A DNA stretch of 64,000 nucleotides, taken from the NCBI RefSeq assembly GCF_036967205.1, contig NZ_CP146022.1, positions 62,001-126,000 on the forward strand, in the 5' to 3' direction. The stretch is from Streptomyces sp. Q6. Its GTDB lineage: Bacteria; Actinomycetota; Actinomycetes; Streptomycetales; Streptomycetaceae. Of the stretch, positions 1 to 64,000 are shown one piece after another. Both the position numbers and the translations under genes were made by a program. Numbering within the stretch: position 1 is the stretch's first letter; the number at the start of each line of letters is the position of its first letter. A model generated the notes under the pieces. That model was not told the DNA's origin and searched no databases. It saw only the letters and a list, made by a program, of their open reading frames with translations.

Positions 1-167
1 AGCGGTGCGTACGAGGCGTCGACGCCCAGCGCGATCCGTACGGTCGGGCTCGTGCCGCCCGCGGAACCCGTCGAGTCGGTGGCCCCGCAGGCGGTGGCGA
101 GCAGGAGCGCGAGCAGGGTGAGCAGGGCGGCTGCCGGGCGCCCACCCGCGCGGTGATGACGGAACAT
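1..167 (-). CDS. ABC transporter substrate-binding lipoprotein (partial, N-terminus only)
   Basis: The gene enters from the left edge, so only about 55 N-terminal residues are visible. The ATG at 165-167 is preceded by a good ribosome-binding site (GGAGGT). The N-terminus has a few basic residues, a long Leu/Ala hydrophobic core and a lipobox ending ATAC, so the protein should be a lipid-anchored exported protein. The first mature strand (VRIALGVDASYAP) resembles the start of SsuA/THI5-like solute-binding proteins that feed ABC importers. It is divergent from the MFS gene at 333, so it may take up the substrate of the neighbouring catabolic genes. The ligand cannot be told from this fragment. 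Confidence 0.6.
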   Translation of the reverse strand, partial: MFRHHRAGGRPAAALLTLLALLLATACGATDSTGSAGGTSPTVRIALGVDASYAP

Positions 168-332
168 CGGATACGACCTCCGGGTCGAAGTGCGGTCGAG
201 GTGGCGGAAACCTGGCACCCCGGGAGGTCGGCGGAAAGCGCGGTGTCCCGCCTGGCGGACCGGCACGATTGAGGCGCCTTCACGCCGTTCGTACGCTCCA
301 CCGATCTCACGCTCGAACGGCAAGGAGCACGT

Positions 333-1670
333 ATGCCCCGCAAGTCCACGACCGAGGACGCTGCCGCGACGCGGCGCGTGGTCATCGCGTCCGTCGCCGG
401 CAACATGATGGAGTGGTACGACTTCTTCCTCTACACCACCGCTGCCGCACTGGTTCTCGGCAAGGTCTTCTTCCCCTCCGGCGAGAATCCGCTGCTCGGC
501 ACGATCGCCGCACTGGCCGGGCACGCCGTGGGGTTCGCAGCCCGGCCCATCGGAGGCCTGATCTTCGGGCACATCGGTGACCGGCGGGGGCGCAAGGCCG
601 CCCTCATGGGGACGCTGGCCCTGATGGGCGGCGCCACCTTCTGCATGGGGCTGCTGCCCTCGTACTCCACGGCCGGTCTGCTCTCGCCGCTGCTCCTGGT
701 TCTGCTGCGGGTTCTGCAGGGCGCGGCGGCCGGCGGCGAGTGGGGCGGCGGCGTCCTCATCATCACCGAGAACGTCCCGGCCGAACGGCGGGGCTTCCTC
801 GCCTCGTTCAGCTCCTGCGGCATGGGGCTGGGCTTCGTCCTGTCGTCGCTGGCGCTGTGGGCGGCCGAGCAGGTGTCCGGGGACGGCTTCCTCGCCTGGG
901 GCTGGCGGCTCCCGTTCCTGGCCAGCGTGGTGATCTTCATGGTGGGCCTCTACATCCGCCGCAATCTCGGCGAGACGGACAGCTTCGAGGCCGACTCCGC
1001 GAAGGCCGAGGCCCCGGAGCGCTCGCCCCTGCGGGAAGTGCTGCGCCGTCATCCGCGGCAGCTGCTGTTCGCGATGGCCCTGCGCTTCGCCGACAGCGGC
1101 GCCAGCTACGTCTTCATGTCCTTCTCCCTCGTGTACGGGGCGTACGTGGGGATCTCCTCGAACGTGCTGCTGTGGGCCGGGATCGTCGGGATGCTGGTGG
1201 ACTCGGTGATGATGGTGGTCTTCGGCCGGCTGTCCGACAGGGTGGGCAGGCGGCCGGTCTATCTGGGCGGGGCGATCGGCATGCTGCTGTGGGCGGTGCC
1301 GTTCTTCCTGCTCATGGACACGGGACATCCCGCCGCGGTGTGGGTGGCGTTCATCGTCGGGCACATCGCCATCGCCGCGATGATCGGGGTCCAGCCCTCC
1401 TACTTCTCCGAGCTGTTCAGCACCAGCACCCGCTACTCCGGGATGGCGCTGGGCCACGAGCTGTCGTCGGCGATCGCCGGCGGTCTGTCACCGGTCGCGG
1501 CGGCGGCACTGCTGGCGGCCACGGGACATTTCCTGCCGGTCGCGCTGCTCACCATGGGGATGGCCGCCGTCACGCTGGTGGCCCTGGTCTTCTTCGCACA
1601 GGCCCCGCAGGGCCCCGAGCACCCGGCCGACCAGGCACGCAAGGACACCGTCGGCGCACCTGTCGCCTGA
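333..1670 (+). CDS. MFS transporter, metabolite:H+ symporter family
   Basis: This 445-residue protein has about twelve hydrophobic segments. It carries the two MFS loop signatures, GHIGDRRGRKAAL near residue 85 and GRLSDRVGRRPVYL near residue 300. The opening (VASVAGNMMEWYDFFLY in type) and the motif order match the metabolite:H+ symporter family (ShiA/KgtP/ProP-like) that imports organic acids. AAGGAG lies seven bases before the ATG. It sits at the head of the catabolic island and just before an IclR regulator, so import of an aromatic or carboxylic acid is the likely role. The substrate is inferred from context only. Confidence 0.85.
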   Translation: MPRKSTTEDAAATRRVVIASVAGNMMEWYDFFLYTTAAALVLGKVFFPSGENPLLGTIAALAGHAVGFAARPIGGLIFGHIGDRRGRKAALMGTLALMGGATFCMGLLPSYSTAGLLSPLLLVLLRVLQGAAAGGEWGGGVLIITENVPAERRGFLASFSSCGMGLGFVLSSLALWAAEQVSGDGFLAWGWRLPFLASVVIFMVGLYIRRNLGETDSFEADSAKAEAPERSPLREVLRRHPRQLLFAMALRFADSGASYVFMSFSLVYGAYVGISSNVLLWAGIVGMLVDSVMMVVFGRLSDRVGRRPVYLGGAIGMLLWAVPFFLLMDTGHPAAVWVAFIVGHIAIAAMIGVQPSYFSELFSTSTRYSGMALGHELSSAIAGGLSPVAAAALLAATGHFLPVALLTMGMAAVTLVALVFFAQAPQGPEHPADQARKDTVGAPVA

Positions 1671-1694
1671 TTTTTACACCCTCGACCCTCTAGG

Positions 1695-1710
1695 CAACAT
1701 GGCGTTGTTG
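1695..1710. promoter_or_regulatory. Inverted repeat CAACA-N6-TGTTG upstream of the IclR gene
   Basis: A CAACA/TGTTG inverted repeat with a six-base spacer lies between the MFS stop and the IclR start. It could be an autoregulatory operator, but it differs from the recurring 17-18 bp palindrome elsewhere in the island. Confidence 0.25.
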
Positions 1711-1757
1711 CACTTCAAATGGCCTGTGTCGCCATGAGACGAAGTGAGGGGACGCCA

Positions 1758-2597
1758 ATGGGTTCGTCCGCGGAAGAGGATGTCCTGCTGCCCAATTCCG
1801 TACTGGGCAAGGCGCAGCTGCTGCTCGCCGCGTTCGAGTCGGGTGCGGACCGGCTGCGGCTGAGCGAACTGAGCCGCCGGTCGGGCGTGCCCAAGGCGTC
1901 GGCGTACCGTCTCGCCCAGGAACTGGTGCGGTGGGGACTGCTCGACCGGCACGGCGAGGCGTACGAGCTCGGCATCAGGCTCTTCCACCTCGGGCAACGG
2001 GTGCCCGCTTCCGCCGTGCTGCGCACCGTCGCGCGGCCGCTGATGACCGACCTGTTCACACGGACCCGTACGGCCGTGCACCTCTCGGTTCTCGAGGGGA
2101 CCCACGTCCTGTTCCTGGAGAAGATCGCCGGTGAGGCCAATGTGCTCACCCACTCCTACGTCGGCGGCCGGCTGCCCGCCTCCTGCACGGCGACCGGTCA
2201 GCTGCTGCTCGCTCTGGTCCCGGACGGACCCGAGCGGGTGGCGGCGCTCGTCGACAGGGGGCTGCCCGCGATGACCGCGCGCTCCGTCACGGACCCGCAG
2301 GTCCTGGCCCAGCGGCTGTCCAGGGCGGCACGTCAGAGGTACGCGCTGGAGCTCGAGGGTGTCAGGATCGGGGACGCCAGCCTCGCCGTGCCCGTGGCTC
2401 TGTCCGGGACGACGTACGCGGCGCTCTCGGTCACCGGCCCCGTCGCACAGGTGTCGGTGGAGCGGCATCTCTCGATCGTGCAGGACACGGCCGAGAGAAT
2501 CGCGCGCGGTGTGGCGCAGAAGGCGTCGTACGACCCGGCTCGCGCGGTGCGCGCACCGAAACGGAAGCCGACCGCCGTGCGTGTCGTCGCGGGCTGA
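1758..2597 (+). CDS. IclR family transcriptional regulator
   Basis: An N-terminal winged helix (SVLGKAQLLLAAFES, LSELSRRSGVPKASAYRLAQELVRWGLL) is followed by the IclR effector domain with the usual ASCTATGQLLLA and IGDASLAVPV blocks. The length of 279 residues is normal. An in-frame ATG lies at 1719, but the ATG at 1758 has GAGGGG eight bases upstream and leaves the usual short tail before the helix. It is closely related in layout to the second IclR gene at 15.3 kb, and both lie in the same catabolic island. It probably controls MFS/CoA-transferase or aromatic genes in response to a pathway intermediate. Confidence 0.88.
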   Translation: MGSSAEEDVLLPNSVLGKAQLLLAAFESGADRLRLSELSRRSGVPKASAYRLAQELVRWGLLDRHGEAYELGIRLFHLGQRVPASAVLRTVARPLMTDLFTRTRTAVHLSVLEGTHVLFLEKIAGEANVLTHSYVGGRLPASCTATGQLLLALVPDGPERVAALVDRGLPAMTARSVTDPQVLAQRLSRAARQRYALELEGVRIGDASLAVPVALSGTTYAALSVTGPVAQVSVERHLSIVQDTAERIARGVAQKASYDPARAVRAPKRKPTAVRVVAG

Positions 2598-2710
2598 GCA
2601 CGCCCCGCGGCGGTCCCGGTCCGGCCAGCAGAACGCACCGGTGGCCCGCCTCCCCTCCCCCGGTGATCGTAGGGTGCCGCAAAGGCTGCGGACATGTGAG
2701 GGGAGGAGCC

Positions 2711-5017
2711 GTGGTGCGAACAGATCCGGACCCGACGCCGCTGCGCGTGCTCGACCTGACCGATGAACTCGCCTTCCAGGGTGCCCGGTTGCTGGTGGGG
2801 ATCGGCGCCGATGTCGTACGGACCGAGTCGGGTGCCGGTCTCGGTCCGGCGGCCCGCGCGCACTGGCACGCGGGCAAGCGCTGGACGCCGGTGCGCGACA
2901 TGGCGGAGCTCGACGCCCTGGCGGCGGGGGCCGATGTCGTACTGGAGAGCGGACCGCGGGCACGCCTGCGCGGCCTGCGTGAGGACGGCTCGTCCCGCTG
3001 GCCGCACGCGGTCCATGTGGTGGTGACGCCGTTCGGTCTGACCGGGCCGCGCCGCGACTGGGCGGTCGACGATCTGGTCCTGGCGTCGGCGGGTGGCATG
3101 ACCTGGCTGGGCGGGCGCCCCGACGGACAGCCCACGCCGCCGCCGCGCGAGCAGGCGTTCCAGATCGCGGGGGCCCACGCGGCGATCGGGGCGCTGCTCG
3201 CCGTCGTGTCGGGGAGCCCTCAGCTCGTCGACATCTCCGCGCAGGAGGCCGTCGCCGCCACGCTGGAGACGGCCGCCGTCGCCTGGATCCACGCGGGACG
3301 TTTCCCCGTACGCAGCGGAGGGGTGTACGAGCACGTCGCGCATCAGATCTTCGAAACGGCGGACGGGTATGTGGCCGGGGGCTACTCCGGCAGCCCCCGG
3401 ATGTGGACCGATCTGCTGGCGTGGATGGCGGAGCGCGGCGAGGCCGGTGACCTGCTCGACGAGCGCTGGCAGGACGCCGCGTTCCGGTGGCGCGAGCGCC
3501 CCCATGTCGACGAGATCGTCCGGCGGTTCGCGCAGGGGCAGTCGGCCGCCGGCATCGCCGAGGAGGCGCGGCGGCGCGCCCTGCCGTGGGCCGAGGTCGT
3601 GCCGCCCGAGCGGCTGACCGCCCATCCGCAGCTGCGCGACCGCGAGTCCCTGGTCACCGTCACCGGCGAAGGGCTGCCGGACGGCGGCGTCGAGAACGTC
3701 GGCTTCCCGTGGGCGGCACTCCCCCGCCCGGTCGCCCTGCCCGCGCTCCACGAGGCGGACGGCGACGCTCCGTGGCACCACCCCGCCCGGGAGCACCGGC
3801 AGCGGGAGCAGTCCAGGACCCGGGCCATGGAGGGCGTCCGGGTCCTCGACCTGACCTGGGTGCTCGCCGGCCCGTACGTGACCAAGCAGTTCGGGGAGCA
3901 CGGCGCGGACATCGTCAAGGTCGAGTCCCGGCACCGCCAGGACCCCACACGTTTCGCGCCCTCGATGCATCTGCGGCCGGGCTCCGATCCCGACGACAGC
4001 GGCTACTTCATCAACTTCAACCGCAACAAGCGCAGCGTCGCCCTCAATCTGCGGACCGAGGAGGGCCGGCGGCTGCTGCGCGAGCTGGTCCCGCACTGCG
4101 ACGTCGTCGTGGAGAACTTCAGCCCGGGTGTGCTGGCCCGGTGGGGCATGGACTACGCCTCGCTCCGTGAGCTGAACCCGGACGTCGTCCTGGTGTCGAT
4201 GGCGGGGGTGGGGCAGACCGGGCCCTGGCGCGAGGCCGTGACCTTCGCCGACACGCTCGCCGCGATGTCCGGCCTGTCCTACGAGACCCGCGACCCGGGC
4301 GGCCCGCCGCAGGGACTGACCTTCGGGCTCGGCGACATGATCGCGGCCAACTCCGCGGTGCTCGCCACGCTCGACCTGCTGGCGCGGGGACGTGGTGGTC
4401 ATGTGGACCTGTCCCAACTGGAGGCGATGGCCGCGACGATGGGCCCGGCGGCCCTGGAGCCCGTCCTCGGTGCCGACGCCCCCGATCCCCGGACGGCGGA
4501 GCATCCGAACCGGTCACCGCACGCCGTGCCCCACGGCGTGTACCCGGTCGCCGGAGTGGACCGGTGGCTGGCGGTGTCGGTGACGGACGAAGGGCAGTGG
4601 CACGCCCTGACGCGCCTCGCCGAACTCCCCTCCTCCGAGGGCGACTTGGCATCACGGCGGGAGCACGAAGACGAGATCGACGCCGCCCTCGCCGCCTGGA
4701 CGCGCGGGCAGGACGGCCACAAGCTGGCCGAGCTGCTCCAGGCCGAGGGGGTACCGGCGGCGGTCGTGGCGACGGGACAGGACCTGGTCGAGGCCGACGA
4801 GCAGCTCGCCGCCCGCGGCTTCTACACCGTGCTGGACCATCCGCTCACCGGGCCGGTTCCGCACGAGGGAATCGTCGCGCGCCTGGCCGCGACGCCCGGC
4901 GGACTGGACCGGCCCGCCCCGCTCCTCGGCCAGCACACGGGTGAGGTGCTGCGCGAGCTTCTGGGCCTGACCGATGAACAGCTGACGGCACTGACCGCCG
5001 AGGGAGTGACCGAATGA
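2711..5017 (+). CDS. Tandem (fused) CaiB/BaiF-type CoA-transferase
   Basis: About 768 residues contain two CaiB/BaiF (class III CoA-transferase) domains in tandem, roughly residues 1-360 and 372-760. The second begins MEGVRVLDLTWVLAGPYV and keeps the HGADIVKVE motif and a GLGD aspartate near residue 542, the likely acyl-CoA anhydride nucleophile. The matching part of the first domain reads EQAFQIAG, with no obvious aspartate, so that half may be structural. The GTG at 2711 is chosen because GGGGAGGAG lies just upstream; an ATG 48 bases earlier lacks a site. The gene overlaps the enoyl-CoA hydratase by four bases, which points to CoA activation followed by beta-oxidation-like chemistry. Confidence 0.82.
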   Translation: MVRTDPDPTPLRVLDLTDELAFQGARLLVGIGADVVRTESGAGLGPAARAHWHAGKRWTPVRDMAELDALAAGADVVLESGPRARLRGLREDGSSRWPHAVHVVVTPFGLTGPRRDWAVDDLVLASAGGMTWLGGRPDGQPTPPPREQAFQIAGAHAAIGALLAVVSGSPQLVDISAQEAVAATLETAAVAWIHAGRFPVRSGGVYEHVAHQIFETADGYVAGGYSGSPRMWTDLLAWMAERGEAGDLLDERWQDAAFRWRERPHVDEIVRRFAQGQSAAGIAEEARRRALPWAEVVPPERLTAHPQLRDRESLVTVTGEGLPDGGVENVGFPWAALPRPVALPALHEADGDAPWHHPAREHRQREQSRTRAMEGVRVLDLTWVLAGPYVTKQFGEHGADIVKVESRHRQDPTRFAPSMHLRPGSDPDDSGYFINFNRNKRSVALNLRTEEGRRLLRELVPHCDVVVENFSPGVLARWGMDYASLRELNPDVVLVSMAGVGQTGPWREAVTFADTLAAMSGLSYETRDPGGPPQGLTFGLGDMIAANSAVLATLDLLARGRGGHVDLSQLEAMAATMGPAALEPVLGADAPDPRTAEHPNRSPHAVPHGVYPVAGVDRWLAVSVTDEGQWHALTRLAELPSSEGDLASRREHEDEIDAALAAWTRGQDGHKLAELLQAEGVPAAVVATGQDLVEADEQLAARGFYTVLDHPLTGPVPHEGIVARLAATPGGLDRPAPLLGQHTGEVLRELLGLTDEQLTALTAEGVTE

Positions 5018-5847
5018 GCGAGGCGAAGATGACCCAGGTGAACCGGGAGAGCGAGGGAGACCAGGTGAGCCAGGACCAGCCCTACGTCCTGCACGTGACG
5101 CGTGACGGCGCCGTGGCCACAGTCCGCGTGGACCGGCCCAAGGCGAACGCCGTGAACCCGGCGATGGTCGAGGAGTTCCTCGCGGTGCTGCCGTCGCTGG
5201 CCGCCGATCCGGAGGTGCGCTGCATCGTCGTCACCGGTACCGGCCGGTTCTTCATCGCCGGCGCCGACATCGCCGTCATGCGGGACCTGTCGGCGGACAA
5301 CCAGGCGAGGATGCGCCGCTGGATCGAGGTCCAGCGGGTGATCGAGCAGGCGCCCAAGCCGGTCGTCGCGGCGATGAACGGCCACGCGCTGGGCGGCGGC
5401 GCGGAGTTGTCGCTCGCCTGCGACCTGCGGATCCTCTCGGAGGAAGCCACGTTCGGGTTCCCGGAGATGCGACTCGGCCTGTTCCCGGGGGCCGGTGGCA
5501 GTCAGCGGCTCCCCCGGCTCGTCGGCCCCCACCTGGCGAAGCGCCTGATGATCGAGGGGGAAGGGCTGACGCCGCGGCGCGCCCTGGAGCTCGGGCTCGT
5601 CGACGTGGTGGTGGAGCCGGCCGAGTTCGACGCGGTGGTCGCCGAGCGGGCCCGGCGCCTCGCCGAGAAGCCGACGGCCGCGATCGGCCTGCTCAAGCGC
5701 GTCGTCGACGAGGGGTACGGGCTGCCCGTGGAACAGGCCCTGGAGCGCGAGGCGAAGGGCGTCGCCGAGCTGACCGGGACATCCGACGCGGCCGAGGGGC
5801 TGCAAGCGTTCCTGGAGAAGCGGGCGCCGCTGTTCACCGGACGGTGA
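5014..5847 (+). CDS. Enoyl-CoA hydratase/isomerase (crotonase) family protein
   Basis: This 277-residue crotonase-fold protein keeps both catalytic glutamates of the hydratase type: Glu131 in GHALGGGAEL and Glu151 in FGFPEMRLGLFPGAGG. The oxyanion-hole segment FIAGADI is also present. The start overlaps the CoA-transferase stop as ATGA and has GAGGGA upstream, so the two are translationally coupled. It likely hydrates the CoA thioester of the side chain made by the neighbouring transferase. Its N-terminal 20 residues are an unusual charged extension, and a later start is possible. Confidence 0.88.
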   Translation: MSEAKMTQVNRESEGDQVSQDQPYVLHVTRDGAVATVRVDRPKANAVNPAMVEEFLAVLPSLAADPEVRCIVVTGTGRFFIAGADIAVMRDLSADNQARMRRWIEVQRVIEQAPKPVVAAMNGHALGGGAELSLACDLRILSEEATFGFPEMRLGLFPGAGGSQRLPRLVGPHLAKRLMIEGEGLTPRRALELGLVDVVVEPAEFDAVVAERARRLAEKPTAAIGLLKRVVDEGYGLPVEQALEREAKGVAELTGTSDAAEGLQAFLEKRAPLFTGR

Positions 5848-5870
5848 GACCGTGCCGACGCGGATGGCCC

Positions 5871-5888
5871 GGTTCCGGTGACCGGACC
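5871..5888. promoter_or_regulatory. Candidate IclR-type operator, copy 1
   Basis: GGTTCCGGTGACCGGACC is palindrome-like and lies 43 bases before the SDR start. Its last 17 bases match the reverse complement of the site at 11388-11404 at 16 of 17 positions. Confidence 0.5.
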
Positions 5889-5930
5889 ATCCGCGTTGGC
5901 GTGTTCGCGTACGGTCCGCATGCTCGGCGC

Positions 5931-6725
5931 ATGAATTCTCCAGAGCACACCACCACACAGCACACCGACGAAGCCGCGCAGAACGGGCCCGTGCTCGTCA
6001 CAGGCGGCACCAGCGGGATCGGGCTGGCCGTCGCGGAGGCGGTGGCCCGTGCCGGGCGCCCCGTCGTGGTCACCGGGCGTGCCGAGGACCGCTGCCGCGC
6101 GGCGGAGAAGCAGCTCCAACACAGCGCGGGAGAAGGCCAGTTGGCGCTGGTCGCCGACACCACCGACCCCGACGCGCTGGCCGCGGTCGTGAGCCGGGCC
6201 GCCGAACTCTGGGGCCCCGTCACCGGTCTGGTGACGGCGGCGGGCCAGTTGGCCCGCGGCTCGGTGCTCGACCTCACGCCCGACGACTTCCGCGCCGCCC
6301 TCGACACCAACGTCATCGGAACCTGGCTGGCGATGCGCGCCGTCCTGCCCGGCATGCTCGACGCCGGGCACGGCCGCATCGTCACGATCGGCTCCGTGCT
6401 CGGCTCGACGGGCGCCCCCGAACGGGGCGGTTACGCCGCCACCAAGGGCGCGGTCGCCGCGCTCACCAGGTCGGCGGCTCTGGAGGTCGCCGGGACCGGC
6501 GTCACCGTGAACTGTGTCGCGCCCGGCCCCGTGCGCACTCCCATGAACGAGAGCGACACCACCACCGACGCCGCCGCCCAGGCCGCCTTCACCGCCAAGG
6601 TGCCGCTGGGCCGCTGGGGCACACCCCAGGACATCGCGCACGCGGTGCTGCCGCTGCTCGCCGCCGGCGCGTCCTACACCACCGGCGCGGTGCTGCACGT
6701 GGACGGCGGCTACACCGCGCAGTGA
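5931..6725 (+). CDS. Short-chain dehydrogenase/reductase (SDR)
   Basis: This classical SDR of 264 residues has the nucleotide-binding TGGTSGIG at residues 24-31, and Ser155, Tyr168 and Lys172 (YAATK) as the catalytic set. It ends with the usual HVDGGY block. It would oxidise or reduce a hydroxyl/keto group with NAD(P)H, plausibly the 3-hydroxyacyl product of the upstream hydratase or a ring dihydrodiol. The ATG at 5931 is preferred over the longer frame because the first 29 residues of that frame overlap a palindromic candidate operator. The ribosome-binding site is weak. Confidence 0.85.
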   Translation: MNSPEHTTTQHTDEAAQNGPVLVTGGTSGIGLAVAEAVARAGRPVVVTGRAEDRCRAAEKQLQHSAGEGQLALVADTTDPDALAAVVSRAAELWGPVTGLVTAAGQLARGSVLDLTPDDFRAALDTNVIGTWLAMRAVLPGMLDAGHGRIVTIGSVLGSTGAPERGGYAATKGAVAALTRSAALEVAGTGVTVNCVAPGPVRTPMNESDTTTDAAAQAAFTAKVPLGRWGTPQDIAHAVLPLLAAGASYTTGAVLHVDGGYTAQ

Positions 6726-6752
6726 GCGCCGCCCGCGTCGCCCAGCGGGAGC

Positions 6753-6769
6753 GGTTCGCTGAACGGACC
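6753..6769. promoter_or_regulatory. Candidate IclR-type operator, copy 2
   Basis: GGTTCGCTGAACGGACC has GGTTCG/CGGACC arms around a five-base centre. It lies in the gap before the hydrolase at 6844 and shares 15 of 17 bases with the site at 11359. Confidence 0.5.
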
Positions 6770-6843
6770 GAGGCGCTGGGCTCGCGCCCGGCCCGGTGAT
6801 GGGCTCGACAACGTACCTCCTGCATTCCTACGGAAGGACGCAC

Positions 6844-7692
6844 ATGTCACCAGCACCGGAGAGCCACTACGCGGACGGCGCGGGCATCCGCTACCACTAC
6901 CACGACCTCGGCTCGGGGCCCGACACCGTGTTCCTGCACGGTGGCGGCCCCGGCTGCACCGCGTGGAGCGACTTCGGGCCCGTCGCGCACCTGTTCGCGG
7001 CCGACCGGCGCTGTCTGCTCGTCGACATCCAGCAGTACGGCAAGTCGGAGAAGTCCCCCATCGAGGGCCCGATGTGGGACCACCACGCGGCGAAGACCGT
7101 CGGCCTGCTGGACACGCTCGGCGTCGACCGCGCTGACTTCGTGTGCAGTTCGTGGGGCGGCACCATCGCCCTCAACCTCGCCGCGAAGTACCCGGACCGC
7201 GTCCGGTCCCTCGTGATCACCGGCAGCATGCCCGTCTTCTACGGGCCGCTCGCCCCGCTCCCCGAGAACGGGCACCGCGGCCGCACGGCCCGCGACATCT
7301 ACTACGGCGGCGAGGGCCCGACCCGCGAGAAGATGCGGGACCTCATCACGAAGCTGGAGTGGTACGACGGCGCGAAGCTCCCCGAGGAGACGCTGACGCT
7401 GCGCTACGAGCAGAGCCTCGACGAGGAGGAGCGCGCGCTGGCGGCCATGTCCGACTCGCCGCGCGGCGACTGGCAGGACCTCACCGAGGAACTGGGGCAG
7501 ATCCAGGCTCCCACGCTGTTCATGTGGGGCATGCAGGACGCGTTCCTCACTCCGGACTACCCGCTGATGCTGGCCCGCATGGTGCCGAACGGGAACCTCC
7601 ACGTGATGGACCACACCTCCCACCACCTCGAGGAGGAGCGTCCCGAGGCGTACCACTCGGTGGTCAGCGGCTTCCTCGGCTCCTTGAGCTGA
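6844..7692 (+). CDS. Alpha/beta hydrolase, likely meta-cleavage product (MhpC/BphD-like) hydrolase
   Basis: The 282-residue protein has the LHGGGPGC oxyanion segment typical of C-C bond hydrolases. The nucleophile elbow is CSSWGG with Ser103. The acid is in GMQDAFLTP and the C-terminal histidine in HTSHHLEEE. These enzymes cleave the ring-opened 2-hydroxy-6-oxo-dienoate made by extradiol dioxygenases. An MhpB-like dioxygenase and MhpD/E/F enzymes in the same island support this role. The ATG at 6844 has GGAAGGA upstream and is chosen over 6796. The exact substrate is unknown. Confidence 0.78.
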   Translation: MSPAPESHYADGAGIRYHYHDLGSGPDTVFLHGGGPGCTAWSDFGPVAHLFAADRRCLLVDIQQYGKSEKSPIEGPMWDHHAAKTVGLLDTLGVDRADFVCSSWGGTIALNLAAKYPDRVRSLVITGSMPVFYGPLAPLPENGHRGRTARDIYYGGEGPTREKMRDLITKLEWYDGAKLPEETLTLRYEQSLDEEERALAAMSDSPRGDWQDLTEELGQIQAPTLFMWGMQDAFLTPDYPLMLARMVPNGNLHVMDHTSHHLEEERPEAYHSVVSGFLGSLS

Positions 7693-7737
7693 ACCTTCCC
7701 CTCCCCACCTCCCCAACTGCCTTACGGAGCCCAGCAC

Positions 7738-8592
7738 ATGTCCATCTGGACGGAGATCAGCCCCACCCCTTTCCGTGTCGAGTACGTCGACGCCGCCGGA
7801 GTCCGCACCCGCACCCTGCGCGCCGGTGACCCGACCGGCCAGGCCGTCGTCTTCCTGCACGGCACCAGCGGTCACCTGGAGGCCTTCGCGCGCAACATCA
7901 CCGCGCACGCCGCCTACGACCTGCACGCCATCGACATGCTCGGCCACGGCTACACCGGCAAGCCCGACAGGCCGTACGAGATCGCCGACTACGTCGCCCA
8001 TCTGCTCGACTACCTGGACGCCGTCGGTGTCGACAGCGTCCACATCGTCGGTGAGTCGCTGGGCGGCTGGGTCGGCGCCCGCGCCGCCATCGAGCACCCC
8101 GAGCGGGTGCGCAGCCTCCAACTCCTGTGCTCCGGCGGCACGGTGGCCAACCCCGAGGTGATGGACCGCATCCGGACCAGCACCCAGCAGGCCGTCGCCT
8201 CCGACGACATCGAGCTCACCCGCAAGCGGATGCGGCTGCTCATGGCCGACGACGCCTCCGCCACCGAGGAACTGGTCGAGGTCCGGCACGCGATCTACCA
8301 CACGCCGGAGTTCGTCGCGGGCGTCGACAACCTCCTCTCCCTCCAGGAGATGGAGCGCCGTCAGCGCAACCTGTTGCGCCCCGAGCACCTGGCCAGGATC
8401 ACCCAGCCGACGCTGGTGGTGTGGGGGCGCCAGAACCCGTTCGGCGAGACCCCCGAGGCGACGGCGCTGCACGAGGCCGTTCCGGGCTCGCGCCTCGAAC
8501 TCTTCGAGAACTGCGGGCACTGGCCGCAGCACGAGCAGGCCGAGCGCTTCAACGCGCTCAGCCTCGAGTTCATCGGCAAGGCCGCCGGCTGA
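7738..8592 (+). CDS. Alpha/beta hydrolase with altered acid residue
   Basis: A second hydrolase of 284 residues, with the oxyanion segment FLHGTSGH, nucleophile elbow GESLGG (Ser107) and C-terminal histidine in NCGHWPQHEQ. The usual acid position after the sixth strand, WGRxD in relatives, reads WGRQNPF, so aspartate is replaced by asparagine unless another residue takes over. The gene follows the MhpC-like hydrolase by 45 bases and overlaps the reductase start (TGATG). It may be an esterase or lactonase for a side product of the pathway. Confidence 0.75.
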   Translation: MSIWTEISPTPFRVEYVDAAGVRTRTLRAGDPTGQAVVFLHGTSGHLEAFARNITAHAAYDLHAIDMLGHGYTGKPDRPYEIADYVAHLLDYLDAVGVDSVHIVGESLGGWVGARAAIEHPERVRSLQLLCSGGTVANPEVMDRIRTSTQQAVASDDIELTRKRMRLLMADDASATEELVEVRHAIYHTPEFVAGVDNLLSLQEMERRQRNLLRPEHLARITQPTLVVWGRQNPFGETPEATALHEAVPGSRLELFENCGHWPQHEQAERFNALSLEFIGKAAG

Positions 8593-9539
8593 TGCGGGCG
8601 GTCCGGTTCCACGCGTGGGGCGCCGCTCCGGTCCTCGACGAGGTGCCCGAGCCCGTCCGCGCACCGGGCGAGGTCCTCGTCCAGGTGACGGCGGGCGGTG
8701 TCTCGCACCTCGATGTCACCGTCGCGTCCGGCGACTTCGAGCTCAAGCCGTCGCTTCCGTACGTCGGTGGCGTGGAGGGCGCGGGCACGGTCCTGGAGGC
8801 GGACGCCGACTCCGGTCTGGACCCCGGCACGCAGGTCGTGCTGCGCGGCGGCGGTCTGGGTCTCCTGCGCGACGGCACGTGGGCGGAGCGGGTCAGCGTG
8901 AAGCGCAAGGCCGTCACGCCGCTGGAGGCCCCGCTCGCTCCCGCGGTGGCGGCGAGCTTCTTCGTGCCCGCGACGACCGCGTACGTGGCGCTGCACGACA
9001 TCGCCCGGATCGGTCAGGACGAGGACGTCGTCGTGGTGGGCGCCGCCGGCGCGGTCGGCGCGATGGTGGCGCAGCAAGCGCTGGCCGCGGGTGCCCGGGT
9101 CACCGGTGTGGTCGGCCGGGAGGACCAACTGACCGATGTACCGAAGGGAGTGAAGGCCCTGACGATGGACGACGCGGAGGGGCTCGCCCAGGACCGGCCG
9201 GCCTCGCTGCTCGTCGACACACTGGGCGGCTCGGGTCTTGTCGGCCGCAGCCGGTGGGTGCGGCGGGGCGGGCGCGCGGTCGTCATCGGGTACGTGGCGG
9301 GCCCGCACGTCGAGCTCGACCTGCCGAGCTGGCTGCTCGACGAGGTGGCGCTGCTGCCGGTGAACATGATCCGCCAGGAGCGCCGGGCCCGCGAGGTCTC
9401 CGGCGACCTGGTGCGCAGGCTCTCCGAGGGTGAACTGTCGCTGGCGGTGCAGGAGTTCGACCTGGCTGACGCTTCCGAGGCGCTGGACGCGCTGCGCGGC
9501 GGGCGGGTGCGGGGGCGGGCGGTTCTGCTGCCCCGGTGA
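8592..9539 (+). CDS. Quinone-oxidoreductase-type medium-chain dehydrogenase
   Basis: This 315-residue medium-chain dehydrogenase/reductase has a GroES-like N-terminal half and a Rossmann half with the GAAGAVGAM nucleotide motif. No zinc-ligand cysteine/histidine set is visible, so it belongs with NADPH:quinone oxidoreductase-like enzymes rather than zinc alcohol dehydrogenases. The start codon shares one base with the previous stop, indicating translational coupling. It ends the operon that begins with the hydrolases. A reductase step on an unsaturated intermediate is plausible but not provable here. Confidence 0.8.
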   Translation: MRAVRFHAWGAAPVLDEVPEPVRAPGEVLVQVTAGGVSHLDVTVASGDFELKPSLPYVGGVEGAGTVLEADADSGLDPGTQVVLRGGGLGLLRDGTWAERVSVKRKAVTPLEAPLAPAVAASFFVPATTAYVALHDIARIGQDEDVVVVGAAGAVGAMVAQQALAAGARVTGVVGREDQLTDVPKGVKALTMDDAEGLAQDRPASLLVDTLGGSGLVGRSRWVRRGGRAVVIGYVAGPHVELDLPSWLLDEVALLPVNMIRQERRAREVSGDLVRRLSEGELSLAVQEFDLADASEALDALRGGRVRGRAVLLPR

Positions 9540-9616
9540 CGTTTCGGGGCTGCGCGAACGTGGCCGGGTGCGGGTCGGATCGGGCCGTGCCTGGTCGCGC
9601 GGTTCCCCGCGCTCTG

Positions 9617-9646
9617 AGGGGCACGCGGCTTAGCCGCTGTGCCCCT
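9617..9646. terminator. Hairpin terminator candidate between convergent genes
   Basis: A GC-rich stem (AGGGGCA...TGCCCCT) around a GCGGC-TTA-GCCGC core lies between the reductase and the convergent ligase. It could end transcription from either side. Confidence 0.5.
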
Positions 9647-9720
9647 GTCGGGGAGATGCGACCTGAAGGGCCCTGCATCCCAGGGGCGCGGGACTACGCC
9701 GATCAACGGCTCCGCCGCGA

Positions 9721-9796
9721 CCCGCACCCGCACCCGCACCCGCACCCGCACCCGCACCCGCACCCGCACCCGCACCCGCACCCGCACCCGCACCCG
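9721..9796. repeat. CCCGCA hexanucleotide tandem array, about 12.7 copies
   Basis: Seventy-six bases are an unbroken CCCGCA repeat in the gap between two convergent genes, 27 bases from the ligase stop. No gene is credible there. The pure repeat suggests slippage and probable copy-number variation between strains. Confidence 0.95.
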
Positions 9797-9822
9797 GCAA
9801 CGATCCCGGGACCCCCGAGTTC

Positions 9823-11316
9823 CTAGCCGCATCGGTCCCACGTCCCCCCGGTCACCCCCCTCTCCCGCAACACGGACTTACGCACCTTCCCCGTCTCCGT
9901 GAGCGGCAACGTGGCGACCACGTCCACATAGCGCGGCACCGCGAACGCGGGCAGCTCCCCCCTGCAGTGCCGGGCCACGTCCGCCGGATCGAGCTGACAC
10001 CCCGCCCGGGGGACCACCGCCACCATCACCTCGTCCTCGGCGAGCTCGGACGGTACCGGGAAGGCTGCGGCCTCCGCGATGCCGGGGTGGCCGCGCAGAG
10101 CCGTCTCGACCTCGTACGAGGAGATGTTCTCCCCGCGGCGCCGGATGCAGTCCTTGACGCGGTCGACGAACCGGAACCAGCCGTCGGGCTCGCGCACCAC
10201 GCGGTCGCCCGTGCGCCACCAGGAGCCGGATTCCCGCGCCTGTTCGCCCAAGTAGCCCAGGGAGAAGGCGTGTTCCTGGTCGGTGCGGACCAGGAGTTCC
10301 CCGGGCGTTCCGTCCGGCACGTCGGAGAGATCCGTGTCGACGACCCGCGCCTCGAAGCCGTCGCGCACCGTGCCCATGTATCCGGGGCGACAGCCCTCCG
10401 GCACGGAGCCGATGATCGCGTTGGTCTCCGTGGAGCCGAACCCGTCGACGAGCGCCACACCGAACCGCTCGCGGAACACCTCCCACAATGGGCCGGGCGT
10501 CCCCGGGCCGAGCCCGCGCCAGGCCCGATGCGCACGGTCACCCGGGCCCTGCGGTTGGGCGAGCAGCATCGGCGCCATGGCGCCGAGCAGGTACACACAG
10601 GTGGCTCCGGTCTCGGCGGCCCGCTGCCAGTGCCGCGAGGCGGAGAACCTGCGGTCCACCACGAGCGAGGCACCCACGGTCATCGCCTGGGCCAGGGTGT
10701 TGAGAGCGTTGGTGTGGAACAGCGGGAGACAGGTGTAGAGGGTGTCGTCGGCGGTCAGGCGCAGCGAGTCGGCCACGTTCCGGCCCCACCAGGCGAACTG
10801 GGCGTGCGGGCAGCGCACTCCGCGGGACGGGCCCGTGGTGCCGGAGGTGAACAGGATCGCGGCCGTGTCACCGGGGCGGGACGGATGAGGGTCCAGCGCC
10901 TGCTCGACCCCGGGGACGGGCGCCTGCGGCGAACCGGTCACCCACACCTCCCCCGCGTACCCCGCCTCGGTGACTCGGTCGGCGAACTCCGCCCCCACGT
11001 ACAGGAAATGAGGCTTCGACTCGTCCAGGGCGTGCCGGAGCAGCCGCCCGTGCAGCGCCGTGTTGAGCGGGACCACGACGGCCCCGAGCCAGGCGCAGCC
11101 CAGCACCAGGTCGATCAGTTCGACGCTGTTGGACAGGAGCGCGGCGACCCGGTCGCCGGGCCGGCAGCCGCGGGCCGCGAGCGCGCCGGCCATCGTGGCG
11201 GCGGCCGTACGTGTCTGCGCGTAGGTGCGCCGGGTTCCGTCGACGGTCAGGAAGGCCCGTTCTCCGTGGTCCGCGGCCGCCGCGTCGACCAGGGCGGGAA
11301 TCGTCATGCGGTTCAT
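9823..11316 (-). CDS. AMP-forming acyl-CoA synthetase (CaiC-like CoA ligase)
   Basis: This adenylate-forming ligase of 497 residues has the phosphate-binding loop FTSGTTGPSRGV, GFGSTETN, the WWRTGD hinge aspartate, the RVKDCIRRRGENISSYEVE hinge region and the catalytic lysine in TETGKVRKS. The pattern resembles crotonobetaine/carnitine-CoA and related carboxylic-acid CoA ligases. It is transcribed away from the Rieske oxygenase, and two candidate operators lie in the shared upstream gap. It likely activates the imported acid or a side chain as its CoA thioester. A second in-frame ATG three codons on is an equally possible start. Confidence 0.85.
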   Translation of the reverse strand: MNRMTIPALVDAAAADHGERAFLTVDGTRRTYAQTRTAAATMAGALAARGCRPGDRVAALLSNSVELIDLVLGCAWLGAVVVPLNTALHGRLLRHALDESKPHFLYVGAEFADRVTEAGYAGEVWVTGSPQAPVPGVEQALDPHPSRPGDTAAILFTSGTTGPSRGVRCPHAQFAWWGRNVADSLRLTADDTLYTCLPLFHTNALNTLAQAMTVGASLVVDRRFSASRHWQRAAETGATCVYLLGAMAPMLLAQPQGPGDRAHRAWRGLGPGTPGPLWEVFRERFGVALVDGFGSTETNAIIGSVPEGCRPGYMGTVRDGFEARVVDTDLSDVPDGTPGELLVRTDQEHAFSLGYLGEQARESGSWWRTGDRVVREPDGWFRFVDRVKDCIRRRGENISSYEVETALRGHPGIAEAAAFPVPSELAEDEVMVAVVPRAGCQLDPADVARHCRGELPAFAVPRYVDVVATLPLTETGKVRKSVLRERGVTGGTWDRCG

Positions 11317-11358
11317 GAGCGGATGCTGTCCGCCGCCCCGTGAGCGATCAAGGGCAGC

Positions 11359-11375
11359 GGTTCGCTGACCGGTCC
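11359..11375. promoter_or_regulatory. Candidate IclR-type operator, copy 3
   Basis: GGTTCGCTGACCGGTCC lies in the divergent ligase/oxygenase promoter region and matches the 6753 site at 15 of 17 positions. Confidence 0.5.
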
Positions 11376-11387
11376 CCCGTCGGCCGC

Positions 11388-11404
11388 GGTCCGTTCACCG
11401 GAAC
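11388..11404. promoter_or_regulatory. Candidate IclR-type operator, copy 4 (inverted)
   Basis: GGTCCGTTCACCGGAAC is the inverted form of the same motif, with its centre 29 bp from copy 3. Paired sites between divergent genes are typical of regulator-controlled catabolic promoters. Confidence 0.5.
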
Positions 11405-11478
11405 AGGTTCATAGGCAGGCGTGGCGCCGCGCCGGATGCTCGTGCCGCACACCCACCGAAGCAGGAGGCCACGACGAG

Positions 11479-12735
11479 ATGACGACGAGCGAACGACCCC
11501 CCGCCGCACGGAAGACCGCGGCGAAGGAGCCCGCCAAGGCCGACAGGGCACCCCGCGCATCCGCCGACAGGATCGGCCGGCAGGACTGGTCGTCCTGGCC
11601 CCACTACGACAAGGCGGCGTCCGGTTTCCGCGGTTACTGGTACCCGGTCACCTGGGCGAGCCACATCACCGGCGACCCGAAGCCGTTCACGCTCTGCGGC
11701 GAGAAGATCACGCTGATCCGCGACAGCGGCACGGTGTACGCGCTGCACAACCGTTGCCCGCACCGGGGCGTCCCGCTGTCCGAGGGTAACCAGCAGTTCC
11801 CCGGCACCGTCAGCTGCCCCTACCACGGCTGGACCTTCGACCTGCCCACGGGCAATCTGTCCGCGGTCATCACCGACGGCCCCGGCTGCCGTCTGACGGG
11901 CAAGCTGGGCGTGCGCACGTACGCCGTCGAGGAGCGGCTCGGCATGGTCTGGGTGTACATGCCCATCGCCGAGGAGGAGCCGCACCCGATCGACGAGCAG
12001 CTGCCCGAGGAGCTGGTGTCGAACGCCTTCGTGATGGGCGGCCGATTCGATCCGCGCGGCGGCAACTGGCGCTTCGCCTGCGAGAACGGCTTCGACGAAG
12101 GGCACGCCAAGTACCTGCACCGCACGGCTCTTTGGCGCCTGCTCAAACCGATGCCGACATGGAACATCACCCGGATCGTGCCGAAGGGCCGCTGGATCTA
12201 CCGCGTCCAGGACGAGGTCTACTGGGAGGCCGACTTCCCGGGCGTGGGCCGCTGGACCAACAAGCGGTGGTGGATGAAGCAGCCGCCGGAGGGGACGTTC
12301 AACCTCGGCAACACCGGCGCGACCGACAAGGTCGACCCGGTGATCGAGTCCCAGGACTTCCCCGGCTTCGCGTCCCTGTCCATGCCGGGCATGCTGCGGA
12401 TCGCCTACCCCAACTTCATGCACTACGAGTTCTACGTGCCGATCGACGCCGACCACCACATGTACGTCGGCGTGATGGTCAACTTCAAGCGGGGCTGGGA
12501 CACCCTCCGCTTCTACGGCAAGTACCTCGGCGCCATCCGCTGGCTGTTCCACGGCCAGTTCTCCGGCCAGGACGCCTGGATGGTCGACGTGACCGACGCG
12601 CCGCCGGAGAAGCTCTACCGCCCCGACGTGTCGCTGACCGCCTGGCGCAACCTCGGCGAGGAGGAGTACGCCAAGAAGCTCGCCGCCGCCGGCGTCATCG
12701 AAGCCACCACGGACACCACGGAAACGGAGGCCTGA
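11479..12735 (+). CDS. Rieske-type ring-hydroxylating oxygenase, terminal oxygenase subunit
   Basis: The 418-residue protein has a Rieske [2Fe-2S] site with Cys93-x-His95 (CPHRG) and Cys113-x2-His116 (CPYHGW). The mononuclear iron site is ENGFDEGHAKYLHR, with Asn203, Asp206, His209 and His214. GGAGG sits upstream of the ATG. Motif order and C-terminal blocks recall CarAa-type (carbazole dioxygenase) oxygenases more than two-subunit dioxygenases, and no beta subunit is nearby. Electrons would come from the ferredoxin reductase and ferredoxin at 16.3-17.6 kb. It probably carries out the first oxidation of the aromatic substrate. Confidence 0.88.
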   Translation: MTTSERPPAARKTAAKEPAKADRAPRASADRIGRQDWSSWPHYDKAASGFRGYWYPVTWASHITGDPKPFTLCGEKITLIRDSGTVYALHNRCPHRGVPLSEGNQQFPGTVSCPYHGWTFDLPTGNLSAVITDGPGCRLTGKLGVRTYAVEERLGMVWVYMPIAEEEPHPIDEQLPEELVSNAFVMGGRFDPRGGNWRFACENGFDEGHAKYLHRTALWRLLKPMPTWNITRIVPKGRWIYRVQDEVYWEADFPGVGRWTNKRWWMKQPPEGTFNLGNTGATDKVDPVIESQDFPGFASLSMPGMLRIAYPNFMHYEFYVPIDADHHMYVGVMVNFKRGWDTLRFYGKYLGAIRWLFHGQFSGQDAWMVDVTDAPPEKLYRPDVSLTAWRNLGEEEYAKKLAAAGVIEATTDTTETEA

Positions 12736-12737
12736 TC

Positions 12738-12854
12738 ATGGCCCGCACCCTGCTCAAGATCCTGCTCGGTGTCGCCGTCGCGGTGGCGCTGCCCCGCGCC
12801 AAGCAGTTGTTCGCGGAGAAGACCATGACCCAGGTCCACCGGGTCAACCAGTGA
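12738..12854 (+). CDS. 38-residue membrane-associated small protein
   Basis: A tiny frame begins two bases after the oxygenase stop and overlaps the next gene by four bases (GTGA). It encodes a hydrophobic stretch (LLKILLGVAVAVALPRA) followed by a polar tail with KTMTQVHRVNQ. The tight coupling on both sides suggests it is really translated. It could anchor the oxygenase or act only as a translational coupler. I do not recognise the family. Confidence 0.5.
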   Translation: MARTLLKILLGVAVAVALPRAKQLFAEKTMTQVHRVNQ

Positions 12855-14227
12855 CGGGCGCCGCCGAACTCGACGGGCCCGACGGTCTCTCCGGACTCGA
12901 CGAGCAGCGTGGCGCCTGGGTGTCGGATGCGTGGCGGCACGTCACGGACGAGCGGCTGCGCGAGCTGATCGTGGGGCTCGTCGGCATCCCCAGTCCGACC
13001 GGTGACGAGCGGCAACTGGCCGAGCACATCGCCGGGACCCTCGCCTCGGTCGGTCTGCGCGCGGCCTGTCAGCCGATCGACGCGCGGCAGGCCAACGCCT
13101 GGGCCCGCCTCGAAGGCGACGGCACCGGCCCCGACCTGATGCTGTACGCGCCCATCGACACCCTGACCGTGGGGGACGCGAGCGAGGACGTGCCGTGGAT
13201 CGGGCCGAAGTTGCGCGAGGACATGCGTCCCGAGGCCACCGTCTACGACGACCTGGTGACCGGTCTCGGCGCCTCCAACCCCAAAGGGCACGCGGCCTGC
13301 GTGATGATGGCCGCCGAGGCGATCGCGCTGGCCGGTGTGCCGTTGACCGGGGATCTGGTGGCCGCGTTCGGCGCCGGTGGCATGCCGACCAACGCCCGGC
13401 CCGGCAGCGACCGGCTCAACACCGGTCAGGGCGCGGGCTGTTCGTTCCTCCTGGAGCAGGGCGTGTGGACCGACTACGCGGTCATCGCCAAGCCGGGGTG
13501 GACCGTGTCGTGGGACGAGGTGGGCCTGGTCTGGTTCGAGGTGACCGTGCACGGCACCCACACGTATGTGGGCTCGCGGCACCGGCTCCCGTACGACAAC
13601 GCGATCGGCCGCGCCGGCGACGTCGTACGGCACCTGGAGGCGTGGTTCGCCGCGTACGCGAAGCGGCACACCGGCGGCACGGTCGCGCCGCAGGGCATCG
13701 TGTCGTCGGTGCGGGGCGGCTGGCCGCGGATGGCCGCGGTCACCACGGCGGCCTGCACCCTCCGCGTCGACCTGCGCATCGCACCGGAGACGACACCCAT
13801 GCAGGCGAAGCGTGAGTTCACCGCGGCCATCGCGGAGTTGAAGCACGCGATGCCGGAGCTCGACGCCACGGTCGAGATGATCCTCGCCATCCCGGGGACC
13901 TCCACCAGCCGGGAGAGCTGGGTCTTCCGCAGCGCGGTCGCCGGATGGGAGGCCCTCGAAGGGCGACCGCACCGGGTCGTGAACGGCAACAGTGGCGCGA
14001 CCGACGCGAACATCCTGCGCGGGCGCGGCATCCCGACGGTCCGCGTCGGCATGCCGAAGGTGAGCGAGGCGCCCTTCGACATCGACTTCGCCCGCGGCAT
14101 GAACACCGTCTCCGTACAGGAGATGCGGAGACTGGCCCGCCATCTGATCCGCACGGCGGTCGACACCGTCACCCGTTCCCGCGCGGAGTGCGACGCTCCC
14201 GCGCAGCCGGAAGGAGCAACGGCATGA
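12851..14227 (+). CDS. M20-peptidase-like protein lacking the metal ligands
   Basis: The 458-residue protein follows the M20/ArgE/DapE fold outline (IPSPTGDERQLAEHI, then a lid domain, then a C-terminal block with NGNSGATDANILR). The zinc ligands are not conserved: the usual GHxD reads YAPID, the GxxDxKG aspartate reads ASNPKG, and the glutamate pair is replaced by FGAGGMP. It may therefore be a non-hydrolytic member or use other chemistry. It is coupled to the small ORF upstream and the dioxygenase downstream, so it is part of the ring-cleavage operon. Role unknown. Confidence 0.65.
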   Translation: MTGAAELDGPDGLSGLDEQRGAWVSDAWRHVTDERLRELIVGLVGIPSPTGDERQLAEHIAGTLASVGLRAACQPIDARQANAWARLEGDGTGPDLMLYAPIDTLTVGDASEDVPWIGPKLREDMRPEATVYDDLVTGLGASNPKGHAACVMMAAEAIALAGVPLTGDLVAAFGAGGMPTNARPGSDRLNTGQGAGCSFLLEQGVWTDYAVIAKPGWTVSWDEVGLVWFEVTVHGTHTYVGSRHRLPYDNAIGRAGDVVRHLEAWFAAYAKRHTGGTVAPQGIVSSVRGGWPRMAAVTTAACTLRVDLRIAPETTPMQAKREFTAAIAELKHAMPELDATVEMILAIPGTSTSRESWVFRSAVAGWEALEGRPHRVVNGNSGATDANILRGRGIPTVRVGMPKVSEAPFDIDFARGMNTVSVQEMRRLARHLIRTAVDTVTRSRAECDAPAQPEGATA

Positions 14228-15183
14228 GCGAGATCGTGCTCGGCGTGGGGGCCTCCCACAGCACGCTGATGAACACGCACTGGGCGGAGACGGTCCACAA
14301 GGACCGGGCCGAACGGTTCCGTGACGCGCTCGGCGCGGCCCGTGCCGAACTGGCCCGGGTCCGCCCCGACACCGTCGTCCTGATCGGCTCGAACCACTTC
14401 CGAGGGTTCTGGCTCGATCTGATCCCGCCGTTCACGCTCGGCGTCGGGGAGTGCATCGCCAGCGGTGAGTCCGGGACACCGAAGGGTCCGCAGCCGGTGG
14501 ACGTGCCGCTCGCGCAGCACATCGCGGACTCGCTGGTGGAGAGCGGGCGGTTCGACCCGGCGTTCTCCGCCCGGCTCCAGATCGACCACGGGCAGTCCCA
14601 TGCCATCCAGTACCTGCTCGACGGGCTCGACGTGGAGATCGTGCCCTTGGTGGTGAACGTCTTCGCGCATCCGCTGCCGACCCTTCAGCGGTGCGAGGAG
14701 TTGGGGCGCGCCGTCCGCGGGGCCGCGCTCTCCTTCCCCGGCGCACGGCGGGTCGCGGTGGTCGCCTCGGGCGGGCTCTCGCACCGGCTGCCCTGGCCGG
14801 ACTGGCGCGAACCACACGGCGACGACGAGGAGTTCATGGTCGGCGCCTGGCTCAACGGGCGCGAGAACTGGCAGGACTACGACACCCGCCGCCGCGAGAT
14901 CATCCGGGCCGCCGAGGCCTCCCTCACCCCGGAGTTCGACAACGAGTTCCTCACGCTCCTCGAACGCGGCGAGGCATACCGCCTCACCGCGTACACGACC
15001 GAGGAACTGGAGAAGGCCGCGGGCAACGGTGCGCAGGAGCTGCGGACGTGGCTGCTGATGGCGGCAGCCCTGGATCACGCGCCGGCGCGGCGGCTGGCGT
15101 ACGAGCCGATGCCCGAGTGGCTCACCGGGATGGGTGTCGCGGTCATCGACCCGGCGGCCGCGGACGTGGGGCAGCCGGCGTGA
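14224..15183 (+). CDS. Extradiol ring-cleavage dioxygenase, MhpB-like (LigB superfamily)
   Basis: This 319-residue class III extradiol dioxygenase follows E. coli MhpB (2,3-dihydroxyphenylpropionate 1,2-dioxygenase) along nearly its whole length. The blocks include GASHSTLM with His12, GSNHFRGFWLDLIPPFTLGVG-like sequence with His58, QIDHGQSHAIQYLLDGLD, ASGGLSH and PMPEWLTGMG. It would open a catechol ring next to a hydroxyl using Fe(II) and O2. The ATG overlaps the previous stop, with GGAAGGA upstream. It defines the island as a meta-cleavage pathway. Confidence 0.88.
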   Translation: MSEIVLGVGASHSTLMNTHWAETVHKDRAERFRDALGAARAELARVRPDTVVLIGSNHFRGFWLDLIPPFTLGVGECIASGESGTPKGPQPVDVPLAQHIADSLVESGRFDPAFSARLQIDHGQSHAIQYLLDGLDVEIVPLVVNVFAHPLPTLQRCEELGRAVRGAALSFPGARRVAVVASGGLSHRLPWPDWREPHGDDEEFMVGAWLNGRENWQDYDTRRREIIRAAEASLTPEFDNEFLTLLERGEAYRLTAYTTEELEKAAGNGAQELRTWLLMAAALDHAPARRLAYEPMPEWLTGMGVAVIDPAAADVGQPA

Positions 15184-15326
15184 AGCCGCCGGCCGACGCA
15201 GCGCTGGCCGGTCACCACGCCCTCGCCGCCCCGACGCGGCAGGGCTTCGTCCTCTCCGCACGCCGCACCGAACGGGGGCCTGGGGGCGAGGAGCTGGGCG
15301 GGGCCGAGGTGGGCGGGGCCGACTCC

Positions 15327-16052
15327 ATGAACTCCGTTCTGGGGAAGGTCCGCCCGATCCTGGAAGCCTTCACCTCCGATGACGCCGCCCTCTCGCTCGC
15401 CGAACTCGTGCGCCGGTCGGGGGCGGCCAAGGCAACGGTGCACCGGCTCGCCCAAGAGCTGGTCACCTGGGGGCTGTTGGAGCGCGAAGGGTGCGACTAC
15501 CGGCTCGGTCTACGGCTGTTCGAGCTGGGCCAGCGGGTGCACCGGCAGCGCATCCTGCGCGAGGCCGTGCAGCCGTACATGGAGGATCTTCTCCTGATCA
15601 CCCGGGAGACCATCCACTTCGCCATCCACGACAGCCTGGACGTCGTCTACCTGGACAAGATCTTCCCGCACCGCGGGCTGAACGCCGAGTCGCGCGTGGC
15701 GGGCCGGCTCCCGCTGTACTGCACGGGCACCGGAAAGGCGATCCTCGCGTACTCGCCGCCGTCGCTCTTCGTCGACGTGGTCCGGGGCGGCCTCAAGCCG
15801 ATCACCCGGCACACGGTGGTCTCGCCGGGCCGCCTGCGCGCCCAGCTCGACCGGATCCGGGCGGAGGGCATCGTCCTGGAGTCCGAGGAGATCCGACTCG
15901 GTTACGCGAGCCTGGCCGTTCCGGTGTTCGCCGGGGGCACCACGCTGGTGGGCGCGCTGTCCATCACGGCTCCCACCTACCGGATGGACGCGTCGGGGTA
16001 CGCGACGGCGCTGCGGACCGCCGCGCTGGGCATCGGCAGGTCGCTCGCCTAA
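15327..16052 (+). CDS. IclR family transcriptional regulator (second copy)
   Basis: The protein has an IclR winged helix (MNSVLGKVRPILEAF, LAELVRRSGAAKATVHRLAQELV) and effector domain (YCTGTGKAILAY, IRLGYASLAVPVFA). From the ATG at 15327 it has 241 residues. An in-frame GTG at 15180 overlapping the dioxygenase stop would add 49 low-complexity residues and couple it to the operon, so the start is uncertain. It is paralogous in layout to the IclR gene at 1758. As the regulator embedded in the ring-cleavage genes, it is a good candidate for binding the recurring palindrome. Confidence 0.85.
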   Translation: MNSVLGKVRPILEAFTSDDAALSLAELVRRSGAAKATVHRLAQELVTWGLLEREGCDYRLGLRLFELGQRVHRQRILREAVQPYMEDLLLITRETIHFAIHDSLDVVYLDKIFPHRGLNAESRVAGRLPLYCTGTGKAILAYSPPSLFVDVVRGGLKPITRHTVVSPGRLRAQLDRIRAEGIVLESEEIRLGYASLAVPVFAGGTTLVGALSITAPTYRMDASGYATALRTAALGIGRSLA

Positions 16053-16072
16053 CCGCGCGGTCTCGCACGAGT

Positions 16073-16117
16073 ACGAAGCCGCGCCACCTCCGAGAAGCAC
16101 GAACCCGCGCCACCTCC
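16073..16117. repeat. Two 19-bp direct repeats, 26-bp period
   Basis: ACGAAGCCGCGCCACCTCC at 16073-16091 recurs at 16099-16117 with one change. The copies lie just after the IclR stop and before a terminator hairpin. Function unknown. Confidence 0.7.
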
Positions 16118-16129
16118 CACACGCACGAA

Positions 16130-16153
16130 GGGGCCCGTCGAACGGCGGGCCCC
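16130..16153. terminator. Hairpin terminator downstream of the IclR gene
   Basis: GGGGCCCG and CGGGCCCC form an eight-base-pair stem with an eight-base loop, 78 bases after the IclR stop. Confidence 0.6.
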
Positions 16154-16214
16154 TCGCCGTGTTCCGGTGTCACGACCGCCACGACGCACTCGCCGCACCC
16201 TCCTGACCAGCCGC

Positions 16215-16231
16215 GTCCTGCTCACCGGAAC
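16215..16231. promoter_or_regulatory. Weak candidate IclR-type operator, copy 5
   Basis: GTCCTGCTCACCGGAAC shares the TCACCGGAAC half with copy 4 and lies 43 bases before the reductase start. Confidence 0.3.
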
Positions 16232-16273
16232 GACTCCGTAGGGAGAACCGCGCCCCGTTCCTACGCTCACCGC

Positions 16274-17278
16274 ATGAGCCAACTCACCGACGACACCGAC
16301 GTCCTGACCACCGACGTCCTGATCATCGGCGCCGGTCCGGCGGGCCTGTACGGCGCGTACTACGCCGGCTTCCGCGGCCTGACCGTGACCGTGATGGACG
16401 TCCTGCCGCAACTCGGCGGGCAGATCAGCGCGATGTACCCCGAGAAGCCGATCTTCGACATCGCCGGGTTCCTGTCCGTGCGCGGCCGCGACCTGGTGGA
16501 CGGTCTCGTCGCCCAGGCCGAGCCGTACTCCCCGCACTATCTCCTGGGCCACCGGGCCGCCGAACTGACACACGGCGCCGACGGCCTGCCGGTCGTCCGC
16601 AGCGACCAGGGGGCGACGGTGCGGGCGGGGGCCGTCGTCGTCACGGGCGGCGTCGGGACCTTCACGCCACGGCCGCTGCCCGCCGGGGAGGAGTTCCTCG
16701 GGCGCGGACTGGAGTACTTCGTACCGAACCCGTCCGCGCACGCGGACCGGGACGTGCTCGTCGTCGGTGGCGGCGACAGCGCCTTCGACTGGGCGGCCCT
16801 CCTCGCGCCGATCGCCCGCTCGGTCACTCTCGTGCACCGCACCGCCCGCTTCCGCGCCCACGCGGCGTCCGTCGAGAAGGTCCGCGATCTCGGCGTGGAG
16901 ATCGTCACCGACTGCGAGGTGAGCCGGCTCATCGGCGCCGACCGGGTCGAGCGGGCGGAGATCCGGCACCGCCTCACCAAGGAGATCCGCCTCGTCCCCG
17001 CCGGCACCGTGGTCGCGGCGCTCGGCTTCCTCGCCGACCTCGGCCCGCTCCAGCACTGGGGCCTGGACCTCAACGCCCGGAAGATCACCGTCGACACCCA
17101 TATGGCGACCAATCTGCCCCGGGTGTTCGCGGCGGGCGACATCACCGACTACCCCGGCAAGGTCCGCCTCATCTCGGTCGGCTTCGGCGAGGCCGCCACC
17201 GCCGTCAACAACGCGGCCACCGTCATCGACCCGGAGGCCGCCCTGTTCCCCGGGCACTCCACCGAGAAGGAGCACTGA
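16274..17278 (+). CDS. Ferredoxin--NADP+ reductase, thioredoxin-reductase-like type
   Basis: This 334-residue FAD/NAD(P)H protein has two dinucleotide motifs, IGAGPAGLYGA near residue 18 and VVGGGDSAFDW near residue 162, and a C-terminal FAAGDITDYPGKVRLI block. The redox CxxC of thioredoxin reductase is absent, which places it with YumC-type ferredoxin reductases. The neighbouring ferredoxin gene, eight bases downstream, and the Rieske oxygenase complete a three-part electron chain. The ATG at 16274 is the first credible start after the hairpin. Confidence 0.85.
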   Translation: MSQLTDDTDVLTTDVLIIGAGPAGLYGAYYAGFRGLTVTVMDVLPQLGGQISAMYPEKPIFDIAGFLSVRGRDLVDGLVAQAEPYSPHYLLGHRAAELTHGADGLPVVRSDQGATVRAGAVVVTGGVGTFTPRPLPAGEEFLGRGLEYFVPNPSAHADRDVLVVGGGDSAFDWAALLAPIARSVTLVHRTARFRAHAASVEKVRDLGVEIVTDCEVSRLIGADRVERAEIRHRLTKEIRLVPAGTVVAALGFLADLGPLQHWGLDLNARKITVDTHMATNLPRVFAAGDITDYPGKVRLISVGFGEAATAVNNAATVIDPEAALFPGHSTEKEH

Positions 17279-17286
17279 AACACACC

Positions 17287-17607
17287 ATGGCGTACGTCAT
17301 CGGCGCGTCCTGCGTCGACATCATGGACCGGTCCTGCATGGAGGAGTGCCCGGTCGACTGCATCTACGAGGGCGAGCGCAAGCTCTACATCAACCCCATG
17401 GAGTGCATCGACTGCGGCGCCTGCGAAGTCGCCTGCCCCGAGCAGGCGATCACGGTGGACCGCAAGGCGGACCCCGACTTCCGTGAGGACAACCGCAACT
17501 TCTTCGTGGAGGTGCTGCCCGGCCGCGACAGCGCGCTCGGCTCCCCCGGCGGGGCGACGCCGCTCGGTCCGGTGGGCGTCGACACCGCGCTGGTGAGCGC
17601 GCGATGA
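17287..17607 (+). CDS. 7Fe ferredoxin (FdxA type)
   Basis: This 106-residue ferredoxin carries Cys9, Cys17, Cys21, Cys25, Cys40, Cys43, Cys46 and Cys50. The spacing equals that of Azotobacter-type FdI, which binds one [3Fe-4S] and one [4Fe-4S] cluster. The C-terminal 35 residues are a loose Gly/Pro tail. It overlaps the hydratase gene by four bases. In this operon it would pass electrons from the reductase at 16274 to the Rieske oxygenase. That is unusual, since many such oxygenases use a [2Fe-2S] ferredoxin. Confidence 0.9.
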
Positions 17608-18410
17608 GCGCCGCCGACGTGACCAAGGCGGCCGACGCGCTGGTGGCGGCGGAGCGTACGGGCGAGCCCTGTCCGCCCGTACGCTCCCTGCTCGCCGAGG
17701 GCGACATCGACGCCGCGTACGCGGTGCAACGGGTCAACGTCGAGCGCGGCCTGGCCGCGGGACGCCGTGTCGCCGGACGCAAGATCGGACTGACGTCCCC
17801 CGCCGTCCAGGGACAACTCGGCGTGGGGCAGCCGGACTTCGGCACGCTCTTCGCCGACATGGCGGTCCCCGACGGTGGCACCGTCCCGGCGGGGCGGCTC
17901 ATCCAGCCGAAGGTCGAGGCAGAGGTCGCGCTCGTGCTCAAGGCCGACCTGCCGCACCGGGAGTGCACGGTGGCGGACATGATCCGGGCGACCGACTTCG
18001 CGCTCGCGGCCCTGGAGATCGTGGACAGCCGCAACGCCGACTGGGACATCACCATCGTCGACACCGTCGCCGACAACGCCTCCAGCGGCCTGTACGTACT
18101 CGGCGGCACGCCCGTACCCCTGTCGGGCCTGGACCTGCGCGCCGTACGCATGACGATGACGCGCGACGGCGCCGCGGAACCGGTCTCCACGGGCACGGGC
18201 GCGGACTGCCTCGGCTCCCCGCTCAACGCCGCCGCCTGGCTCGCCTCGACGCTCGCCGCCGCGGGAGACCCGCTGCGGGCCGGGGACGTCGTACTCACCG
18301 GCGCGCTCGGTCCGATGGCCGCCGCCGCACCCGGCGACCGCTTCGAGGCCCGTATCAGTCAACTGGGCCGCATCAGCGTGCAGTTCGCACAGAAGGGAGA
18401 CACCGCGTGA
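17604..18410 (+). CDS. mhpD: 2-keto-4-pentenoate hydratase (MhpD-like)
   Basis: This 268-residue member of the MhpD/XylJ hydratase family has the metal-binding [13 protein letters not shown] block, [12 protein letters not shown], and the [12 protein letters not shown] segment. It adds water to 2-hydroxypenta-2,4-dienoate to give 4-hydroxy-2-oxovalerate. It is coupled to the ferredoxin upstream and the acetaldehyde dehydrogenase downstream in the standard order hydratase, dehydrogenase, aldolase. Confidence 0.88.
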
Positions 18411-19351
18411 GTGTCCGCACCCAGGTCGCCGTCATCGGCTCCGGCAACATCGGCACCGACCTGATGATCAAGATCCTCCGGCTGTCCGAGACGCTGGAGA
18501 TCGCCGCGATGGCCGGTATCGACCCGGACTCCGACGGTCTGGCCCGCGCCCGCCGTTTCAAGGTCGCCACCACGCACGAGGGCGTCGAAGGCCTGGTGAG
18601 GATGGCGGAGTTCGCGGACGTGGAGTACGTCTTCGACGCGACGTCCGCCGGGGCCCACCGCCACCACGAGGACGTTCTGCGCCCCTTGGGCCGTACCCTC
18701 ATCGACCTCACCCCGGCGGCCATCGGCCCGTACGTCGTCCCCCCGGTGAACGGCGACGCCCACCTGACCGCGCCGAACGTCAACATGGTCACCTGCGGCG
18801 GCCAGGCCACGATCCCGGTCGTCGCCGCGGTCAACGCGGTCGCCCCGGTCCACTACGGCGAGATCGTCGCCTCCATCTCCTCGCGCTCGGCCGGTCCCGG
18901 TACCCGCGCCAACATCGACGAGTTCACGGAGACGACCGCGTCCGCCATCGAGCAGGTCGGCGGTGCCTCACACGGCAAGGCGATCATCGTCCTCAACCCG
19001 GCCGAGCCCCCGCTGATCATGCGGGACACGGTGCACTGCGTCGTCTCCGCCTGCGCCGAGGAGACCGTCACGGCGTCCGTCGAGGAGATGGTCGGCCGCG
19101 TCCAGGCGTACGTGCCCGGCTACCGCCTCAAGCAGAAGGTGCAGTACGAGACGGTCCGCCCCGGCGACCCCCTGCACGCCCTCGCGCCCGCCGGGACCGG
19201 TGAGGCGCTGAAGGTGTCGGTCTTCCTCGAAGTCGAGGGCGCCGCCCATTACTTGCCGGCCTACGCCGGGAACCTCGACATCATGACGTCGGCCGCGCTG
19301 CGCACCGCCGAGCGCATGGCCGCGCAGCACGCGACGGAGGCCGCCAAGTGA
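18407..19351 (+). CDS. mhpF: Acetaldehyde dehydrogenase (acylating), MhpF-like
   Basis: The 314-residue enzyme has an N-terminal Rossmann motif ([11 protein letters not shown]), catalytic Cys130 in [10 protein letters not shown] and the C-terminal dimerisation blocks of the MhpF/BphJ family. It converts acetaldehyde channelled from the aldolase into acetyl-CoA with NAD+. The GTG start overlaps the hydratase stop. The stop overlaps the aldolase ATG, consistent with a channelling complex made from one mRNA. Confidence 0.92.
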
Positions 19352-20415
19352 CCCGTCTCTACGTCCAGGACGTGACCCTGCGGGACGGCATGCACGCCGT
19401 CCGGCACCGCTACACCACCGACCAGGCCCGCGCCATCGCCGCCGCCCTCGACGCCGCCGGGGTCGCCGCGATCGAGATCGCGCACGGCGACGGGCTCGCG
19501 GGATCCAGCGTCAACTACGGCGTCGGCGCGCACACCGACTGGGAGTGGATCGAAGCGGTCGTCGACGCCACGAACACCGCGATCCCCACCACGCTCCTCC
19601 TCCCCGGCATCGGCACGATCCACGACCTCAAGCAGGCCCACGCGCTCGGCATCCGCTCGGTGCGCGTCGCCACGCACTGCACCGAGGCCGACATCGCGGC
19701 CCAGCACATCGCCGCGGCGCGGGAGCTCGGCATGGACGTCGCCGGGTTCCTGATGATGTCCCACATGGCCGAGCCCGCCGAACTCGCCCGCCAGGCCAAG
19801 CGGATGGAGTCGTACGGCGCGCACTGCGTCTACGTCACCGACTCCGGCGGCCGCCTCACCATGGACGGCGTACGCGAACGGTTCCGCGCCTACCGTGACG
19901 TCCTGGACCCCGCCACCGAGCTGGGCATCCACGCCCACCACAACCTCGCGCTCGGCGTCGCCAACACGGTCGTCGCCGTGGAGGAGGGCGTCACCCGCGT
20001 CGACGCCTCCCTCGCCGGTCAGGGCGCGGGCGCGGGCAACTGTCCCCTCGAAGCGTTCGTCGCGGTCGCCGACCTGATGGGCTGGAAGCATCACTGCGAC
20101 CTGTTCCCGCTGATGGACGCCGCCGACGACCTCGTACGCCCTCTCCAGGACCGCGAAGTGCGCGTCGACCGCGAGACGTTGAGTCTCGGCTACGCGGGCG
20201 TCTACTCCAGCTTCCTGCGCCACGCGGAGGCGGCCGCCGCCCGCTACGGCCTGGACACCCGCACCATCCTCGTCGAGGTCGGGCGGCGCGGCATGGTGGG
20301 CGGCCAGGAGGACATGATCACGGACGTCGCCCTCGACCTGAAGGCGCTGGGCGACAAGTCAACCCGGCGCGGCCCGGGTGCCGTCGGCGACGAAACGAAA
20401 GCGATCCGCACATGA
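19348..20415 (+). CDS. mhpE: 4-hydroxy-2-oxovalerate aldolase (MhpE-like)
   Basis: The 355-residue HMGL-like barrel starts with the metal-site motif [14 protein letters not shown] and has the second metal-binding block [15 protein letters not shown]. The C-terminal communication domain contacts the dehydrogenase in related complexes. It splits 4-hydroxy-2-oxovalerate into pyruvate and acetaldehyde. Overlap on both sides shows the lower pathway is a continuous coupled operon. Confidence 0.92.
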
Positions 20416-21206
20416 CGGACACGAGTGCCCTGTGGAAGGACTATGTGCCCAGCCGCTTCGGCCAGTTGCACTACGTGGAGACCGGCGACGGCGAGCCCGT
20501 CCTGCTGCTCCACCAGACGCCCCGCTCCTGGACGGAGTACGTCGACGTGCTCCCCCTGGTCGGTGCCCGGTACCGGGCGATCGCGATGGACACCCTGGGC
20601 TACGGCGCGTCTGCGAAACCCGAGGAACCGCACACCATCGAGCGCTTCGCGGACGGCGTCGGCGACCTGGTCGATGCGCTCGGCCTGGACCGTTTCCACC
20701 TGGTCGGGCATCACACCGGCGGAGTGGTCGCCGTCGAGGTGGCGGCCCGCCTCCAGGACCGCGTGGCCAGCCTGCTGCTGTCGGCGACCTCGTTCGTCGA
20801 CGACGAGAAGCGCGGCGGCGCCCACGGCAGCGTCGACCACGTCGACCCCACACCGGACGGCACACATCTGCGGCACCTGTGGGACAACCGGCGTGGCTTC
20901 TACCGGCCGGGCGAGGAGGAGGCCCTCGGCCGGTACGTCATCGACGCGCTGACCGTCCTCGACCGTGTCGAGGAGGGCCACCGGGCGGTGCGCCGCTACG
21001 CCATGGAACCCCGCCTGCCGCAGATCACCGCGCGCACGCTCGCCGTCTGCGCCCCCGACGACAGGTTCTCCCTGCCGTCCCTGGCGAAGTTCGCGGCGGC
21101 GCTCGGCTGTCCGACCAGAGTGCTGTCCGCCGGACACGCGGCGGCGCCGGAGCAGATACCGCGGGAGTTCGCCGACACCGTCGTGGAGTGGGTCGGCCGC
21201 GGCTGA
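20412..21206 (+). CDS. Alpha/beta hydrolase-fold protein with GHHTG elbow
   Basis: The 264-residue protein has the hydrolase-fold order: oxyanion HQTP segment near residue 37, elbow VGHHTGG, acid CAPDDRF and C-terminal AGHAAAPEQ. The elbow residue that is normally Ser, Cys or Asp is His, so ordinary serine-hydrolase chemistry is doubtful. It is the last gene of the catabolic operon and overlaps the aldolase stop. It may be a decarboxylase or lyase-type member, or a substrate-specific accessory. Function not assigned. Confidence 0.7.
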
Positions 21207-21284
21207 TGCAGAGGGGGAGTCCGCCCTGCTGGAGGGAGGGCGTGTGCCACCGAGGGGCCGCGCCACTGAGCTCGGGCTCGCCGT

Positions 21285-21632
21285 ATGGATCCCGTCTTCG
21301 CAGCCCGGATCCTGACACGTGACGACACCTGCAAGGTAGCCGCCGGGGTGCCGGCGATACCCACCCCCAGGCACACCGAGGGACACGTCACGTACCTGAC
21401 CGAAGACGGCACCCTGCTCACCGGCGACTCGCCCGGCTGGGACCCCTGTCGTCATGACCTCAGCGCCGAACCCTCCGTGTGCTGGTACTCCGGGCCCACC
21501 CAGGTCCGCTCACTCCAGCGGCTCGACAGCTTCGACTTCACGCGGGTCGTTCCCACCCACGGCACAGTGGGCCCGACGCTCGAACCGGGCGACGTGCGCC
21601 GCCGGCTCCAGACGCCGGTCGCCCCTCTGTAG
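21285..21632 (+). pseudogene. Truncated metallo-beta-lactamase-fold protein
   Basis: The 115-residue frame contains the C-terminal half of an MBL-fold protein (PTPRHTEGHVTYLTEDG, LLTGDSPGWDP, CWYSGPTQVRSLQRL, VVPTHGTVGP). The N-terminal HxHxDH metal motif is missing, and only 78 bases separate it from the previous stop. It is therefore probably a deletion remnant. The first ~20 residues look unlike the family, as expected for a chance start. Confidence 0.65.
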
Positions 21633-21782
21633 CGCGATCCGGCGGACGGACAGCGCGCTCTCCTCGCACGGGGGCTTCGAAGACCGGCGGGAGGATGTCG
21701 CCGGCCTCCAGAAGTCCTCCCAGCCGTTCGAGAGAGGCGGGACGCCACGTCGGCTCGCTGCCGAAAATTTGATCATCCGCCT

Positions 21783-21811
21783 CCAATCCTTCTCCCGATC
21801 AGTTCCGTAAT
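21783..21811 (+). promoter_or_regulatory. ECF (SigK-like) promoter of the lipid-modification operon
   Basis: The -35 CCAATCC at 21783-21789 and -10 CCGTAAT at 21805-21811 are separated by 15 bases and followed by ACC. The same elements with identical spacing precede the sigma gene at 28.7 kb. Transcription would start near 21818, about 35 bases before the ATG. Confidence 0.75.
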
Positions 21812-21852
21812 ACCTGTGAGACCGCAGGGGGAACCGGGCGAGAGGAGCGGGA

Positions 21853-23172
21853 ATGTCGATGGCGCGAGGGGGCGTTCCCGGTGGGTTCCGCCCGACAGGG
21901 CCGGGCGGAACCCACCGGCGGCGAACCGCCGTGATCGGCAGTGGGGTTGCGGGGCTCACTGCCGCGCACGTGCTGGCCCGCGCCCACGATGTGACGCTGT
22001 ACGAGGCCGATGACCGGCTCGGCGGGCATGCCCACACGCACGACCTGACGGCGTCGGACGGCACCCGGCACCGGGTCGACTCGGGGTTCATCGTGCACAA
22101 CCGCCGCACCTACCCGAACCTGCTGCGGCTCTTCTCCGAGCTGGGCGTCAGCACGCAGGAATCCGAGATGAGCATGTCCGTACGGTGCGAGGGCTGCGGC
22201 CTGGAGTACGCAGGCGCCCGCGGTCCCGCGGGACTGTTCGCCCAGCCGGGCAACGCGCTGCGGCCCCGGTATCTGCGCCTGCTCGTCCACGTGCCCGTGT
22301 TCTACCGGGCGGCTCGGCGTCTCCTCGCGGCCGGCGGAGACCCCTCGCTCACCCTCGGCGAGTTCCTGGACCGCGAAGGTTTCTCGCCCTACTTCCGCGC
22401 ACACTTCACGACACCACTGGTGTCGGCCGTCTGGTCCTGCGACGCGGTCACGGCACAGCACTACCCGGCCGCGTACCTGTTCCGCTTCCTGGAGCACCAC
22501 GGGATGCTCTCGGTGGGCGGGTCGCCGACCTGGCGCACCGTCACCGCGGGCTCCGGCACCTACGTCGAGCGGGTGGCCCGGCAACTGGACGCGGTTCATC
22601 TCGGGGCGCCGGTACGCGCCGTGCGCCGGCACGCGGACGGCGTCGGTCTCGTCGCCGCCGACGGCTCCGTGCACACCTACGACTCCGTGGTCGTCGCCAC
22701 GCACCCGGGGCAGGCCCTGGACCTCCTGGCCGACGCCACCCCGCTGGAGAAGGAGGTCCTCGGGGCGTTCCGGTACTCGCGCAACACCACGCTCCTGCAC
22801 ACCGACACCAGAGTGCTGCCGCGCTCACGGGGCGCCCGCGCCTCATGGAACTACCTGATGCCCTCCTGTACGGCGGGGTCCGACAGCGTGCGGGTCAGTT
22901 ACGACATGAACCGGCTCCAGCGCCTCACCGCTCCCGAGTCGTACGTGGTGACGCTCGGCGGCGAGGATCGGGTCGATCCGGCCCGGGTCCTCGCCCGTAT
23001 GGTCTACGAACATCCCGTCTACACCCCGGATGCGGTGGCCGCCCAGCAGCGGCTGCCCGAGCTGAACACCGAGACGGTCGCGTTCGCCGGCGCCTACCAC
23101 GGCTGGGGCTTCCACGAGGACGGCTGCCGGTCCGGGGTCGCTGCCGCCGCCGCTCTGGGGGTGCGCTGGTGA
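21853..23172 (+). CDS. FAD-dependent amine-oxidase-like oxidoreductase of the SigK-type operon
   Basis: This 439-residue flavoprotein has the dinucleotide motif VIGSGVAGLTAAHVLA near residue 27 and LYEADDRLGGHAHT. Its C-terminal FAGAYHGWGFHEDG block resembles Rv0449c-type proteins. It would oxidise or desaturate a lipid or carotenoid-like substrate. GAGGAGCGG precedes the ATG, and a mapped-by-motif ECF promoter lies upstream. It overlaps the DUF1365 gene by four bases. In the mycobacterial SigK locus the same family heads the same gene series. Confidence 0.85.
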   Translation: MSMARGGVPGGFRPTGPGGTHRRRTAVIGSGVAGLTAAHVLARAHDVTLYEADDRLGGHAHTHDLTASDGTRHRVDSGFIVHNRRTYPNLLRLFSELGVSTQESEMSMSVRCEGCGLEYAGARGPAGLFAQPGNALRPRYLRLLVHVPVFYRAARRLLAAGGDPSLTLGEFLDREGFSPYFRAHFTTPLVSAVWSCDAVTAQHYPAAYLFRFLEHHGMLSVGGSPTWRTVTAGSGTYVERVARQLDAVHLGAPVRAVRRHADGVGLVAADGSVHTYDSVVVATHPGQALDLLADATPLEKEVLGAFRYSRNTTLLHTDTRVLPRSRGARASWNYLMPSCTAGSDSVRVSYDMNRLQRLTAPESYVVTLGGEDRVDPARVLARMVYEHPVYTPDAVAAQQRLPELNTETVAFAGAYHGWGFHEDGCRSGVAAAAALGVRW

Positions 23173-23906
23173 CGAGTGCCGCCCCCTGCCTGTACCGCGT
23201 CGCGATCACCCACGTACGCTCCGCGCCGCGAAGGTACGCGCTGCGCCATCGCACGTACATGTGGCTCATCGATCCCGCGTGCCCGCCCGAACTTCCGCCG
23301 CTGCTCAGGCCGTTGGCACGATTCGTGCCGGGTGACCACTTCGACGGCGACCGGCCCTCGGTGCGGGCGGGCCTCGACGCGTTCCTGGCCGAACAGGGAG
23401 TCGACCTGGCGGGCGGGCCGGTCGTGATGCTCACCCACGCGCGCGTTCTCGGATACGTGTTCAACCCGCTCACGCTGTACTGGTGTCACGACCCCGGCGG
23501 CGCGCTGCGCTGCGTCGTCGCCGAGGTCCACAACACCTACGGCCAGCGCCACAGTTACCTGTTGCGGCCCGACACGTCGGGCACGGCGGTGACCGACAAG
23601 GAGTTCTACGTCTCGCCCTTCTTCCCCGTGGACGGCCGCTACCGCATGCGGCTGCCCGTGCCGGGCGAGCGCGTGGACCTGACCGTGCACCTGGAACGTG
23701 ACGGCAGCAGGCCCTTCACGGCGACCGTCCGCGGCACCCGCCACGAGGCGCGTCCGGCCACCTTGCTGCGGCTGGCACTGCGCAGGCCCTGGTCCACCCT
23801 GGCCGTTTCCGCCGCCATCCGGCTGCACGGCATCCGTCTGTACCTGCGAGGGCTGCCCGTCCAGCCCCGCCCCGACCACAGGACCCCTTCGGAGAACGGC
23901 TCATGA
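23169..23906 (+). CDS. DUF1365 family protein
   Basis: The 245-residue protein has DUF1365 blocks such as LTHARVLGYVFNPLTLYWC, VVAEVHNTYGQRHSYLL and KEFYVSPFF. The family is almost always next to cyclopropane-fatty-acid-synthase-like methyltransferases and the FAD oxidoreductase seen here, and is thought to act in lipid modification. The GTG overlaps the upstream stop, and the gene overlaps the next by four bases. The biochemical activity is not known. Confidence 0.88.
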   Translation: MTSAAPCLYRVAITHVRSAPRRYALRHRTYMWLIDPACPPELPPLLRPLARFVPGDHFDGDRPSVRAGLDAFLAEQGVDLAGGPVVMLTHARVLGYVFNPLTLYWCHDPGGALRCVVAEVHNTYGQRHSYLLRPDTSGTAVTDKEFYVSPFFPVDGRYRMRLPVPGERVDLTVHLERDGSRPFTATVRGTRHEARPATLLRLALRRPWSTLAVSAAIRLHGIRLYLRGLPVQPRPDHRTPSENGS

Positions 23907-25186
23907 CAACCTGCGAATCCAGCACCGCCGCCGTGTCGTCGGCCACGGCGCCCCAGGCCGCTGTGGACCCGGGGCGTTGGCCCGACGTCGCCACCCCGCC
24001 GGGCGCCTCGCGCGTGCGCACCGCCGTCGCCCGTGCCATGGTCGGCCGGGCGCTCAGGCAACTGCCGCTGCGCGCACAGTTCGGCGACGCCACCGTGGTC
24101 GGCCAGGGCGGGCCGGTGCTGACCGTCCACCGGCCCGACGCCTTCCACCGTCGTATCGGCCGCTACGGGCTCGTCGGGTTCGGGGAGTCCTACATGGCCG
24201 GGGAGTGGGACGCTCCCGACCTCGTCGCCGCCCTCACCGTGCTCGCCGCCCACGCCGGCGACCTCGTCCCGGCTCCGTTGCAGCGGCTGCGGCGGCTGTG
24301 GGCGCTGCAACGGCCGCGCGAGCAGCGCAACACCCAGGGCGGCTCACGGACCAACATCAGCCACCACTACGACGTGTCGAACGACCTGTTCGCCCTCTTC
24401 CTCGACGACACCCTCAGCTACTCCGCCGCCGTCTTCCGCGCGCTGCCCGCCACCTGGGACCTGCTCGCCGAGGCCCAGCGCCGCAAGATCGACCGGTTGC
24501 TCGACCTCGCCGACGTGCGGGACGGCAGCCGGGTGCTGGAGATCGGCACCGGGTGGGGGGAGCTCGCGCTCCGTGCCGCCTCCCGCGGGGCGCGGGTCAC
24601 TTCGCTCACGCTCTCCCGCGAGCAGCGCGACCTGGCCCGCCGCCGGATCGACGCGGCCGGGCTGAGCGACCGGATCGACGTGCGGCTGTGCGACTACCGC
24701 GAAGCGCGCGGCACTTACGACGCCGTCGTCAGCGTCGAGATGATCGAGGCGGTCGGCGCGGAGTTCTGGCCCGTCTACTTCCGCACCCTCGACCAGCGTC
24801 TGGCTCCCGGCGGACGCGCCGTGCTCCAGGCCATCACCATGCCGCACGAGCGGATGCTGGCGAGCCGCTCCACCTACACGTGGATCCACAAGTACATCTT
24901 CCCCGGCGGAGCGCTGCCGTCCGTCGAGGCGGTCGCCGAGGCCGTACGCGACCACACCGGGCTCGCCATCGCCCGCCGGGACGCCTACGGCGCCCATTAC
25001 GCCGAGACGCTGCGGCTGTGGCGCGAGCGGTTCGCCGAGCACACGGACGACGTCGCCGCACTGGGCTTCGACGAGACGTTCCGGCGCATGTGGACGTTCT
25101 ATCTCGCCTACTCCGAAGCGGGGTTCCGCTCCGGGTATCTCGACGTCCAGCAGTATCTGCTCACCAAGGAGGACACCCGCCGATGA
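23903..25186 (+). CDS. Cyclopropane-fatty-acyl-phospholipid synthase-like methyltransferase 1
   Basis: The 427-residue SAM-dependent methyltransferase has ISHHYDVSNDLFALFLDDT, the SAM motif VLEIGTGWGELAL and the VVSVEMIEAVG block of the CFA synthase family. These enzymes methylate or cyclopropanate unsaturated acyl chains in membrane phospholipids. It is translationally coupled on both sides. Together with the second copy it likely makes a branched, cyclopropane or furan-precursor fatty acid under sigma control. The product is not deducible. Confidence 0.87.
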   Translation: MTTCESSTAAVSSATAPQAAVDPGRWPDVATPPGASRVRTAVARAMVGRALRQLPLRAQFGDATVVGQGGPVLTVHRPDAFHRRIGRYGLVGFGESYMAGEWDAPDLVAALTVLAAHAGDLVPAPLQRLRRLWALQRPREQRNTQGGSRTNISHHYDVSNDLFALFLDDTLSYSAAVFRALPATWDLLAEAQRRKIDRLLDLADVRDGSRVLEIGTGWGELALRAASRGARVTSLTLSREQRDLARRRIDAAGLSDRIDVRLCDYREARGTYDAVVSVEMIEAVGAEFWPVYFRTLDQRLAPGGRAVLQAITMPHERMLASRSTYTWIHKYIFPGGALPSVEAVAEAVRDHTGLAIARRDAYGAHYAETLRLWRERFAEHTDDVAALGFDETFRRMWTFYLAYSEAGFRSGYLDVQQYLLTKEDTRR

Positions 25187-26493
25187 ACACCACCCGTCGC
25201 CGCGGGGCCGGGGCCGCCCACCGGCTCGCCGAACTCGCCGAGGCGGCGCTCGGCGGCCCGCTCCCGGTGCGCCTGCGCACCTGGGACCACACCGAGACCG
25301 GCCCGCCCGACGGTCCCGTCGTCGTCGTACGCTCCCGGCGGGCACTGCGCCGACTGCTGTGGCAGCCCGGAGAGCTGGGGCTCGCGCAGGCGTACGTCAC
25401 CGGGGAGATCGACGTGGAGGGTGACCTGGCCGAGGGGCTGCGGGCCATCTGGTCGGCGGCCCGGCAGCACAGCCTGCATCCGCCGCGCCTGACGCTCGGT
25501 GAACGAGTGCGCGCGGCCGCCGTGGCCGCCCGGCTGGGCGCCGCGGGGCCGCCACCGGCCCCACCCGCGTCCCAGGCGCGGCTGCGCGGCGCCCTGCACA
25601 CGAAGGACCGGGACCGGGCGGCCATCAGCCATCACTACGACCTGTCCAACGCCTTCTACCGGCTCCTCCTGGACGAGTCGATGGCCTACTCGTGCGGCTA
25701 CTGGGCCGGGGAGGGACCGCAGTTCACGGCGGCCGACGCGCAGCGCGCCAAACTGGAGCTGATCTGCCGCAAACTCGGCCTTGAACCCGGTTCCCGTCTG
25801 CTGGACATCGGCTGCGGCTGGGGCTCCCTCACGCTCTACGCGGCACAGCACCACAAGGCTCAGGTCACCGCCGTCACCGTGTCCCGGGAGCAGGCCGCGT
25901 ACGTGCGGGAACAGGTCGATGAACGGGGCCTGGCCGACCGGGTGGAAGTGATCTGCCAGGACTACCGGGACATCGCGGGCGGCGGCTTCGACGCCGTCGT
26001 CAGCGTCGAGATGGGCGAGCACGTGGGCGACGCCGAGTACCCCGCGTTCGCCGCCGCGCTGCACCGGATGACGCGGCCTTTGGGGCGCGTGCTCGTACAA
26101 CAGATGTCACGCGGAGCGGTGGCGCCGGGCGGCGGCGCGTTCATCGAGGCGTACATCGCGCCCGACATGCACATGCGCCCCATGGGCGAGACCGTGCACC
26201 TCCTCGAGGAGGCAGGTCTGGAGGTTCGGTCCGTGGAGTCGCTGCGGGAGCACTATGTGCGCACCGTCGGCGCCTGGCACGACACCTTGGAGGAGCGCTG
26301 GGCCGACGTGGTCGCTCTCGTCGGCGAGGAGACGGCGCGCGTGTGGCGCCTGTACCTGGTCGGCGGCGCCCTCGCCTTCGAGGAGCGACGCATGGGCGTC
26401 GACCAGATCCTCTCCGTGCGTCCGGCGGCCGCCGGACCCAGCGGTCTGCCCGCCAGTCCGAAGGACTGGTACATCGGGCTGGACCAGGTGTGA
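25183..26493 (+). CDS. Cyclopropane-fatty-acyl-phospholipid synthase-like methyltransferase 2
   Basis: The second CFA-type methyltransferase has 436 residues, with ISHHYDLSNAFYRLLLDESM, the SAM motif LLDIGCGWGSLTLYAA and VVSVEMGEHVG. The first 130 residues form the usual N-terminal lipid-binding domain. It differs from copy 1 enough that the two are probably not a recent duplication. They may act in sequence on the same acyl chain. The start overlaps the upstream stop (ATGA). Confidence 0.87.
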   Translation: MNTTRRRGAGAAHRLAELAEAALGGPLPVRLRTWDHTETGPPDGPVVVVRSRRALRRLLWQPGELGLAQAYVTGEIDVEGDLAEGLRAIWSAARQHSLHPPRLTLGERVRAAAVAARLGAAGPPPAPPASQARLRGALHTKDRDRAAISHHYDLSNAFYRLLLDESMAYSCGYWAGEGPQFTAADAQRAKLELICRKLGLEPGSRLLDIGCGWGSLTLYAAQHHKAQVTAVTVSREQAAYVREQVDERGLADRVEVICQDYRDIAGGGFDAVVSVEMGEHVGDAEYPAFAAALHRMTRPLGRVLVQQMSRGAVAPGGGAFIEAYIAPDMHMRPMGETVHLLEEAGLEVRSVESLREHYVRTVGAWHDTLEERWADVVALVGEETARVWRLYLVGGALAFEERRMGVDQILSVRPAAAGPSGLPASPKDWYIGLDQV

Positions 26494-27290
26494 ACGGCTT
26501 CGACTGGGGCGGTTTCACGGCGGGCCTGGCCTGGTCGGCCGCCGCGGCCATGGCCGTCATGCTCGTCACGTTCACCGTCGCCGTGCGCAAGGGTATGCAC
26601 CGGATCGTCGACGTCGCCTGGGGCATCGGCTTCACCGCGGTCGCCGTGGTGAGCTTCCTGGCCTCGCAGGACGCCGGCGATGCGGGACGCCGCGTCCTGG
26701 TCACCGTACTGACGGCGGTGTGGGGATTGCGGCTCGCCGGGCACATCGCCTGGCGGGGCCGTGGGCACGAAGAGGATCCGCGATACGAGCGGATGCTGGC
26801 CAAGGCCCCTGGAAGCCGGAACCTGTACGCCCTGCGCATGGTCTACCTGCTCCAGGGTGCCCTGGTCTGGCTCGTGTCGCTGCCGGTGCAGGCCGCCCAG
26901 TACGTACCGGGACCGATGAGCGGATTCGCCTGGGCCGGAACCGCGCTGTGGGCGGTCGGACTGTTCTTCGAGACGGTCGGTGACGCTCAGCTCGCCCGCT
27001 TCAAGGCGGACCCGACGGCGACGGGCCGCATCATGGATCGCGGGCTGTGGCGCTATACCCGCCATCCGAACTACTTCGGTGACTTCTGCGTCTGGTGGGG
27101 CCTGTTCCTCATCACGTGCGACTCGCTGACCGCGGCGGCCCTCAGCGTCGTCTCGCCGGTGGTGATGAGCCTGCTGCTGACGCGGGGCAGTGGCAAGCGG
27201 CTCCTGGAGCAGCACATGGCCGACCGTCCGGGATTCGCCGAGTACGCGGCGCGGACCAGCGGATTCTTTCCGCTGCCGCCGCGCGGATGA
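26490..27290 (+). CDS. DUF1295 (steroid 5-alpha-reductase-like) membrane protein
   Basis: The 266-residue integral membrane protein has about seven hydrophobic segments and the family signature LWRYTRHPNYFGDFCVWWGLF near residue 190. Related reductases use NADPH to reduce conjugated double bonds in sterols and lipids. The GTG overlaps the methyltransferase stop. It is the last gene of the operon and is followed by a strong hairpin. Its place matches Rv0446c in the mycobacterial SigK locus. Confidence 0.87.
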   Translation: MNGFDWGGFTAGLAWSAAAAMAVMLVTFTVAVRKGMHRIVDVAWGIGFTAVAVVSFLASQDAGDAGRRVLVTVLTAVWGLRLAGHIAWRGRGHEEDPRYERMLAKAPGSRNLYALRMVYLLQGALVWLVSLPVQAAQYVPGPMSGFAWAGTALWAVGLFFETVGDAQLARFKADPTATGRIMDRGLWRYTRHPNYFGDFCVWWGLFLITCDSLTAAALSVVSPVVMSLLLTRGSGKRLLEQHMADRPGFAEYAARTSGFFPLPPRG

Positions 27291-27295
27291 GGGCC

Positions 27296-27325
27296 GTGTG
27301 CAGCCCCGGGGCCGGGGCTGCACAC
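27296..27325. terminator. Bidirectional hairpin terminator between the operon and rskA
   Basis: A 12-base-pair perfect stem (GTGTGCAGCCCC / GGGGCTGCACAC) lies between the convergent DUF1295 and anti-sigma genes, placed to stop both. Confidence 0.8.
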
Positions 27326-27331
27326 GTTCTC

Positions 27332-28087
27332 TCAGGCGGGGAAGCGCATCAGGGCCACCGGTGCGGAGGTCGGGTGGTCCGAGCCGCCCGAGGGCTCCAC
27401 CGTCACTCCCATGCCCGACGCTCCGTCGACGCCACCGCTCAGCAGCGCCGCCTGGTCGCTTCGTTCGGTGTCCATGAGTCCGGCCGCGCGCATCGTCCCG
27501 CCGTCGTCGAACCACAGTTGGTAGACCTTGCCCTGAGGCGGCCGGTCCATTCCCGAGACGATGAAGACGGCTTTGTCCTGGGAGGCGGAGACGACGACGG
27601 TGCCGGTGGCGCCGTCGGCCAGCTTCGCCGTCCTGGTGCGTGCGTCGGGCGCCGCGAGCACGGCCGCGATCCGCTCGCCGCGCCGCTCGGCCTGGTGGAC
27701 CTGGTCCTGTGCGTCCGTGGCCTGTCGGTGCTGCCACACCGCGGTCCCGCCCAGCGCGGCGGCCGCCGCGACACTCGCGGCGAGGGCCCAGTGCTTCAGC
27801 GTTCGGCGACGTGCCGTCCCCGTGCGCGCGACGCGGACCGAGGCCGCTTCGCGCGGCGTGTCCTGTCGCACTCCGGTGATCCGCCGCAGTACCTGCTCCC
27901 GCAGCGCGGCCGGGGGCACGACCGAGGCGGCGAGGCCGAGCCGGACTGCCGTCACCGTGAGTTCGGCGGACTCCTGGGTGCATGCCGCGCAGTCCGCGAG
28001 GTGCTGCTCGAACGCGGCGCGCTCGTCGTCGGACAGCGCGTGCAGTGCGTAGGCGCCGGTCAGGGTGTGCAGGTCGGCGGTGTTCAC
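27332..28087 (-). CDS. rskA: RskA-type anti-sigma-K factor
   Basis: This 251-residue single-pass protein has an N-terminal cytoplasmic zinc-finger-like motif (His29-x3-Cys33-x2-Cys36), a transmembrane segment WALAASVAAAAALGGTAVW near residue 105, and an extracytoplasmic RskA domain with VFIVSGMDRPPQGKVYQLW. It would hold the sigma factor at the membrane until regulated proteolysis. The GTG overlaps the sigma stop by four bases, so the two are made together. Confidence 0.9.
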   Translation of the reverse strand: MNTADLHTLTGAYALHALSDDERAAFEQHLADCAACTQESAELTVTAVRLGLAASVVPPAALREQVLRRITGVRQDTPREAASVRVARTGTARRRTLKHWALAASVAAAAALGGTAVWQHRQATDAQDQVHQAERRGERIAAVLAAPDARTRTAKLADGATGTVVVSASQDKAVFIVSGMDRPPQGKVYQLWFDDGGTMRAAGLMDTERSDQAALLSGGVDGASGMGVTVEPSGGSDHPTSAPVALMRFPA

Positions 28088-28668
28088 GCGGTCACCCCCA
28101 GGCAGTCGCGCAGCCGGATGAGCCCGTCCCGCAGCCGGGTCTTGACCGTCCCCAGGGGCAGGGTCAGCGCTTCGGCCACTTGACGGTAGGTCAGACCACG
28201 GTAGTAGGCGAGCGTGACGGCCTGCCGCTGGACCTCGGTCAACGTGCGCAGACAGCGCCGCACCTGCTCCTGCTCGAGTCGCGCCTCCACCTGCTCGGTC
28301 ACCTGATCGAAGTCGGGTGTGCGGGCCAGTAGCGCCGCCTTGTGGTCACGCGCCGCGGCGGCTTCCACCGAGCGCACGCGGTCGATCGCGCGCCGGTGGG
28401 CCAGGGTGAGGATCCAGTTCATCGCTGTGCCCAGGTCGGCACGGTAGCGCGGTGCCGTGCGCCAGACCTCCACCAGCACCTCCTGCGCCACCTCCTCCGA
28501 CTGCGCGTGGTCCCGCAGGACGGCGCGCACGGTGCCCAGAACCGGGCCCGCGACCCTGTCGTACACCGAGGCGAAGGCCTCTTCGTCGCCGAGCGCGACA
28601 CGGCCCACCATCTGTTCCAGGTTCGGCTCGGCGGATGGATGTCTGCCGATGTATACGACTTCTTTCAC
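28084..28668 (-). CDS. sigK: ECF RNA polymerase sigma factor, SigK-like
   Basis: This 194-residue ECF sigma factor has region 2 (AFASVYDRVAGPVLGTVRAVL, EEVAQEVLVEVWRTAPRY) and region 4 (TEVQRQAVTLAYYRGLTYRQVAEALTLPLGTVKTRLRDGL in type). The GTG at 28668 with GGAGGG four bases upstream is chosen. A longer frame begins at ATG 28722, but that ATG abuts the -35 box and so would not be transcribed from this promoter. It drives its own promoter and probably the lipid operon at 21.8 kb. Confidence 0.9.
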   Translation of the reverse strand: MKEVVYIGRHPSAEPNLEQMVGRVALGDEEAFASVYDRVAGPVLGTVRAVLRDHAQSEEVAQEVLVEVWRTAPRYRADLGTAMNWILTLAHRRAIDRVRSVEAAAARDHKAALLARTPDFDQVTEQVEARLEQEQVRRCLRTLTEVQRQAVTLAYYRGLTYRQVAEALTLPLGTVKTRLRDGLIRLRDCLGVTA

Positions 28669-28700
28669 GGGGCCCTCCGTGGTCACGTGTCTCACGGGGT

Positions 28701-28729
28701 ATTCCGGAGCCCGAGCGTCCATGGATTGG
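28701..28729 (-). promoter_or_regulatory. Autoregulatory ECF (SigK-like) promoter of sigK
   Basis: On the minus strand, CCAATCC (28723-28729) and CCGGAAT (28701-28707) are separated by exactly 15 bases and followed by ACC, as in the operon promoter at 21.78 kb. Confidence 0.75.
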
Positions 28730-28738
28730 TCCGGCCAA

Positions 28739-28766
28739 CCAATCTTTTCCGCGCGCGGTGACGAAT
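28739..28766 (+). promoter_or_regulatory. Possible divergent SigK-like promoter for the downstream hydrolase
   Basis: CCAATCT at 28739-28745 and ACGAAT at 28761-28766 resemble the same elements with 15-base spacing. The two -35 boxes in this gap stand back to back as an inverted repeat. The match is weaker than the other two. Confidence 0.4.
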
Positions 28767-28812
28767 GATGGGTGGCGGGGCCGCACCACGGCCCTGGCGG
28801 ACGGGAGGACGG

Positions 28813-29493
28813 ATGACCGGCGGTGAGCAGCGCGTGTCCGGGGACGCGGCGAGGGCGGGCGGCGCGCTGGTTGTGCTGCGCACACCGCCCCGGGCGCGGG
28901 CCGCCGTGCTGTACCTGCACGGCGGCCGGGCCGACAGCCGTTCACCGTCACGGCCCTGGCATCTCGCCGCGCTGCGGATGCGTCCGTTCGTTCGGGCCCT
29001 CTCCGCCGCGCTGCCGGATGATCCCGTCCTGCTGGCACAGGTGCGCTACCGCGTACGCGGCTGGAACGGTACCGACGCCGACGCCCTGCACGACGCCCGC
29101 CAGGCACTGCGGGAACTGTCGGGACTCGTCAGGGACGTGCCGGTGGTGCTCGTGGGCCACTCGATGGGCGGACGAGCCGCTCTGGGAGCCGCGGGCGCGG
29201 CCCAGGTCAAGGCCGTCGTAGCGCTGGCCCCCTGGCTTCCCGAGGGCGAACCCGTGACCCACCTGCGCGACAAGGACGTCGTGGTGTTCCACGGAGACCG
29301 CGACCGGGTCACCGACCCCGGCGCCTCGGCAGCGTTCGTGCAGCGCGCTCGCGCGGCCGGTGCGCGCGCCCGGTTCCACCTCGTTCCTGGGGGCGACCAC
29401 GCCATGCTGCGCGGCAGCTCCCACTGGCACCGCACGACCGCCGCGACCGTCGCGGATCTCGTGGGACCGCGAACCGGTCGGCCTCGCGGCTGA
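28813..29493 (+). CDS. Alpha/beta hydrolase (dienelactone-hydrolase-like)
   Basis: The 226-residue protein has the oxyanion segment LYLHGG, nucleophile elbow GHSMGG, acid in FHGDRDRVTDP and histidine in GGDHAMLR, so the triad is complete. The ATG at 28813 has GGGAGG upstream; an earlier ATG at 28765 overlaps the candidate -10. Divergence from the sigma gene and a possible shared promoter type suggest it may belong to the same stress-lipid regulon, for instance as an acyl hydrolase. Confidence 0.8.
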   Translation: MTGGEQRVSGDAARAGGALVVLRTPPRARAAVLYLHGGRADSRSPSRPWHLAALRMRPFVRALSAALPDDPVLLAQVRYRVRGWNGTDADALHDARQALRELSGLVRDVPVVLVGHSMGGRAALGAAGAAQVKAVVALAPWLPEGEPVTHLRDKDVVVFHGDRDRVTDPGASAAFVQRARAAGARARFHLVPGGDHAMLRGSSHWHRTTAATVADLVGPRTGRPRG

Positions 29494-29546
29494 CTTGAGG
29501 AGTCGTGTCGTACTGACGCCCCGGCTGCTTCAAGGCGTTCCGACTG

Positions 29547-29703
29547 GGGCCTGTCTCCCAGATCCCTCCGTCCGCTCAAAGGGCGGGCCCTGCGGCGTCC
29601 GGTGCGTGCTCTCGGCGTGCCGGGTGCAGGGTGGCCTTGGGCCCGGTGCGGCGAGAGCGCGTGCCAGGCGTCGCGGGGCAGCAGGGATCTGGGAGACAGG
29701 CCC
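29547..29703. mobile_element. MITE-like element with 21-bp perfect terminal inverted repeats
   Basis: Bases 29547-29567 and 29683-29703 are perfect inverted copies (starting GGGCCTGTCTCCCAGATCC) bounding 157 bp with no open frame. It fills the gap between two convergent genes. Size and ends fit a non-autonomous IS derivative. An RNA hairpin is the alternative. Confidence 0.6.
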
Positions 29704-29791
29704 TCACCCTCGTCCTCGCGGACGCGTCCACGGCGCGGCGACGAGGTCGGTCGCGACGAGCGTGCCGGGACAGCCGCCTGTCGGCGCTCGC

Positions 29792-30691
29792 TCACGCCGA
29801 GCCGCCGGCCGTTTCCGCCGCGGCGAGTTCGGCCGAGAACTGGGCGCCGGCGAGCAACGCCAGGTTGGACAGCCACAGCCAGATCAGGAAGACGACGATG
29901 CCGGCGAGGGATCCGTACAGGCGGCCGTAGGTGGTGATGATGGACGTGTAGAGCGCGAAGCCACCCGTCACGATGAGCCACAGCACGGCGGCCAGGACAC
30001 CCCCGGGAAGACTGAGGTGACGTACGCGGGCGGTCTGCGGGCCGTTGCGGAACACCGTGGAGACCAGCAGGACGACCAGGGCCAGCAGCAGCGGCCAGCG
30101 GGCGATCGTCCAGGCGAGAGGCACGGTGGCATCCAGTTGGAGCGCTCGCCCGATTCCTTCGGCGACCGGTCGGCTCAGCACGAGCACCAACGCGGTCAGA
30201 AGGAGAAGGGACAGCAGGGCGAGCGCGGTCCCAACGATGCGGTGGGCCCGCGCCAGGGGCGTGCGCCGGTCGGGAGCGTGGTGCATGTGGTGCAGCGCGC
30301 GCCGGAACACCGCCAGATAGCTGCACGCGGACCAGAGGGCGCTCACCAGGCCGGTGGCGATGACGGTCCAGGCGCCGGCGTTCTCTCGCATCATGCGGGT
30401 GAGCAGGTCGTGGAGCTGGTTGCCCGCCTGCCCCGGCGCGTAGGCGGTGACGTCCTCGATCAGTGACTGCGCGGTACCGGGGCTGACGAGTCCGAACGCC
30501 GCCACCATCACCAGCAGACCCGGCAGCACGGCCAGGGTCGCGTAGTAGGTGAGCGCGGCGGCGTAGTCGGTGATGTCGTCGTTCCACATCGACAGGGGTG
30601 TGCGGCGCAGGGCCCGGCAGAGGTCGACCGGTGAGGGGACGACGCGTTCGGCGGCTGCCCGGGCGGGCACCGCGGTGGGTTCAGTGGACAT
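29792..30691 (-). CDS. YihY/BrkB-family inner-membrane protein
   Basis: The 299-residue protein has six or more hydrophobic segments and the YihY family blocks DYAAALTYYATLAVLPGLLV and LPGGVLAAVLWLIVTGGFALY. The ATG at 30691 follows from the family N-terminus (LCRALRRTPLSMWNDDITDYAAALT in outline). It overlaps the DUF6286-like gene by eleven bases and is the last gene of the Asp23-type operon. Function of the family is not established; the context points to envelope stress. Confidence 0.82.
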   Translation of the reverse strand: MSTEPTAVPARAAAERVVPSPVDLCRALRRTPLSMWNDDITDYAAALTYYATLAVLPGLLVMVAAFGLVSPGTAQSLIEDVTAYAPGQAGNQLHDLLTRMMRENAGAWTVIATGLVSALWSACSYLAVFRRALHHMHHAPDRRTPLARAHRIVGTALALLSLLLLTALVLVLSRPVAEGIGRALQLDATVPLAWTIARWPLLLALVVLLVSTVFRNGPQTARVRHLSLPGGVLAAVLWLIVTGGFALYTSIITTYGRLYGSLAGIVVFLIWLWLSNLALLAGAQFSAELAAAETAGGSA

Positions 30692-31265
30692 GAGGGGTGC
30701 GGTGGTGGGTGCCGCGCAGGCGGACCTGGACGGTGACGGGACGGGGCTCGACCGCGGTCCGGACCTCCGCGGCAACGGCGTCGAGCCCCTTGAGCACGCC
30801 GGCGGGCGCGACGCCGGGCTCCAGCCACACCTGCTGCCGTACGTGCAGGTGGCCCCGTCGGCGGGCGGTGCGCACGTGGCAGCGGGCCACGCCGCGGACC
30901 GTCTGTGTGCGCTGCCGGATCGCCTCTTCGAGGGCGGCACCCCTGAGGTGGCTGCCCGGAGCCGCCAGGGCCAGGCGGGCGGGACGGCGGACGACCAGCT
31001 GGGAAGCGAGGCAGAGGGTCAGGACGACGGTGGCGAGGATGCCCGCCGCCACCACGGCCGGAGTCCACCAGGCGTGTGCGCGCAGGCCGGACAGTCCGGC
31101 CCGGTCGAGCAGGACGCCGTCCGCGGGGAGCCTGCGCAGGCCGCTCGGCAGGAGTGCGGGCCATGACTGTTCGTAGGAGACGAGGCACAGGCCGGCTCCC
31201 AGGAGGAGCAGCCCGAGCAGGCCCAGGGCCAACCGGTTGGCGAGGATGCGTGGTCGCGCCGTCAT
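30681..31265 (-). CDS. DUF6286/AmaP-like membrane protein
   Basis: The 194-residue protein has two N-terminal hydrophobic segments (near residues 12-28 and 68-88), followed by a soluble domain with VRGVARCHVRTARRRGHLHV. Proteins of this type (AmaP in Gram-positive bacteria) anchor Asp23 at the membrane. GAGGAG precedes the ATG, which overlaps the upstream stop (ATGA). Confidence 0.65.
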   Translation of the reverse strand: MTARPRILANRLALGLLGLLLLGAGLCLVSYEQSWPALLPSGLRRLPADGVLLDRAGLSGLRAHAWWTPAVVAAGILATVVLTLCLASQLVVRRPARLALAAPGSHLRGAALEEAIRQRTQTVRGVARCHVRTARRRGHLHVRQQVWLEPGVAPAGVLKGLDAVAAEVRTAVEPRPVTVQVRLRGTHHRTPHVH

Positions 31266-32227
31266 GCGTTCTCCTCGTCGGTCGCCGGATCTCCGGGGTG
31301 CGGCGCGCCGGCCCTGTCGGTGGTAGCCGGCGCCTGCCAGGTGCCGGCGGGCCGTAGGGCGAGGCGCAGGCGCGGGGGGCGCCTCAGGTCGCAGGCGGCC
31401 AGCAGGCCGGTGGCAGCGCGGAGTGCCTGGTACCGAGCCGACGCGCAGTCCCCGAAGGCGACTTCGCCCCGCACCGTGACGGTCCGTCGACCGCAGCGGG
31501 CCTTGACGTCCTGGGTTCCGGGCACATCAGCCACGACGTCTCGGATCAGAGCGGCCACGGCTGACCGGTCGATCGCAGCGCACCATCCGTCCCCTGCCGT
31601 CCGGAGTGTCAACCGGCGTCGCCGACCCGGTGTGAGGGCCAGGATCAACAGCCACACACCGATGAGTGCGGCGACGGCGCCGGCCAGTGTGACGGCCGGG
31701 TCGCCGGGACCGTGACCGGCCAGCCATCGCACCGCGGCGGGCCGCCACTCCGCAGGCGGCTCACCGGCGGCGTGCACCCGCAGGACATCGACCGTGCACA
31801 CGATCGCGGCAGCCGCCGCCGACGCCAGCAACAGGCCTGCGGCACGCCGCCGCTGGGACCACCAGCGGCGCGGCGGCCGCCCTGCCGGTCCGACGTCGGC
31901 ATCGGCATCGGCATCGGTCGGCGAGGGCGGCGTGCCGTGCGCGGCCAACCCGGCCACCACCACACGAGCCGAAGGGACGTCCAGGCCCGTGAGTGCGCGC
32001 GTGCGGGCGGTGACGTGTTCCTGCACGCTGCGGGTGGCCGCCGACAACTGCGCGGGAAAGGGCAGCGTCACCCGCACACCGACGACGGCTCGTCGTCCCA
32101 CGACGGTGGCCGACGCGCTCACCTCCCGCGCGGCGACGGCCTCCAGGGCGGCGCCCCGGACAACCTTGCGCACGGCTCTGTCGGACAGAAGGGTGGTGCC
32201 CCGCGCCGCGCGGGAAGGAGCCGTCAC
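31262..32227 (-). CDS. Asp23-like domain fused to a DUF6286-type membrane domain
   Basis: The first ~110 residues of this 321-residue protein match Asp23/Gls24 outlines (LLSDRAVRKVVRGAALEAV, RAVVGVRVTLPFPAQL). They are followed by a basic linker with an Asp/Ala run, two hydrophobic segments and a soluble C-terminal domain. The GTG at 32227 overlaps the DUF2273 stop (GTGA) and is preferred over an upstream ATG whose first 70 residues are arginine-rich out-of-frame sequence. Asp23 and anchor are therefore joined in one polypeptide. Confidence 0.7.
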   Translation of the reverse strand: MTAPSRAARGTTLLSDRAVRKVVRGAALEAVAAREVSASATVVGRRAVVGVRVTLPFPAQLSAATRSVQEHVTARTRALTGLDVPSARVVVAGLAAHGTPPSPTDADADADVGPAGRPPRRWWSQRRRAAGLLLASAAAAAIVCTVDVLRVHAAGEPPAEWRPAAVRWLAGHGPGDPAVTLAGAVAALIGVWLLILALTPGRRRRLTLRTAGDGWCAAIDRSAVAALIRDVVADVPGTQDVKARCGRRTVTVRGEVAFGDCASARYQALRAATGLLAACDLRRPPRLRLALRPAGTWQAPATTDRAGAPHPGDPATDEENA

Positions 32228-32409
32228 CGCCGCGCCCGCGAGAACATCCGCGGCACATCGTCGAGTTGCCCGCCGTCGTCGAGCCAGCGGCCGACCCCGT
32301 ATCCGACGGCACCGAGTGCGGCGACGAGCAGAAACGCTCCGAACCCTCCGAAAAAGCCGGCGAAGGCCAGCGCCATTCCCGCCAGCATTCCTTGAAACGC
32401 CGTACTCAC
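32224..32409 (-). CDS. DUF2273 small membrane protein
   Basis: The 61-residue protein has two hydrophobic segments (MLAGMALAFAGFFGGFGAFL and VAALGAVGYGVGRWL) and a short charged tail. Its size, topology and position between Asp23-type genes match DUF2273. The GTG has AGAGGAAGG upstream. It probably helps anchor the envelope-stress complex. Confidence 0.75.
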   Translation of the reverse strand: MSTAFQGMLAGMALAFAGFFGGFGAFLLVAALGAVGYGVGRWLDDGGQLDDVPRMFSRARR

Positions 32410-32490
32410 CCGTGAGCCTTCCTCTCGCGTGCCCCACGACGGGGCGGCTGCTGTTCCTGTCCGTAGCGGGCGCGGCTGCCCGTCCGCCCG

Positions 32491-32997
32491 CTACTCGACC
32501 CGGGACTCGCCAGGCGTCGGGGCGTCATCGTCGCCGGGGAGATGGACGTCGTTGACGGTGACGTTGACCTCGACGACCTCCAGGCCCGTGATCCGCTCGA
32601 CCGCCAGAATGACGTTCTCCCGCACGTCGGCGGTGACCTCCATGATCTGCACGCCGTACTCGACCACGAGATCGAGGTCGATCGCGGTCTGCCGCTCCCC
32701 CACCTCGACCTTCACTCCGCGCCCCACATTGGCCCGGCCGCCCGGAATCCGCTCGCGCACGGCGCCGATAGTGCGTGACAGGCCGCCCCCCATCGCATGG
32801 ACCCCCGGAATCTCCCGTGCCGCCATGCCCGCGATCTTCACGACGACCACATCGGCGATCGCGGTCCTGCCGCGCGTCGACGCCGGCTCCTCCACACCCG
32901 GGCGCCCGGCACCGACCTCGGTCGTCGTCTCGGACAGCGTGCTCCTCTTCGGCGAGGCGCCCTGCCGCTCAACGGCTGCCATCTGCTGCGTCACCAT
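32491..32997 (-). CDS. Asp23/Gls24 family envelope stress protein
   Basis: The 168-residue protein is the canonical Asp23 of the locus: TAIADVVVVKIAGMAAREIPGV, VKVEVGERQTAIDLDLVVEYG, NVILAVERITGLEVVEVNV. The ATG at 32997 has GGAGATG upstream and leaves a 55-residue acidic linker before the domain. It heads the operon running to YihY and is divergent from the sigma gene at 33467. Confidence 0.9.
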   Translation of the reverse strand: MVTQQMAAVERQGASPKRSTLSETTTEVGAGRPGVEEPASTRGRTAIADVVVVKIAGMAAREIPGVHAMGGGLSRTIGAVRERIPGGRANVGRGVKVEVGERQTAIDLDLVVEYGVQIMEVTADVRENVILAVERITGLEVVEVNVTVNDVHLPGDDDAPTPGESRVE

Positions 32998-33466
32998 GCC
33001 CACATCTCCCTGCTTCGTCGACTCCGTGGATCGGCGGTCTGTGTTCTTGGACCCCGGCTGCGGGCCGTTGTGACGCGGCAGAACCAGAAACCTTTCCGGC
33101 CAGGCCGTCGCATCGGTACCGCGACGCACCCCACCGTCTCCACGAGCCCCTCTACCCCGATCCGAGGCTCGCCCTCGACGGGTCTTCGCATCATGCGGGG
33201 GGGGCGCCGGTGAGCGGACGCGTCATGCGCCGAGCACCGTCGGTGGGGAGCGCAGGACCTAGCCGGTCCTCCGGAGCCGATCGTGACCACATCGAGTGAA
33301 TTGCTGTCTCGCACCCATCCCGAAGCGCTACGGCGACGAATCAGGGGCACGTGATCCGTCGTCCCTTTCACCCCTCCCAGCGGGTGCGCGCCGCATTCCC
33401 GAGGAACCGCGTCACAGCGGTGGTTCGGCGGTGTCCAACCAGGAGACCCGACGAGAGGAGCGCCCA
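32998..33466. other. Divergent promoter region of the Asp23 locus (469 bp)
   Basis: No credible gene. A GAACC/GGTTC inverted repeat sits at 33404-33426, just before the sigma gene; it could be an operator or promoter element. No clear -35/-10 pair was found for the Asp23 gene. Confidence 0.5.
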
Positions 33467-34075
33467 GTGGCGCGGGCCTTTACACCGAGCGCCCCACCGG
33501 CCAGCGGGGAGAACGCAGTCGACGGCGAACCGGACGACGACGGCGACGACCTGCTCACGGTCCGCGCGGCGGAGGGCGACGAGGACGCCTTCGCCCTCCT
33601 CGTCCAACGCCACGCGCCCGCGATGACCCGGCTCGCCACGACGCTGCTCGGCACGTCGAGCGAGGCCGAGGACGCCGTTCAGGAGGCCTTCATCAGCGCC
33701 TGGCGGCGACTGCCCGAGTTCCAGCGGCGTGCCTCGTTCGGTTCGTGGATGTACCGGATCGTCACCAACCGCTGTCTGAACGTGCTGCGCGCACGCCGCC
33801 CCGCGGCCCCGCTGGAGGAGGCGGGCCACATCGCGGCGGCCGAACACAGCACGTCCCCGTCCCGTATCACCGAAGCCCGGGACGCGGTCCGTGAACTCCG
33901 GCAGGCCCTCGACCTGCTGTCGCCCGAACAGCGCGCCTGCTGGGTGCTGCGGGAACTGGACGGCCGCTCTTACGAGTTCGTCGCCGACGCGGTGGGCATC
34001 AGTCAGGAAGCCGTCCGCGCCCGGGTCTTCCGCGCACGCCGTTGTCTGACACAAGCTCTGGGGGCCTGGCGATGA
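33467..34075 (+). CDS. ECF-type RNA polymerase sigma factor linked to Asp23 genes
   Basis: The 202-residue sigma factor has region 2 (ALLVQRHAPAMTRLATTLLG, AEDAVQEAFISAWRRL) and region 4 (SPEQRACWVLRELDGRSYEF, VGISQEAVRARVFRARRCL). The GTG at 33467 has GAGGAG eight bases upstream; longer in-frame starts lack this. It overlaps the next gene (ATGA), which carries a zinc-finger motif typical of anti-sigma factors. It is likely to control the divergent Asp23 operon. Confidence 0.88.
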   Translation: MARAFTPSAPPASGENAVDGEPDDDGDDLLTVRAAEGDEDAFALLVQRHAPAMTRLATTLLGTSSEAEDAVQEAFISAWRRLPEFQRRASFGSWMYRIVTNRCLNVLRARRPAAPLEEAGHIAAAEHSTSPSRITEARDAVRELRQALDLLSPEQRACWVLRELDGRSYEFVADAVGISQEAVRARVFRARRCLTQALGAWR

Positions 34076-34689
34076 ACGCCCACACCGACCCGTCGAACAG
34101 CGCCGTCGACCCCGAGGACGACGAACTCCTGTCGTGCGGCAGGCTCTTGTCCCAGGCTTGGGCCGCCTGGGAGCAGCACGCCGACGACGAGCACGCCCGG
34201 ACCTGCCCGTCCTGCCGGCAGGCTGTGAGAGAGCTCGACGAGCTCGAGTCCGCGGTACACGGACTGCGCCACGAGACGACGGAACTCTCCGACTACGATC
34301 CCGAGCCGCTGACCCGACGGGTCATGGACCTCGTGCGACTGGAGCTGCGTCCGGGGCGTCCGCTCCCCCTCGGTGAGCCGGCCGAGGGCCTGTGGATCAT
34401 GGAGGCGGTCGCGGCCCGTTCGATCCGCGCGGCGGCCGAGACCGTGCCCGGAGTGCGGGCCGGCTCATGCCGCCTGCCGGCCTCCGACGGCGACGGCACG
34501 GTCCGGGCCCACCTGGAGATTCACGCTCCGGCCCGCGTGCCCTTGCCGGACGTCGCCGCCCTCGTGCGTGAGCGCGTACGGGAGGCCGCGGACCGTGAAC
34601 TGGGCCTGGCCCTCACAGTCGTCGACATCCGCGTCACCGACATCGTGCCCGCCGCGGCCGACGAGGAACAGGAAGGCCCTACTCCATGA
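34072..34689 (+). CDS. Zinc-finger (anti-sigma-like) and Asp23-like fusion protein
   Basis: The N-terminal 60 residues of this 205-residue protein contain His41-x3-Cys45-x2-Cys48 (HARTCPSCRQAV), the ZAS motif of zinc anti-sigma factors. The C-terminal half is Asp23-like, with AVAARSIRAAAETVPGVRAG and a beta-rich LEIHAPARVPLPDVAALVRE. No transmembrane segment is visible. Coupling to the sigma gene makes it the probable anti-sigma factor, using an Asp23 fold in place of a membrane sensor. Confidence 0.75.
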   Translation: MNAHTDPSNSAVDPEDDELLSCGRLLSQAWAAWEQHADDEHARTCPSCRQAVRELDELESAVHGLRHETTELSDYDPEPLTRRVMDLVRLELRPGRPLPLGEPAEGLWIMEAVAARSIRAAAETVPGVRAGSCRLPASDGDGTVRAHLEIHAPARVPLPDVAALVRERVREAADRELGLALTVVDIRVTDIVPAAADEEQEGPTP

Positions 34690-35033
34690 CCCTTCACCGC
34701 ACCAGCACCGCGCAGCCGATGACGGCAGAGGAAGTCGCCGCCGTGGTGAGAGGCGTGCCGGGAGTCGCGTTTCTCCGACCGGGGCTGGCCGGCCGGCTGC
34801 GCTCCTCGGTCTCCCGGCCTACGCGTGCCGAGCAGGAGCGGGGCGCCGGCGTGCGGCTGATCCTGCCCGACGACGGCCCCTGGCGCGTTGAGATCCACGT
34901 CGTCGTGGACCGGCGGGCCAGAGCGGTGGAGGTGGCCCGCGCCGTCCGCGTCCGCGTCGAGGGGCAAGCCGCCGCCCTCCTGCCCGAACGGCCCGCACCT
35001 GAGGTGACGGTGACGGTCACGGGCCGCGTCTGA
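34686..35033 (+). CDS. Small Asp23-like protein
   Basis: The 115-residue protein has an N-terminal helix (TAEEVAAVVRGVPGVAFLRPG), then VRLILPDDGPWRVEIHVVVD and a C-terminal EVTVTVTGRV strand, in the Asp23 order. The ATG overlaps the previous stop. It completes a three-gene sigma/anti-sigma/Asp23 operon. Confidence 0.7.
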   Translation: MTLHRTSTAQPMTAEEVAAVVRGVPGVAFLRPGLAGRLRSSVSRPTRAEQERGAGVRLILPDDGPWRVEIHVVVDRRARAVEVARAVRVRVEGQAAALLPERPAPEVTVTVTGRV

Positions 35034-35048
35034 TGTGAGCGCCCCGCG

Positions 35049-35603
35049 TCACAGATGGCCAGGAGGCATGGTGGCCATCACATGTCCCGCGACGATCCAC
35101 ACCCCGACCGCGACGACAAGGCGCCGGAACCGGCGCAGCCGGGCGGGAGCGACCGGATCCGGCCCCGGACCCACGGGCCGCCCGGCCGTCGTCGGCGCGT
35201 GTCCCGCCAGGAGCGCCGTTCCTGTGGGGAGCTTCCGGTCCGATCGCGGAGTGACGGACGGCCGGATGTCGGGTGTCGCGGCGGGGCGTCGCGGACTCCG
35301 GGGCGGGCGTGCACCCGGCCGGCCGGCATGCGCGCCTGTCGGTACGGGCACCAGGCCGTGGGCCAGGCCGCCGAGGAAAGCGGCGTAGGCGGCCCGGCGC
35401 GCACCGGTCGGCGACGTGCGGCCCGCCTCCCAGGACCGCACCGTCGCCGTCCTGACACCGAACGTCTGAGCCACTTGTTCCTCGGTGAGCTGCCAGGTCA
35501 GCCGGAGTCGACGCCGCTCGTCGGGGGCCGGCAGTGGGGCCTTCCCGTCACGTCGGTGGGGGCGGGACGGCATGGGCAGCGGAGTGCGAAGATCGATCGT
35601 CAT
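35049..35603 (-). CDS. XRE-like helix-turn-helix protein with C-terminal hydrophobic segment
   Basis: The roughly 184-residue protein begins with a helix-turn-helix near residues 30-75 (LTEEQVAQTFGVRTATVRSWEAGRTSPTG in outline). A Pro/Arg-rich linker follows, then a C-terminal hydrophobic stretch (RRLVVAVGVWIVAGHVM). It converges on the Asp23 genes. The start is uncertain: a strong GGAGGTGATC lies 23 bases upstream of the chosen ATG, too far to be a normal site. Confidence 0.6.
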   Translation of the reverse strand: MTIDLRTPLPMPSRPHRRDGKAPLPAPDERRRLRLTWQLTEEQVAQTFGVRTATVRSWEAGRTSPTGARRAAYAAFLGGLAHGLVPVPTGAHAGRPGARPPRSPRRPAATPDIRPSVTPRSDRKLPTGTALLAGHAPTTAGRPVGPGPDPVAPARLRRFRRLVVAVGVWIVAGHVMATMPPGHL

Positions 35604-36386
35604 GACCGTACGACAATCTGCGATCACCTCCGTTACGCGGTACAGGCTCTTTCACCCGTCTGCAGGGCACGGGCAGGCGGACAGGTCGGCGAGCCCGGGG
35701 CGAGTCAACGGTCGACGGCAAGGAGCACGCGAGCCTTGGCGGCGGCATGCGGCATGCCGCGCTGGATGTCCAGGGACGGCAGGCGCTAGGTCTGCAGAAC
35801 CCTGCCGAGCTGGCCGAGTCGATCCGCGAAAGGGACAGCGGTGATCCTGTGTCGCCCCTTTCACCTGCGCATTCTCGGGCGGCTCAAGCAGGCGACGGTG
35901 TGGGGCGACCTGGGGGTCGTCGGCTGCATCGGCCTGACCGCCCAGCCGGGTACCGAGCGCGCAGTCCACGGACCTTCGGCTTCCCCGGTCCGCCTCAGAA
36001 CACCGCATGGGCCGCTGACCCACACGCTGCACGCCCGGGATCCGCGCAGGGGTGAGCCGGCTTACGAAGCCGCGGAGGCAGAGATGCGCAAGGTCATCGA
36101 CCGTCTCGGCCCTCCGCAACGCACCTGAATCCGCGGACTGTTGGCGAAAGAAGCCTGCTGTTACGTGGTGGCGCCGTTGACCTCCTACCGTTGCGTGTGG
36201 AGGTGGGGCGCCATGGTGTCGTCACCGGAAGAGCTTCGCGCGCGGGAGGCTCGGAGCCCGGATCGCCCATCGGGGCCGTGTCGCCCACGTTGACCCGCTG
36301 GACGAAGCATCGCCGCTGCCTTCGGGTCGGCACTCGCACGGGTGACCGGAGTCAGCCTCCGGCGCGAGCAACACGGCCCTCAAGGG
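35604..36386. other. Decayed intergenic stretch (783 bp)
   Basis: No frame has convincing family features. A 95-codon frame at 35841-36128 ends GEPAYEAAEAEMRKVIDRL and could be the tail of a lost gene. A short frame near 36213 (MVSSPEELRAREARS) could be the start of another decayed gene. Neither is supported enough to call. Confidence 0.5.
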
Positions 36387-36938
36387 CTACGGACCGACCA
36401 GCAGCGCGGCCAATTCGCCTCGGCTGATCGACTGGTGCAGATCACTGACTTGGCCGTCACCCACCTCGACGACCCGCCACACCCCATCTGCGCGAAGGGC
36501 CACGTCGGTGGTGACGAACCGGCAGCCGAGGCGCCGCACGGCAGGCCCGATGTGATCAAGGTCGGGCACCAGCCCTCGCCCGAACGGGCTGTCTGGATGG
36601 GGCGTCAGCAGCCTGGGTTCACCATCCAGCCACCAGACGCGCACCTCAGCCGCGACGGACTCGTGCCGCGAGAACTCCTCGAAGGCGCGAAGAACGATCC
36701 CACCGGCCAAGAACTCCTCCTGCAACTCGACAAAGCGCCGCACAACCCGCGTCAGCTCCACAGCGTCGGCGAGATCGGGAATGAAGCACGCCTGCTCCCA
36801 CTCGTGCTTGCGCGATTTGACGTAGTCCTTCACGATTCCCGAGCCGGGACGCAGGGGCTCAGCGAGAGCAGCCAGGTCGACGGCGGTCAGCATCTCACCG
36901 GGCTTCGTCGCCACCCTCCGCGGGACTCCCGCCGGCAC
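36387..36938 (-). pseudogene. Truncated ATP-grasp-domain protein
   Basis: The frame carries the C-terminal part of an ATP-grasp protein: IVKDYVKSRKHEWEQACFIPD, RFVELQEEFLAGGIVLRAFEEF, RVWWLDGEPRLLTPHPDSP, GCRFVTTDVALRADGVWRVVEVGDGQVSDL. The N-terminal ~100 residues of the family are missing, and the upstream DNA is ISL3-transposase-derived. The gene was probably cut by an insertion and is inactive. The first ~20 residues are not family-like. Confidence 0.65.
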
Positions 36939-36939
36939 A

Positions 36940-37131
36940 CCACCCCGAGCTCCGACGGTGCGTCAGGTGACCGGCTGGCTTACCCAACACCCCACTGCGC
37001 TGGGCGAGGAAGACCGGGCCGGCCTGAAGGATGTCCTTGCACGCTGCCCTGAACTGGACACAGCCGCCGGACACGTCCGCGACTTCGGCGAGATACTCAA
37101 CGACCTAAGCTCCCCAGTCGCGTACGGATGA
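36940..37131 (+). pseudogene. ISL3-family transposase C-terminal remnant
   Basis: In one frame the sequence reads TVRQVTGWLTQHPTALGEED, then an LKDVLARCPELDTAAGHVRDF segment, before a stop. This pattern is typical of the C-terminal part of Streptomyces ISL3 transposases. No start or catalytic part is present. It abuts the truncated ATP-grasp gene. Confidence 0.65.
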
Positions 37132-37212
37132 ATGTCCCCAGCTATGTAGCGCGCAGGAGCACGGCTGAGGATCCTGGTTGAGATCGTCAGGCTGGCCGGA
37201 GACACTCGCACG

Positions 37213-37587
37213 ATGATTCACAGCGCATTGGCCGGATCGGTCGAACGAGGTTGGGATGGGCCCTGGTACCGGGTCCGGGCGGACGACTTCGAGGCATCGT
37301 TCCTGCCCAGCTCACGCGAGGACTTGGACTTGGTATGCAACGTCGATGTCTTCGTGGACCTCACGGACGGCTCCCGGTGGAGCGCAACCGTCTTCACGGC
37401 CGCAGAGGTCGAACGCTTGATGCAGACCTGGGCAGGAACCGACGAAGCTCTCGGTGGCCGCTACTTCTGGGTTTCGGACGGCCTGATCGTCCGGGATCCC
37501 GGCATCGACAACATGACCCAGGTGATCGCCGGACTGATCGAGAACGACGAATTCCACGAGGTCTTCCAGCGGCTCGAAGACGACTGA
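37213..37587 (+). CDS. Hypothetical acidic protein
   Basis: The 124-residue acidic protein has a YFWVSDGLIVRDPGIDNMTQ segment and a C-terminal amphipathic helix. There is no signal peptide or membrane segment. GGAG lies about ten bases before the ATG. It sits among small immunity-like genes bracketed by ISL3 remnants, so an immunity role is possible. I do not recognise the family. Confidence 0.6.
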   Translation: MIHSALAGSVERGWDGPWYRVRADDFEASFLPSSREDLDLVCNVDVFVDLTDGSRWSATVFTAAEVERLMQTWAGTDEALGGRYFWVSDGLIVRDPGIDNMTQVIAGLIENDEFHEVFQRLEDD

Positions 37588-37642
37588 TCGTGCCCCCTCC
37601 GGCCGCCGAGCCGATGTGGCCTGAACGAACCGCCCGCTCCTG

Positions 37643-38047
37643 TCATCGCACGACGTGAATCTCGGGAAGTGTCCGGCGCCCATCACCCTGCAAGCTGATC
37701 AGCAGGTCGCGCGCGAGGGTCCGAACCTGACGCCACCCTGCGTCGTTGGCCAGCGCTTCCCCTGACCAACGCTCGGCGTTCTCTCTGCCGCTCATCTCCT
37801 CGAGCACCGTGTCAATCAGCTGCAGCTTGCCCAAGGCTTCCGTATCCAGAAACTCGTCCTGCTGGAGGTCGGCTATCAGGCGAAAGGCGTCATCGAATTC
37901 CAGGGCCAGCTCGTCGGTCACGACCTTGTACCTGTCGATCCAGGCGAGCTGATCGGCCGAGTCCGCACCAAGCAAGGCAAGCGCTTCGATCATGCGCTGC
38001 CAGCGGAAAGAAGCCCTCGGAGTCCCCACCCGCGCATCCTCGCACAA
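37643..38047 (-). CDS. Hypothetical helical protein
   Basis: The 134-residue, mainly helical acidic protein contains IEALALLGADSADQLAWIDRY and RLIADLQQDEFLDTEALGKL. A later in-frame ATG at 37993 would give a shorter, equally plausible product. It lies in the small-gene island between ISL3 remnants. Function unknown; an immunity role is possible by context. Confidence 0.55.
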   Translation of the reverse strand: MCEDARVGTPRASFRWQRMIEALALLGADSADQLAWIDRYKVVTDELALEFDDAFRLIADLQQDEFLDTEALGKLQLIDTVLEEMSGRENAERWSGEALANDAGWRQVRTLARDLLISLQGDGRRTLPEIHVVR

Positions 38048-38141
38048 TCACGATCCGAGCCACCGAACTGGGGACGTTCATCTGTACAGAGCTGGGGCCT
38101 TGCACTCGTACGTCGACACCTCATGCTGATCCGAAAGGGCG

Positions 38142-38552
38142 ATGCCTCGTAGGCGTCCCAAGGTCGTCCGCGCAAAGCGGTGGCGGCCACGATGGCAGTG
38201 TTCGGTCCTGAGCGTCCGTGGTGACTCTGCGCGGACTCGTGCAGCGTTCCGCCGAGTCGAACACCAGGAGATGTGGCCCAACGCCGTCGCCAATGCGCTC
38301 TCGCGTTTCGAGCGAGTTTTTGACCAGCCGGGACGCTACCCGGACGCCTCCGAGTTTGCATCGCCCGGGGTGGGAGATGCCCGTGATGACCTCGAGTGGG
38401 CGATGCGGCACCTTCCTCCGGGAGCGCAACGGGACTTGGGCCGACTGATTACACACATCGATGAGGAATTCGAGCGCCGCACCCTGCCCGAACCCAACAA
38501 TACTGAGCTGGCGGTGTTCGGTTGGTGGTGGACCAGAATGCGAGAACATTGA
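38142..38552 (+). CDS. Hypothetical small protein
   Basis: The 136-residue frame's C-terminal 90 residues look like a real helical domain (VGDARDDLEWAMRHLPPGAQ, LITHIDEEFERRTLPEPN), while the first 40 are arginine-rich and may be untranslated. A start at the ATG near 38271 is likely. The stop lies at a 17-bp inverted repeat. Unrecognised family within the immunity-like island. Confidence 0.5.
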   Translation: MPRRRPKVVRAKRWRPRWQCSVLSVRGDSARTRAAFRRVEHQEMWPNAVANALSRFERVFDQPGRYPDASEFASPGVGDARDDLEWAMRHLPPGAQRDLGRLITHIDEEFERRTLPEPNNTELAVFGWWWTRMREH

Positions 38553-38606
38553 GCTCATTCCATCCTCTGAACTGGCCAGATGCAGGGCGAGGATGGAATG
38601 AGCTCA
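38550..38606. repeat. 17-bp perfect inverted repeat
   Basis: TGAGCTCATTCCATCCT at 38550-38566 and its exact inverse at 38590-38606 flank a 23-base loop. It lies between a small gene and an ISL3 remnant. It could be a terminator or an IS-internal structure. Confidence 0.85.
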
Positions 38607-38607
38607 G

Positions 38608-38704
38608 TATCGAAGGCGCCGTGAACCGCATCAAGAAGATCAAGAGGCAGCTCTACGGGCGAGCCGGATTCGAACTCCTCCGCAAGACGATCCTGCTTCA
38701 GTGA
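38608..38704 (+). pseudogene. ISL3-family transposase C-terminal tail (remnant)
   Basis: The frame ends GAVNRIKKIKRQLYGRAGFE followed by LLRKTILLQ, the characteristic last block of ISL3 transposases. No catalytic region is present. A similar tail lies on the other strand near 40.1 kb. Confidence 0.7.
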
Positions 38705-38742
38705 CCTCAGAGCGACTCCCCATGATCTGTCCCAACATCGGG

Positions 38743-39225
38743 TCAGGTCAGCTCGACGAATCGGTGGACGCGAAAGGACGTCAGGTCATCGGGTTCGATG
38801 CTTGCCGAGTCCACCCGGTAGCGGCCAGCGGCGAGTTCGAGAGCGGTGCTGTCTGCGAGTGTCCCGACCTCGGTGCCGAAGTAGGCGGCGTAGAACATGA
38901 CGAGCTCGCCAGTGGTGCTCAGTACGGGTCCTTCCTCCCACTCGGCGGTGGCAAGTCCAGCCCGGATGATGTCCGCGACACCTTCCTTGCTCTCCCCGTA
39001 GTACCAGCGGACGAGGACTCGATGCTCGGGAAGGTAGGCGGTGGAGAGAGGCTCGTCCCCGAGGACCAGTGCCTCGGCTCCGTCAGGCAGTGCGAGGACT
39101 CCGACGAAATCCATCACGTCGCAGGCCCGGTCGTAGTCGCCCTCCGTTCCCGACCAGTGCGGCAGCGCGGTGCGTGGAACCACGATGTACGGGCCGCCCT
39201 CCGTATCCAGCCACGTCAACGACAT
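38743..39225 (-). CDS. Imm21-like immunity protein
   Basis: The 160-residue protein opens LTWLDTEGGPYIVVPRTALP and has YDRACDVMDFVGVL, ALVLGDEPLSTAYLP and VLVRWYYGE, which together match the Imm21 immunity family that neutralises polymorphic toxins. GGAGG precedes the ATG. No toxin gene is visible nearby, so it may be an orphan immunity gene. Confidence 0.75.
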   Translation of the reverse strand: MSLTWLDTEGGPYIVVPRTALPHWSGTEGDYDRACDVMDFVGVLALPDGAEALVLGDEPLSTAYLPEHRVLVRWYYGESKEGVADIIRAGLATAEWEEGPVLSTTGELVMFYAAYFGTEVGTLADSTALELAAGRYRVDSASIEPDDLTSFRVHRFVELT

Positions 39226-39582
39226 GCCGCCTCCAGCTTCAGGATCTCTGTTCCGTGGCGCCAGCGTATGTGCCGGGTCAGGCAGGGCTCATGCCTGTGG
39301 TGGTCGAGGTGCGTGGTGACAGGCCCAGGGTCGTGACTATCCCTTGCAATCGAACGATGCCGCTACCCTCCGCGACGGCTCCCCAAGATCTGTGCCAGAA
39401 CCCAAAACGCGTCGACATGTTGAGGCACGGTGATCACCGATTGCTGCCCAACGTCATCGACAAACGCTGTCGCTCTGGGGGGGGTTCTGGTCCAACTTCT
39501 GTAGAGCTCTCACGCTCTGTAACCTGCCGGAACTGGATGGCCCTTCGGACTCGTTGACAGACCTGTTTGGGATCATGCCCAC

Positions 39583-40080
39583 ATGGACTTCGACCTCGCC
39601 CCACCGACCGGCGTTGGCCCGTTGCGGATCGGTATGACTCGGCACGCGGCCAACACGGCGCTGGACTTGCTCCACGATCTCTCTGCGGTCTCGGAGTCCG
39701 ACCGGTCGGAGCAGCACGTCTTCCGTCCCAGCGGGCTGATGATCAGCATCCACTGCATGCGAGACATGCTTGAAGCCATCGAGTTGGGAAGGCCATCGTC
39801 CCAGACGGACCGAGTGTTGTTTCAGGGTGTGGACGTGTTCGCGCTTCCGGCCCGCGAGGTTGTCCAGCGCATGGGCGAGTTCACCTCGATTGAGGAAGAT
39901 CCTGACGACGATGCTTCATTCGTTGCCCCGGATTTGCTGCTGAGCTTCTGGCGTCCGTTCGCAGCCGACGATGAGCCTGATGAAGAGCAGGGCTACCACT
40001 TCAGCTCGGTCCTGCTGGCCCGGCCTGGCTACTACGACACCCCTGCTCAGGCTGCAGAGCGACTCCATCAGAGCTCGTAA
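39583..40080 (+). CDS. Hypothetical protein, possible immunity family
   Basis: The 165-residue acidic protein begins LAPPTGVGPLRIGMTRHAAN, an opening seen in several uncharacterised actinobacterial proteins. It ends with a YHFSSVLLARPGYYDTPAQA segment. No membrane or export signal is present. It is next to the Imm21-like gene and an ISL3 remnant, so an immunity role is plausible but unproven. Confidence 0.6.
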   Translation: MDFDLAPPTGVGPLRIGMTRHAANTALDLLHDLSAVSESDRSEQHVFRPSGLMISIHCMRDMLEAIELGRPSSQTDRVLFQGVDVFALPAREVVQRMGEFTSIEEDPDDDASFVAPDLLLSFWRPFAADDEPDEEQGYHFSSVLLARPGYYDTPAQAAERLHQSS

Positions 40081-40083
40081 CGG

Positions 40084-40160
40084 GCCCGTCAGGACGCCAG
40101 CAGGGCTCGTTTCCGCAAGAGGCCGAAGCCGGCCCGGCCGTACATCTGGCGCTTGCGGGG
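40084..40160 (-). pseudogene. ISL3-family transposase tail, opposite orientation
   Basis: On the minus strand the frame ends KRQMYGRAGFGLLRKRALLA and then stops, the same C-terminal block as the remnant at 38.6 kb. The two tails and the one at 36.9 kb bracket the island of small genes. Confidence 0.65.
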
Positions 40161-40275
40161 ACGGCCCCGCGCCAGGGGCCGAGCGGGGCTGGGCGCCCAC
40201 CGACTATCATCTCCGCGTTCGTGCCACCCGCCGGCCCGGGCATCGCGGCACGGCGTACGGGGGAGCTGACACGGC

Positions 40276-41211
40276 ATGAGAACGAAGAGCACAGCGGCGT
40301 GGGCGGTAGCGGTACTGATACTCGGCGCAGCCGTCGGTGGCTGCGCCGAGCAATCGGACAAGGGACCGTCCGGCAGCAGCGCGAAGCACACGAAGTCCCA
40401 CAGCGAAACTGAGGACAAGCCTGATTCACGGGTCGTCGAGGGCGACGACGACCACACCGTCCTCGAACTGTCCGACGGCCGTCAGGTTTCCCTCCGCTTC
40501 ACTCGCCGCGGCCTGGAGGCACAGCTTCGCGACGCCTCTGACGACGCCTGGTCCGCCCGGAAGACGGTCTATGAGACCGGCACCAAACCGTGCGGCGGTA
40601 TCAGGGCAAAGGCGTTCCGGGACACCGTGTGGCTCGCGGTCGGCTTCGGGGCGTCCTGCAGGGACGGCGAAGAACCGCAGGAGGTAATCGCGGCCGTCGC
40701 CACCGGGGACCTCTCCTCCTGGACCACCGGCACGACCGAACGCTCCCTCGTCTGGCCGAAGGCCCGCATCCGCGACGGCGGCGCCCGAGTGGACTTCGTC
40801 CGTCGCAACATGCTGTTTAGCGCCACGCTGACCTGGCGCAAAGGCTCCGGATTCGCCAAGGTGGCCACGGAGTACAGGCCCATCCACCCCTGGTTCGTGG
40901 GCCGGTGGCGAGCCGCGGACGGCAGCCAGCAGCTGTCCATCCACCAGGTCGAGCCGGGCAAATGGGCACGCGTGGCCATCGAGTCCCTCACCGGCCCGCG
41001 ATGCAAGGGCAGTGCCGTTGTCTCCGGTGACGACCCGCACAGCCTGTCCATCATGGGCAACTTCAAGGTCGATCAGGGCCACGGGACCGTCGACTGCCTA
41101 CCGAAGGGGACCGAGTACCGCTTCGACGTGACGTCCTCGGACGGCCCGCTCCGCCTACGCACGATCGGCAACCACCCGAAGACCGTCCTCACCTATGAGC
41201 GGGCGGACTGA
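40276..41211 (+). CDS. Lipoprotein of unknown function
   Basis: The 311-residue protein has a signal peptide and lipobox AVGGC (Cys23), then an acidic, Ser/Lys-rich linker to about residue 60 and a beta-rich domain with two pairs of cysteines. GGGGAG precedes the ATG. It is next to, but not coupled with, the remnant region. The family is not recognised. Confidence 0.75.
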   Translation: MRTKSTAAWAVAVLILGAAVGGCAEQSDKGPSGSSAKHTKSHSETEDKPDSRVVEGDDDHTVLELSDGRQVSLRFTRRGLEAQLRDASDDAWSARKTVYETGTKPCGGIRAKAFRDTVWLAVGFGASCRDGEEPQEVIAAVATGDLSSWTTGTTERSLVWPKARIRDGGARVDFVRRNMLFSATLTWRKGSGFAKVATEYRPIHPWFVGRWRAADGSQQLSIHQVEPGKWARVAIESLTGPRCKGSAVVSGDDPHSLSIMGNFKVDQGHGTVDCLPKGTEYRFDVTSSDGPLRLRTIGNHPKTVLTYERAD

Positions 41212-41280
41212 CGTACGACTGCGCATGAGGGGCGGCGGCGTGGTCGGGTCTCTCCCGTGTGGAGGGAGGAGGCGACGCTG

Positions 41281-41830
41281 ATGGGGTCGTTGACCAGGGA
41301 GTTGGAGGCGCGGGGGGGCGACGCCCCGGGCCCGGGTGGAGGCGCTCGAAGCGGAGCTCGCCCGGCTGACGTCCCATCTGGAGGACGAGCGGGAGGCATG
41401 GTCGCGGCTGCGGATCGCCCGGGAGACGGTGGCCGAGAGGTGATCCCGGATCTGGACGGGTCCGGAGCGACCGCGCCGGTGGCCGACGGCGCGGAGCCGG
41501 GAAACCCCGGTGCACCCCGCGGTGCGGTCGCGGCGATCATCGTGCCGCACTGACGCCAGGGGCTGTCGGCCGCGGTGCTGCCGGACGTACGTCTACCGGG
41601 ACATCATCGAGGTCCTTGCCGAGCCGCGGAGCCGATGCAGGCCAAGCAGATCGTGCCGCGGATCGGGCTGCCCGCGGTGACCGGAGGGATCGGGGGACCG
41701 CGGGGGAAGCCGAAACGGCTGGTGGAGCGGGGCTGGCTGGCCGAGGACGAGCCCGGACGGTTCACGGTGCCCCACCCCGGCGACGCGACGGTGTGGAACC
41801 GGCGAAATCCTGGAACGACAAAGGCTCTTC
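41281..41830 (+). pseudogene. Decayed copy of the IS5-linked coiled-coil/winged-helix accessory gene
   Basis: Read across frames, the DNA gives MGSLTRELEAR, then ARVEALEAELARLTSHLEDE and WSRLRIARETVA, VIPDLDGS, YRDIIEVLAEPR, and EPMQAKQIVPRIGLP, then PKRLVERGWLAEDEPGRFTV. This is the same order as the accessory ORF at 47539 (ERLKITRETILEIGPDL, YRQILALFENTADGL, LKRLVSRGILTEPEPGLF). At least two frameshifts, one in a G run near 41313 and one near 41630, break it. No transposase accompanies it. Confidence 0.6.
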
Positions 41831-41845
41831 TCTCTGGCTTCGGAG

Positions 41846-42205
41846 GTGACCAGCCAGACCGAAGCACCCAAGAAGAAGAGGCGTGGCGGACCCCTACGAC
41901 GCCTTGCCCGCCATCGACCCGTTCGCCGCCGCCGCAAGGGCCTTCGACCCCTGACCGAGGAGTTGGCCGCCCCCGCCTCGGCCGCGCTGACCCACCACGA
42001 TCTGGAGGACCTGATCGAGGAGCGTGGCCTCGAAACGGAAGGTGCCGGAGCTGTCGATGACGTCCGGCCTACAAGAACCTGCGGACAGGAAGGACTGCTG
42101 CCTCCCGCACCCGTTGCAGTGCGGCGCGGCGCTTCCAACGGGTCGGATCGATGGCCGCGCTGCGTGCGAGATCCGCGTCGAAGTCCCGGTCCAGACCGGC
42201 GGTGA
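41846..42205 (+). CDS. Doubtful small basic ORF
   Basis: The 119-codon frame (GTG start) begins TSQTEAPKKKRRGGPLRRLA and includes PLTEELAAPASAALTHHDLE, which has a natural composition. Its last 45 codons lie antisense to the phospholipase D gene. No clear ribosome-binding site is visible. It may be a short real gene ending earlier, or spurious. Confidence 0.25.
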   Translation: MTSQTEAPKKKRRGGPLRRLARHRPVRRRRKGLRPLTEELAAPASAALTHHDLEDLIEERGLETEGAGAVDDVRPTRTCGQEGLLPPAPVAVRRGASNGSDRWPRCVRDPRRSPGPDRR

Positions 42206-43256
42206 ACTGCTCGTCCAGGACGGCGAGCATGACTTCCTCGTCGTGGTCCATGGAGCGTCGGTTGAAGTTGGTGGACCCGATCAGCGAGGCGACCCCGTCC
42301 ACCGTAATGATCTTGGCGTGCAACATGGTCGGCTGATACTGGGAGATCGACACACCTGCCTCCAAGAGGCGTGTGTAGTGGTGCTGGCCGGCCAGTTGGC
42401 AGGCGCGCTGGTCGGTATGCGGTCCGGGCAGCATGATCTCGACCTTCACTCCGCGGCGGGCGGTCGCACACAGCAGGTCGATGAAGTACGTGTCCGGTGC
42501 GAAGTAGGCGGTGGCCAGGCGGAAGCGGTGTTCGGCCGAGGTGAGCATGACCCGTACGAGGGTCTGCATGTCCTGCCAGCCGAAGCTGGCCGAACCGCGC
42601 ACCACCTGCACGATCGATGTGCCGGGTTGGGTGTGCTCGGTGAACCGGTCGCGATCGTCGTAGAGGTCGTCGTGGCACTCGGCCCAGTTCTGGGCGAACG
42701 CCGCGGCGATGCCGTCCACCGCCGGCCCGCGGACCTTGACGTGGGTGTCGCGCCACTCGTCGGGGTTGCGGGCGTCGCCGCACCATTCCTGGGCGATGCC
42801 GACGCCGCCGGTGAAGGCGGTGTGCTCGTCGACGATGAGCGCCTTGCGGTGGCATCGGTGATTCTGCTTGAACGGAGAGAGCCACAGCGGCTTGCGGAAC
42901 CAGGCCACCTGCACACCGGCGGCGTCCATCTCGTCCAGCAACCGCTGCTCTATCTCCTTGGCGCCGAACCCGTCCAGCAGCAGCCGCACCCGCACCCCGG
43001 CCCTGGCCCGTTCGGCGAGAGCGGCGGCGAAGTCCCGGGCCACCTGCCCGCGCCAGTACACGAACGTCATCATGTCGATGGTGTGCTCGGCGGCCCGGAC
43101 AGCCCCCAGCATGGCAGGAAAGATCTCGTCCCCGTTACGCAAGGCGACGAGTTCGTTGCCTTCCGTGGCAGCCACGCCGATCAGCCGCTCCAGTCGGCGG
43201 CGCAGCCGCTGGATCTGGACCGGAACGGCATCGGAGCGGGTTTCTATGGCAGTCAC
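42069..43256 (-). CDS. Phospholipase D / cardiolipin-synthase-like protein
   Basis: The roughly 395-residue protein has two HKD motifs, HRKALIVD near residue 140 and HAKIITVD near residue 320. Each is followed by the usual FTGG or IGSTN block. These catalyse phosphatidyl transfer or phosphodiester cleavage. The GTG at 43256 has GAGGAAGAAC upstream and is preferred to the ATG ten codons earlier. No N-terminal membrane segments are seen, unlike classical cardiolipin synthases, so a cytosolic PLD-like role is possible. Confidence 0.85.
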   Translation of the reverse strand: MTAIETRSDAVPVQIQRLRRRLERLIGVAATEGNELVALRNGDEIFPAMLGAVRAAEHTIDMMTFVYWRGQVARDFAAALAERARAGVRVRLLLDGFGAKEIEQRLLDEMDAAGVQVAWFRKPLWLSPFKQNHRCHRKALIVDEHTAFTGGVGIAQEWCGDARNPDEWRDTHVKVRGPAVDGIAAAFAQNWAECHDDLYDDRDRFTEHTQPGTSIVQVVRGSASFGWQDMQTLVRVMLTSAEHRFRLATAYFAPDTYFIDLLCATARRGVKVEIMLPGPHTDQRACQLAGQHHYTRLLEAGVSISQYQPTMLHAKIITVDGVASLIGSTNFNRRSMDHDEEVMLAVLDEQFTAGLDRDFDADLARSAAIDPTRWKRRAALQRVREAAVLPVRRFL

Positions 43257-43533
43257 GTGTTCTTCCTCGGCAGGGCCGGACAGCAAATGCTTCGTCGGCG
43301 GTGGAGCAGCACGCTATTCCAATGCACCGGGCTCGACGTCCTAAACCTCTCCCCCACCGGCTTGGACGAGGTGTGTGGTGCCGTCCTCACGACGGTCCTG
43401 CACCTGGACGTGATCGGCGTTCCGTCCTCCAGGTCGCAACGGTTGCCCTCGGTGGGCACTGGGACGCGGTGATCCGCGGCGTGCGGCGCACGCCGCCGCT
43501 GGGCCGGGCGGGCCGAGCCCCTAGCATGTCCAC

Positions 43534-44559
43534 ATGCTGCTCTACGTGCCGTCCGCACTGTGTTTCGTCGCATTCTGTGCGGGGGTGGTACGGGAGCGCC
43601 GCCGGCTCAGCAACGCAGTCCTTCTGGGACTGACCTGCGTGTTCGCCGCTGTGGCCGCTCTCCTCCAACTCGGTTCCATAACGCCTGGGCTGAGCCGCGA
43701 CGTCGCAGTCGGCCTGCTGGGGATTGCTGCCGTCGCCGTGGTCGTCCTGGCAGGGTTCCTGCTCGCCAACGGCGTCACGATGATGCGCAAGGAGGGCAGG
43801 AGCCTGGGGAACCTGGTGTCCTTGGGCGTCGGTCTCACGTTGACGATGCTGCTCGCCCTGATGATCGCGGCGCTGGTCCTGAACACGCGGGCCCTGGCGG
43901 TCGTCGCGGGGGCAGCCGTCGTGCTGGTCGGCTATGTCGCTTTCCTCTTCGTGTGTTTCCTCTTCTACGCCGCTCTCTATCAGCGGCTGGGTTTCTGGCG
44001 CAGGGGCGACTTCGTCGTCGTTCTCGGCTCCGGGCTGATCGGCGGCCGCACCGTGCCCCCGCTCCTGGCCAGTCGGCTGGAGCAGGCCCGCAAGGAACAC
44101 GCGCGGCTGTCGCGGCGGGGACGGCGCCCCGTGCTCATCGTGTCGGGCGGACGAGGGCCCGACGAGGAGCTGCCGGAGTCCCATGCGATGGCTGACTATC
44201 TGCTGGAGCGCGGCTTCCCCGCCGATCTCGTCGAGCGCGAGGACCGGTCGACGACCACGGAGGAGAACCTGACGTTCAGCCAGGCCCTGATGCACGCGAG
44301 AAAGCCCGCGTCGCGCTGCGTGATCGTCACGAGCAACTATCACGCGTTCCGTGCCGCCATCACGGCGAGACGACTGGGGGTCCGGGGCAACGTCGTGGGA
44401 GCGCCGACGGCGTCGTACTTCTGGCCGAGCGCCGTCATCCGCGAGTTCGTCGCCCTCCTCGTGCACTACCGCCGCCTCAACACGGCGGTGCTCCTCGTCG
44501 TTCTTCTGGGCGGCCTGTTCCTCTGGTGGTGGGGCTGGCCACCCACGAACCACCTCTAG
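43534..44559 (+). CDS. DUF218 (YdcF/ElyC-like) membrane protein
   Basis: The 341-residue protein starts with four or five hydrophobic segments, followed by a DUF218 domain from about residue 165 (FVVVLGSGLIGGRTVPPLLA, LIVSGGRGPDEELPES, STTTEENLTFSQAL, IVTSNYHAFRA). It ends with another hydrophobic segment. DUF218 proteins act in envelope or peptidoglycan-precursor metabolism. The ribosome-binding site is weak. Confidence 0.87.
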   Translation: MLLYVPSALCFVAFCAGVVRERRRLSNAVLLGLTCVFAAVAALLQLGSITPGLSRDVAVGLLGIAAVAVVVLAGFLLANGVTMMRKEGRSLGNLVSLGVGLTLTMLLALMIAALVLNTRALAVVAGAAVVLVGYVAFLFVCFLFYAALYQRLGFWRRGDFVVVLGSGLIGGRTVPPLLASRLEQARKEHARLSRRGRRPVLIVSGGRGPDEELPESHAMADYLLERGFPADLVEREDRSTTTEENLTFSQALMHARKPASRCVIVTSNYHAFRAAITARRLGVRGNVVGAPTASYFWPSAVIREFVALLVHYRRLNTAVLLVVLLGGLFLWWWGWPPTNHL

Positions 44560-44968
44560 CGCGGAGGGTCCGCATGGTGCCGGTTCCACGCGACGGGGCC
44601 GGCTCGGTCGGGTAGGTCGCTACCGGCAGGAGATCAGGCGCTGTTCAACGGCGCGGCCTGCGCGCGCCCAGCCCCTGCGTGGCGACCTTCTCGGCGAGCT
44701 CGACAACGGATCGTCCTGACCTGCCCAGGCGGGGGCAGGTCCTCTTCTTCACGTTGTGGGCCGGCGTGGGCACTGGCCTGGGTGTGGGTGAAGGGGCCGA
44801 AGCACGGGCGACCTCGACCGCGGACGGATCGACGGCCTCGCCGCAATTGCGCCTTCGGCCGGCCGAGTTCACGATTCGGCGTGACCACACTGGTGAGTCG
44901 GATACGCGCGCCTGATACACACGTACGGCGTCGCTACTACCTGCGGCAGAACTGAGGATGGGGAGCCG
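44560..44968. other. Gene-poor stretch (409 bp)
   Basis: A 78-codon plus frame at 44679 and a minus frame are both low-complexity and unconvincing. I see no structured element. Confidence 0.4.
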
Positions 44969-45712
44969 ATGAGCAGTGAACCGGTGCCGGCCGATCTCTA
45001 CCCCGACGTGGCAGCCCACGGCAGTCTCGCGGCGGCGCTCCAGGCCGTGGCGGCCGACCAGGGACTGTCCCTTCCGCTGACCGTCACGCCGTCCGATCCA
45101 CTGCGCCATGCCACGATCACCAGCGTCGTTCCGCATCGCCACTCGGCCTACGTCGCAGCGTGGCATCACGCACGGAACTGGGGCATCCGGGGATCGTCCA
45201 ACAACAGGTTGATGATCTGCGGGAACACCAAGGATCTGCGGGAACTGCCCTCCGTGATCCACGGTTGGGCCGAAGGAGCCAGCCTTGACGATATCGGGCT
45301 CGCCGCGCCCTTCGACGTTCTGACCGGACGTTTCGAGGTCCCCGACGACAACCCCAGCGGCGTCATCGCCTCGCAGTGGCAGTGGCTGCTCAAGACCGCA
45401 GGTGATGCCGACTGGCCGCAGTACCAGGCGCTCATCGAAGCCGCCTACGCGCAACCGAGGCTCCGCAGCCTCTATCCGTTCACCAGCCACTGGGCACTGA
45501 GCTTCTCCAGCATTCCCCACTCCCCCTTCTCCCCGCCGTTCGTCTCGATCGACTCGCCTCGGGGAACCGACGCGTACACCATCAGGGAGTGGTGGCACAA
45601 GCCCGTCCTGTGCCAGGTCGCGACGCCGGCCGAAGCGGTCGATGTCGCCGTCGCCCGAATCCCCGACGACCTCGTGTCCGAAGTCCCTGACGTCCATGGT
45701 CCGCAACCATGA
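44969..45712 (+). CDS. DUF6193-type protein
   Basis: The 247-residue soluble protein has an N-terminal region with VVPHRHSAYVAAWHHARNWG, a helical centre and a C-terminal block LYPFTSHWALSFS typical of DUF6193 'natural product biosynthesis' proteins of Streptomyces. GGGGAG precedes the ATG. Function unknown; these genes are often solitary, as here. Confidence 0.7.
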   Translation: MSSEPVPADLYPDVAAHGSLAAALQAVAADQGLSLPLTVTPSDPLRHATITSVVPHRHSAYVAAWHHARNWGIRGSSNNRLMICGNTKDLRELPSVIHGWAEGASLDDIGLAAPFDVLTGRFEVPDDNPSGVIASQWQWLLKTAGDADWPQYQALIEAAYAQPRLRSLYPFTSHWALSFSSIPHSPFSPPFVSIDSPRGTDAYTIREWWHKPVLCQVATPAEAVDVAVARIPDDLVSEVPDVHGPQP

Positions 45713-46025
45713 CCGGCAGGGACACGCGTCAGCAGCCGGGTCCGACATGACGGTGCGAGAGGGGTGCACGCCGAAGCGGCGCCTGAGGAGACCGATGCCG
45801 ACGATCAAGGATTTCCGTCTCGCCGCCCGCAACGTGATCGGGAGAAGCAGCTGACGTTGTCGGCGCTGCGCTCGCGGCTACCGCGCCCCGACCTGTGCGG
45901 ACTCACGGCAGGGTCTGCGGAGTGACCAGTCCACTCCGGCGTTCCGGCTGGTCCCCCTCCGACCTTCCGGGTGGTCCGCGAGCCGACTGCGTGACCGGAC
46001 GACTGTCGGCGTGGTTGGGCCGATC
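45713..46025. other. Intergenic region (313 bp)
   Basis: No credible gene. It holds the upstream region of the SH3-like secreted protein. No clear promoter could be assigned. Confidence 0.4.
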
Positions 46026-46367
46026 ATGGAAAAGAGTCTCATCGCTCCGCAGGTACGCAGGGTTGTCACCGCACTGACCTTGGCCGCAGCCGTCACCGGT
46101 GCCGGGCTGGTCGCAGCCGGGTCGTCCGAGGCTGCCGCGAAGGGCTGTCACGTCACCGCACATGCCGTCTCGTTGCGCTCCAAGCCGTCCTCCCGAGCCA
46201 CGTCGGTCGGTATCGCCTACAAGGGCAACAAGTGCTCCGAGAAGGACTGGGGAACCAACTGGACCAAGGTCAAGATGACTTCGGGTAACGCCAAGGGGCG
46301 AACCGGCTGGATCCGTAACGACCTGATCCACCGGGCCGCCGAGGACATCCCCCTCGAACTCCACTGA
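46026..46367 (+). CDS. Secreted SH3-like domain protein
   Basis: The 113-residue protein has a cleavable signal peptide (ALTLAAAVTGAGLVAAGSSEAAA) and a bacterial SH3-like domain: HVTAHAVSLRSKPSSRATSV and VKMTSGNAKGRTGWIRNDLI, with two cysteines likely forming a disulfide. Such domains bind cell-wall peptides. The ATG at 46026 is chosen because the earlier frame lacks a signal start. Confidence 0.75.
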   Translation: MEKSLIAPQVRRVVTALTLAAAVTGAGLVAAGSSEAAAKGCHVTAHAVSLRSKPSSRATSVGIAYKGNKCSEKDWGTNWTKVKMTSGNAKGRTGWIRNDLIHRAAEDIPLELH

Positions 46368-46387
46368 CGACCACAGGCAATGCCGAC

Positions 46388-46413
46388 GGGGCGGGTCCGG
46401 CCGGACCCGCCCC
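46388..46413. terminator. Palindromic terminator after the SH3 gene
   Basis: A 13-base-pair perfect palindrome (GGGGCGGGTCCGG and its inverse) lies 20 bases after the stop, followed by a T-containing run. Confidence 0.75.
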
Positions 46414-46684
46414 CTTGCTTTGTGGTCCGGGCAGTACGGCGCCGGCCCGCGAGAGGGCCCCGTCAGCGGTCGTCGGGGGGAAGCTGACGGGACCGCACAG
46501 CGCCACGCTTGGCTTCGACGGGACGGCAAGGCCGCGCGCCTCGTGTTGTGAACACCGCATTGCGGTAATGGAGTTGACCTGGGCTCAAGCCCCAGGGCTT
46601 CTTAGTGGGTGTTCTGCGAGTCGTCGTGGCCGGTTGTCCGGTTTGAGGGGTTGCGGTTGGCCGCTTCTGCGGTGTGCTGGAGAC

Positions 46685-47542
46685 GTGGCTGATCGGCAGC
46701 CGTACCCGAGCGATCTGTCGGACGAGGCATGGGAGTTGATCCGGCCGGTCATCACGGCCTGGAAGGGGCAGCACCGTTCGGTCAGCGGCCATGAGGGCCG
46801 GTACGAGATGCGGGAGATCGTCAACGCGATCCTGTACCAGGCCCGGGTCGGCTGCCAGTGGCGCTATCTGCCGCACGACCTTCCGCCCTACACCGCGGTC
46901 TACTACTACTTCGGGCTGTGGCGCGACGACGGCACCGACCAGACCATCCACGACCTGCTGCGCTGGCAGGTCCGCGAGTCGAAAGGCCGGCGCGAGGACC
47001 CGTCCGCGGTCGTGATGGACTCCCAGACCGTGCACGTCTCGCTCAACGCCCCGAAGGAGACGACCGGCCTGGATCCGGGCAAGAAGAGCCGGGGCCGCAA
47101 GCGGGGCATCGCCACCGATGTGCTCGGTCTGCTCATCGCGGTGATCGTGGTCGCCGCGAGCGTGCACGACAACGCCATCGGGATCACGCTGCTGGACAAG
47201 GTGGCCGCCGACAACCCCGGCGTGGTGAAGAGCTGGGTCGATGCCGGGTTCAAGAACGCCGTCATCGAGCACGGCCGGTCACTGGGCATCGACGTCGAGG
47301 TGGTGTCCCGGGATCCGCAGACCAAGGGGTTCGCCCCGGCCCCGAAACGGTGGATCGCCGAGCAGACCTTCGGCACCCTCATGCTGCACCGCCGCCTGGC
47401 CCGCGACTACGAGACCCTGCCCGCCAGTTCGGCGTCCTGGATCCGCTGGTCGATGACCGACGTCATGACCCACCGGCTCACCGCCACCACCACTCCCACC
47501 TGGCGGGACCCGCCACCGGCCCGCCGGCCCGGACCGGCATGA
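46685..47542 (+). CDS. IS5-family DDE transposase
   Basis: The 285-residue transposase has an N-terminal DUF4096-like domain (YPSDLSDEAWELIRPVI) and a DDE catalytic core: Asp in AVVMDSQTV, Asp in SWVDAGFKNA and Glu in WIAEQTFGTL. All key residues are present and the frame is unbroken. The GTG at 46685 is the likely start. Its stop overlaps the ATG of the accessory ORF (ATGA). Confidence 0.85.
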   Translation: MADRQPYPSDLSDEAWELIRPVITAWKGQHRSVSGHEGRYEMREIVNAILYQARVGCQWRYLPHDLPPYTAVYYYFGLWRDDGTDQTIHDLLRWQVRESKGRREDPSAVVMDSQTVHVSLNAPKETTGLDPGKKSRGRKRGIATDVLGLLIAVIVVAASVHDNAIGITLLDKVAADNPGVVKSWVDAGFKNAVIEHGRSLGIDVEVVSRDPQTKGFAPAPKRWIAEQTFGTLMLHRRLARDYETLPASSASWIRWSMTDVMTHRLTATTTPTWRDPPPARRPGPA

Positions 47543-47964
47543 TCGTGTGGGAGTTGAGCATGCAGGAGTTCCTGGAACAGATCGAGATACGCGAGGCCGC
47601 CGGCCGTGACCTCGCGAACCGGCTCCGCACCCAGATCGCCGAGCTCACCGCCCAACTCACGGCCGCCGAACAGGCTCTGGAGCGACTGAAGATCACCCGG
47701 GAAACCATCCTGGAGATCGGCCCGGACCTTCCCGGCGGCCTCGCCCCGCTGCCCTCGGCCTACCGCCAGATCCTCGCCCTCTTCGAGAACACCGCGGACG
47801 GACTGCACCCCAAGGACGTCTGCCTCGCCCTGGACACCGGCACCGAGCCCCGGCACGTCGAAGGCACCCGCGCCAAACTGAAACGCCTGGTCAGCCGCGG
47901 CATCCTCACCGAACCCGAGCCCGGCCTCTTCCAGCTACCGCAGCCAACCCCGCCCCCGGACTGA
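47539..47964 (+). CDS. IS-encoded coiled-coil/winged-helix accessory protein
   Basis: The 141-residue protein has an N-terminal coiled coil (REAAGRDLANRLRTQIAELT, AEQALERLKITRETILEI) and a C-terminal winged-helix-like part (YRQILALFENTADGLHPKDV, GTRAKLKRLVSRGILTEPEP). It is coupled to the transposase and lies inside the terminal repeats. It may modulate transposition or expression. A broken relative sits at 41.3 kb without a transposase. Confidence 0.7.
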   Translation: MIVWELSMQEFLEQIEIREAAGRDLANRLRTQIAELTAQLTAAEQALERLKITRETILEIGPDLPGGLAPLPSAYRQILALFENTADGLHPKDVCLALDTGTEPRHVEGTRAKLKRLVSRGILTEPEPGLFQLPQPTPPPD

Positions 47965-47994
47965 CACCCGGCGAAAGCCCACAGAACACCCACT

Positions 47995-48006
47995 TACACT
48001 CGCCGC
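47995..48006 (+). promoter_or_regulatory. Leaderless -10 box (TACACT) at the IS junction
   Basis: TACACT at 47995-48000 lies six bases before the GTG of the sulfite-oxidase-like gene, the geometry of a leaderless transcript. The IS insertion overlaps its first bases, so any native -35 is now displaced. Confidence 0.4.
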
Positions 48007-49320
48007 GTGACGATCCCAACTGACATACGCGACGTGGTGGTTGACGAGGCGGCCTACGACCGGCGCCGGTTGCGGCAGTGGCTGGCCGGGCGGGCCCGTG
48101 CCGACGGAGTGGCCCGTCGCGATGTGCTGCGGCTGCTCGCGGCGTCGGGCCTGGCGACCGGTCTTCCGGCGGTGCTTGCGACCACCGCGCGCGCCTCGGC
48201 GGGCACGGCGTCAGCGACGGGCACGGCGTCCGCGTCGGCGGCCGGCATCGTCAAGCCACTGCCCGAGGAGTGGTTCACGCCCCGGGGCACGAACGCGGAG
48301 ACCAACTTCGTGTCCCTCGCGTCCACCGGCCACCACACTCCCGTCTCCCACTTCTTCGTCCGCAACCACACGTCGACGCCTCATGTGGACGCCACGGCCT
48401 GGACATTGAAGGTGTGGGGCAGCGGGCTTGCGGGCGACGGGCGGCAGTTCACCCTCGACGACCTCAAGCGTCTCCCCGCCGTGACCCGATCCTGCGTCGT
48501 CGAGTGCGCGGGCAACGGTCGCAGCTTCTTCACCAGCCAGCAGGGCCAGAGCGTCTCCGGCACTGCCTGGACGCTGGGCGCCATCGGATCGGCCGGGTGG
48601 CGCGGCGCACGCCTGGCCGACGTACTGCGCCTGGCAGGCCTGCGCCGTGACGCGGTGGATGTGCTGCCGCGCGGCCTGGACGCCGACTACGTCACCGCGG
48701 GCGGCACGAACCTGGGCCGGGTACGCCGCCCTCTGCCCATCGCCAAGGCGCTCGACGACGTGATCCTCGCCTACGAGATGAACGGCGAGCCCCTGCCGCC
48801 CGACCACGGCGCCCCGGTCCGGCTGATCGTCCCGTCCTGGGTCGGTATCGCCTCGATCAAGTGGGTCGGTGACATCGAGGTCTCCGACGAGCCCCTCTTC
48901 TCGCCCTGGAACACCGACTTCTACCGGTTGTTCGGCGACGCTTATCCGCCCGAGGGCAGTTCCCCGCTGTCCCGGCAGACGATCAAGTCCGCTTTCGAAC
49001 TTCCGTGGAACGCGAGCCTGCCGGCTCACGCGAACCACCGGCTTACCGGCCGCTCCTGGTCCGGCGCAGGCACCATCGCCCGTGTCGAGATCAGCACCGA
49101 CGCGGGCACCACCTGGCGGCGCGCTCACCTTCACGATGCTCCTCGGCGCGGCGACTGGGTCCGTTGGTCCACGAACTGGCGTCCCACCACCACGGGCCCG
49201 ACGACCGTCCTCGCCCGGGCGACCGACACCACCGGACGCACACAGCCGCAGGTCACGCAGCACAACACCCAGGGCTATCTGTTCGACGCCGTCGTGCGTC
49301 ACCCGGTGACCGTCGTCTGA
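48007..49320 (+). CDS. Sulfite-oxidase-like molybdopterin protein
   Basis: The 437-residue protein has an N-terminal Tat-like segment (ARRDVLRLLAASGLATGLPA), so it is probably exported folded. A molybdopterin-binding oxidoreductase domain follows, with the ligand cysteine in RSCVVECAGNGRSFF, and then a dimerisation domain from about residue 300. It would oxidise sulfite or a similar substrate outside the membrane. The start GTG lies 11 bases from the IS, so expression may depend on the new junction. Confidence 0.82.
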   Translation: MTIPTDIRDVVVDEAAYDRRRLRQWLAGRARADGVARRDVLRLLAASGLATGLPAVLATTARASAGTASATGTASASAAGIVKPLPEEWFTPRGTNAETNFVSLASTGHHTPVSHFFVRNHTSTPHVDATAWTLKVWGSGLAGDGRQFTLDDLKRLPAVTRSCVVECAGNGRSFFTSQQGQSVSGTAWTLGAIGSAGWRGARLADVLRLAGLRRDAVDVLPRGLDADYVTAGGTNLGRVRRPLPIAKALDDVILAYEMNGEPLPPDHGAPVRLIVPSWVGIASIKWVGDIEVSDEPLFSPWNTDFYRLFGDAYPPEGSSPLSRQTIKSAFELPWNASLPAHANHRLTGRSWSGAGTIARVEISTDAGTTWRRAHLHDAPRRGDWVRWSTNWRPTTTGPTTVLARATDTTGRTQPQVTQHNTQGYLFDAVVRHPVTVV

Positions 49321-49644
49321 CAACCCCGGGGGGTGGGCGTGAGCCGCGTCTGACGTGCGCAGCCAGTACGGGCCCGGGGGCGCACCTCGCGTCGTCGGCA
49401 ACGCACGCGCCGGTGAAGAGTCCAAGTCCCCTTGCGCCTACGTCCATGGAGCCGCCCGGGACGATCGCGTACAACCGGTGAGGAAGGAGCCCTGAGGGAC
49501 CGCCACGGCGTGCCCTGAGGTGAACGGTGCGGTCTCCCCACAACGCGCCGCAGTCTCCTGACAGTGCCTCCTCGCAGTCATCACGTCTTCGGGCGGGATG
49601 ACCGCGAGCCCCTGATGCCCCACACATCGAGAGAGGGACAGCAC
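49321..49644. other. Intergenic region (324 bp)
   Basis: No gene or clear repeat. It contains the upstream region of the next secreted protein. Confidence 0.4.
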
Positions 49645-50412
49645 ATGTCACACCGGATCGCCTCAACTCTGCTCCACTGGGCCGCTGTTGGCGCAGCGGC
49701 GGGCCTGCTCGCACTCACTCCCCAGACCGCCTCGGCGGCCGTGGGCGGCGGCAACGTCTCCACCGGCTGGTCGATCCCCGGCGTCCCGTCCGACGGACTG
49801 AGCAACATCACCTTCCCCCTCACCGTGAACCCCGCCACTGCACACACGAGCGGGATCTACTTCGCCCAGCAGTTCGACTTCGCGAACGCCTTCGGTTACA
49901 CGGGCCTCCAGCCCCGGGAGAACAGCGATGGCCACGAGCGGCTCTCGGCACGGTTCTCCACCTTCACCGACGGAGCGACCACGACCGACCCGCTCTGCCA
50001 CGCCGGCGCCGACGGCGGGCCCGGCGTGACCTGCGCGGTGGACTTCGACGCCGTCTACGGCCACCGGTACGACATCACGGTGGAGCGGACCGGAACCGAC
50101 ACCTGGAAGGGAACCGCGACGGACGCGGTCACCGGTGCGTCCGTACACCTGGGCTCCTGGAAGCTCCCGTCGGGCAGCGGAAAGCTCCAGGGCTCCCAGG
50201 GCGGTTTCGTGGAGTACTACGCCGGCATCCCCAGCTGCGCGGAGATGCCCAGGTCCGACGTCGTGTTCGGCGGTCCGACCTCCACGGACGCGGGCGGCCT
50301 GAGCGGCACGTCCAGGGCGAACTACGAGTACAGCGACTGTGTCGGCACGTCCGGCTACCGGGCCGAGAACGACGGCGCCGGAACGCACGTGACCCGAGGC
50401 TTCCTCTCGTAG
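49645..50412 (+). CDS. Secreted protein of unknown function
   Basis: The 255-residue protein has a signal peptide (LLHWAAVGAAAGLLALTPQT, cleavage after ASA). A beta-rich mature domain follows, with IYFAQQFDFANAFGYTGLQP and WKGTATDAVTGASVHLGSW, vaguely like DUF3472 carbohydrate-associated domains. Four cysteines suggest two disulfides. The ATG at 49645 has GAGAGGGA upstream. Function unknown. Confidence 0.65.
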   Translation: MSHRIASTLLHWAAVGAAAGLLALTPQTASAAVGGGNVSTGWSIPGVPSDGLSNITFPLTVNPATAHTSGIYFAQQFDFANAFGYTGLQPRENSDGHERLSARFSTFTDGATTTDPLCHAGADGGPGVTCAVDFDAVYGHRYDITVERTGTDTWKGTATDAVTGASVHLGSWKLPSGSGKLQGSQGGFVEYYAGIPSCAEMPRSDVVFGGPTSTDAGGLSGTSRANYEYSDCVGTSGYRAENDGAGTHVTRGFLS

Positions 50413-50466
50413 CCGCGGCTGAGCGCCGGGAAGTCAACAGTTGACGACATCGCGCCGTCGCACACG

Positions 50467-50502
50467 AAACAGGGCCCGATCCGTAAGGATCGGGCCCTGT
50501 TT
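50467..50502 (-). terminator. 16-bp perfect hairpin terminator of the tRNA gene
   Basis: AAACAGGGCCCGATCC and its inverse flank a GTAA loop, six bases beyond the tRNA 3' end on the minus strand. The TTT run makes it a good intrinsic terminator in that direction. Confidence 0.85.
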
Positions 50503-50507
50503 CGCAG

Positions 50508-50581
50508 TAGCGGGGACAGGATTTGAACCTGCGACCTCTGGGTTATGAGCCCAGCGAGCTACCGAGCTGCTCCACCCCGCG
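50508..50581 (-). tRNA. tRNA-fMet (CAT), initiator
   Basis: The 74-nt gene folds as a cloverleaf with anticodon CAT (GGGCTCATAACCC) and three G-C pairs at the anticodon-stem base, a hallmark of initiator tRNA. Positions 1 and 72 are C and T, the unpaired end used by formyltransferase. CCA is not encoded. It follows the E. coli initiator closely through the D and anticodon arms. Confidence 0.97.
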
Positions 50582-50836
50582 TCGGTGAACCTCACCCTAC
50601 GCCATCACCGCACCCGTCAGAACCACCCGCCCGTCCAGGGGGGGGGCAACCCGGCCGGGAGCCCGGTCCACCTCGATTGCGACGGCGGCAACGGGACACA
50701 CGAGAGAAAGGACTCGCCGCCCCCGACGAATCGAGGAACCCATGCACCGACGCCGCCACCCCCGTCCTGCGACGTGTGCCGCGCAAGGCACGTGTGTCGG
50801 CACCGCACCGCGCACGGCCGTAGGGGGAGCGAGCCG

Positions 50837-51070
50837 GTGAACGGGGGCATGGCACCGTTCCGGGACCGGCATCTCGCCGTGTTCTTCATCGTCCTCATGT
50901 ACGTGCTCATCGGCGCCCTGCTCGCCGGACTGATCGGCGCGGTGCTCGCGGGCGGCGGGCTGGGCGGGACCTTGGCAGCGGTCGCGGGCGGACTCCTCGG
51001 TGCCGCTTTCGCCGCGTGGCAGATCCGTCGCACGCCTGCCGCCGAACGCGCGGACGACAACACCTCCTGA
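50837..51070 (+). CDS. Small two-span membrane protein
   Basis: The 77-residue product from the GTG at 50837 (GGGGAGCG upstream) has two hydrophobic segments, HLAVFFIVLMYVLIGALLAG and TLAAVAGGLLGAAFAAW, and a charged tail. An ATG four codons later is an alternative start. Unknown function. Confidence 0.6.
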   Translation: MNGGMAPFRDRHLAVFFIVLMYVLIGALLAGLIGAVLAGGGLGGTLAAVAGGLLGAAFAAWQIRRTPAAERADDNTS

Positions 51071-51132
51071 CGGGCTGCGAGATGAGGGCCTGCACCTGGA
51101 CCTCGGCCCACTCCACCCGCCACTCCCCCGCG

Positions 51133-51855
51133 TCACAGGGCGGTCAGGCTCCACGCTCCGGCCGAGCGCACTTGGTAGTAGCCGCGGCCGGGCCACTGGA
51201 ACGTCCGCTCCCCCGCGCGCCCCTCGGTCACCGTCAGCCGGTAGGCGAGGTGGTCGTCCAGCGCCTCCAACTGGATCTGGCTGGGCCCCGCGTAGTGCAG
51301 GACGCCCGGGCCCGGTCCGCCGCGGTAATGCACGACGTCCGATCCGGTCCCGTTGCACTCGTGGTGGAAGCGGGGGATCTCTCGCAGCGGGACCGCGGTC
51401 GCCGTCCACGCCGCCCGCGCGCCGATCGCGAACACGCGGAAGTCGACCGTCTTGATCGCTCCCGGCAGGGGTATGCGGGCGGTGAACGGGGCGCCGTCGC
51501 CGGACAGCCGATACATACGGGAGGACCGCTCCTTCCTGCGGTTCTCGAAGCGTACGTTCAGCTGGGCGGTCGCGGCGGTCGAGAAGAAAAGGACGGCCGG
51601 GCGGTACGACGGCATCTTCAACCGGTGCAGTCGCCCGCCGTGCACGCCGTCCCCACCGACCCGGGTCCGGGGCACGGGCGACGGCGTGTCACGTGGCCCC
51701 TTGCCGCGGTGGATCGCGTCCGACACAAGGACCGTGGCCTGGGCGATGCCGCCGGGGATCGCGTCCTCGACGGCCGCGGCCGTCGACCGCTCGCGTCGGC
51801 GCCGAAGCCACCCTCGTAACCGCTCCCGACCCGCCCCAGTGCGCATGAGCGTCAT
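51133..51855 (-). CDS. Hypothetical protein
   Basis: The roughly 240-residue protein has an arginine-rich N-terminus, then a beta-rich region with AVLFFSTAATAQLNVRFENR, ARAAWTATAVPLREIPRFHH and GRGYYQVRSAGAWSLTAL. No membrane segment or export signal is clear. Several ATG codons cluster at the start, so it is uncertain by up to four residues. I do not recognise it. Confidence 0.5.
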   Translation of the reverse strand: MTLMRTGAGRERLRGWLRRRRERSTAAAVEDAIPGGIAQATVLVSDAIHRGKGPRDTPSPVPRTRVGGDGVHGGRLHRLKMPSYRPAVLFFSTAATAQLNVRFENRRKERSSRMYRLSGDGAPFTARIPLPGAIKTVDFRVFAIGARAAWTATAVPLREIPRFHHECNGTGSDVVHYRGGPGPGVLHYAGPSQIQLEALDDHLAYRLTVTEGRAGERTFQWPGRGYYQVRSAGAWSLTAL

Positions 51856-51967
51856 CATGCCGCACTGTCCCGAGTCGCTCCGCCGCTTCGACGGCGAACC
51901 CGATGCGGTACGGAACGGGAACGCGGGCATACGGGCCTCAACGACACGACAACGAACGGGAGTTCCC

Positions 51968-52147
51968 ATGTTCGCCATAGCCGCAGCCGTGCTGTTCTTC
52001 ATCGCCTTCCTGATCAACGCCGCCGACATCTCGACCAACGACGTCTTCTCCTCCGTGAACCTGATGCTCCTCGGTCTCACCGTTCTGGCACTCCATCTGG
52101 CGGGAGCCGGGGGCTGGGCCCAGAGTCGGTCCTCGCGTCGGCGTTGA
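51968..52147 (+). CDS. Small conserved two-span membrane protein
   Basis: The 59-residue protein starts MFAIAAAVLFFIAFLINAAD, then NLMLLGLTVLALHLAGAG and a basic tail. ACGGGAG precedes the ATG. The layout resembles short proteins common in Streptomyces, whose function is unknown. Confidence 0.6.
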   Translation: MFAIAAAVLFFIAFLINAADISTNDVFSSVNLMLLGLTVLALHLAGAGGWAQSRSSRRR

Positions 52148-52336
52148 CCCCGCACGGGGCCGCCGGTTCGGTCCCCGCTCCCGTTTCAGCACCACGCGCG
52201 CCCATGCGCAGACAACCGGCGCCGCCCGTTCGCGGGCGCCGGGTCCGCGGATGGGCGCGCGTGGTCTGTGTACGCACCGTGCGGCACGGCCCTGCACGTC
52301 ACGCGGCGGGCCACGAACACACCGGAGGTTCGGCGC

Positions 52337-52455
52337 CGTCACAGCCTGCGGGAGACGTCCTGCGCGGCCTGCATGACCGCGGGCGCGAACGCCGCCAGCT
52401 GCTCCTGCGTGACGAGGAAGGTGAGGGAGGAGACGGAGACTGCGCCGAAGCGGCC
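52337..52455 (-). pseudogene. IclR-family C-terminal remnant
   Basis: On the minus strand the frame reads GAVSVSSLTFLVTQEQLAAF, then APAVMQAAQDVSRRL and a stop, as at the end of IclR effector domains. The rest of the gene is missing. A relic of a third IclR gene is the simplest reading. Confidence 0.5.
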
Positions 52456-52581
52456 TCACGCGAGGTGACGTGGCGGCCAACGTGGCACGGCTGAAGGAGT
52501 CGATCGGCTGACCTCGGGCGTGCACGCACCGACCGGAGACCGCTTTCCCCGCTCGACGGACGTGCTCCGCGAGCGGCACGG

Positions 52582-53865
52582 CTAAGCGTCGGACTGCGTG
52601 TGGTCGGCCGTACGACCGGCGGGCCGCGCGTCGGTCGAACCGGGCTCTCCCAGTGCGGCGAGCTGTCGCGCGTACTCGCGGGCGATCGCACCGTTGGGGG
52701 CGATCGCCTGCGCCGCCCGATAGGACTGTGCCGCCTCGGTGAGGCGGCCGAGTCGCCGCAGCGCGTCCGCGCGGACCGCCGGTACGGCGTGGTTCCCGGC
52801 CAGTTGCCGGGGGGCGCCGAGCTCGTCCACGGCGTCAAGCTGTGCCTGCGGGCCGTCGCGCATGCCGACGGCGACGGCGCGGTTGAGCGCGACAACGGGG
52901 TTGCTCCGCAGGGCGAGGAGGCGGTCGTAGAGCTCCACGATCGTCCTCCAGTCCGTCAGGGCGGCGGTCGGGGCGAGCGCGTGCTGCGCGGCGACGGCCG
53001 CTTGGAGTGCGTAGGGGCCGCCCGCCGTCGCCGCCCGCCGGGCCAGGTCGACTCCCTCGGTGACGAGCGCGTGGTCCCATCGCGTGCGGTCCTGGTGTTC
53101 CAGCGTGACGAGCTCGCCGTCGGCGCCGATCCTGGCCGCGCGCCGGGAGTGCTGGAGGAGCAGCAACGCGAGCAGCCCCCGCGCCTCGGGTTCGCCCGGT
53201 GCCTCGGCGGTGACGAGCCGGGCGAGTCGGATGGCCTCCTCGGCGAGGGCGTCACGTGTCGTGCTGCCCTCGCTGGGCGCGTAACCCTCGTTGAAGATCA
53301 GGTAGATGACGGCGAGCACGCCGTGCAGCCGTTCGGCGCGTGCCCCGGGCAGGGGCACGCGGTAGGGAATGGCGGCCGCCGCGATCTTGCGTTTCGCCCG
53401 AAGGATCCGTTGCGACACGGTGTCCTCGCCGGTCAGGAAGGCGCGGGCGATCTCGCGCGTGGTGAGGCCGCCGACCGCGCGCAGTGTCAGCGCCACGCGG
53501 GATTCGAGAGGGAGCGCCGGGTGGCAGCAGGTGAAGATCAGCCGCAGCCTCTCGTCCTCCACGGGCTGCGGTTCGTGGTCGGCCCGCAGTGCGGCGACCT
53601 CGGCGAGCTTGGCGCGCTCGGTCGTCCGGCGCCGCAGCACGTCCACGGCGCGGTGTCTGGCGGCGGTCACCAGCCACGCTCCCGGTCTGCGCGGCACTCC
53701 CTCGCGTTCCCAGGCCGGCAGAGCGCGGGTGAACGCTTCCTGCGCGCAGTCCTCGGCCAGTTCCCAGTCACCGGTCAGGCGCACGATCGTGCCGAAGACG
53801 ACGCCCCACTCGGCGCGGTGCGCCTCCGCGAGCGCCGCCCGTACCTGCGCCGGACCGTGCGTCAC
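52582..53865 (-). CDS. ECF42-type sigma factor with TPR-like C-terminal extension
   Basis: The 427-residue protein has sigma regions 2 and 4 in the first 190 residues (AEDCAQEAFTRALPAWEREG, VGGLTTREIARAFLTGEDTV). A long helical repeat extension follows, with HGVLAVIYLIFNEGYAPSEG and RLGRLTEAAQSYRAAQAIAP. This is the ECF42 layout, whose partner is a DGPF-domain protein rather than a membrane anti-sigma. The GTG overlaps the DGPF stop. Confidence 0.9.
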   Translation of the reverse strand: MTHGPAQVRAALAEAHRAEWGVVFGTIVRLTGDWELAEDCAQEAFTRALPAWEREGVPRRPGAWLVTAARHRAVDVLRRRTTERAKLAEVAALRADHEPQPVEDERLRLIFTCCHPALPLESRVALTLRAVGGLTTREIARAFLTGEDTVSQRILRAKRKIAAAAIPYRVPLPGARAERLHGVLAVIYLIFNEGYAPSEGSTTRDALAEEAIRLARLVTAEAPGEPEARGLLALLLLQHSRRAARIGADGELVTLEHQDRTRWDHALVTEGVDLARRAATAGGPYALQAAVAAQHALAPTAALTDWRTIVELYDRLLALRSNPVVALNRAVAVGMRDGPQAQLDAVDELGAPRQLAGNHAVPAVRADALRRLGRLTEAAQSYRAAQAIAPNGAIAREYARQLAALGEPGSTDARPAGRTADHTQSDA

Positions 53866-54563
53866 GAGAAGTCCGTCCGGAACTCGCGCAGTTCGACGCT
53901 CCCGGACCGTGCCATGGGACAGCGGGAGAGGTAGTCGATCGCCTCCTGCCACGCGCCGTCGATGAACACGATGCCGGACACCGACCCGGGTCCGTCCGTG
54001 TACGCGCCGTCGGTGATCAGCAGCTCTTCTCCCCTGCGGCGCACGAGGGTGGCGTCCTCGACGGGACGCAGGTGCTCGCCGCCCAGATAGCGGCCGGTGG
54101 CCAGGCCCTCACGGACCCACGCGGCCACGGCTTCGCGGGCCGGGGTGAAGGGCGGCGCGCTCGGCTCCGTCCGCAGGATGCCGAGGAACCGGGAAGCCGG
54201 CATGTCGCCCTCGTGCGGAACGTTCTCGGTTCCCGCTCCCAGGTCCAACGCCTCGACCGGTCGGATCTCCATGCGTCCACCCGTTGCCATCGGGTGCGCG
54301 GCGGCCACTTCGATCGCCTCGTCGAGATCGGCGGCCTCGATGAGGTCGTACCCCGCGATCCACTCGGCCGTCTCCGCGAACGGGCCGTCGGTGACCAGCA
54401 CGTGGTCGTCACGGACGCGAACCGTCCGCGCCTCGCCGACCGGCTTGAGCGGCATTCCCTCGATCCGGACGCCTCGGTCGTTCCACTTCTTCACCCACGC
54501 CTCGGGGGCCTCGTCGGTCGGCTCCCCCGCCGGGTCGGTCGCGACGAACAGCACGTACTTCAT
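53862..54563 (-). CDS. Double DGPF/YCII-domain protein
   Basis: The 233-residue protein has two copies of the DGPF/YCII fold: VLVTDGPFAETAEWIAGYDL near residue 56 and LLITDGAYTDGPGSVSGIVF near residue 180. Genes of this type are the usual partners of ECF42 sigma factors and may be their target or regulator. It is the upstream gene of the two-gene operon. Confidence 0.88.
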   Translation of the reverse strand: MKYVLFVATDPAGEPTDEAPEAWVKKWNDRGVRIEGMPLKPVGEARTVRVRDDHVLVTDGPFAETAEWIAGYDLIEAADLDEAIEVAAAHPMATGGRMEIRPVEALDLGAGTENVPHEGDMPASRFLGILRTEPSAPPFTPAREAVAAWVREGLATGRYLGGEHLRPVEDATLVRRRGEELLITDGAYTDGPGSVSGIVFIDGAWQEAIDYLSRCPMARSGSVELREFRTDFS

Positions 54564-54666
54564 GGCGTTCTCCTCTCGAGCGTTTTACCTCAACGACGAA
54601 GAGCGTTCGCGGAATCCGACAACGAGGCCAGGAAAAGAAGTATGAGTTTCACGGAGACCGACGCCG

Positions 54667-54717
54667 TGGGCGCGCCGCCGTCTGTCCGGGCTGTCCGGAC
54701 AGACGGCGGCGCGCCCA
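54667..54717. terminator. 23-bp perfect hairpin between the transpeptidase and DGPF genes
   Basis: Bases 54667-54689 and 54695-54717 are perfect inverted copies around a five-base loop. It lies 49 bases beyond the L,D-transpeptidase stop on its strand, so it probably ends that transcript. Confidence 0.8.
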
Positions 54718-54765
54718 TGGTCGTGCGGGACGATGACGTCGACGGGATTGCCGCCGAGCGGTCGG

Positions 54766-55476
54766 TCAGGTGCCGGGCTTGCGGCCGTAGACGAAGACGT
54801 CGTCCCCGTTGTGCAGGAGAGCCCAGTACTTCTTGGCCGTGGCTGACGTCATGTTGACGCAGCCGTGCGATCCGGGCGGGTTCCACATGCTCACGCCGAC
54901 CGAGTGGAAGGCCTGACCGCCGTCGAAGAACTGGCTGTACGGCATGGCGACGTGGTAGATGCTCGACACGTGGTCGATGTGGCGCCAGTAGATCTTCTTC
55001 AGACCGGTGCGCGTCTCGTACCCGTTGCGCCCGGTGCGGACGGGGACCGGCCCGTAGACCAGGTCTTTCCCGTCCTGGATCCAACTGAGCTGGAGCGTGA
55101 GGTCGACGCAGGCTATGCGCCCCTTGTTGACGGGGCACTTGCCGCTCTTGTTGGGGTTGGTGCCGACCGCTTTCTGCTTGTTCATCAGGTCCATCACACC
55201 CCAGGTGACGGGGCCGGCGTAGCCGCTCGTCGGCGTGATCCCGTGCTTGCCCTGGAACGCCTTGATGACCTTGCAGTCGGCGGCGGACTGCTTGCCGTCG
55301 ACCGGGCGGCCGAGGAACGTCTCCACCTGCTTCTGGTACGGCCCGGTCTGTGTGCTGCAACCGCTGGCCGCCACGGCCGGAGCGGTTCCGAGCGCCACGA
55401 GTAGCGGCGCGGCGAGCGCGGTGATCCCGACCGCGGCCACGGCACGTCTCCGCTTGTCTCCCATGGTGTCCCCCAT
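54766..55476 (-). CDS. L,D-transpeptidase (YkuD family), secreted
   Basis: The 236-residue exported protein has a signal peptide, a peptidoglycan-binding-like N-terminal region (PYQKQVETFLGRPVDGKQSA) and the YkuD catalytic motif SHGCVNMTSATA with the active cysteine. These form 3-3 cross-links or attach proteins to peptidoglycan. The ATG at 55476 has GGAGAGGA upstream. Confidence 0.87.
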   Translation of the reverse strand: MGDTMGDKRRRAVAAVGITALAAPLLVALGTAPAVAASGCSTQTGPYQKQVETFLGRPVDGKQSAADCKVIKAFQGKHGITPTSGYAGPVTWGVMDLMNKQKAVGTNPNKSGKCPVNKGRIACVDLTLQLSWIQDGKDLVYGPVPVRTGRNGYETRTGLKKIYWRHIDHVSSIYHVAMPYSQFFDGGQAFHSVGVSMWNPPGSHGCVNMTSATAKKYWALLHNGDDVFVYGRKPGT

Positions 55477-55773
55477 GACTGTTCCTCTCCCCGGTGTCGA
55501 ACCACGCGATCGGCCGACCACGTTCCTGACCAGCTAGACCCGCCGTCGACTTGCCACGTTGTACCGCCGTGGGGCTTGGTACCGAACGGTGACATAAGCG
55601 TCGAAGGTGACTGGCCGACGGAGTCTCGGTGTGAGCGGGCCACGGTTCGTCGCCTGCTGCTCACCGCCCGTTGTGACCGTCCGGCAACGGTCGTGCGGAT
55701 TTCATGTGTTTGAAAACGCCTCAGACGATCACACGCTTATGCAGTACTTATTTCTGCTGGTTGGAGGCGCAAC

Positions 55774-56043
55774 GTGGGAATCATCGCGTGGATCATCATC
55801 GGGCTGCTGGCTGGGATCATCGCCAAGATGCTGCTGCCGGGCAAGGACCCGGGCGGCATCATCATCACCCTGCTCATCGGCGTCGCCGGCGGCCTCCTGG
55901 GCGGCTGGCTCGGAAAGGTCATCTTCGGAGTCGACTCGATCGACGGCTTCTTCGACCTCTCCACCTGGATAGCCGCCGTCGTCGGCTCCCTCATCCTCCT
56001 GATCCTCTACCGCGTGATCACCGGCAACCGCCGCCACGCCTGA
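55774..56043 (+). CDS. GlsB/YeaQ/YmgE family stress membrane protein
   Basis: The 89-residue protein has three hydrophobic segments and the family glycine-rich pattern GLLAGIIAKMLLPGKDPGG and GVAGGLLGGWLGKVIFG. The GTG has GGAGGCG upstream. The family responds to envelope or general stress; its molecular role is unclear. It is followed by a strong terminator. Confidence 0.9.
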   Translation: MGIIAWIIIGLLAGIIAKMLLPGKDPGGIIITLLIGVAGGLLGGWLGKVIFGVDSIDGFFDLSTWIAAVVGSLILLILYRVITGNRRHA

Positions 56044-56074
56044 ACGTCGCCGCCCCAGGGCGGCACCCGCACGC

Positions 56075-56108
56075 AACGGCTCCGCCCTCTCGTGAGGGCG
56101 GAGCCGTT
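56075..56108. terminator. 15-bp hairpin terminator between convergent genes
   Basis: AACGGCTCCGCCCTC and its inverse flank a TCGT loop between the GlsB-like gene and the secreted protein gene on the other strand. Confidence 0.85.
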
Positions 56109-56122
56109 GACGCGTACGCGGG

Positions 56123-56746
56123 TCAGCGCAGCTTGTTGACCGCCGTCACCGTCGTCCGCTTGAAGCCGGCCACCGGAGCGTCGCGGTAGGAGCCCATCTG
56201 ACCCCAGCGGACCACCGTCACGATGTTGCCGTCGCGCCCCACCGAGAACAGATTGATGTCGGACGCGCCCCACGTGGTCGTGGTGTGTACGCCATAGACG
56301 TAGGCGCCTTCCTCCACCGGAAGTCGGCCGTAGTACTTCTGCGTGGCGCTCACCTCCGGGTCCTGCTTCTCCACGGAGGCGGCACACCCGGCGAGGTCCT
56401 TGCGCAGCAACGCCGCGAAGTCCTTGGCGCGCTGCGCACTGCGCTCGACGACCGTCACCTGGAGAGCGGTGGCATCGAGGTCGGTGGAGTAAGCGCGGTG
56501 CAGGGAGATCGACGGCAGGGCTTCGCCCACGCACATCGGCAGCGGGTCAGGCTGTCCGGCCGTGACCGGCCCCGCGTACCACGGCGACGACGCGTGCGGC
56601 GGCAGCTGGGACGCGGACAGGAACCTCGGCGTGCCGGAGGCGACGGCGGCCGTCGCCGTCGTCGCTACGGCCGCCGTCGCGGCCACGACCGCGGTCAGTG
56701 CCCATGCGGCTCTGCGGGTGTGGGTGCGGATGCCCGTGTTCACCAT
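56123..56746 (-). CDS. Secreted sensor-domain-like protein
   Basis: The 207-residue protein has an Ala-rich signal segment (ALTAVVAATAAVATTATAAV) and then a domain with two cysteines and VERSAQRAKDFAALLRKDLAG. The motif order resembles extracytoplasmic PknH-type sensor domains, without a kinase attached. It converges on the GlsB-like gene. Confidence 0.65.
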   Translation of the reverse strand: MVNTGIRTHTRRAAWALTAVVAATAAVATTATAAVASGTPRFLSASQLPPHASSPWYAGPVTAGQPDPLPMCVGEALPSISLHRAYSTDLDATALQVTVVERSAQRAKDFAALLRKDLAGCAASVEKQDPEVSATQKYYGRLPVEEGAYVYGVHTTTTWGASDINLFSVGRDGNIVTVVRWGQMGSYRDAPVAGFKRTTVTAVNKLR

Positions 56747-56916
56747 CGTCGTATCCCCCTACTTGATCGGCCATGTCATGACATACGCCGGTTCAACTTG
56801 CTCTGTCTGTCCTGTACGACCCGTCACGCGCCGCAGCCGTTGCCCCTGCTTGTGTCACGACTCTGTCACCGCCTGACGCGACGCGGCGGCGACCCGTGGC
56901 CCGCCTCCGTCGCGGG

Positions 56917-57522
56917 CTAGTAGCTGTCGTAGGCGGGCTTGCCGTTGGGGCGGTAGACGGCGAGGACGGTGCCGCCCTTCGTCGTGGAGACGCTGACCGG
57001 CTCCAGCCTCGTGGGGATCGCTCCGTCGGCGAACAGCCTCTTTCCCGTGCCGATGATCACGGGGTGGATGGTCAGCCGGTACTCGTCGACGAGGTCGTGG
57101 CGCATGAGGGTCTGGGCGAGATCGCCACTGCCCACGACGTTGATGTCGCCGCCGTCGGATTCCTTCAGCGTGCGCACGGCCTGCACCACGTCGCCGTCCA
57201 GCAGCGTGGAGTTCTGCCACTCCAGGGACGTCAGGGTCCGGGACGCCACGTATTTGGGGGTGCTGTTCATCCGCTCCGTGAACGGGTTGGCGGGATCGGC
57301 GGTCGGCCAGTACGACGCGAAGATCTCGTACGTCTTGCGACCGAGCAGCATCGCGTCGGAGTGCTGGTACCAGCCCGCGATGGCCTCGCCGACCTCGTCG
57401 TCGGACGCGTTCTTCTGCCAGCCGCCGTGTTCGAAGCCGCTTTCCGCGTCCTCGTCCGGGCCACCCGGCGCCTGCAGCACACCGTCGAGCGTCAGAAACG
57501 TGCAGACAACAATCTTGCGCAT
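56917..57522 (-). CDS. Dihydrofolate-reductase-like (RibD C-terminal) protein
   Basis: The 201-residue protein begins KIVVCTFLTLDGVLQAPGGP and has MLLGRKTYEIFASYWP, DINVVGSGDLAQTLMRH and VDEYRLTIHPVIIGTGKRLF, the signature of the YwjB/YyaP-type reductase family. It uses NADPH, but the natural substrate is unknown. GGGAG precedes the ATG at 57522. Confidence 0.88.
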   Translation of the reverse strand: MRKIVVCTFLTLDGVLQAPGGPDEDAESGFEHGGWQKNASDDEVGEAIAGWYQHSDAMLLGRKTYEIFASYWPTADPANPFTERMNSTPKYVASRTLTSLEWQNSTLLDGDVVQAVRTLKESDGGDINVVGSGDLAQTLMRHDLVDEYRLTIHPVIIGTGKRLFADGAIPTRLEPVSVSTTKGGTVLAVYRPNGKPAYDSY

Positions 57523-57869
57523 GATGCGCTCCCTTCGTCGACAGGTAGACCACAGCGCCACCACAAAGTCATCGGTCCGTGAGGCTGTGGGTGACGGCCC
57601 CGCTCAGACCCCAGAAAGCGGTGGGAGAGAGAGGATCTCTCTGCACCGGGCAGACGAGGATCTGACACTCCATCAGCCGCAAAAGGTCTTATCAGTCGCA
57701 TTCAGGGCATACCTTTGTGGTGCCAGATCCAGCAGCAGAGCGGCAGCGCGACGCGGGCAACTCCTCCACGCGTCCTGGCGCGCCCCTCGCGACACGGGGT
57801 ATCTCTTCCTTCGGGACAGCCGACGGGGGTGGGGAGTTGGCCCGGGTAGGGAAAGTGCGGCGGCCCGCG
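57523..57869. other. Divergent promoter region (347 bp)
   Basis: It lies between the reductase (minus) and the membrane protein (plus). A GTG at 57717 would extend the latter with unconvincing sequence. No operator motif was recognised. Confidence 0.4.
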
Positions 57870-58556
57870 ATGCCGTCGTGGATGCGAAGACTTCACGGGC
57901 GCGCCAGTTCTTCTCGGGAGCAGCGTGCGCGCGTCGCCTCCGAGCTACGTGCTCAGGGGCGCTACGGCCCCGAACTCCGCGAAGTGCTGCCCGCCTTCGC
58001 GGCGCTCGGGCTCGCGGTGCTCGGTGCGGTGCTCGTTCTCGCGCTGCTCACGCGTGAGTACGGGGCGAGTGGTCTGATCGTGGGCGTGCTGCTGCTGGGA
58101 CTACTCGGTGGCGCCGGCTGGTTCGGGCGGCGGCTCGTCGCGCACCGGGTCCGAGGCCGGTACAGCCCGGCCGAGTTGCGCCGGCTCGACCAGCGCGGTC
58201 TGGCCCGCGCCGTCGAACGGATGCTGCGCCGCGACGGCTGGCAGGTCACGGATCTGAGCGACGGCGACCGCATGCGGCTCTATGCGCGCGACCGTCTGGG
58301 CCGCGAACTCGACGTCGCGGTCCGGCCCACGGTGGAGACCCCGCCCCAGGAGAACGTGAGCGGGGCCGAGCGGATACGGGAGTCGGGGCGGCACGGCGCC
58401 GACCGGTTCCTGCAACTCTTCGTCAGCCAGGACGCGTTCAGCCCTTCCGATGTCATGTGGGCCTCCCGGCAGGACGACGTACGACTCGTCGACGGGCAGC
58501 GGCTGCGGCGGTGGGCGGCCGGTGTGCCCTTCGACCGGCTCGATCGGCCGGGTTGA
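57870..58556 (+). CDS. Membrane protein with a restriction-endonuclease-like domain
   Basis: The 228-residue protein has two hydrophobic segments (AFAALGLAVLGAVLVLALLT; GLIVGVLLLGLLGGAGWFG), followed by a soluble domain (LDQRGLARAVERMLRRDGWQ, LYARDRLGRELDVAVRPT). The domain is similar to the Mrr-like fold of DUF2034 proteins. The expected lysine of the active site is not obvious. The start is uncertain; an ATG four codons later is possible. Confidence 0.6.
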   Translation: MPSWMRRLHGRASSSREQRARVASELRAQGRYGPELREVLPAFAALGLAVLGAVLVLALLTREYGASGLIVGVLLLGLLGGAGWFGRRLVAHRVRGRYSPAELRRLDQRGLARAVERMLRRDGWQVTDLSDGDRMRLYARDRLGRELDVAVRPTVETPPQENVSGAERIRESGRHGADRFLQLFVSQDAFSPSDVMWASRQDDVRLVDGQRLRRWAAGVPFDRLDRPG

Positions 58557-58691
58557 CCGGCCGCGACGGAGGTCAGGAGGCTCCCGCGGCGCGGGCCCGA
58601 CGAGCGGGACGGGCTTTCAGACCGCGCTGCCCCTTCAGCTGACGCGCGTACCCGTACCTGGTACCGGCTTGTCCTGGAGCGTGATCCGCTC

Positions 58692-59057
58692 TCACCTCTG
58701 CGTCGAGTCGACTCGTGCGTGGGCGCGTTCGATGTCGGGGACGTGACGCTCGGCCCACGCCCGCACGGCACGCAGCGGCACCAGCAGGGAGCGGCCGAGG
58801 TCGGTGAGGGCGTACTCGACGTGCGGGGGATGCGCGGCGATCTGCGTGCGCGAGATCAGGCCGTCGTACTCCATCGCCCGCAGCGTCTCCGTGAGGGCCT
58901 TGGGCGTGATGCCCCGGATGTGCGCCTTGAGTTCGGTGAAGCGCATCGGCCCGTCGTCGAGCGCGTTGACGACGAACACCGTCCAGCGCGCCCCGATCCT
59001 GTGCAGGACGGTGCGGCTGGGGCAGGTCGCGGCCATGACGTTGTATGCCTTGCCCAT
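58692..59057 (-). CDS. HxlR family transcriptional regulator
   Basis: The 121-residue winged-helix regulator has the HxlR core IGARWTVFVVNALDDGPMRF, ITPKALTETLRAMEYDGLIS and VEYALTDLGRSLLVPLRAV. A cysteine in the N-terminal ATCPSRTVLHRIG segment may sense redox or electrophiles. The ATG at 59057 follows the family start. It is preceded by three GGATAC repeats that may be its own operator. Confidence 0.87.
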   Translation of the reverse strand: MGKAYNVMAATCPSRTVLHRIGARWTVFVVNALDDGPMRFTELKAHIRGITPKALTETLRAMEYDGLISRTQIAAHPPHVEYALTDLGRSLLVPLRAVRAWAERHVPDIERAHARVDSTQR

Positions 59058-59077
59058 GCATGGCTCCCAGTAGCGTT

Positions 59078-59102
59078 GCGGATACGGATACGGATATAGA
59101 AG
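59078..59102. promoter_or_regulatory. GGATAC direct repeats and GTATACC box upstream of the HxlR gene
   Basis: GGATAC occurs two and a half times in tandem (GGATACGGATACGGATATAG), followed closely by GGTATACC. HxlR-type regulators bind such repeats near their own promoters. Assignment is tentative. Confidence 0.4.
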
Positions 59103-59354
59103 GTATACCGCCGTGGACGTGGCTCCTCCCGGATCCGCGATCCTCCTCCGAAAGTCCTCCATCAGCCCGCCGTGACGGTCGCCGGAGCGATCGCTCCGGT
59201 CGCGCTTTCGGGATCGCCGTCCACCGGATCCGCCGCGATCAGCACCCGGCGACGATCGGCGGCAGCGTCGTCGGCACGACACTCGCCAGCGTGACCGGCA
59301 GACTGCCGACCACAGCACGGGCCCGCATCGGGGACGGGTAGCGCGGCGTTCGAA

Positions 59355-60257
59355 TCAAGCCCCGCCGACGACGATCGACAGGGGCTCGTAGGCGACGGCG
59401 GAACTCACGGACAGACCGCCGCAGGTCAACTGTCGCGGCGGAGCCCGGTGGGAGCGCACGTCGACGTCGTACACCGGGGAGCGGAGCGAGCGGCTCGTGA
59501 CACGTACGAACCAGCGGTCGCCGTCGCGCGAGGTCTCCTCGATCGCGTAGTGGTGGCGCCCCGCCGGGCCGTAGCGGCTCAGGAGGGCTGCCACCGCCAC
59601 CTGTTGAGCGGGGAGGAGGTTCGTGAACCCGCGCAGGTGGTCGGCGTGCACTCGGTCGGCGAGGTGCTGCTCCACTGCGGTGACGGCCGACGCGGCGTCG
59701 AGATTGCCGTAGTAGACGCCGTCGGGGGCGACGACGACGTTGGCGGCGAACCTGTCGCCCCCGACATGCGTGCACTCCCACACCAGGTCGGGCCAGCGCT
59801 CGCTCAGGGCACGTCCGACGGGCCGGCCCCGCACGGCGCAGCACACGTCGTGCATGCCGTGGGCGCAGACCAGGACGACGGGCGGGGCCCCCAGGTCGCC
59901 GGGGGTGTCCAGGGCGTCGGCGATATCCGCGAGATCCTCGTCCCGCCGCCAGGTGCCCCAGGTCTGGCGGTGAGCGCCGTCGTTCCCGTAGCGCAGGACC
60001 GCCCAGCGGGGTGGCCCCGCGGGTCCGCGGCGCCCGTGGCGCCGGATGAGCAGGATCCGGGCCCGCACAGCGTGAGCGGCGGCAAACACCCGCTGCTTGG
60101 TGACGGGTTCGAGGGGCAGGCCGTCGAACCCGTTGGGCGGCCAGCCCCCTCGGTACTCGATGAGGACCCACGTCGAGCCGTAGGGGGCCGTGCCCGCAAG
60201 GGAGTCGCCCCGGAGGCGGGCGGCGTCTGCGCAGAAGAACCGGGCCGCCGCGTTCAT
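59355..60257 (-). CDS. Sucrase-ferredoxin-like (Apd1-type) Fe-S protein
   Basis: The 300-residue protein starts AARFFCADAARLRGDSLAGT and has CAHGMHDVCCAVRGRP (Cys131, Cys139, Cys140) and CTHVGGDRFAANVVV (His164, Asp168). It is a thioredoxin-like [2Fe-2S] protein of the Suc_Fer/Apd1 family; in yeast Apd1 the cluster uses two cysteines and two histidines. Here the second histidine position is aspartate. The ATG at 60257 lies 13 bases beyond the JmjC stop, and a GTG three codons earlier would be nearly overlapping. It is the redox partner candidate of the upstream oxygenase. Confidence 0.8.
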   Translation of the reverse strand: MNAAARFFCADAARLRGDSLAGTAPYGSTWVLIEYRGGWPPNGFDGLPLEPVTKQRVFAAAHAVRARILLIRRHGRRGPAGPPRWAVLRYGNDGAHRQTWGTWRRDEDLADIADALDTPGDLGAPPVVLVCAHGMHDVCCAVRGRPVGRALSERWPDLVWECTHVGGDRFAANVVVAPDGVYYGNLDAASAVTAVEQHLADRVHADHLRGFTNLLPAQQVAVAALLSRYGPAGRHHYAIEETSRDGDRWFVRVTSRSLRSPVYDVDVRSHRAPPRQLTCGGLSVSSAVAYEPLSIVVGGA

Positions 60258-60267
60258 CGCGGCCACA

Positions 60268-61473
60268 TCACGGCCCTGCGGGCACCAGGACGCCCGCGCG
60301 CAGGAGCCGCTCGGCCCGTTCCAGGCCGAGGTCTCCGGCCGTGTGGACGTCGCCGTCCAACAGGCATCGCACCGCTGCCAGATCCTGCTCCGGGAAGTCG
60401 AGCCAGCCCACGCGCGTGTGCAGTCGGGCGCCTTCCAGCCGTGCCTCCAGCGCATCCCGCAGTCGCAGCCGGGTGTCAGGGGCCAGGCCGGCGACCGCCT
60501 GGAGCTGGGCCAGCGGCCCCAGCGGCGCGGGGCGGGCCTGGCCGCGCCGCATGCGGTGGAACAGCGGGGCGGGGTCCGTCTCGGCCAGCGCCGCCAGGAG
60601 GCGTTCGCGTACCAGGGCCAGCTCATCGGCCGGTCCTTCGGTGCCCAGGGGCAGGGAGCCGCGCATCCGCGGGTCGTCCCGCAGCGCTGCCAGCGCCGAC
60701 CGGGTGAGCTGCTCGGCCAGGGCGTGGCGGGTCCAGGTGTGGACGCCGAGCGTCAGGTGGATCGAGACGGCGCCCTGCGCCTGGGCGGCGTGCAGCCAGC
60801 CGCGCGGCAGGTACAGGACGTCACCCGGCGCGAGGACGGTGTCGAGATGAGCCTCGCCCCGCGCGGCCTGCTCGACGTCGGAGCGGCGATCGGTCCAGGG
60901 CTGGTCGCGCAGCGGGTCCGGGTGCACCGGCTCGTGGATGATCCAGCGTTTGGTGCCCTCGATCTGCACGACGAACACGTCGTGCACGTCGTAGTGGTGG
61001 TCGAACCCGCGGTTCTGCGGCGGGGTGACGTACGCGTTGGCCTGCACCGGGTGCCCCAGCTCCGTGCCGAGCCGGGTGACGAGGTCCGCCACGGGTTCCC
61101 AGGTGCGGTGCAGCGCCTGGAGGACGAGGGTGGCTCCGTCGGCGAAGCCGCGCCACACGGCGGTGTCGTCGACCTGGTCCGTGATCGAGGCGCCGACGCC
61201 CGCCGACGAGGTGAACGACGCCTCCGGGAGCGTGGCGCCGTCCTTGGCCATCCGGAGGAAGGGGGTGCGCAGCCCGCGCCGGGAGATCAGTTCGTCGACG
61301 GCGCCCGCGGAGAACACGTCACTGAAGTCGTCGGCACCGCGGGTGAGGAGTGGGGCGCGCCCCCAGAAATCCTGGGCGAACTCCTCGCGGTCCCGGTGCG
61401 TCAGACGCGCGTCCAGGACGCCGCCGCCCTGCTGGGCGTCGACGTCCCGGAGTTCGAGGGGCGAGATGCTCAA
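60268..61473 (-). CDS. JmjC/cupin (ribosomal-oxygenase-like) 2-oxoglutarate oxygenase
   Basis: The 401-residue protein matches the cupin_4/JmjC family, with DFWGRAPLLTRGADD near residue 35, the iron facial triad His160-x-Asp162 (DHHYDVHD) and His228 (LPRGWLHAAQ), and LAPGDVLYLPRG. The closest characterised group (E. coli YcfD) hydroxylates arginine in ribosomal protein L16. Here the gene overlaps the repeat-protein gene by four bases, so that protein is the most likely substrate. The C-terminal 140 residues form a helical dimer or winged-helix domain. Confidence 0.85.
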   Translation of the reverse strand: MSISPLELRDVDAQQGGGVLDARLTHRDREEFAQDFWGRAPLLTRGADDFSDVFSAGAVDELISRRGLRTPFLRMAKDGATLPEASFTSSAGVGASITDQVDDTAVWRGFADGATLVLQALHRTWEPVADLVTRLGTELGHPVQANAYVTPPQNRGFDHHYDVHDVFVVQIEGTKRWIIHEPVHPDPLRDQPWTDRRSDVEQAARGEAHLDTVLAPGDVLYLPRGWLHAAQAQGAVSIHLTLGVHTWTRHALAEQLTRSALAALRDDPRMRGSLPLGTEGPADELALVRERLLAALAETDPAPLFHRMRRGQARPAPLGPLAQLQAVAGLAPDTRLRLRDALEARLEGARLHTRVGWLDFPEQDLAAVRCLLDGDVHTAGDLGLERAERLLRAGVLVPAGP

Positions 61474-61871
61474 ACGCCGCTGCCCGACTCGTCGGCCGCG
61501 CCGTCGGCTCCCCCGTCGTGCACGCCCGGGGTTCCTGTGGCGCCACCGTCCGCGGGACCTTCAGCGCCACCGTCGGCACCGCCATCGTGCACACCCGGCG
61601 TCCCGGCCGCACCGCCGTCAGCCGGACCTTCAGCCCCACCGTCAGCACCACCATCGTGCACACCCGGCGTCCCGGCCGCACCGCCGTCAGCCGGACCTTC
61701 AGCCCCACCGTCAGCACCACCATCGTGCACACCCGGCGTCCCGGCCGCACCGCCGTCAGCCGGACCTTCCGCCCCACCGTCAGCACCACCATCGTGCACG
61801 CCCGGCGTCCCGGCGGCACCGCCGTCGGCGGGGCCTTCCTGCTGGTTCGGGTCCTGCTCGGGGTTGGTCAT
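61470..61871 (-). CDS. Pentarepeat Gly/Ala/Asp-rich protein, candidate modified peptide precursor
   Basis: After an 11-residue lead (MTNPEQDPNQQ), this 133-residue protein is five near-identical 23-residue units of the type EGPADGGAAGTPGVHDGGAD plus GGA, ending ADESGSGV. It has no cysteine, no aromatic residue and no signal peptide. Each unit has His, several Asp and two Pro, residues that 2-oxoglutarate oxygenases can hydroxylate. GGAGGAG is seven bases from the ATG, and the stop overlaps the oxygenase ATG. The reading frame continues openly upstream without family features. Confidence 0.7.
   Translation of the reverse strand: MTNPEQDPNQQEGPADGGAAGTPGVHDGGADGGAEGPADGGAAGTPGVHDGGADGGAEGPADGGAAGTPGVHDGGADGGAEGPADGGAAGTPGVHDGGADGGAEGPADGGATGTPGVHDGGADGAADESGSGV
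61494..61838. repeat. 69-bp tandem repeat array, five units
   Basis: Units begin at 61555, 61624, 61693, 61762 and 61831 on a strict 69-bp period (measured at the same motif). The units starting at 61624 and 61693 are identical, so copy number probably changed recently. Confidence 0.9.
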
Positions 61872-62288
61872 GTCTCCTCCTGGGAATGGACGGCCGGGAC
61901 CGGGTGATCTCTCCGTGTACCCCCGTGTCCCCGCTTCCTCACCAAACTCACCCACGCGGATCTCTCCAGCAACTCCAGAGGTCTGTACGGTCCTGGGTCC
62001 GCCTTCGACCCGACGCTCTGGGAACCCTCGGCGTATGCGGTACGGGTTGCCGTGGGGCTCCACGAGCAGTTCGGCCGTGTCCGCGCACACGTCCGCGGCG
62101 CCCGTCTCCTTCGGCGAGGCCCGGCTCACGCCGCCGATTGTCGCGGAAGTCGTGCGCCCTATCGGCCGCACCCGGTCCGGCTACTTGCGGGGCCGTCGGC
62201 TCCGAGCAGCGGCATCCGGATGACCAGCGACAAACACGATCGGCTTTCGGACGACGAGTCCGTGGGCGCCAAGACGACCGTGCCTCTT
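61872..62288. other. Upstream region of the repeat-protein operon (417 bp)
   Basis: An open minus frame continues through this stretch, and short plus frames also exist, but none resembles a known family. The promoter of the repeat-protein operon should lie here; none could be assigned firmly. Confidence 0.4.
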
Positions 62289-62307
62289 AGAGATCGTCTC
62301 AACTGAC

Positions 62308-62685
62308 TTGATCACTAAGCTGGCGGCCGTAATGGCGATGGTGGGGCGTCTGGTGCCGGACGGGTTGTGGGAGTTGTTCCAGCGGGTGGTCCCGGCTGCG
62401 CCGGTGCGTCCGCAGGGTGGTGGCCGACGTCGGTATGGTCATCGAGAAGTGCTGGCGGCGATCGTGTTCGTGGCCACGACTGGGTGTACCTGGCGGCAGC
62501 TGCCGCCAGGCTTCGGCCCGTCCGGGCCAACCGCACACCGTCGTTTCACTGAGTGGAGCCGGGCTCGGGTATGGGGCAAGCTCTACCGCCTGGTGCTGGA
62601 CGAACTCGGCGCACGTGGAGCGTTGGACTGGTCCCGGTGCGCGATCGACTCGGTGAACATGCGGGCAACGAGAGGGGGGACCTGA
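62308..62685 (+). CDS. IS5-type transposase, OrfA part
   Basis: The 125-residue frame (TTG start; ATG at 62332 possible) has the N-terminal transposase domain WELFQRVVPAAPVRPQGGGR, GCTWRQLPPGFGPSGPTAHR and the first catalytic Asp in RCAIDSVNMRA. It ends just after a G6 run in AGAGGGGGGACC. A -1 slip there joins it smoothly to OrfB, giving RGGDLTGPNPVDRG. Confidence 0.75.
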   Translation: MITKLAAVMAMVGRLVPDGLWELFQRVVPAAPVRPQGGGRRRYGHREVLAAIVFVATTGCTWRQLPPGFGPSGPTAHRRFTEWSRARVWGKLYRLVLDELGARGALDWSRCAIDSVNMRATRGGT

Positions 62686-63149
62686 CGGGTCCGAATCCCG
62701 TAGATCGCGGCAAGAAGGGGTCAAAGATCCACTTGATCACCGAGCGATCCGATCTGGCCCTCTCAATCGGGATCTCCACCGCAAACACCCACGACAGCCA
62801 GGGACTTGAGCCCCTCGTGCGCGGCATCACGCCCGTTCGCTCACGCCGTGGACCGCGGCGGCGAAAGCCTGCCAAGCTCCATGGCGACAAGGGGTATGAC
62901 TACGACCACCTGCGCTGGTGGCTGCGCTCGCGGAACATCACCCCGCGCATCGCGCGCAAGGGCGTCGAGTCCTCACAGCGCCTGGGCCGTCATCGCTGGA
63001 CCGTGGAGCGGACGGTCGCTTGGCTTGCCGGATGCCGCCGCGTGCACCGTCGGTACGAACGCAAGGCCGGACACTTCCTCGCCTTCACCGGCATCGCCGC
63101 CGCTCTGATCTGCTACCGCAGACTTGCGAAGGTCCTCAACTCGATGTGA
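62553..63149 (+). CDS. IS5-type transposase, OrfB part
   Basis: The frame supplies the rest of the DDE transposase from about 62680: GKKGSKIHLITERSDLALSI, LHGDKGYDYDHLRWWLRSRN with the second Asp, and GRHRWTVERTVAWLAGCRRV with the Glu. The first ~40 codons overlap OrfA out of frame and need not be translated. Production likely needs the -1 frameshift at the G run near 62674. Confidence 0.75.
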   Translation: MEPGSGMGQALPPGAGRTRRTWSVGLVPVRDRLGEHAGNERGDLTGPNPVDRGKKGSKIHLITERSDLALSIGISTANTHDSQGLEPLVRGITPVRSRRGPRRRKPAKLHGDKGYDYDHLRWWLRSRNITPRIARKGVESSQRLGRHRWTVERTVAWLAGCRRVHRRYERKAGHFLAFTGIAAALICYRRLAKVLNSM

Positions 63150-63222
63150 TCCATAATGTACGGCCCTATATGGCGCGGCCCAACTCAGTTGACCGCACCG
63201 CGTACACACTGTCGAGGAACTC

Positions 63223-63822
63223 ATGACTGACTATCTGGCTGCCGTGATGGAGATGCTCGGCCCGGCCCAGAACCGCTACGCGGACCCGGCTGCCTGGGAC
63301 CGTCTCCACGCAGAACTCGACACAGAGCTTCCGCCCGACTACCGGGCGCTCGTGGACGCCTTCGCCCCCATTCAGATCAACGGTCATCTGTACCTTTCCC
63401 ACCCGGCGACCGAGCGATGGAACCTGGGCCAGGACATCCACAACAAAGTCGAGGCGTGGTCCGAGGCGCCGTGGGACGACCTCGATCTCGACGCGGATGA
63501 GGACCCCCGCCAGCTCTTCGGACTCGACGAGCTGAGCTTTGGCACCCGCAACGGGCTGTGGCCCATCGCGAGCACCGACCGAGGCGAGACCATCTTCCTG
63601 CTCGCTGCCCCTGAGGCTCCGCGGCTTCTGGTGAACTATGACGAAACCTGGGCAGAGCACCACATGAGCTTCGCGGAATGGCTCTACCGCTACCTCATCG
63701 GCGAAGACATGAGCGGGCCTAACAGCGCAGCCTTTTACCCCGGCCCCGTGCAGTTGCGGCACCTTCCGATGTCCACTGACGAACGCCCCGAACCTTGGTA
63801 CGGCCCAGACCGCGGCATGTGA
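63223..63822 (+). CDS. SMI1/KNR4 (SUKH) family protein
   Basis: The 199-residue SMI1/KNR4-type protein has LDTELPPDYRALVDAFAPIQ, LYLSHPATERWNLGQDIH, GLWPIASTDRGETIFLLAAP and a WLYRYLIGE C-terminal block. In bacteria these mostly act as immunity proteins against toxins of polymorphic or contact systems. GAGGA precedes the ATG. It lies between the IS transposase and an IS-end-like sequence at 63.86 kb, with no toxin visible. Confidence 0.8.
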   Translation: MTDYLAAVMEMLGPAQNRYADPAAWDRLHAELDTELPPDYRALVDAFAPIQINGHLYLSHPATERWNLGQDIHNKVEAWSEAPWDDLDLDADEDPRQLFGLDELSFGTRNGLWPIASTDRGETIFLLAAPEAPRLLVNYDETWAEHHMSFAEWLYRYLIGEDMSGPNSAAFYPGPVQLRHLPMSTDERPEPWYGPDRGM

Positions 63823-63886
63823 GAGGCCACCGCTCTCTTTACAGCGGCAACCTAATGAGATCACTTCTTAGACGCGAGGCGATCGC

Positions 63887-64000
63887 ATGATCCGCCGGGC
63901 AGAATCCAGGACCGGCATCGCCTGGATCAGCACGGGAACGGGCCCGATGCTGCCCGTCAACGCAGCCTGCCGCCCGGCGCCGGCTCATGTCCTCTCCACC
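63887..64000 (+). CDS. Possible gene start at the right edge (partial)
   Basis: An ATG at 63887 opens a frame (IRRAESRTGIAWISTGTGPM) that runs to the window end. GAGGCGA lies upstream. Only 38 codons are visible, so it may be spurious. Confidence 0.25.
   Translation, partial: MIRRAESRTGIAWISTGTGPMLPVNAACRPAPAHVLST

Follow-up and report, generated by a model that had tools for sequence, protein, structure and literature searches.

Genes and features of the locus

Three open reading frames, all on the minus strand, were identified by re-reading the sequence of the window, the whole 64,000-nucleotide stretch of Streptomyces sp. Q6 DNA analyzed in this study. Their products are a repeat peptide of 133 aa, an oxygenase of the JmjC type and a protein resembling Suc_Fer/Apd1 (Table 1). 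The JmjC gene begins with a TTG codon that overlaps the peptide stop by four bases (TTGA), and 10 bases separate its own stop from the start of the Fe-S gene. The coupled three-gene layout described in the first-pass annotation was recovered with its positions, overlap and gap, as was its account of the peptide: five 23-residue units free of Cys and aromatic residues, two of them with the same DNA.

Table 1. Features of the three-gene locus, with positions in the window
Feature	Position	Strand	Description or basis
Repeat precursor peptide (putative)	61470..61871	-	133 aa, five 23-aa units (EGPADGGAAGTPGVHDGGADGGA); homologous ORF beside JmjC gene elsewhere
Shine-Dalgarno AGGAGGA of the peptide gene	61875..61881	-	Identical or similar site in many relatives
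Probable leader, residues 1-11 (MTNPEQDPNQQ)	61839..61871	-	Leader comparison; leader role presumed
Repeat array, five 69-bp units	61494..61838	-	Units 2 and 3 identical
JmjC_2 (PF08007) Fe(II)/2OG-type oxygenase, 401 aa	60268..61473	-	Pfam 9e-29
Putative RRE-like C-terminal region of JmjC protein	60280..60471	-	Strand/helix order in AlphaFold2 model; compare PMC12710340
Suc_Fer-like (PF06999, Apd1-like) protein, 300 aa	59355..60257	-	Pfam 2.3e-16; thioredoxin-like [2Fe-2S] ferredoxin-type domain
Putative cluster-binding segment C131-x-H133-x2-H136-D137-x-C139-C140 ... H164-x-G-G-D168	59754..59867	-	Motif comparison

The tandem repeat of the peptide gene has a 69-bp period with 4.9 copies and 91% matches, and the two identical units were recognized from a difference matrix. 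With 17 Asp, 7 Glu and neither Lys nor Arg, the encoded peptide is net acidic. No NCBIfam or Pfam profile matched it at E ≤ 1, and seven other cassette peptides gave profile matches only far below the curated cut-offs. A comparison of 23-aa units between loci gave pS 0.60 and pN 0.066 in the peptide frame, whereas pN exceeded pS in the two other frames. Choosing the units by amino acid pattern biases the peptide-frame ratio toward conservation; after omission of the seven pattern-fixed columns, pN/pS was 0.17. The ORF is therefore not a chance one, in view of the AGGAGGA before its start, the frame kept across genera and the large excess of pS over pN in that frame only, and the repeat peptide is under coding selection.

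Conservation of the cassette in Actinomycetota

The cassette is real and recurs in many soil actinobacteria. Loci were collected via the oxygenase and from Actinomycetota only, peptides without an oxygenase falling outside the sample; within it, the peptide gene immediately precedes the JmjC gene in all 14 same-genus orthologs, in all 45 of the named loci that could be tested (11 genera, as given in the records) and in 26 of the 27 more distant ones that could be tested. The first-pass annotation had let its proposal depend on the repeat ORF being kept beside the oxygenase of relatives, and the ORF was indeed kept. At two contig edges in the census of 89 loci (L086 and L125) the peptide ORF was not scorable. 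The four-base overlap of peptide and JmjC genes is present in 10 of the 14 scored same-genus rows, and the linkage holds across classes of the phylum. The Fe-S gene is missing downstream in four of 28 more distant loci, one of which, L109, is also without the repeat peptide. In three of these four genomes, one of them 81% complete, the Fe-S protein was not found at E 1e-5. Thus the Fe-S protein is a usual but not obligate member of the cassette.

PF08007 includes the ribosomal oxygenases YcfD, NO66 and MINA53, and the enzyme might accordingly target a ribosomal or other cellular protein, the peptide being an unrelated low-complexity ORF. This is very improbable, since the peptide accompanies the oxygenase in both named and distant loci, through classes of the phylum, and such company is rare beside JmjC paralogs: among 15 paralogs of the genus, none has a Suc_Fer gene and two have a short Asp-rich ORF within the 1.5-kb flanks.

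Neighborhoods of 61 loci were compared; no further family occurs near more than nine of them, and no conserved protease, transporter or exporter was found within them. The latter would be expected if the unmodified Asp-repeat peptide were an internal metal buffer or store, with the Fe-S protein as its reductase and the oxygenase hitting another target or sensing iron, oxygen or 2-oxoglutarate. It is established chemistry that acidic Asp arrays bind cations, and a [2Fe-2S] protein of the thioredoxin-like type could reduce the iron that they hold. However, the coupled starts suit an enzyme and its substrate, and among these oxygenase-selected loci the oxygenase accompanies the peptide more steadily than the Fe-S protein does, the three genomes mentioned above having both other genes. 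A store of this kind is considered rather unlikely.

No close ortholog was found on a plasmid: of 118 plasmid records with a match, none reached 80% query coverage, and identity stayed below 60% in every one. Some 9-mers upstream of Arthrobacter- and Kocuria-type loci are shared more widely than in any shuffle (by up to 11 of 45 upstream regions, the shuffle maximum being 5), which probably reflects plain relatedness.

The oxygenase and the residues it may modify

The PF08007 fold, the HxD...H triad and the 2OG lysine were all found in the window JmjC protein. The triad H160, D162 and H228 is intact, as previously noted from the sequence, and K175 lies where related enzymes have the 2-oxoglutarate lysine. 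All four residues are the same in each of the 33 aligned rows and in all 28 mid and far proteins aligned, and the metal triad is present in each of the 61 near JmjC proteins. The nearest solved structures are NO66, MINA53 and YcfD, which share the fold and metal triad with the cassette oxygenase and have a C-terminal winged-helix-type domain. Those enzymes act on His or Arg of ribosomal proteins, whereas the cassette oxygenase is linked to an Asp-repeat peptide. Residues 335-398 gave no NCBIfam or Pfam profile match; in the AlphaFold2 model (mean pLDDT 82) they follow a beta3-alpha3 order, which resembles that of an RRE and may mark an RRE-like C-terminal domain. RRE folds on PF08007 JmjC proteins, with bacterial homologs in RiPP-like contexts, are described in PMC12710340.

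The number of repeats varies widely among relatives, in line with the variation foreseen in the first-pass annotation, and so does their type: the arrays are mostly DGGA in some relatives and DGDASD or TDADADS in distant ones. The accompanying expectation of fixed His, Asp and Pro positions held for Asp, which stays abundant across all array types, but failed for His and Pro. Among 86 peptides (60 near, 10 mid and 16 far), the last 40 residues contain a minimum of 5 Asp in the near and mid groups and 11 in the far group. In this region 17 of the 60 near peptides and 13 of the 16 far ones have no His, and 15 and 13, respectively, have no Pro, while both are retained by all 10 mid-group peptides. 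Beyond residue 12, four of the 60 near loci and 13 of the 16 far ones encode no His; Pro, Gly and Ala each occur there in every peptide, and the far-group fractions go down to 0.26 for Asp, 0.08 for Ala, 0.02 for Gly and 0.01 for Pro. Gly and Ala are plentiful in every near and mid peptide, but one of the 16 far peptides lacks Gly and one lacks Ala in its last 40 residues, which disfavors either as the common site. Ser/Thr was rejected as well, being missing from this region of some peptides.

A histidyl hydroxylase acting on the His of each PGVHDGG unit would agree with the nearest solved structures, of which NO66 and MINA53 are histidyl hydroxylases, and with the retention of His in 40 of 48 types of 23-aa unit (column pN/pS 0.072) and in all mid-group peptides counted. 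Yet Gln, Arg, Ser or Glu takes its place in the remaining 8 of 48 unit types, most far-group peptides are His-free as given above, and so are those of L076, L078 and L091, whose JmjC proteins are 74-75% identical. His-free peptides beside such close oxygenase orthologs rule out His as a family-wide obligate site, and we consider this alternative unlikely. The tightest of the column groups compared is the GGA after the second Asp (pN/pS 0.011), and columns 9, 11 and 14 are loose (0.64).

Conserved N-terminal segments precede the repeats and fall into two probable leader types, one in the near and one in the distant groups. Leaders related to that of the window peptide occur in Streptomyces, Arthrobacter, Kocuria and Rhodococcus, and most mid and far loci possess an acidic (D/E)(D/E)D(I/M)xT-like segment in this place.

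The Fe-S partner and the proposed function of the cassette

The PF06999 match of the Fe-S protein exceeds the curated cut-off. Its model (pLDDT 88) gave, as the best Foldseek match, the thioredoxin-like [2Fe-2S] ferredoxin of A. aeolicus (1f37, probability 1.00, E 0.014), with nothing at E ≤ 0.001. The family and the predicted thioredoxin-like [2Fe-2S] domain are thus those of Apd1/Aim32 and the Aquifex ferredoxin. Apd1 carries a Cys pair and an H-x3-ligand loop with the motif H-x3-H, and Stegmaier reportedly termed such proteins bishistidinyl in 2019. The cassette proteins instead have Asp at the second His position (H-x3-D) in 88 of 89 examined and Cys (H-x3-C) in one, so that none of these 89 has the H-x3-H pair. 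The same position is His in 10 of 12 stand-alone Suc_Fer proteins (L130 has His, L156 has Asp and L131 was unread), and the stand-alone paralog in the window's own genome has H-x3-H. Position 136 is His in 84 of 89 cassette proteins and Arg in the nine stand-alone relatives read; the latter show RD and HxGGH where the cassette protein has H136-D137 and HxGGD168. Judged from these motifs, the Fe-S proteins of the cassettes form a subtype of their own. In a tree of 91 Suc_Fer proteins the stand-alone label needs two changes, and the tree does not decide whether the cassette type arose once.

We propose, with a probability of about 0.5, that the locus is a RiPP-like cassette in which the JmjC oxygenase hydroxylates Asp of the repeat precursor and the Apd1-like partner supplies electrons. 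The first gene would provide an acidic precursor composed of a short leader and tandem Asp-containing units. The JmjC protein (PF08007), as an Fe(II)/2-oxoglutarate oxygenase, would grip this precursor by its RRE-like C-terminal domain and hydroxylate the repeat Asp residues successively, with the beta carbon as the most likely position. The [2Fe-2S] protein, with Asp as the putative replacement of the second His ligand, would most likely give electrons that return the oxygenase iron to Fe(II) between turnovers or are used in a subsequent redox reaction. The cassette would then yield a polyanionic peptide of hydroxyaspartates that probably binds metal. A short precursor gene adjoining a candidate enzyme, as looked for in RiPPs, is observed here, and modification of the peptide by that enzyme is what we infer. 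Several findings count against the proposal: the histidyl hydroxylase activity of NO66 and MINA53, the well-kept His column of the 23-aa unit, the abundance of Gly and Ala in near and mid peptides and the presence of Pro, Gly and Ala in every peptide beyond residue 12, the lack of a conserved protease or transporter neighbor, which is unusual for a RiPP, the different leader types of near and distant groups, and the distant loci without the Fe-S gene, among them L109 without a repeat peptide.

Oxidation of Asp might also proceed beyond hydroxylation, to dehydro-Asp, aminomalonate, Asp-Gly backbone cleavage or cross-linking, with the Fe-S protein in a second step. [2Fe-2S] proteins of the thioredoxin-like fold are known only as electron carriers, which speaks against such a role, as does the lack of a second oxidase in the cassette. 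The Fe-S subtype does track the cassette as though it had its own task, and in another RiPP SmaX converts beta-hydroxy-Asp to aminomalonic acid (PMC13097080). On balance, further oxidation appears improbable.

Published RiPP pathways already include JmjC hydroxylases, and beta-hydroxylation of Asp in RiPPs is likewise in the literature. BipG, a JmjC hydroxylase of the biphenomycin pathway (PMC12707348), and the cupin-like PbsQ (PMC12257519) both hydroxylate Orn, and they resemble the cassette in placing a JmjC/cupin oxygenase in a peptide gene cluster where the side chain of a ribosomal peptide is hydroxylated. They differ in that the Orn lies in a short core and the clusters contain MNIO, arginase, B12-rSAM and protease genes; tandem Asp repeats or a comparable Fe-S partner are not mentioned in the accessible parts of the two papers. 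SmaO, as recounted in PMC13097080, beta-hydroxylates Asp in a graspetide precursor. SmaO/SmaX thus share the proposed chemistry, but belong to a graspetide synthetase context and modify the peptide N-terminus. The five tandem motifs of the graspetide corallotide (PMC13097080) are each acted on by a 2OG oxygenase; however, this is Lys delta-hydroxylation after macrocyclisation by a PF13640 enzyme, and only in Corallococcus. The first-pass annotation knew of no characterized pathway with these three parts, and no description of the set was found among the literature matches listed (titles and abstract openings, with subscription papers mostly outside). A literature search for Suc_Fer-like proteins by family names gave no title about bacteria. 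The three-gene cassette is apparently undescribed.

The cassette is compact, widespread and testable, and its hosts are culturable actinobacteria. If the proposed Asp hydroxylation is true, it would be a simple genetic route to hydroxylated-Asp arrays, extend JmjC oxygenases to repetitive acidic peptides and give a context for bacterial Suc_Fer-like proteins. The cassette-linked His-to-Asp swap offers a ready test for a new [2Fe-2S] ligand set. More tentatively, and with considerable doubt, a genetically expandable array of beta-hydroxy-Asp may be a dedicated iron or metal ligand, loaded or unloaded by the His/Asp-ligated [2Fe-2S] partner; such a ribosomal poly-hydroxyaspartate would be a polymer for handling iron, coupled to a novel mode of iron-sulfur ligation. 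The cassette product may belong to a type of modified peptide, probably metal-binding, that has not been described so far.

Composition and distribution of the cassette

The three minus-strand ORFs described in the first-pass annotation were all found as stated. The repeat peptide consists of five 23-residue units with a period of 69 bp, free of Cys and aromatic residues, and DNA units 2 and 3 are identical. Its stop codon TGA lies within a TTGA whose TTG is the oxygenase start, and the Suc_Fer gene begins 10 bases past the oxygenase stop. No family in Pfam or NCBIfam matched the peptide. Two overlapping ORFs just upstream of the cassette look like a frameshifted transposase, presumably of the IS5 type.

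Genes of the cassette and neighboring feature in the window
Feature	Position	Strand	Length	Pfam match
Repeat peptide		-	133 aa	
JmjC oxygenase		-	401 aa	JmjC_2 (PF08007, 9e-29)
Fe-S protein		-	300 aa	Suc_Fer-like (PF06999, 2.3e-16)
Transposase-like ORF pair	62308-63149	+		

A JmjC match at E <= 0.001 is present in 74 of 150 Streptomyces genomes, and an oxygenase ortholog with 69-81% identity in only 14. The repeat ORF is kept upstream of all 14 same-genus orthologs (L038 read by eye), and the Suc_Fer gene accompanies 13 of them, the contig of the 14th stopping too early. A contig scan for the oxygenase added 46 loci in 11 genera: Streptomyces, Arthrobacter, Pseudarthrobacter, Paenarthrobacter, Kocuria, Nakamurella, Rhodococcus, Flexivirga, Leucobacter, Ornithinicoccus and Mycobacterium. 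All 45 testable loci carry the repeat ORF (L086, with 49 bases upstream only, is left out; L068 is cut, yet its array is visible), and 45 of the 46 carry Suc_Fer, the exception (L094) lying near a contig end. At least L053/L032 and L082/L041 are the same genomes entered twice in this near set.

Across the phylum, 396 genomes were sampled, and the oxygenase profile matched 58 of them at 1e-20, counting the genome of the window. This survey gave 30 places with loci, of which the 28 new ones were examined; the weaker matches looked at were G260 and G265 (L160-L162) and the Suc_Fer loci. A repeat or Asp-array ORF was found in 26 of 27 testable loci (L125 is cut), and Suc_Fer downstream of the oxygenase in 24 of 28, being missing in L109, L111, L112 and L124. 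A genome-wide search at E 1e-5 found no Suc_Fer relative in three of these four genomes (one 81% complete); the other, G285, has one elsewhere. At its locus, L109, the JmjC ortholog is 48% identical to its best family query; an acidic ORF with no repeats lies before it, and neither a repeat peptide nor Suc_Fer adjoins it. In G260 the cassette is split, with a JmjC gene beside a peptide of two 21-aa PTEDDENLDAPGEHSQDTGDE units, of a further kind, and an HxGGD Suc_Fer gene about 23 kb off. All loci were found via the oxygenase or Suc_Fer, and peptides with neither escape the survey.

The cassette consists of just three genes. Among 751 called genes near 61 loci, JmjC occurs in 55 loci and Suc_Fer in 49; the peptide was called in only 10, because it is often below the size limit of the gene caller, and no other family exceeds 9 loci, these being largely neighbors common to related loci. 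No Suc_Fer gene was found in the 1.5-kb flanks of 15 same-genus JmjC paralogs with listed loci (33-39% identity), and only two of these paralogs have a short upstream ORF with an Asp-rich end, L018 (G038) and L019 (G082). These paralogs share 38% and 35% identity with the JmjC protein of the window. Their ORFs end in DDNDSDDSGG and DNDPTDPV and may represent further JmjC-linked peptide families; their leader-like starts (LDPxDI or LHPDEI) hint that the oxygenase branch may serve other small peptides too. In front of the peptide gene, Arthrobacter- and Kocuria-type loci (L059-L077, for instance, at -56 to -125) have GTGATCACG, CGGGCGGTG and GCTGTTCCC in common, which may be promoter or operator elements or reflect plain relatedness.

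The repeat peptide

The repeat peptide ORF is a genuine gene. An AGGAGGA site of the ribosome-binding type precedes it, and its reading frame is conserved across genera with variable synonymous positions. Between loci, the 23-aa units give pS 0.60 and pN 0.066 in the coding frame and pN > pS in the other two frames (168 units, 55 loci), though choosing units by amino-acid pattern biases the coding frame towards conservation. With the seven pattern-fixed columns removed, pN/pS is still 0.17 (162 units, 53 loci, two repeated genomes removed). In the same set, column-wise pN/pS is 0.011 in the GGA columns behind the second Asp, 0.072 in the His column and 0.64 in columns 9, 11 and 14.

Repeat number varies between a single EGPAD-type unit in L045 (41 aa) and seven or eight in L060 (206 aa) and L040 (185 aa); loci with another array type have none. 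DGGA and DSGA arrays replace the units in some Arthrobacter-type loci, and the group most distant from the window's cassette (far) has arrays of DGDASDASDGDASDAT, DADGTDGDATD or TDADADSTDADADS. The Asp columns are fixed in all 48 distinct unit types, which is no evidence on its own because the search pattern set them; 40 of these types retain His and 42 retain Pro.

The proposal that His-Asp and Pro sites are the common thread did not hold. Within the C-terminal 40 residues of 86 peptides (L109 left out), His occurs in 43/60 near, 10/10 mid and 3/16 far peptides, and Pro in 45/60, 10/10 and 3/16; Asp numbers at least 5 in near and mid and 11 in far peptides. Gly and Ala are abundant in every near and mid peptide, and each is lacking from this stretch in one far peptide. 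Beyond residue 12, 4/60 near and 13/16 far peptides contain no His; Pro, Gly and Ala are wholly absent from none, with far-group minimum fractions of 0.01, 0.02 and 0.08, and 0.26 for Asp. His and Pro are thus often missing from the last 40 residues and Asp is always plentiful there, and therefore Asp is the common thread. The well-kept His column of the 23-aa units is one of the main doubts about Asp as the hydroxylated residue. Far and mid leaders mostly share a (D/E)(D/E)D(I/M)xT-like segment, and many near leaders resemble MTxPEQDPNQQ.

The oxygenase and its Fe-S partner

The triad H160, D162 and H228 is intact in 61/61 near proteins; together with K175 it is invariant in a 33-row alignment and present in 28/28 mid and far proteins. 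Profile and fold searches place the oxygenase closest to NO66, then MINA53 and YcfD, and its kinship with histidyl hydroxylases is another main doubt about Asp hydroxylation. In the AlphaFold2 model (mean pLDDT 82, pTM 0.70), residues 335-398 form four short strands and three helices, whose predicted order is close to that of an RRE. In fish and algae, according to PMC12710340, PF08007 JmjC domains carry fused RRE-like folds, and the closest bacterial homologs are found in RiPP-like contexts. A further main doubt about the proposed mechanism is that neither a protease nor an exporter is conserved beside the cassette. The JmjC protein BipG hydroxylates Orn of biphenomycin (PMC12707348), the cupin-like PbsQ likewise acts on Orn in a related pathway (PMC12257519), and SmaO beta-hydroxylates Asp in a RiPP (as told in PMC13097080).

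The best fold match of the Suc_Fer model (pLDDT 88) is the thioredoxin-like ferredoxin 1f37 of A. aeolicus (probability 1.00, E 0.014, about 96 columns), with no match at E <= 0.001. The loop H-x-G-G-D is found in 83/83 cassette proteins (L113 corrected by eye; two genomes counted twice) and His136 in 79/83; we take these residues, from work on Apd1, to be cluster ligands. In a second sample, 30 of 34 places were examined, 18 adjoining an oxygenase and 12 not. Asp is present in 17 of the 18, twelve of which come from genomes already in the first set, and the union gives Asp in 88/89 and His136 in 84/89. The gene of the one protein with Cys (HxGGC; L138/L162, G265) lies beside both a JmjC gene and an ORF with an Asp array. 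Of the 12 stand-alone places, ten have His, including the window genome's second Suc_Fer (H-x-G-G-H), one is unread (L131) and one has Asp (L156), the last in G260, 23 kb from the split cassette. The linkage of the genes, the folds predicted for the proteins and the conservation of the metal sites are direct results of this analysis.

Proposed mechanism

The substrate, site, chemistry and purpose of the cassette are inferred. In the best-supported mechanism, the leader would guide the oxygenase onto the peptide, the oxygenase would iteratively hydroxylate the repeat Asp residues, one after another, and the Fe-S protein would keep the iron reduced or serve a later step. No published account of this three-gene set was found, judging by titles and abstract openings, with subscription journals mostly outside coverage. 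The RiPP-like logic is already known; the precursor type appears to be new, and the Fe-S partner is of a distinct subtype. Acidic hydroxy-Asp arrays are suited to metal binding, and this would suit as the putative purpose of the modified array.
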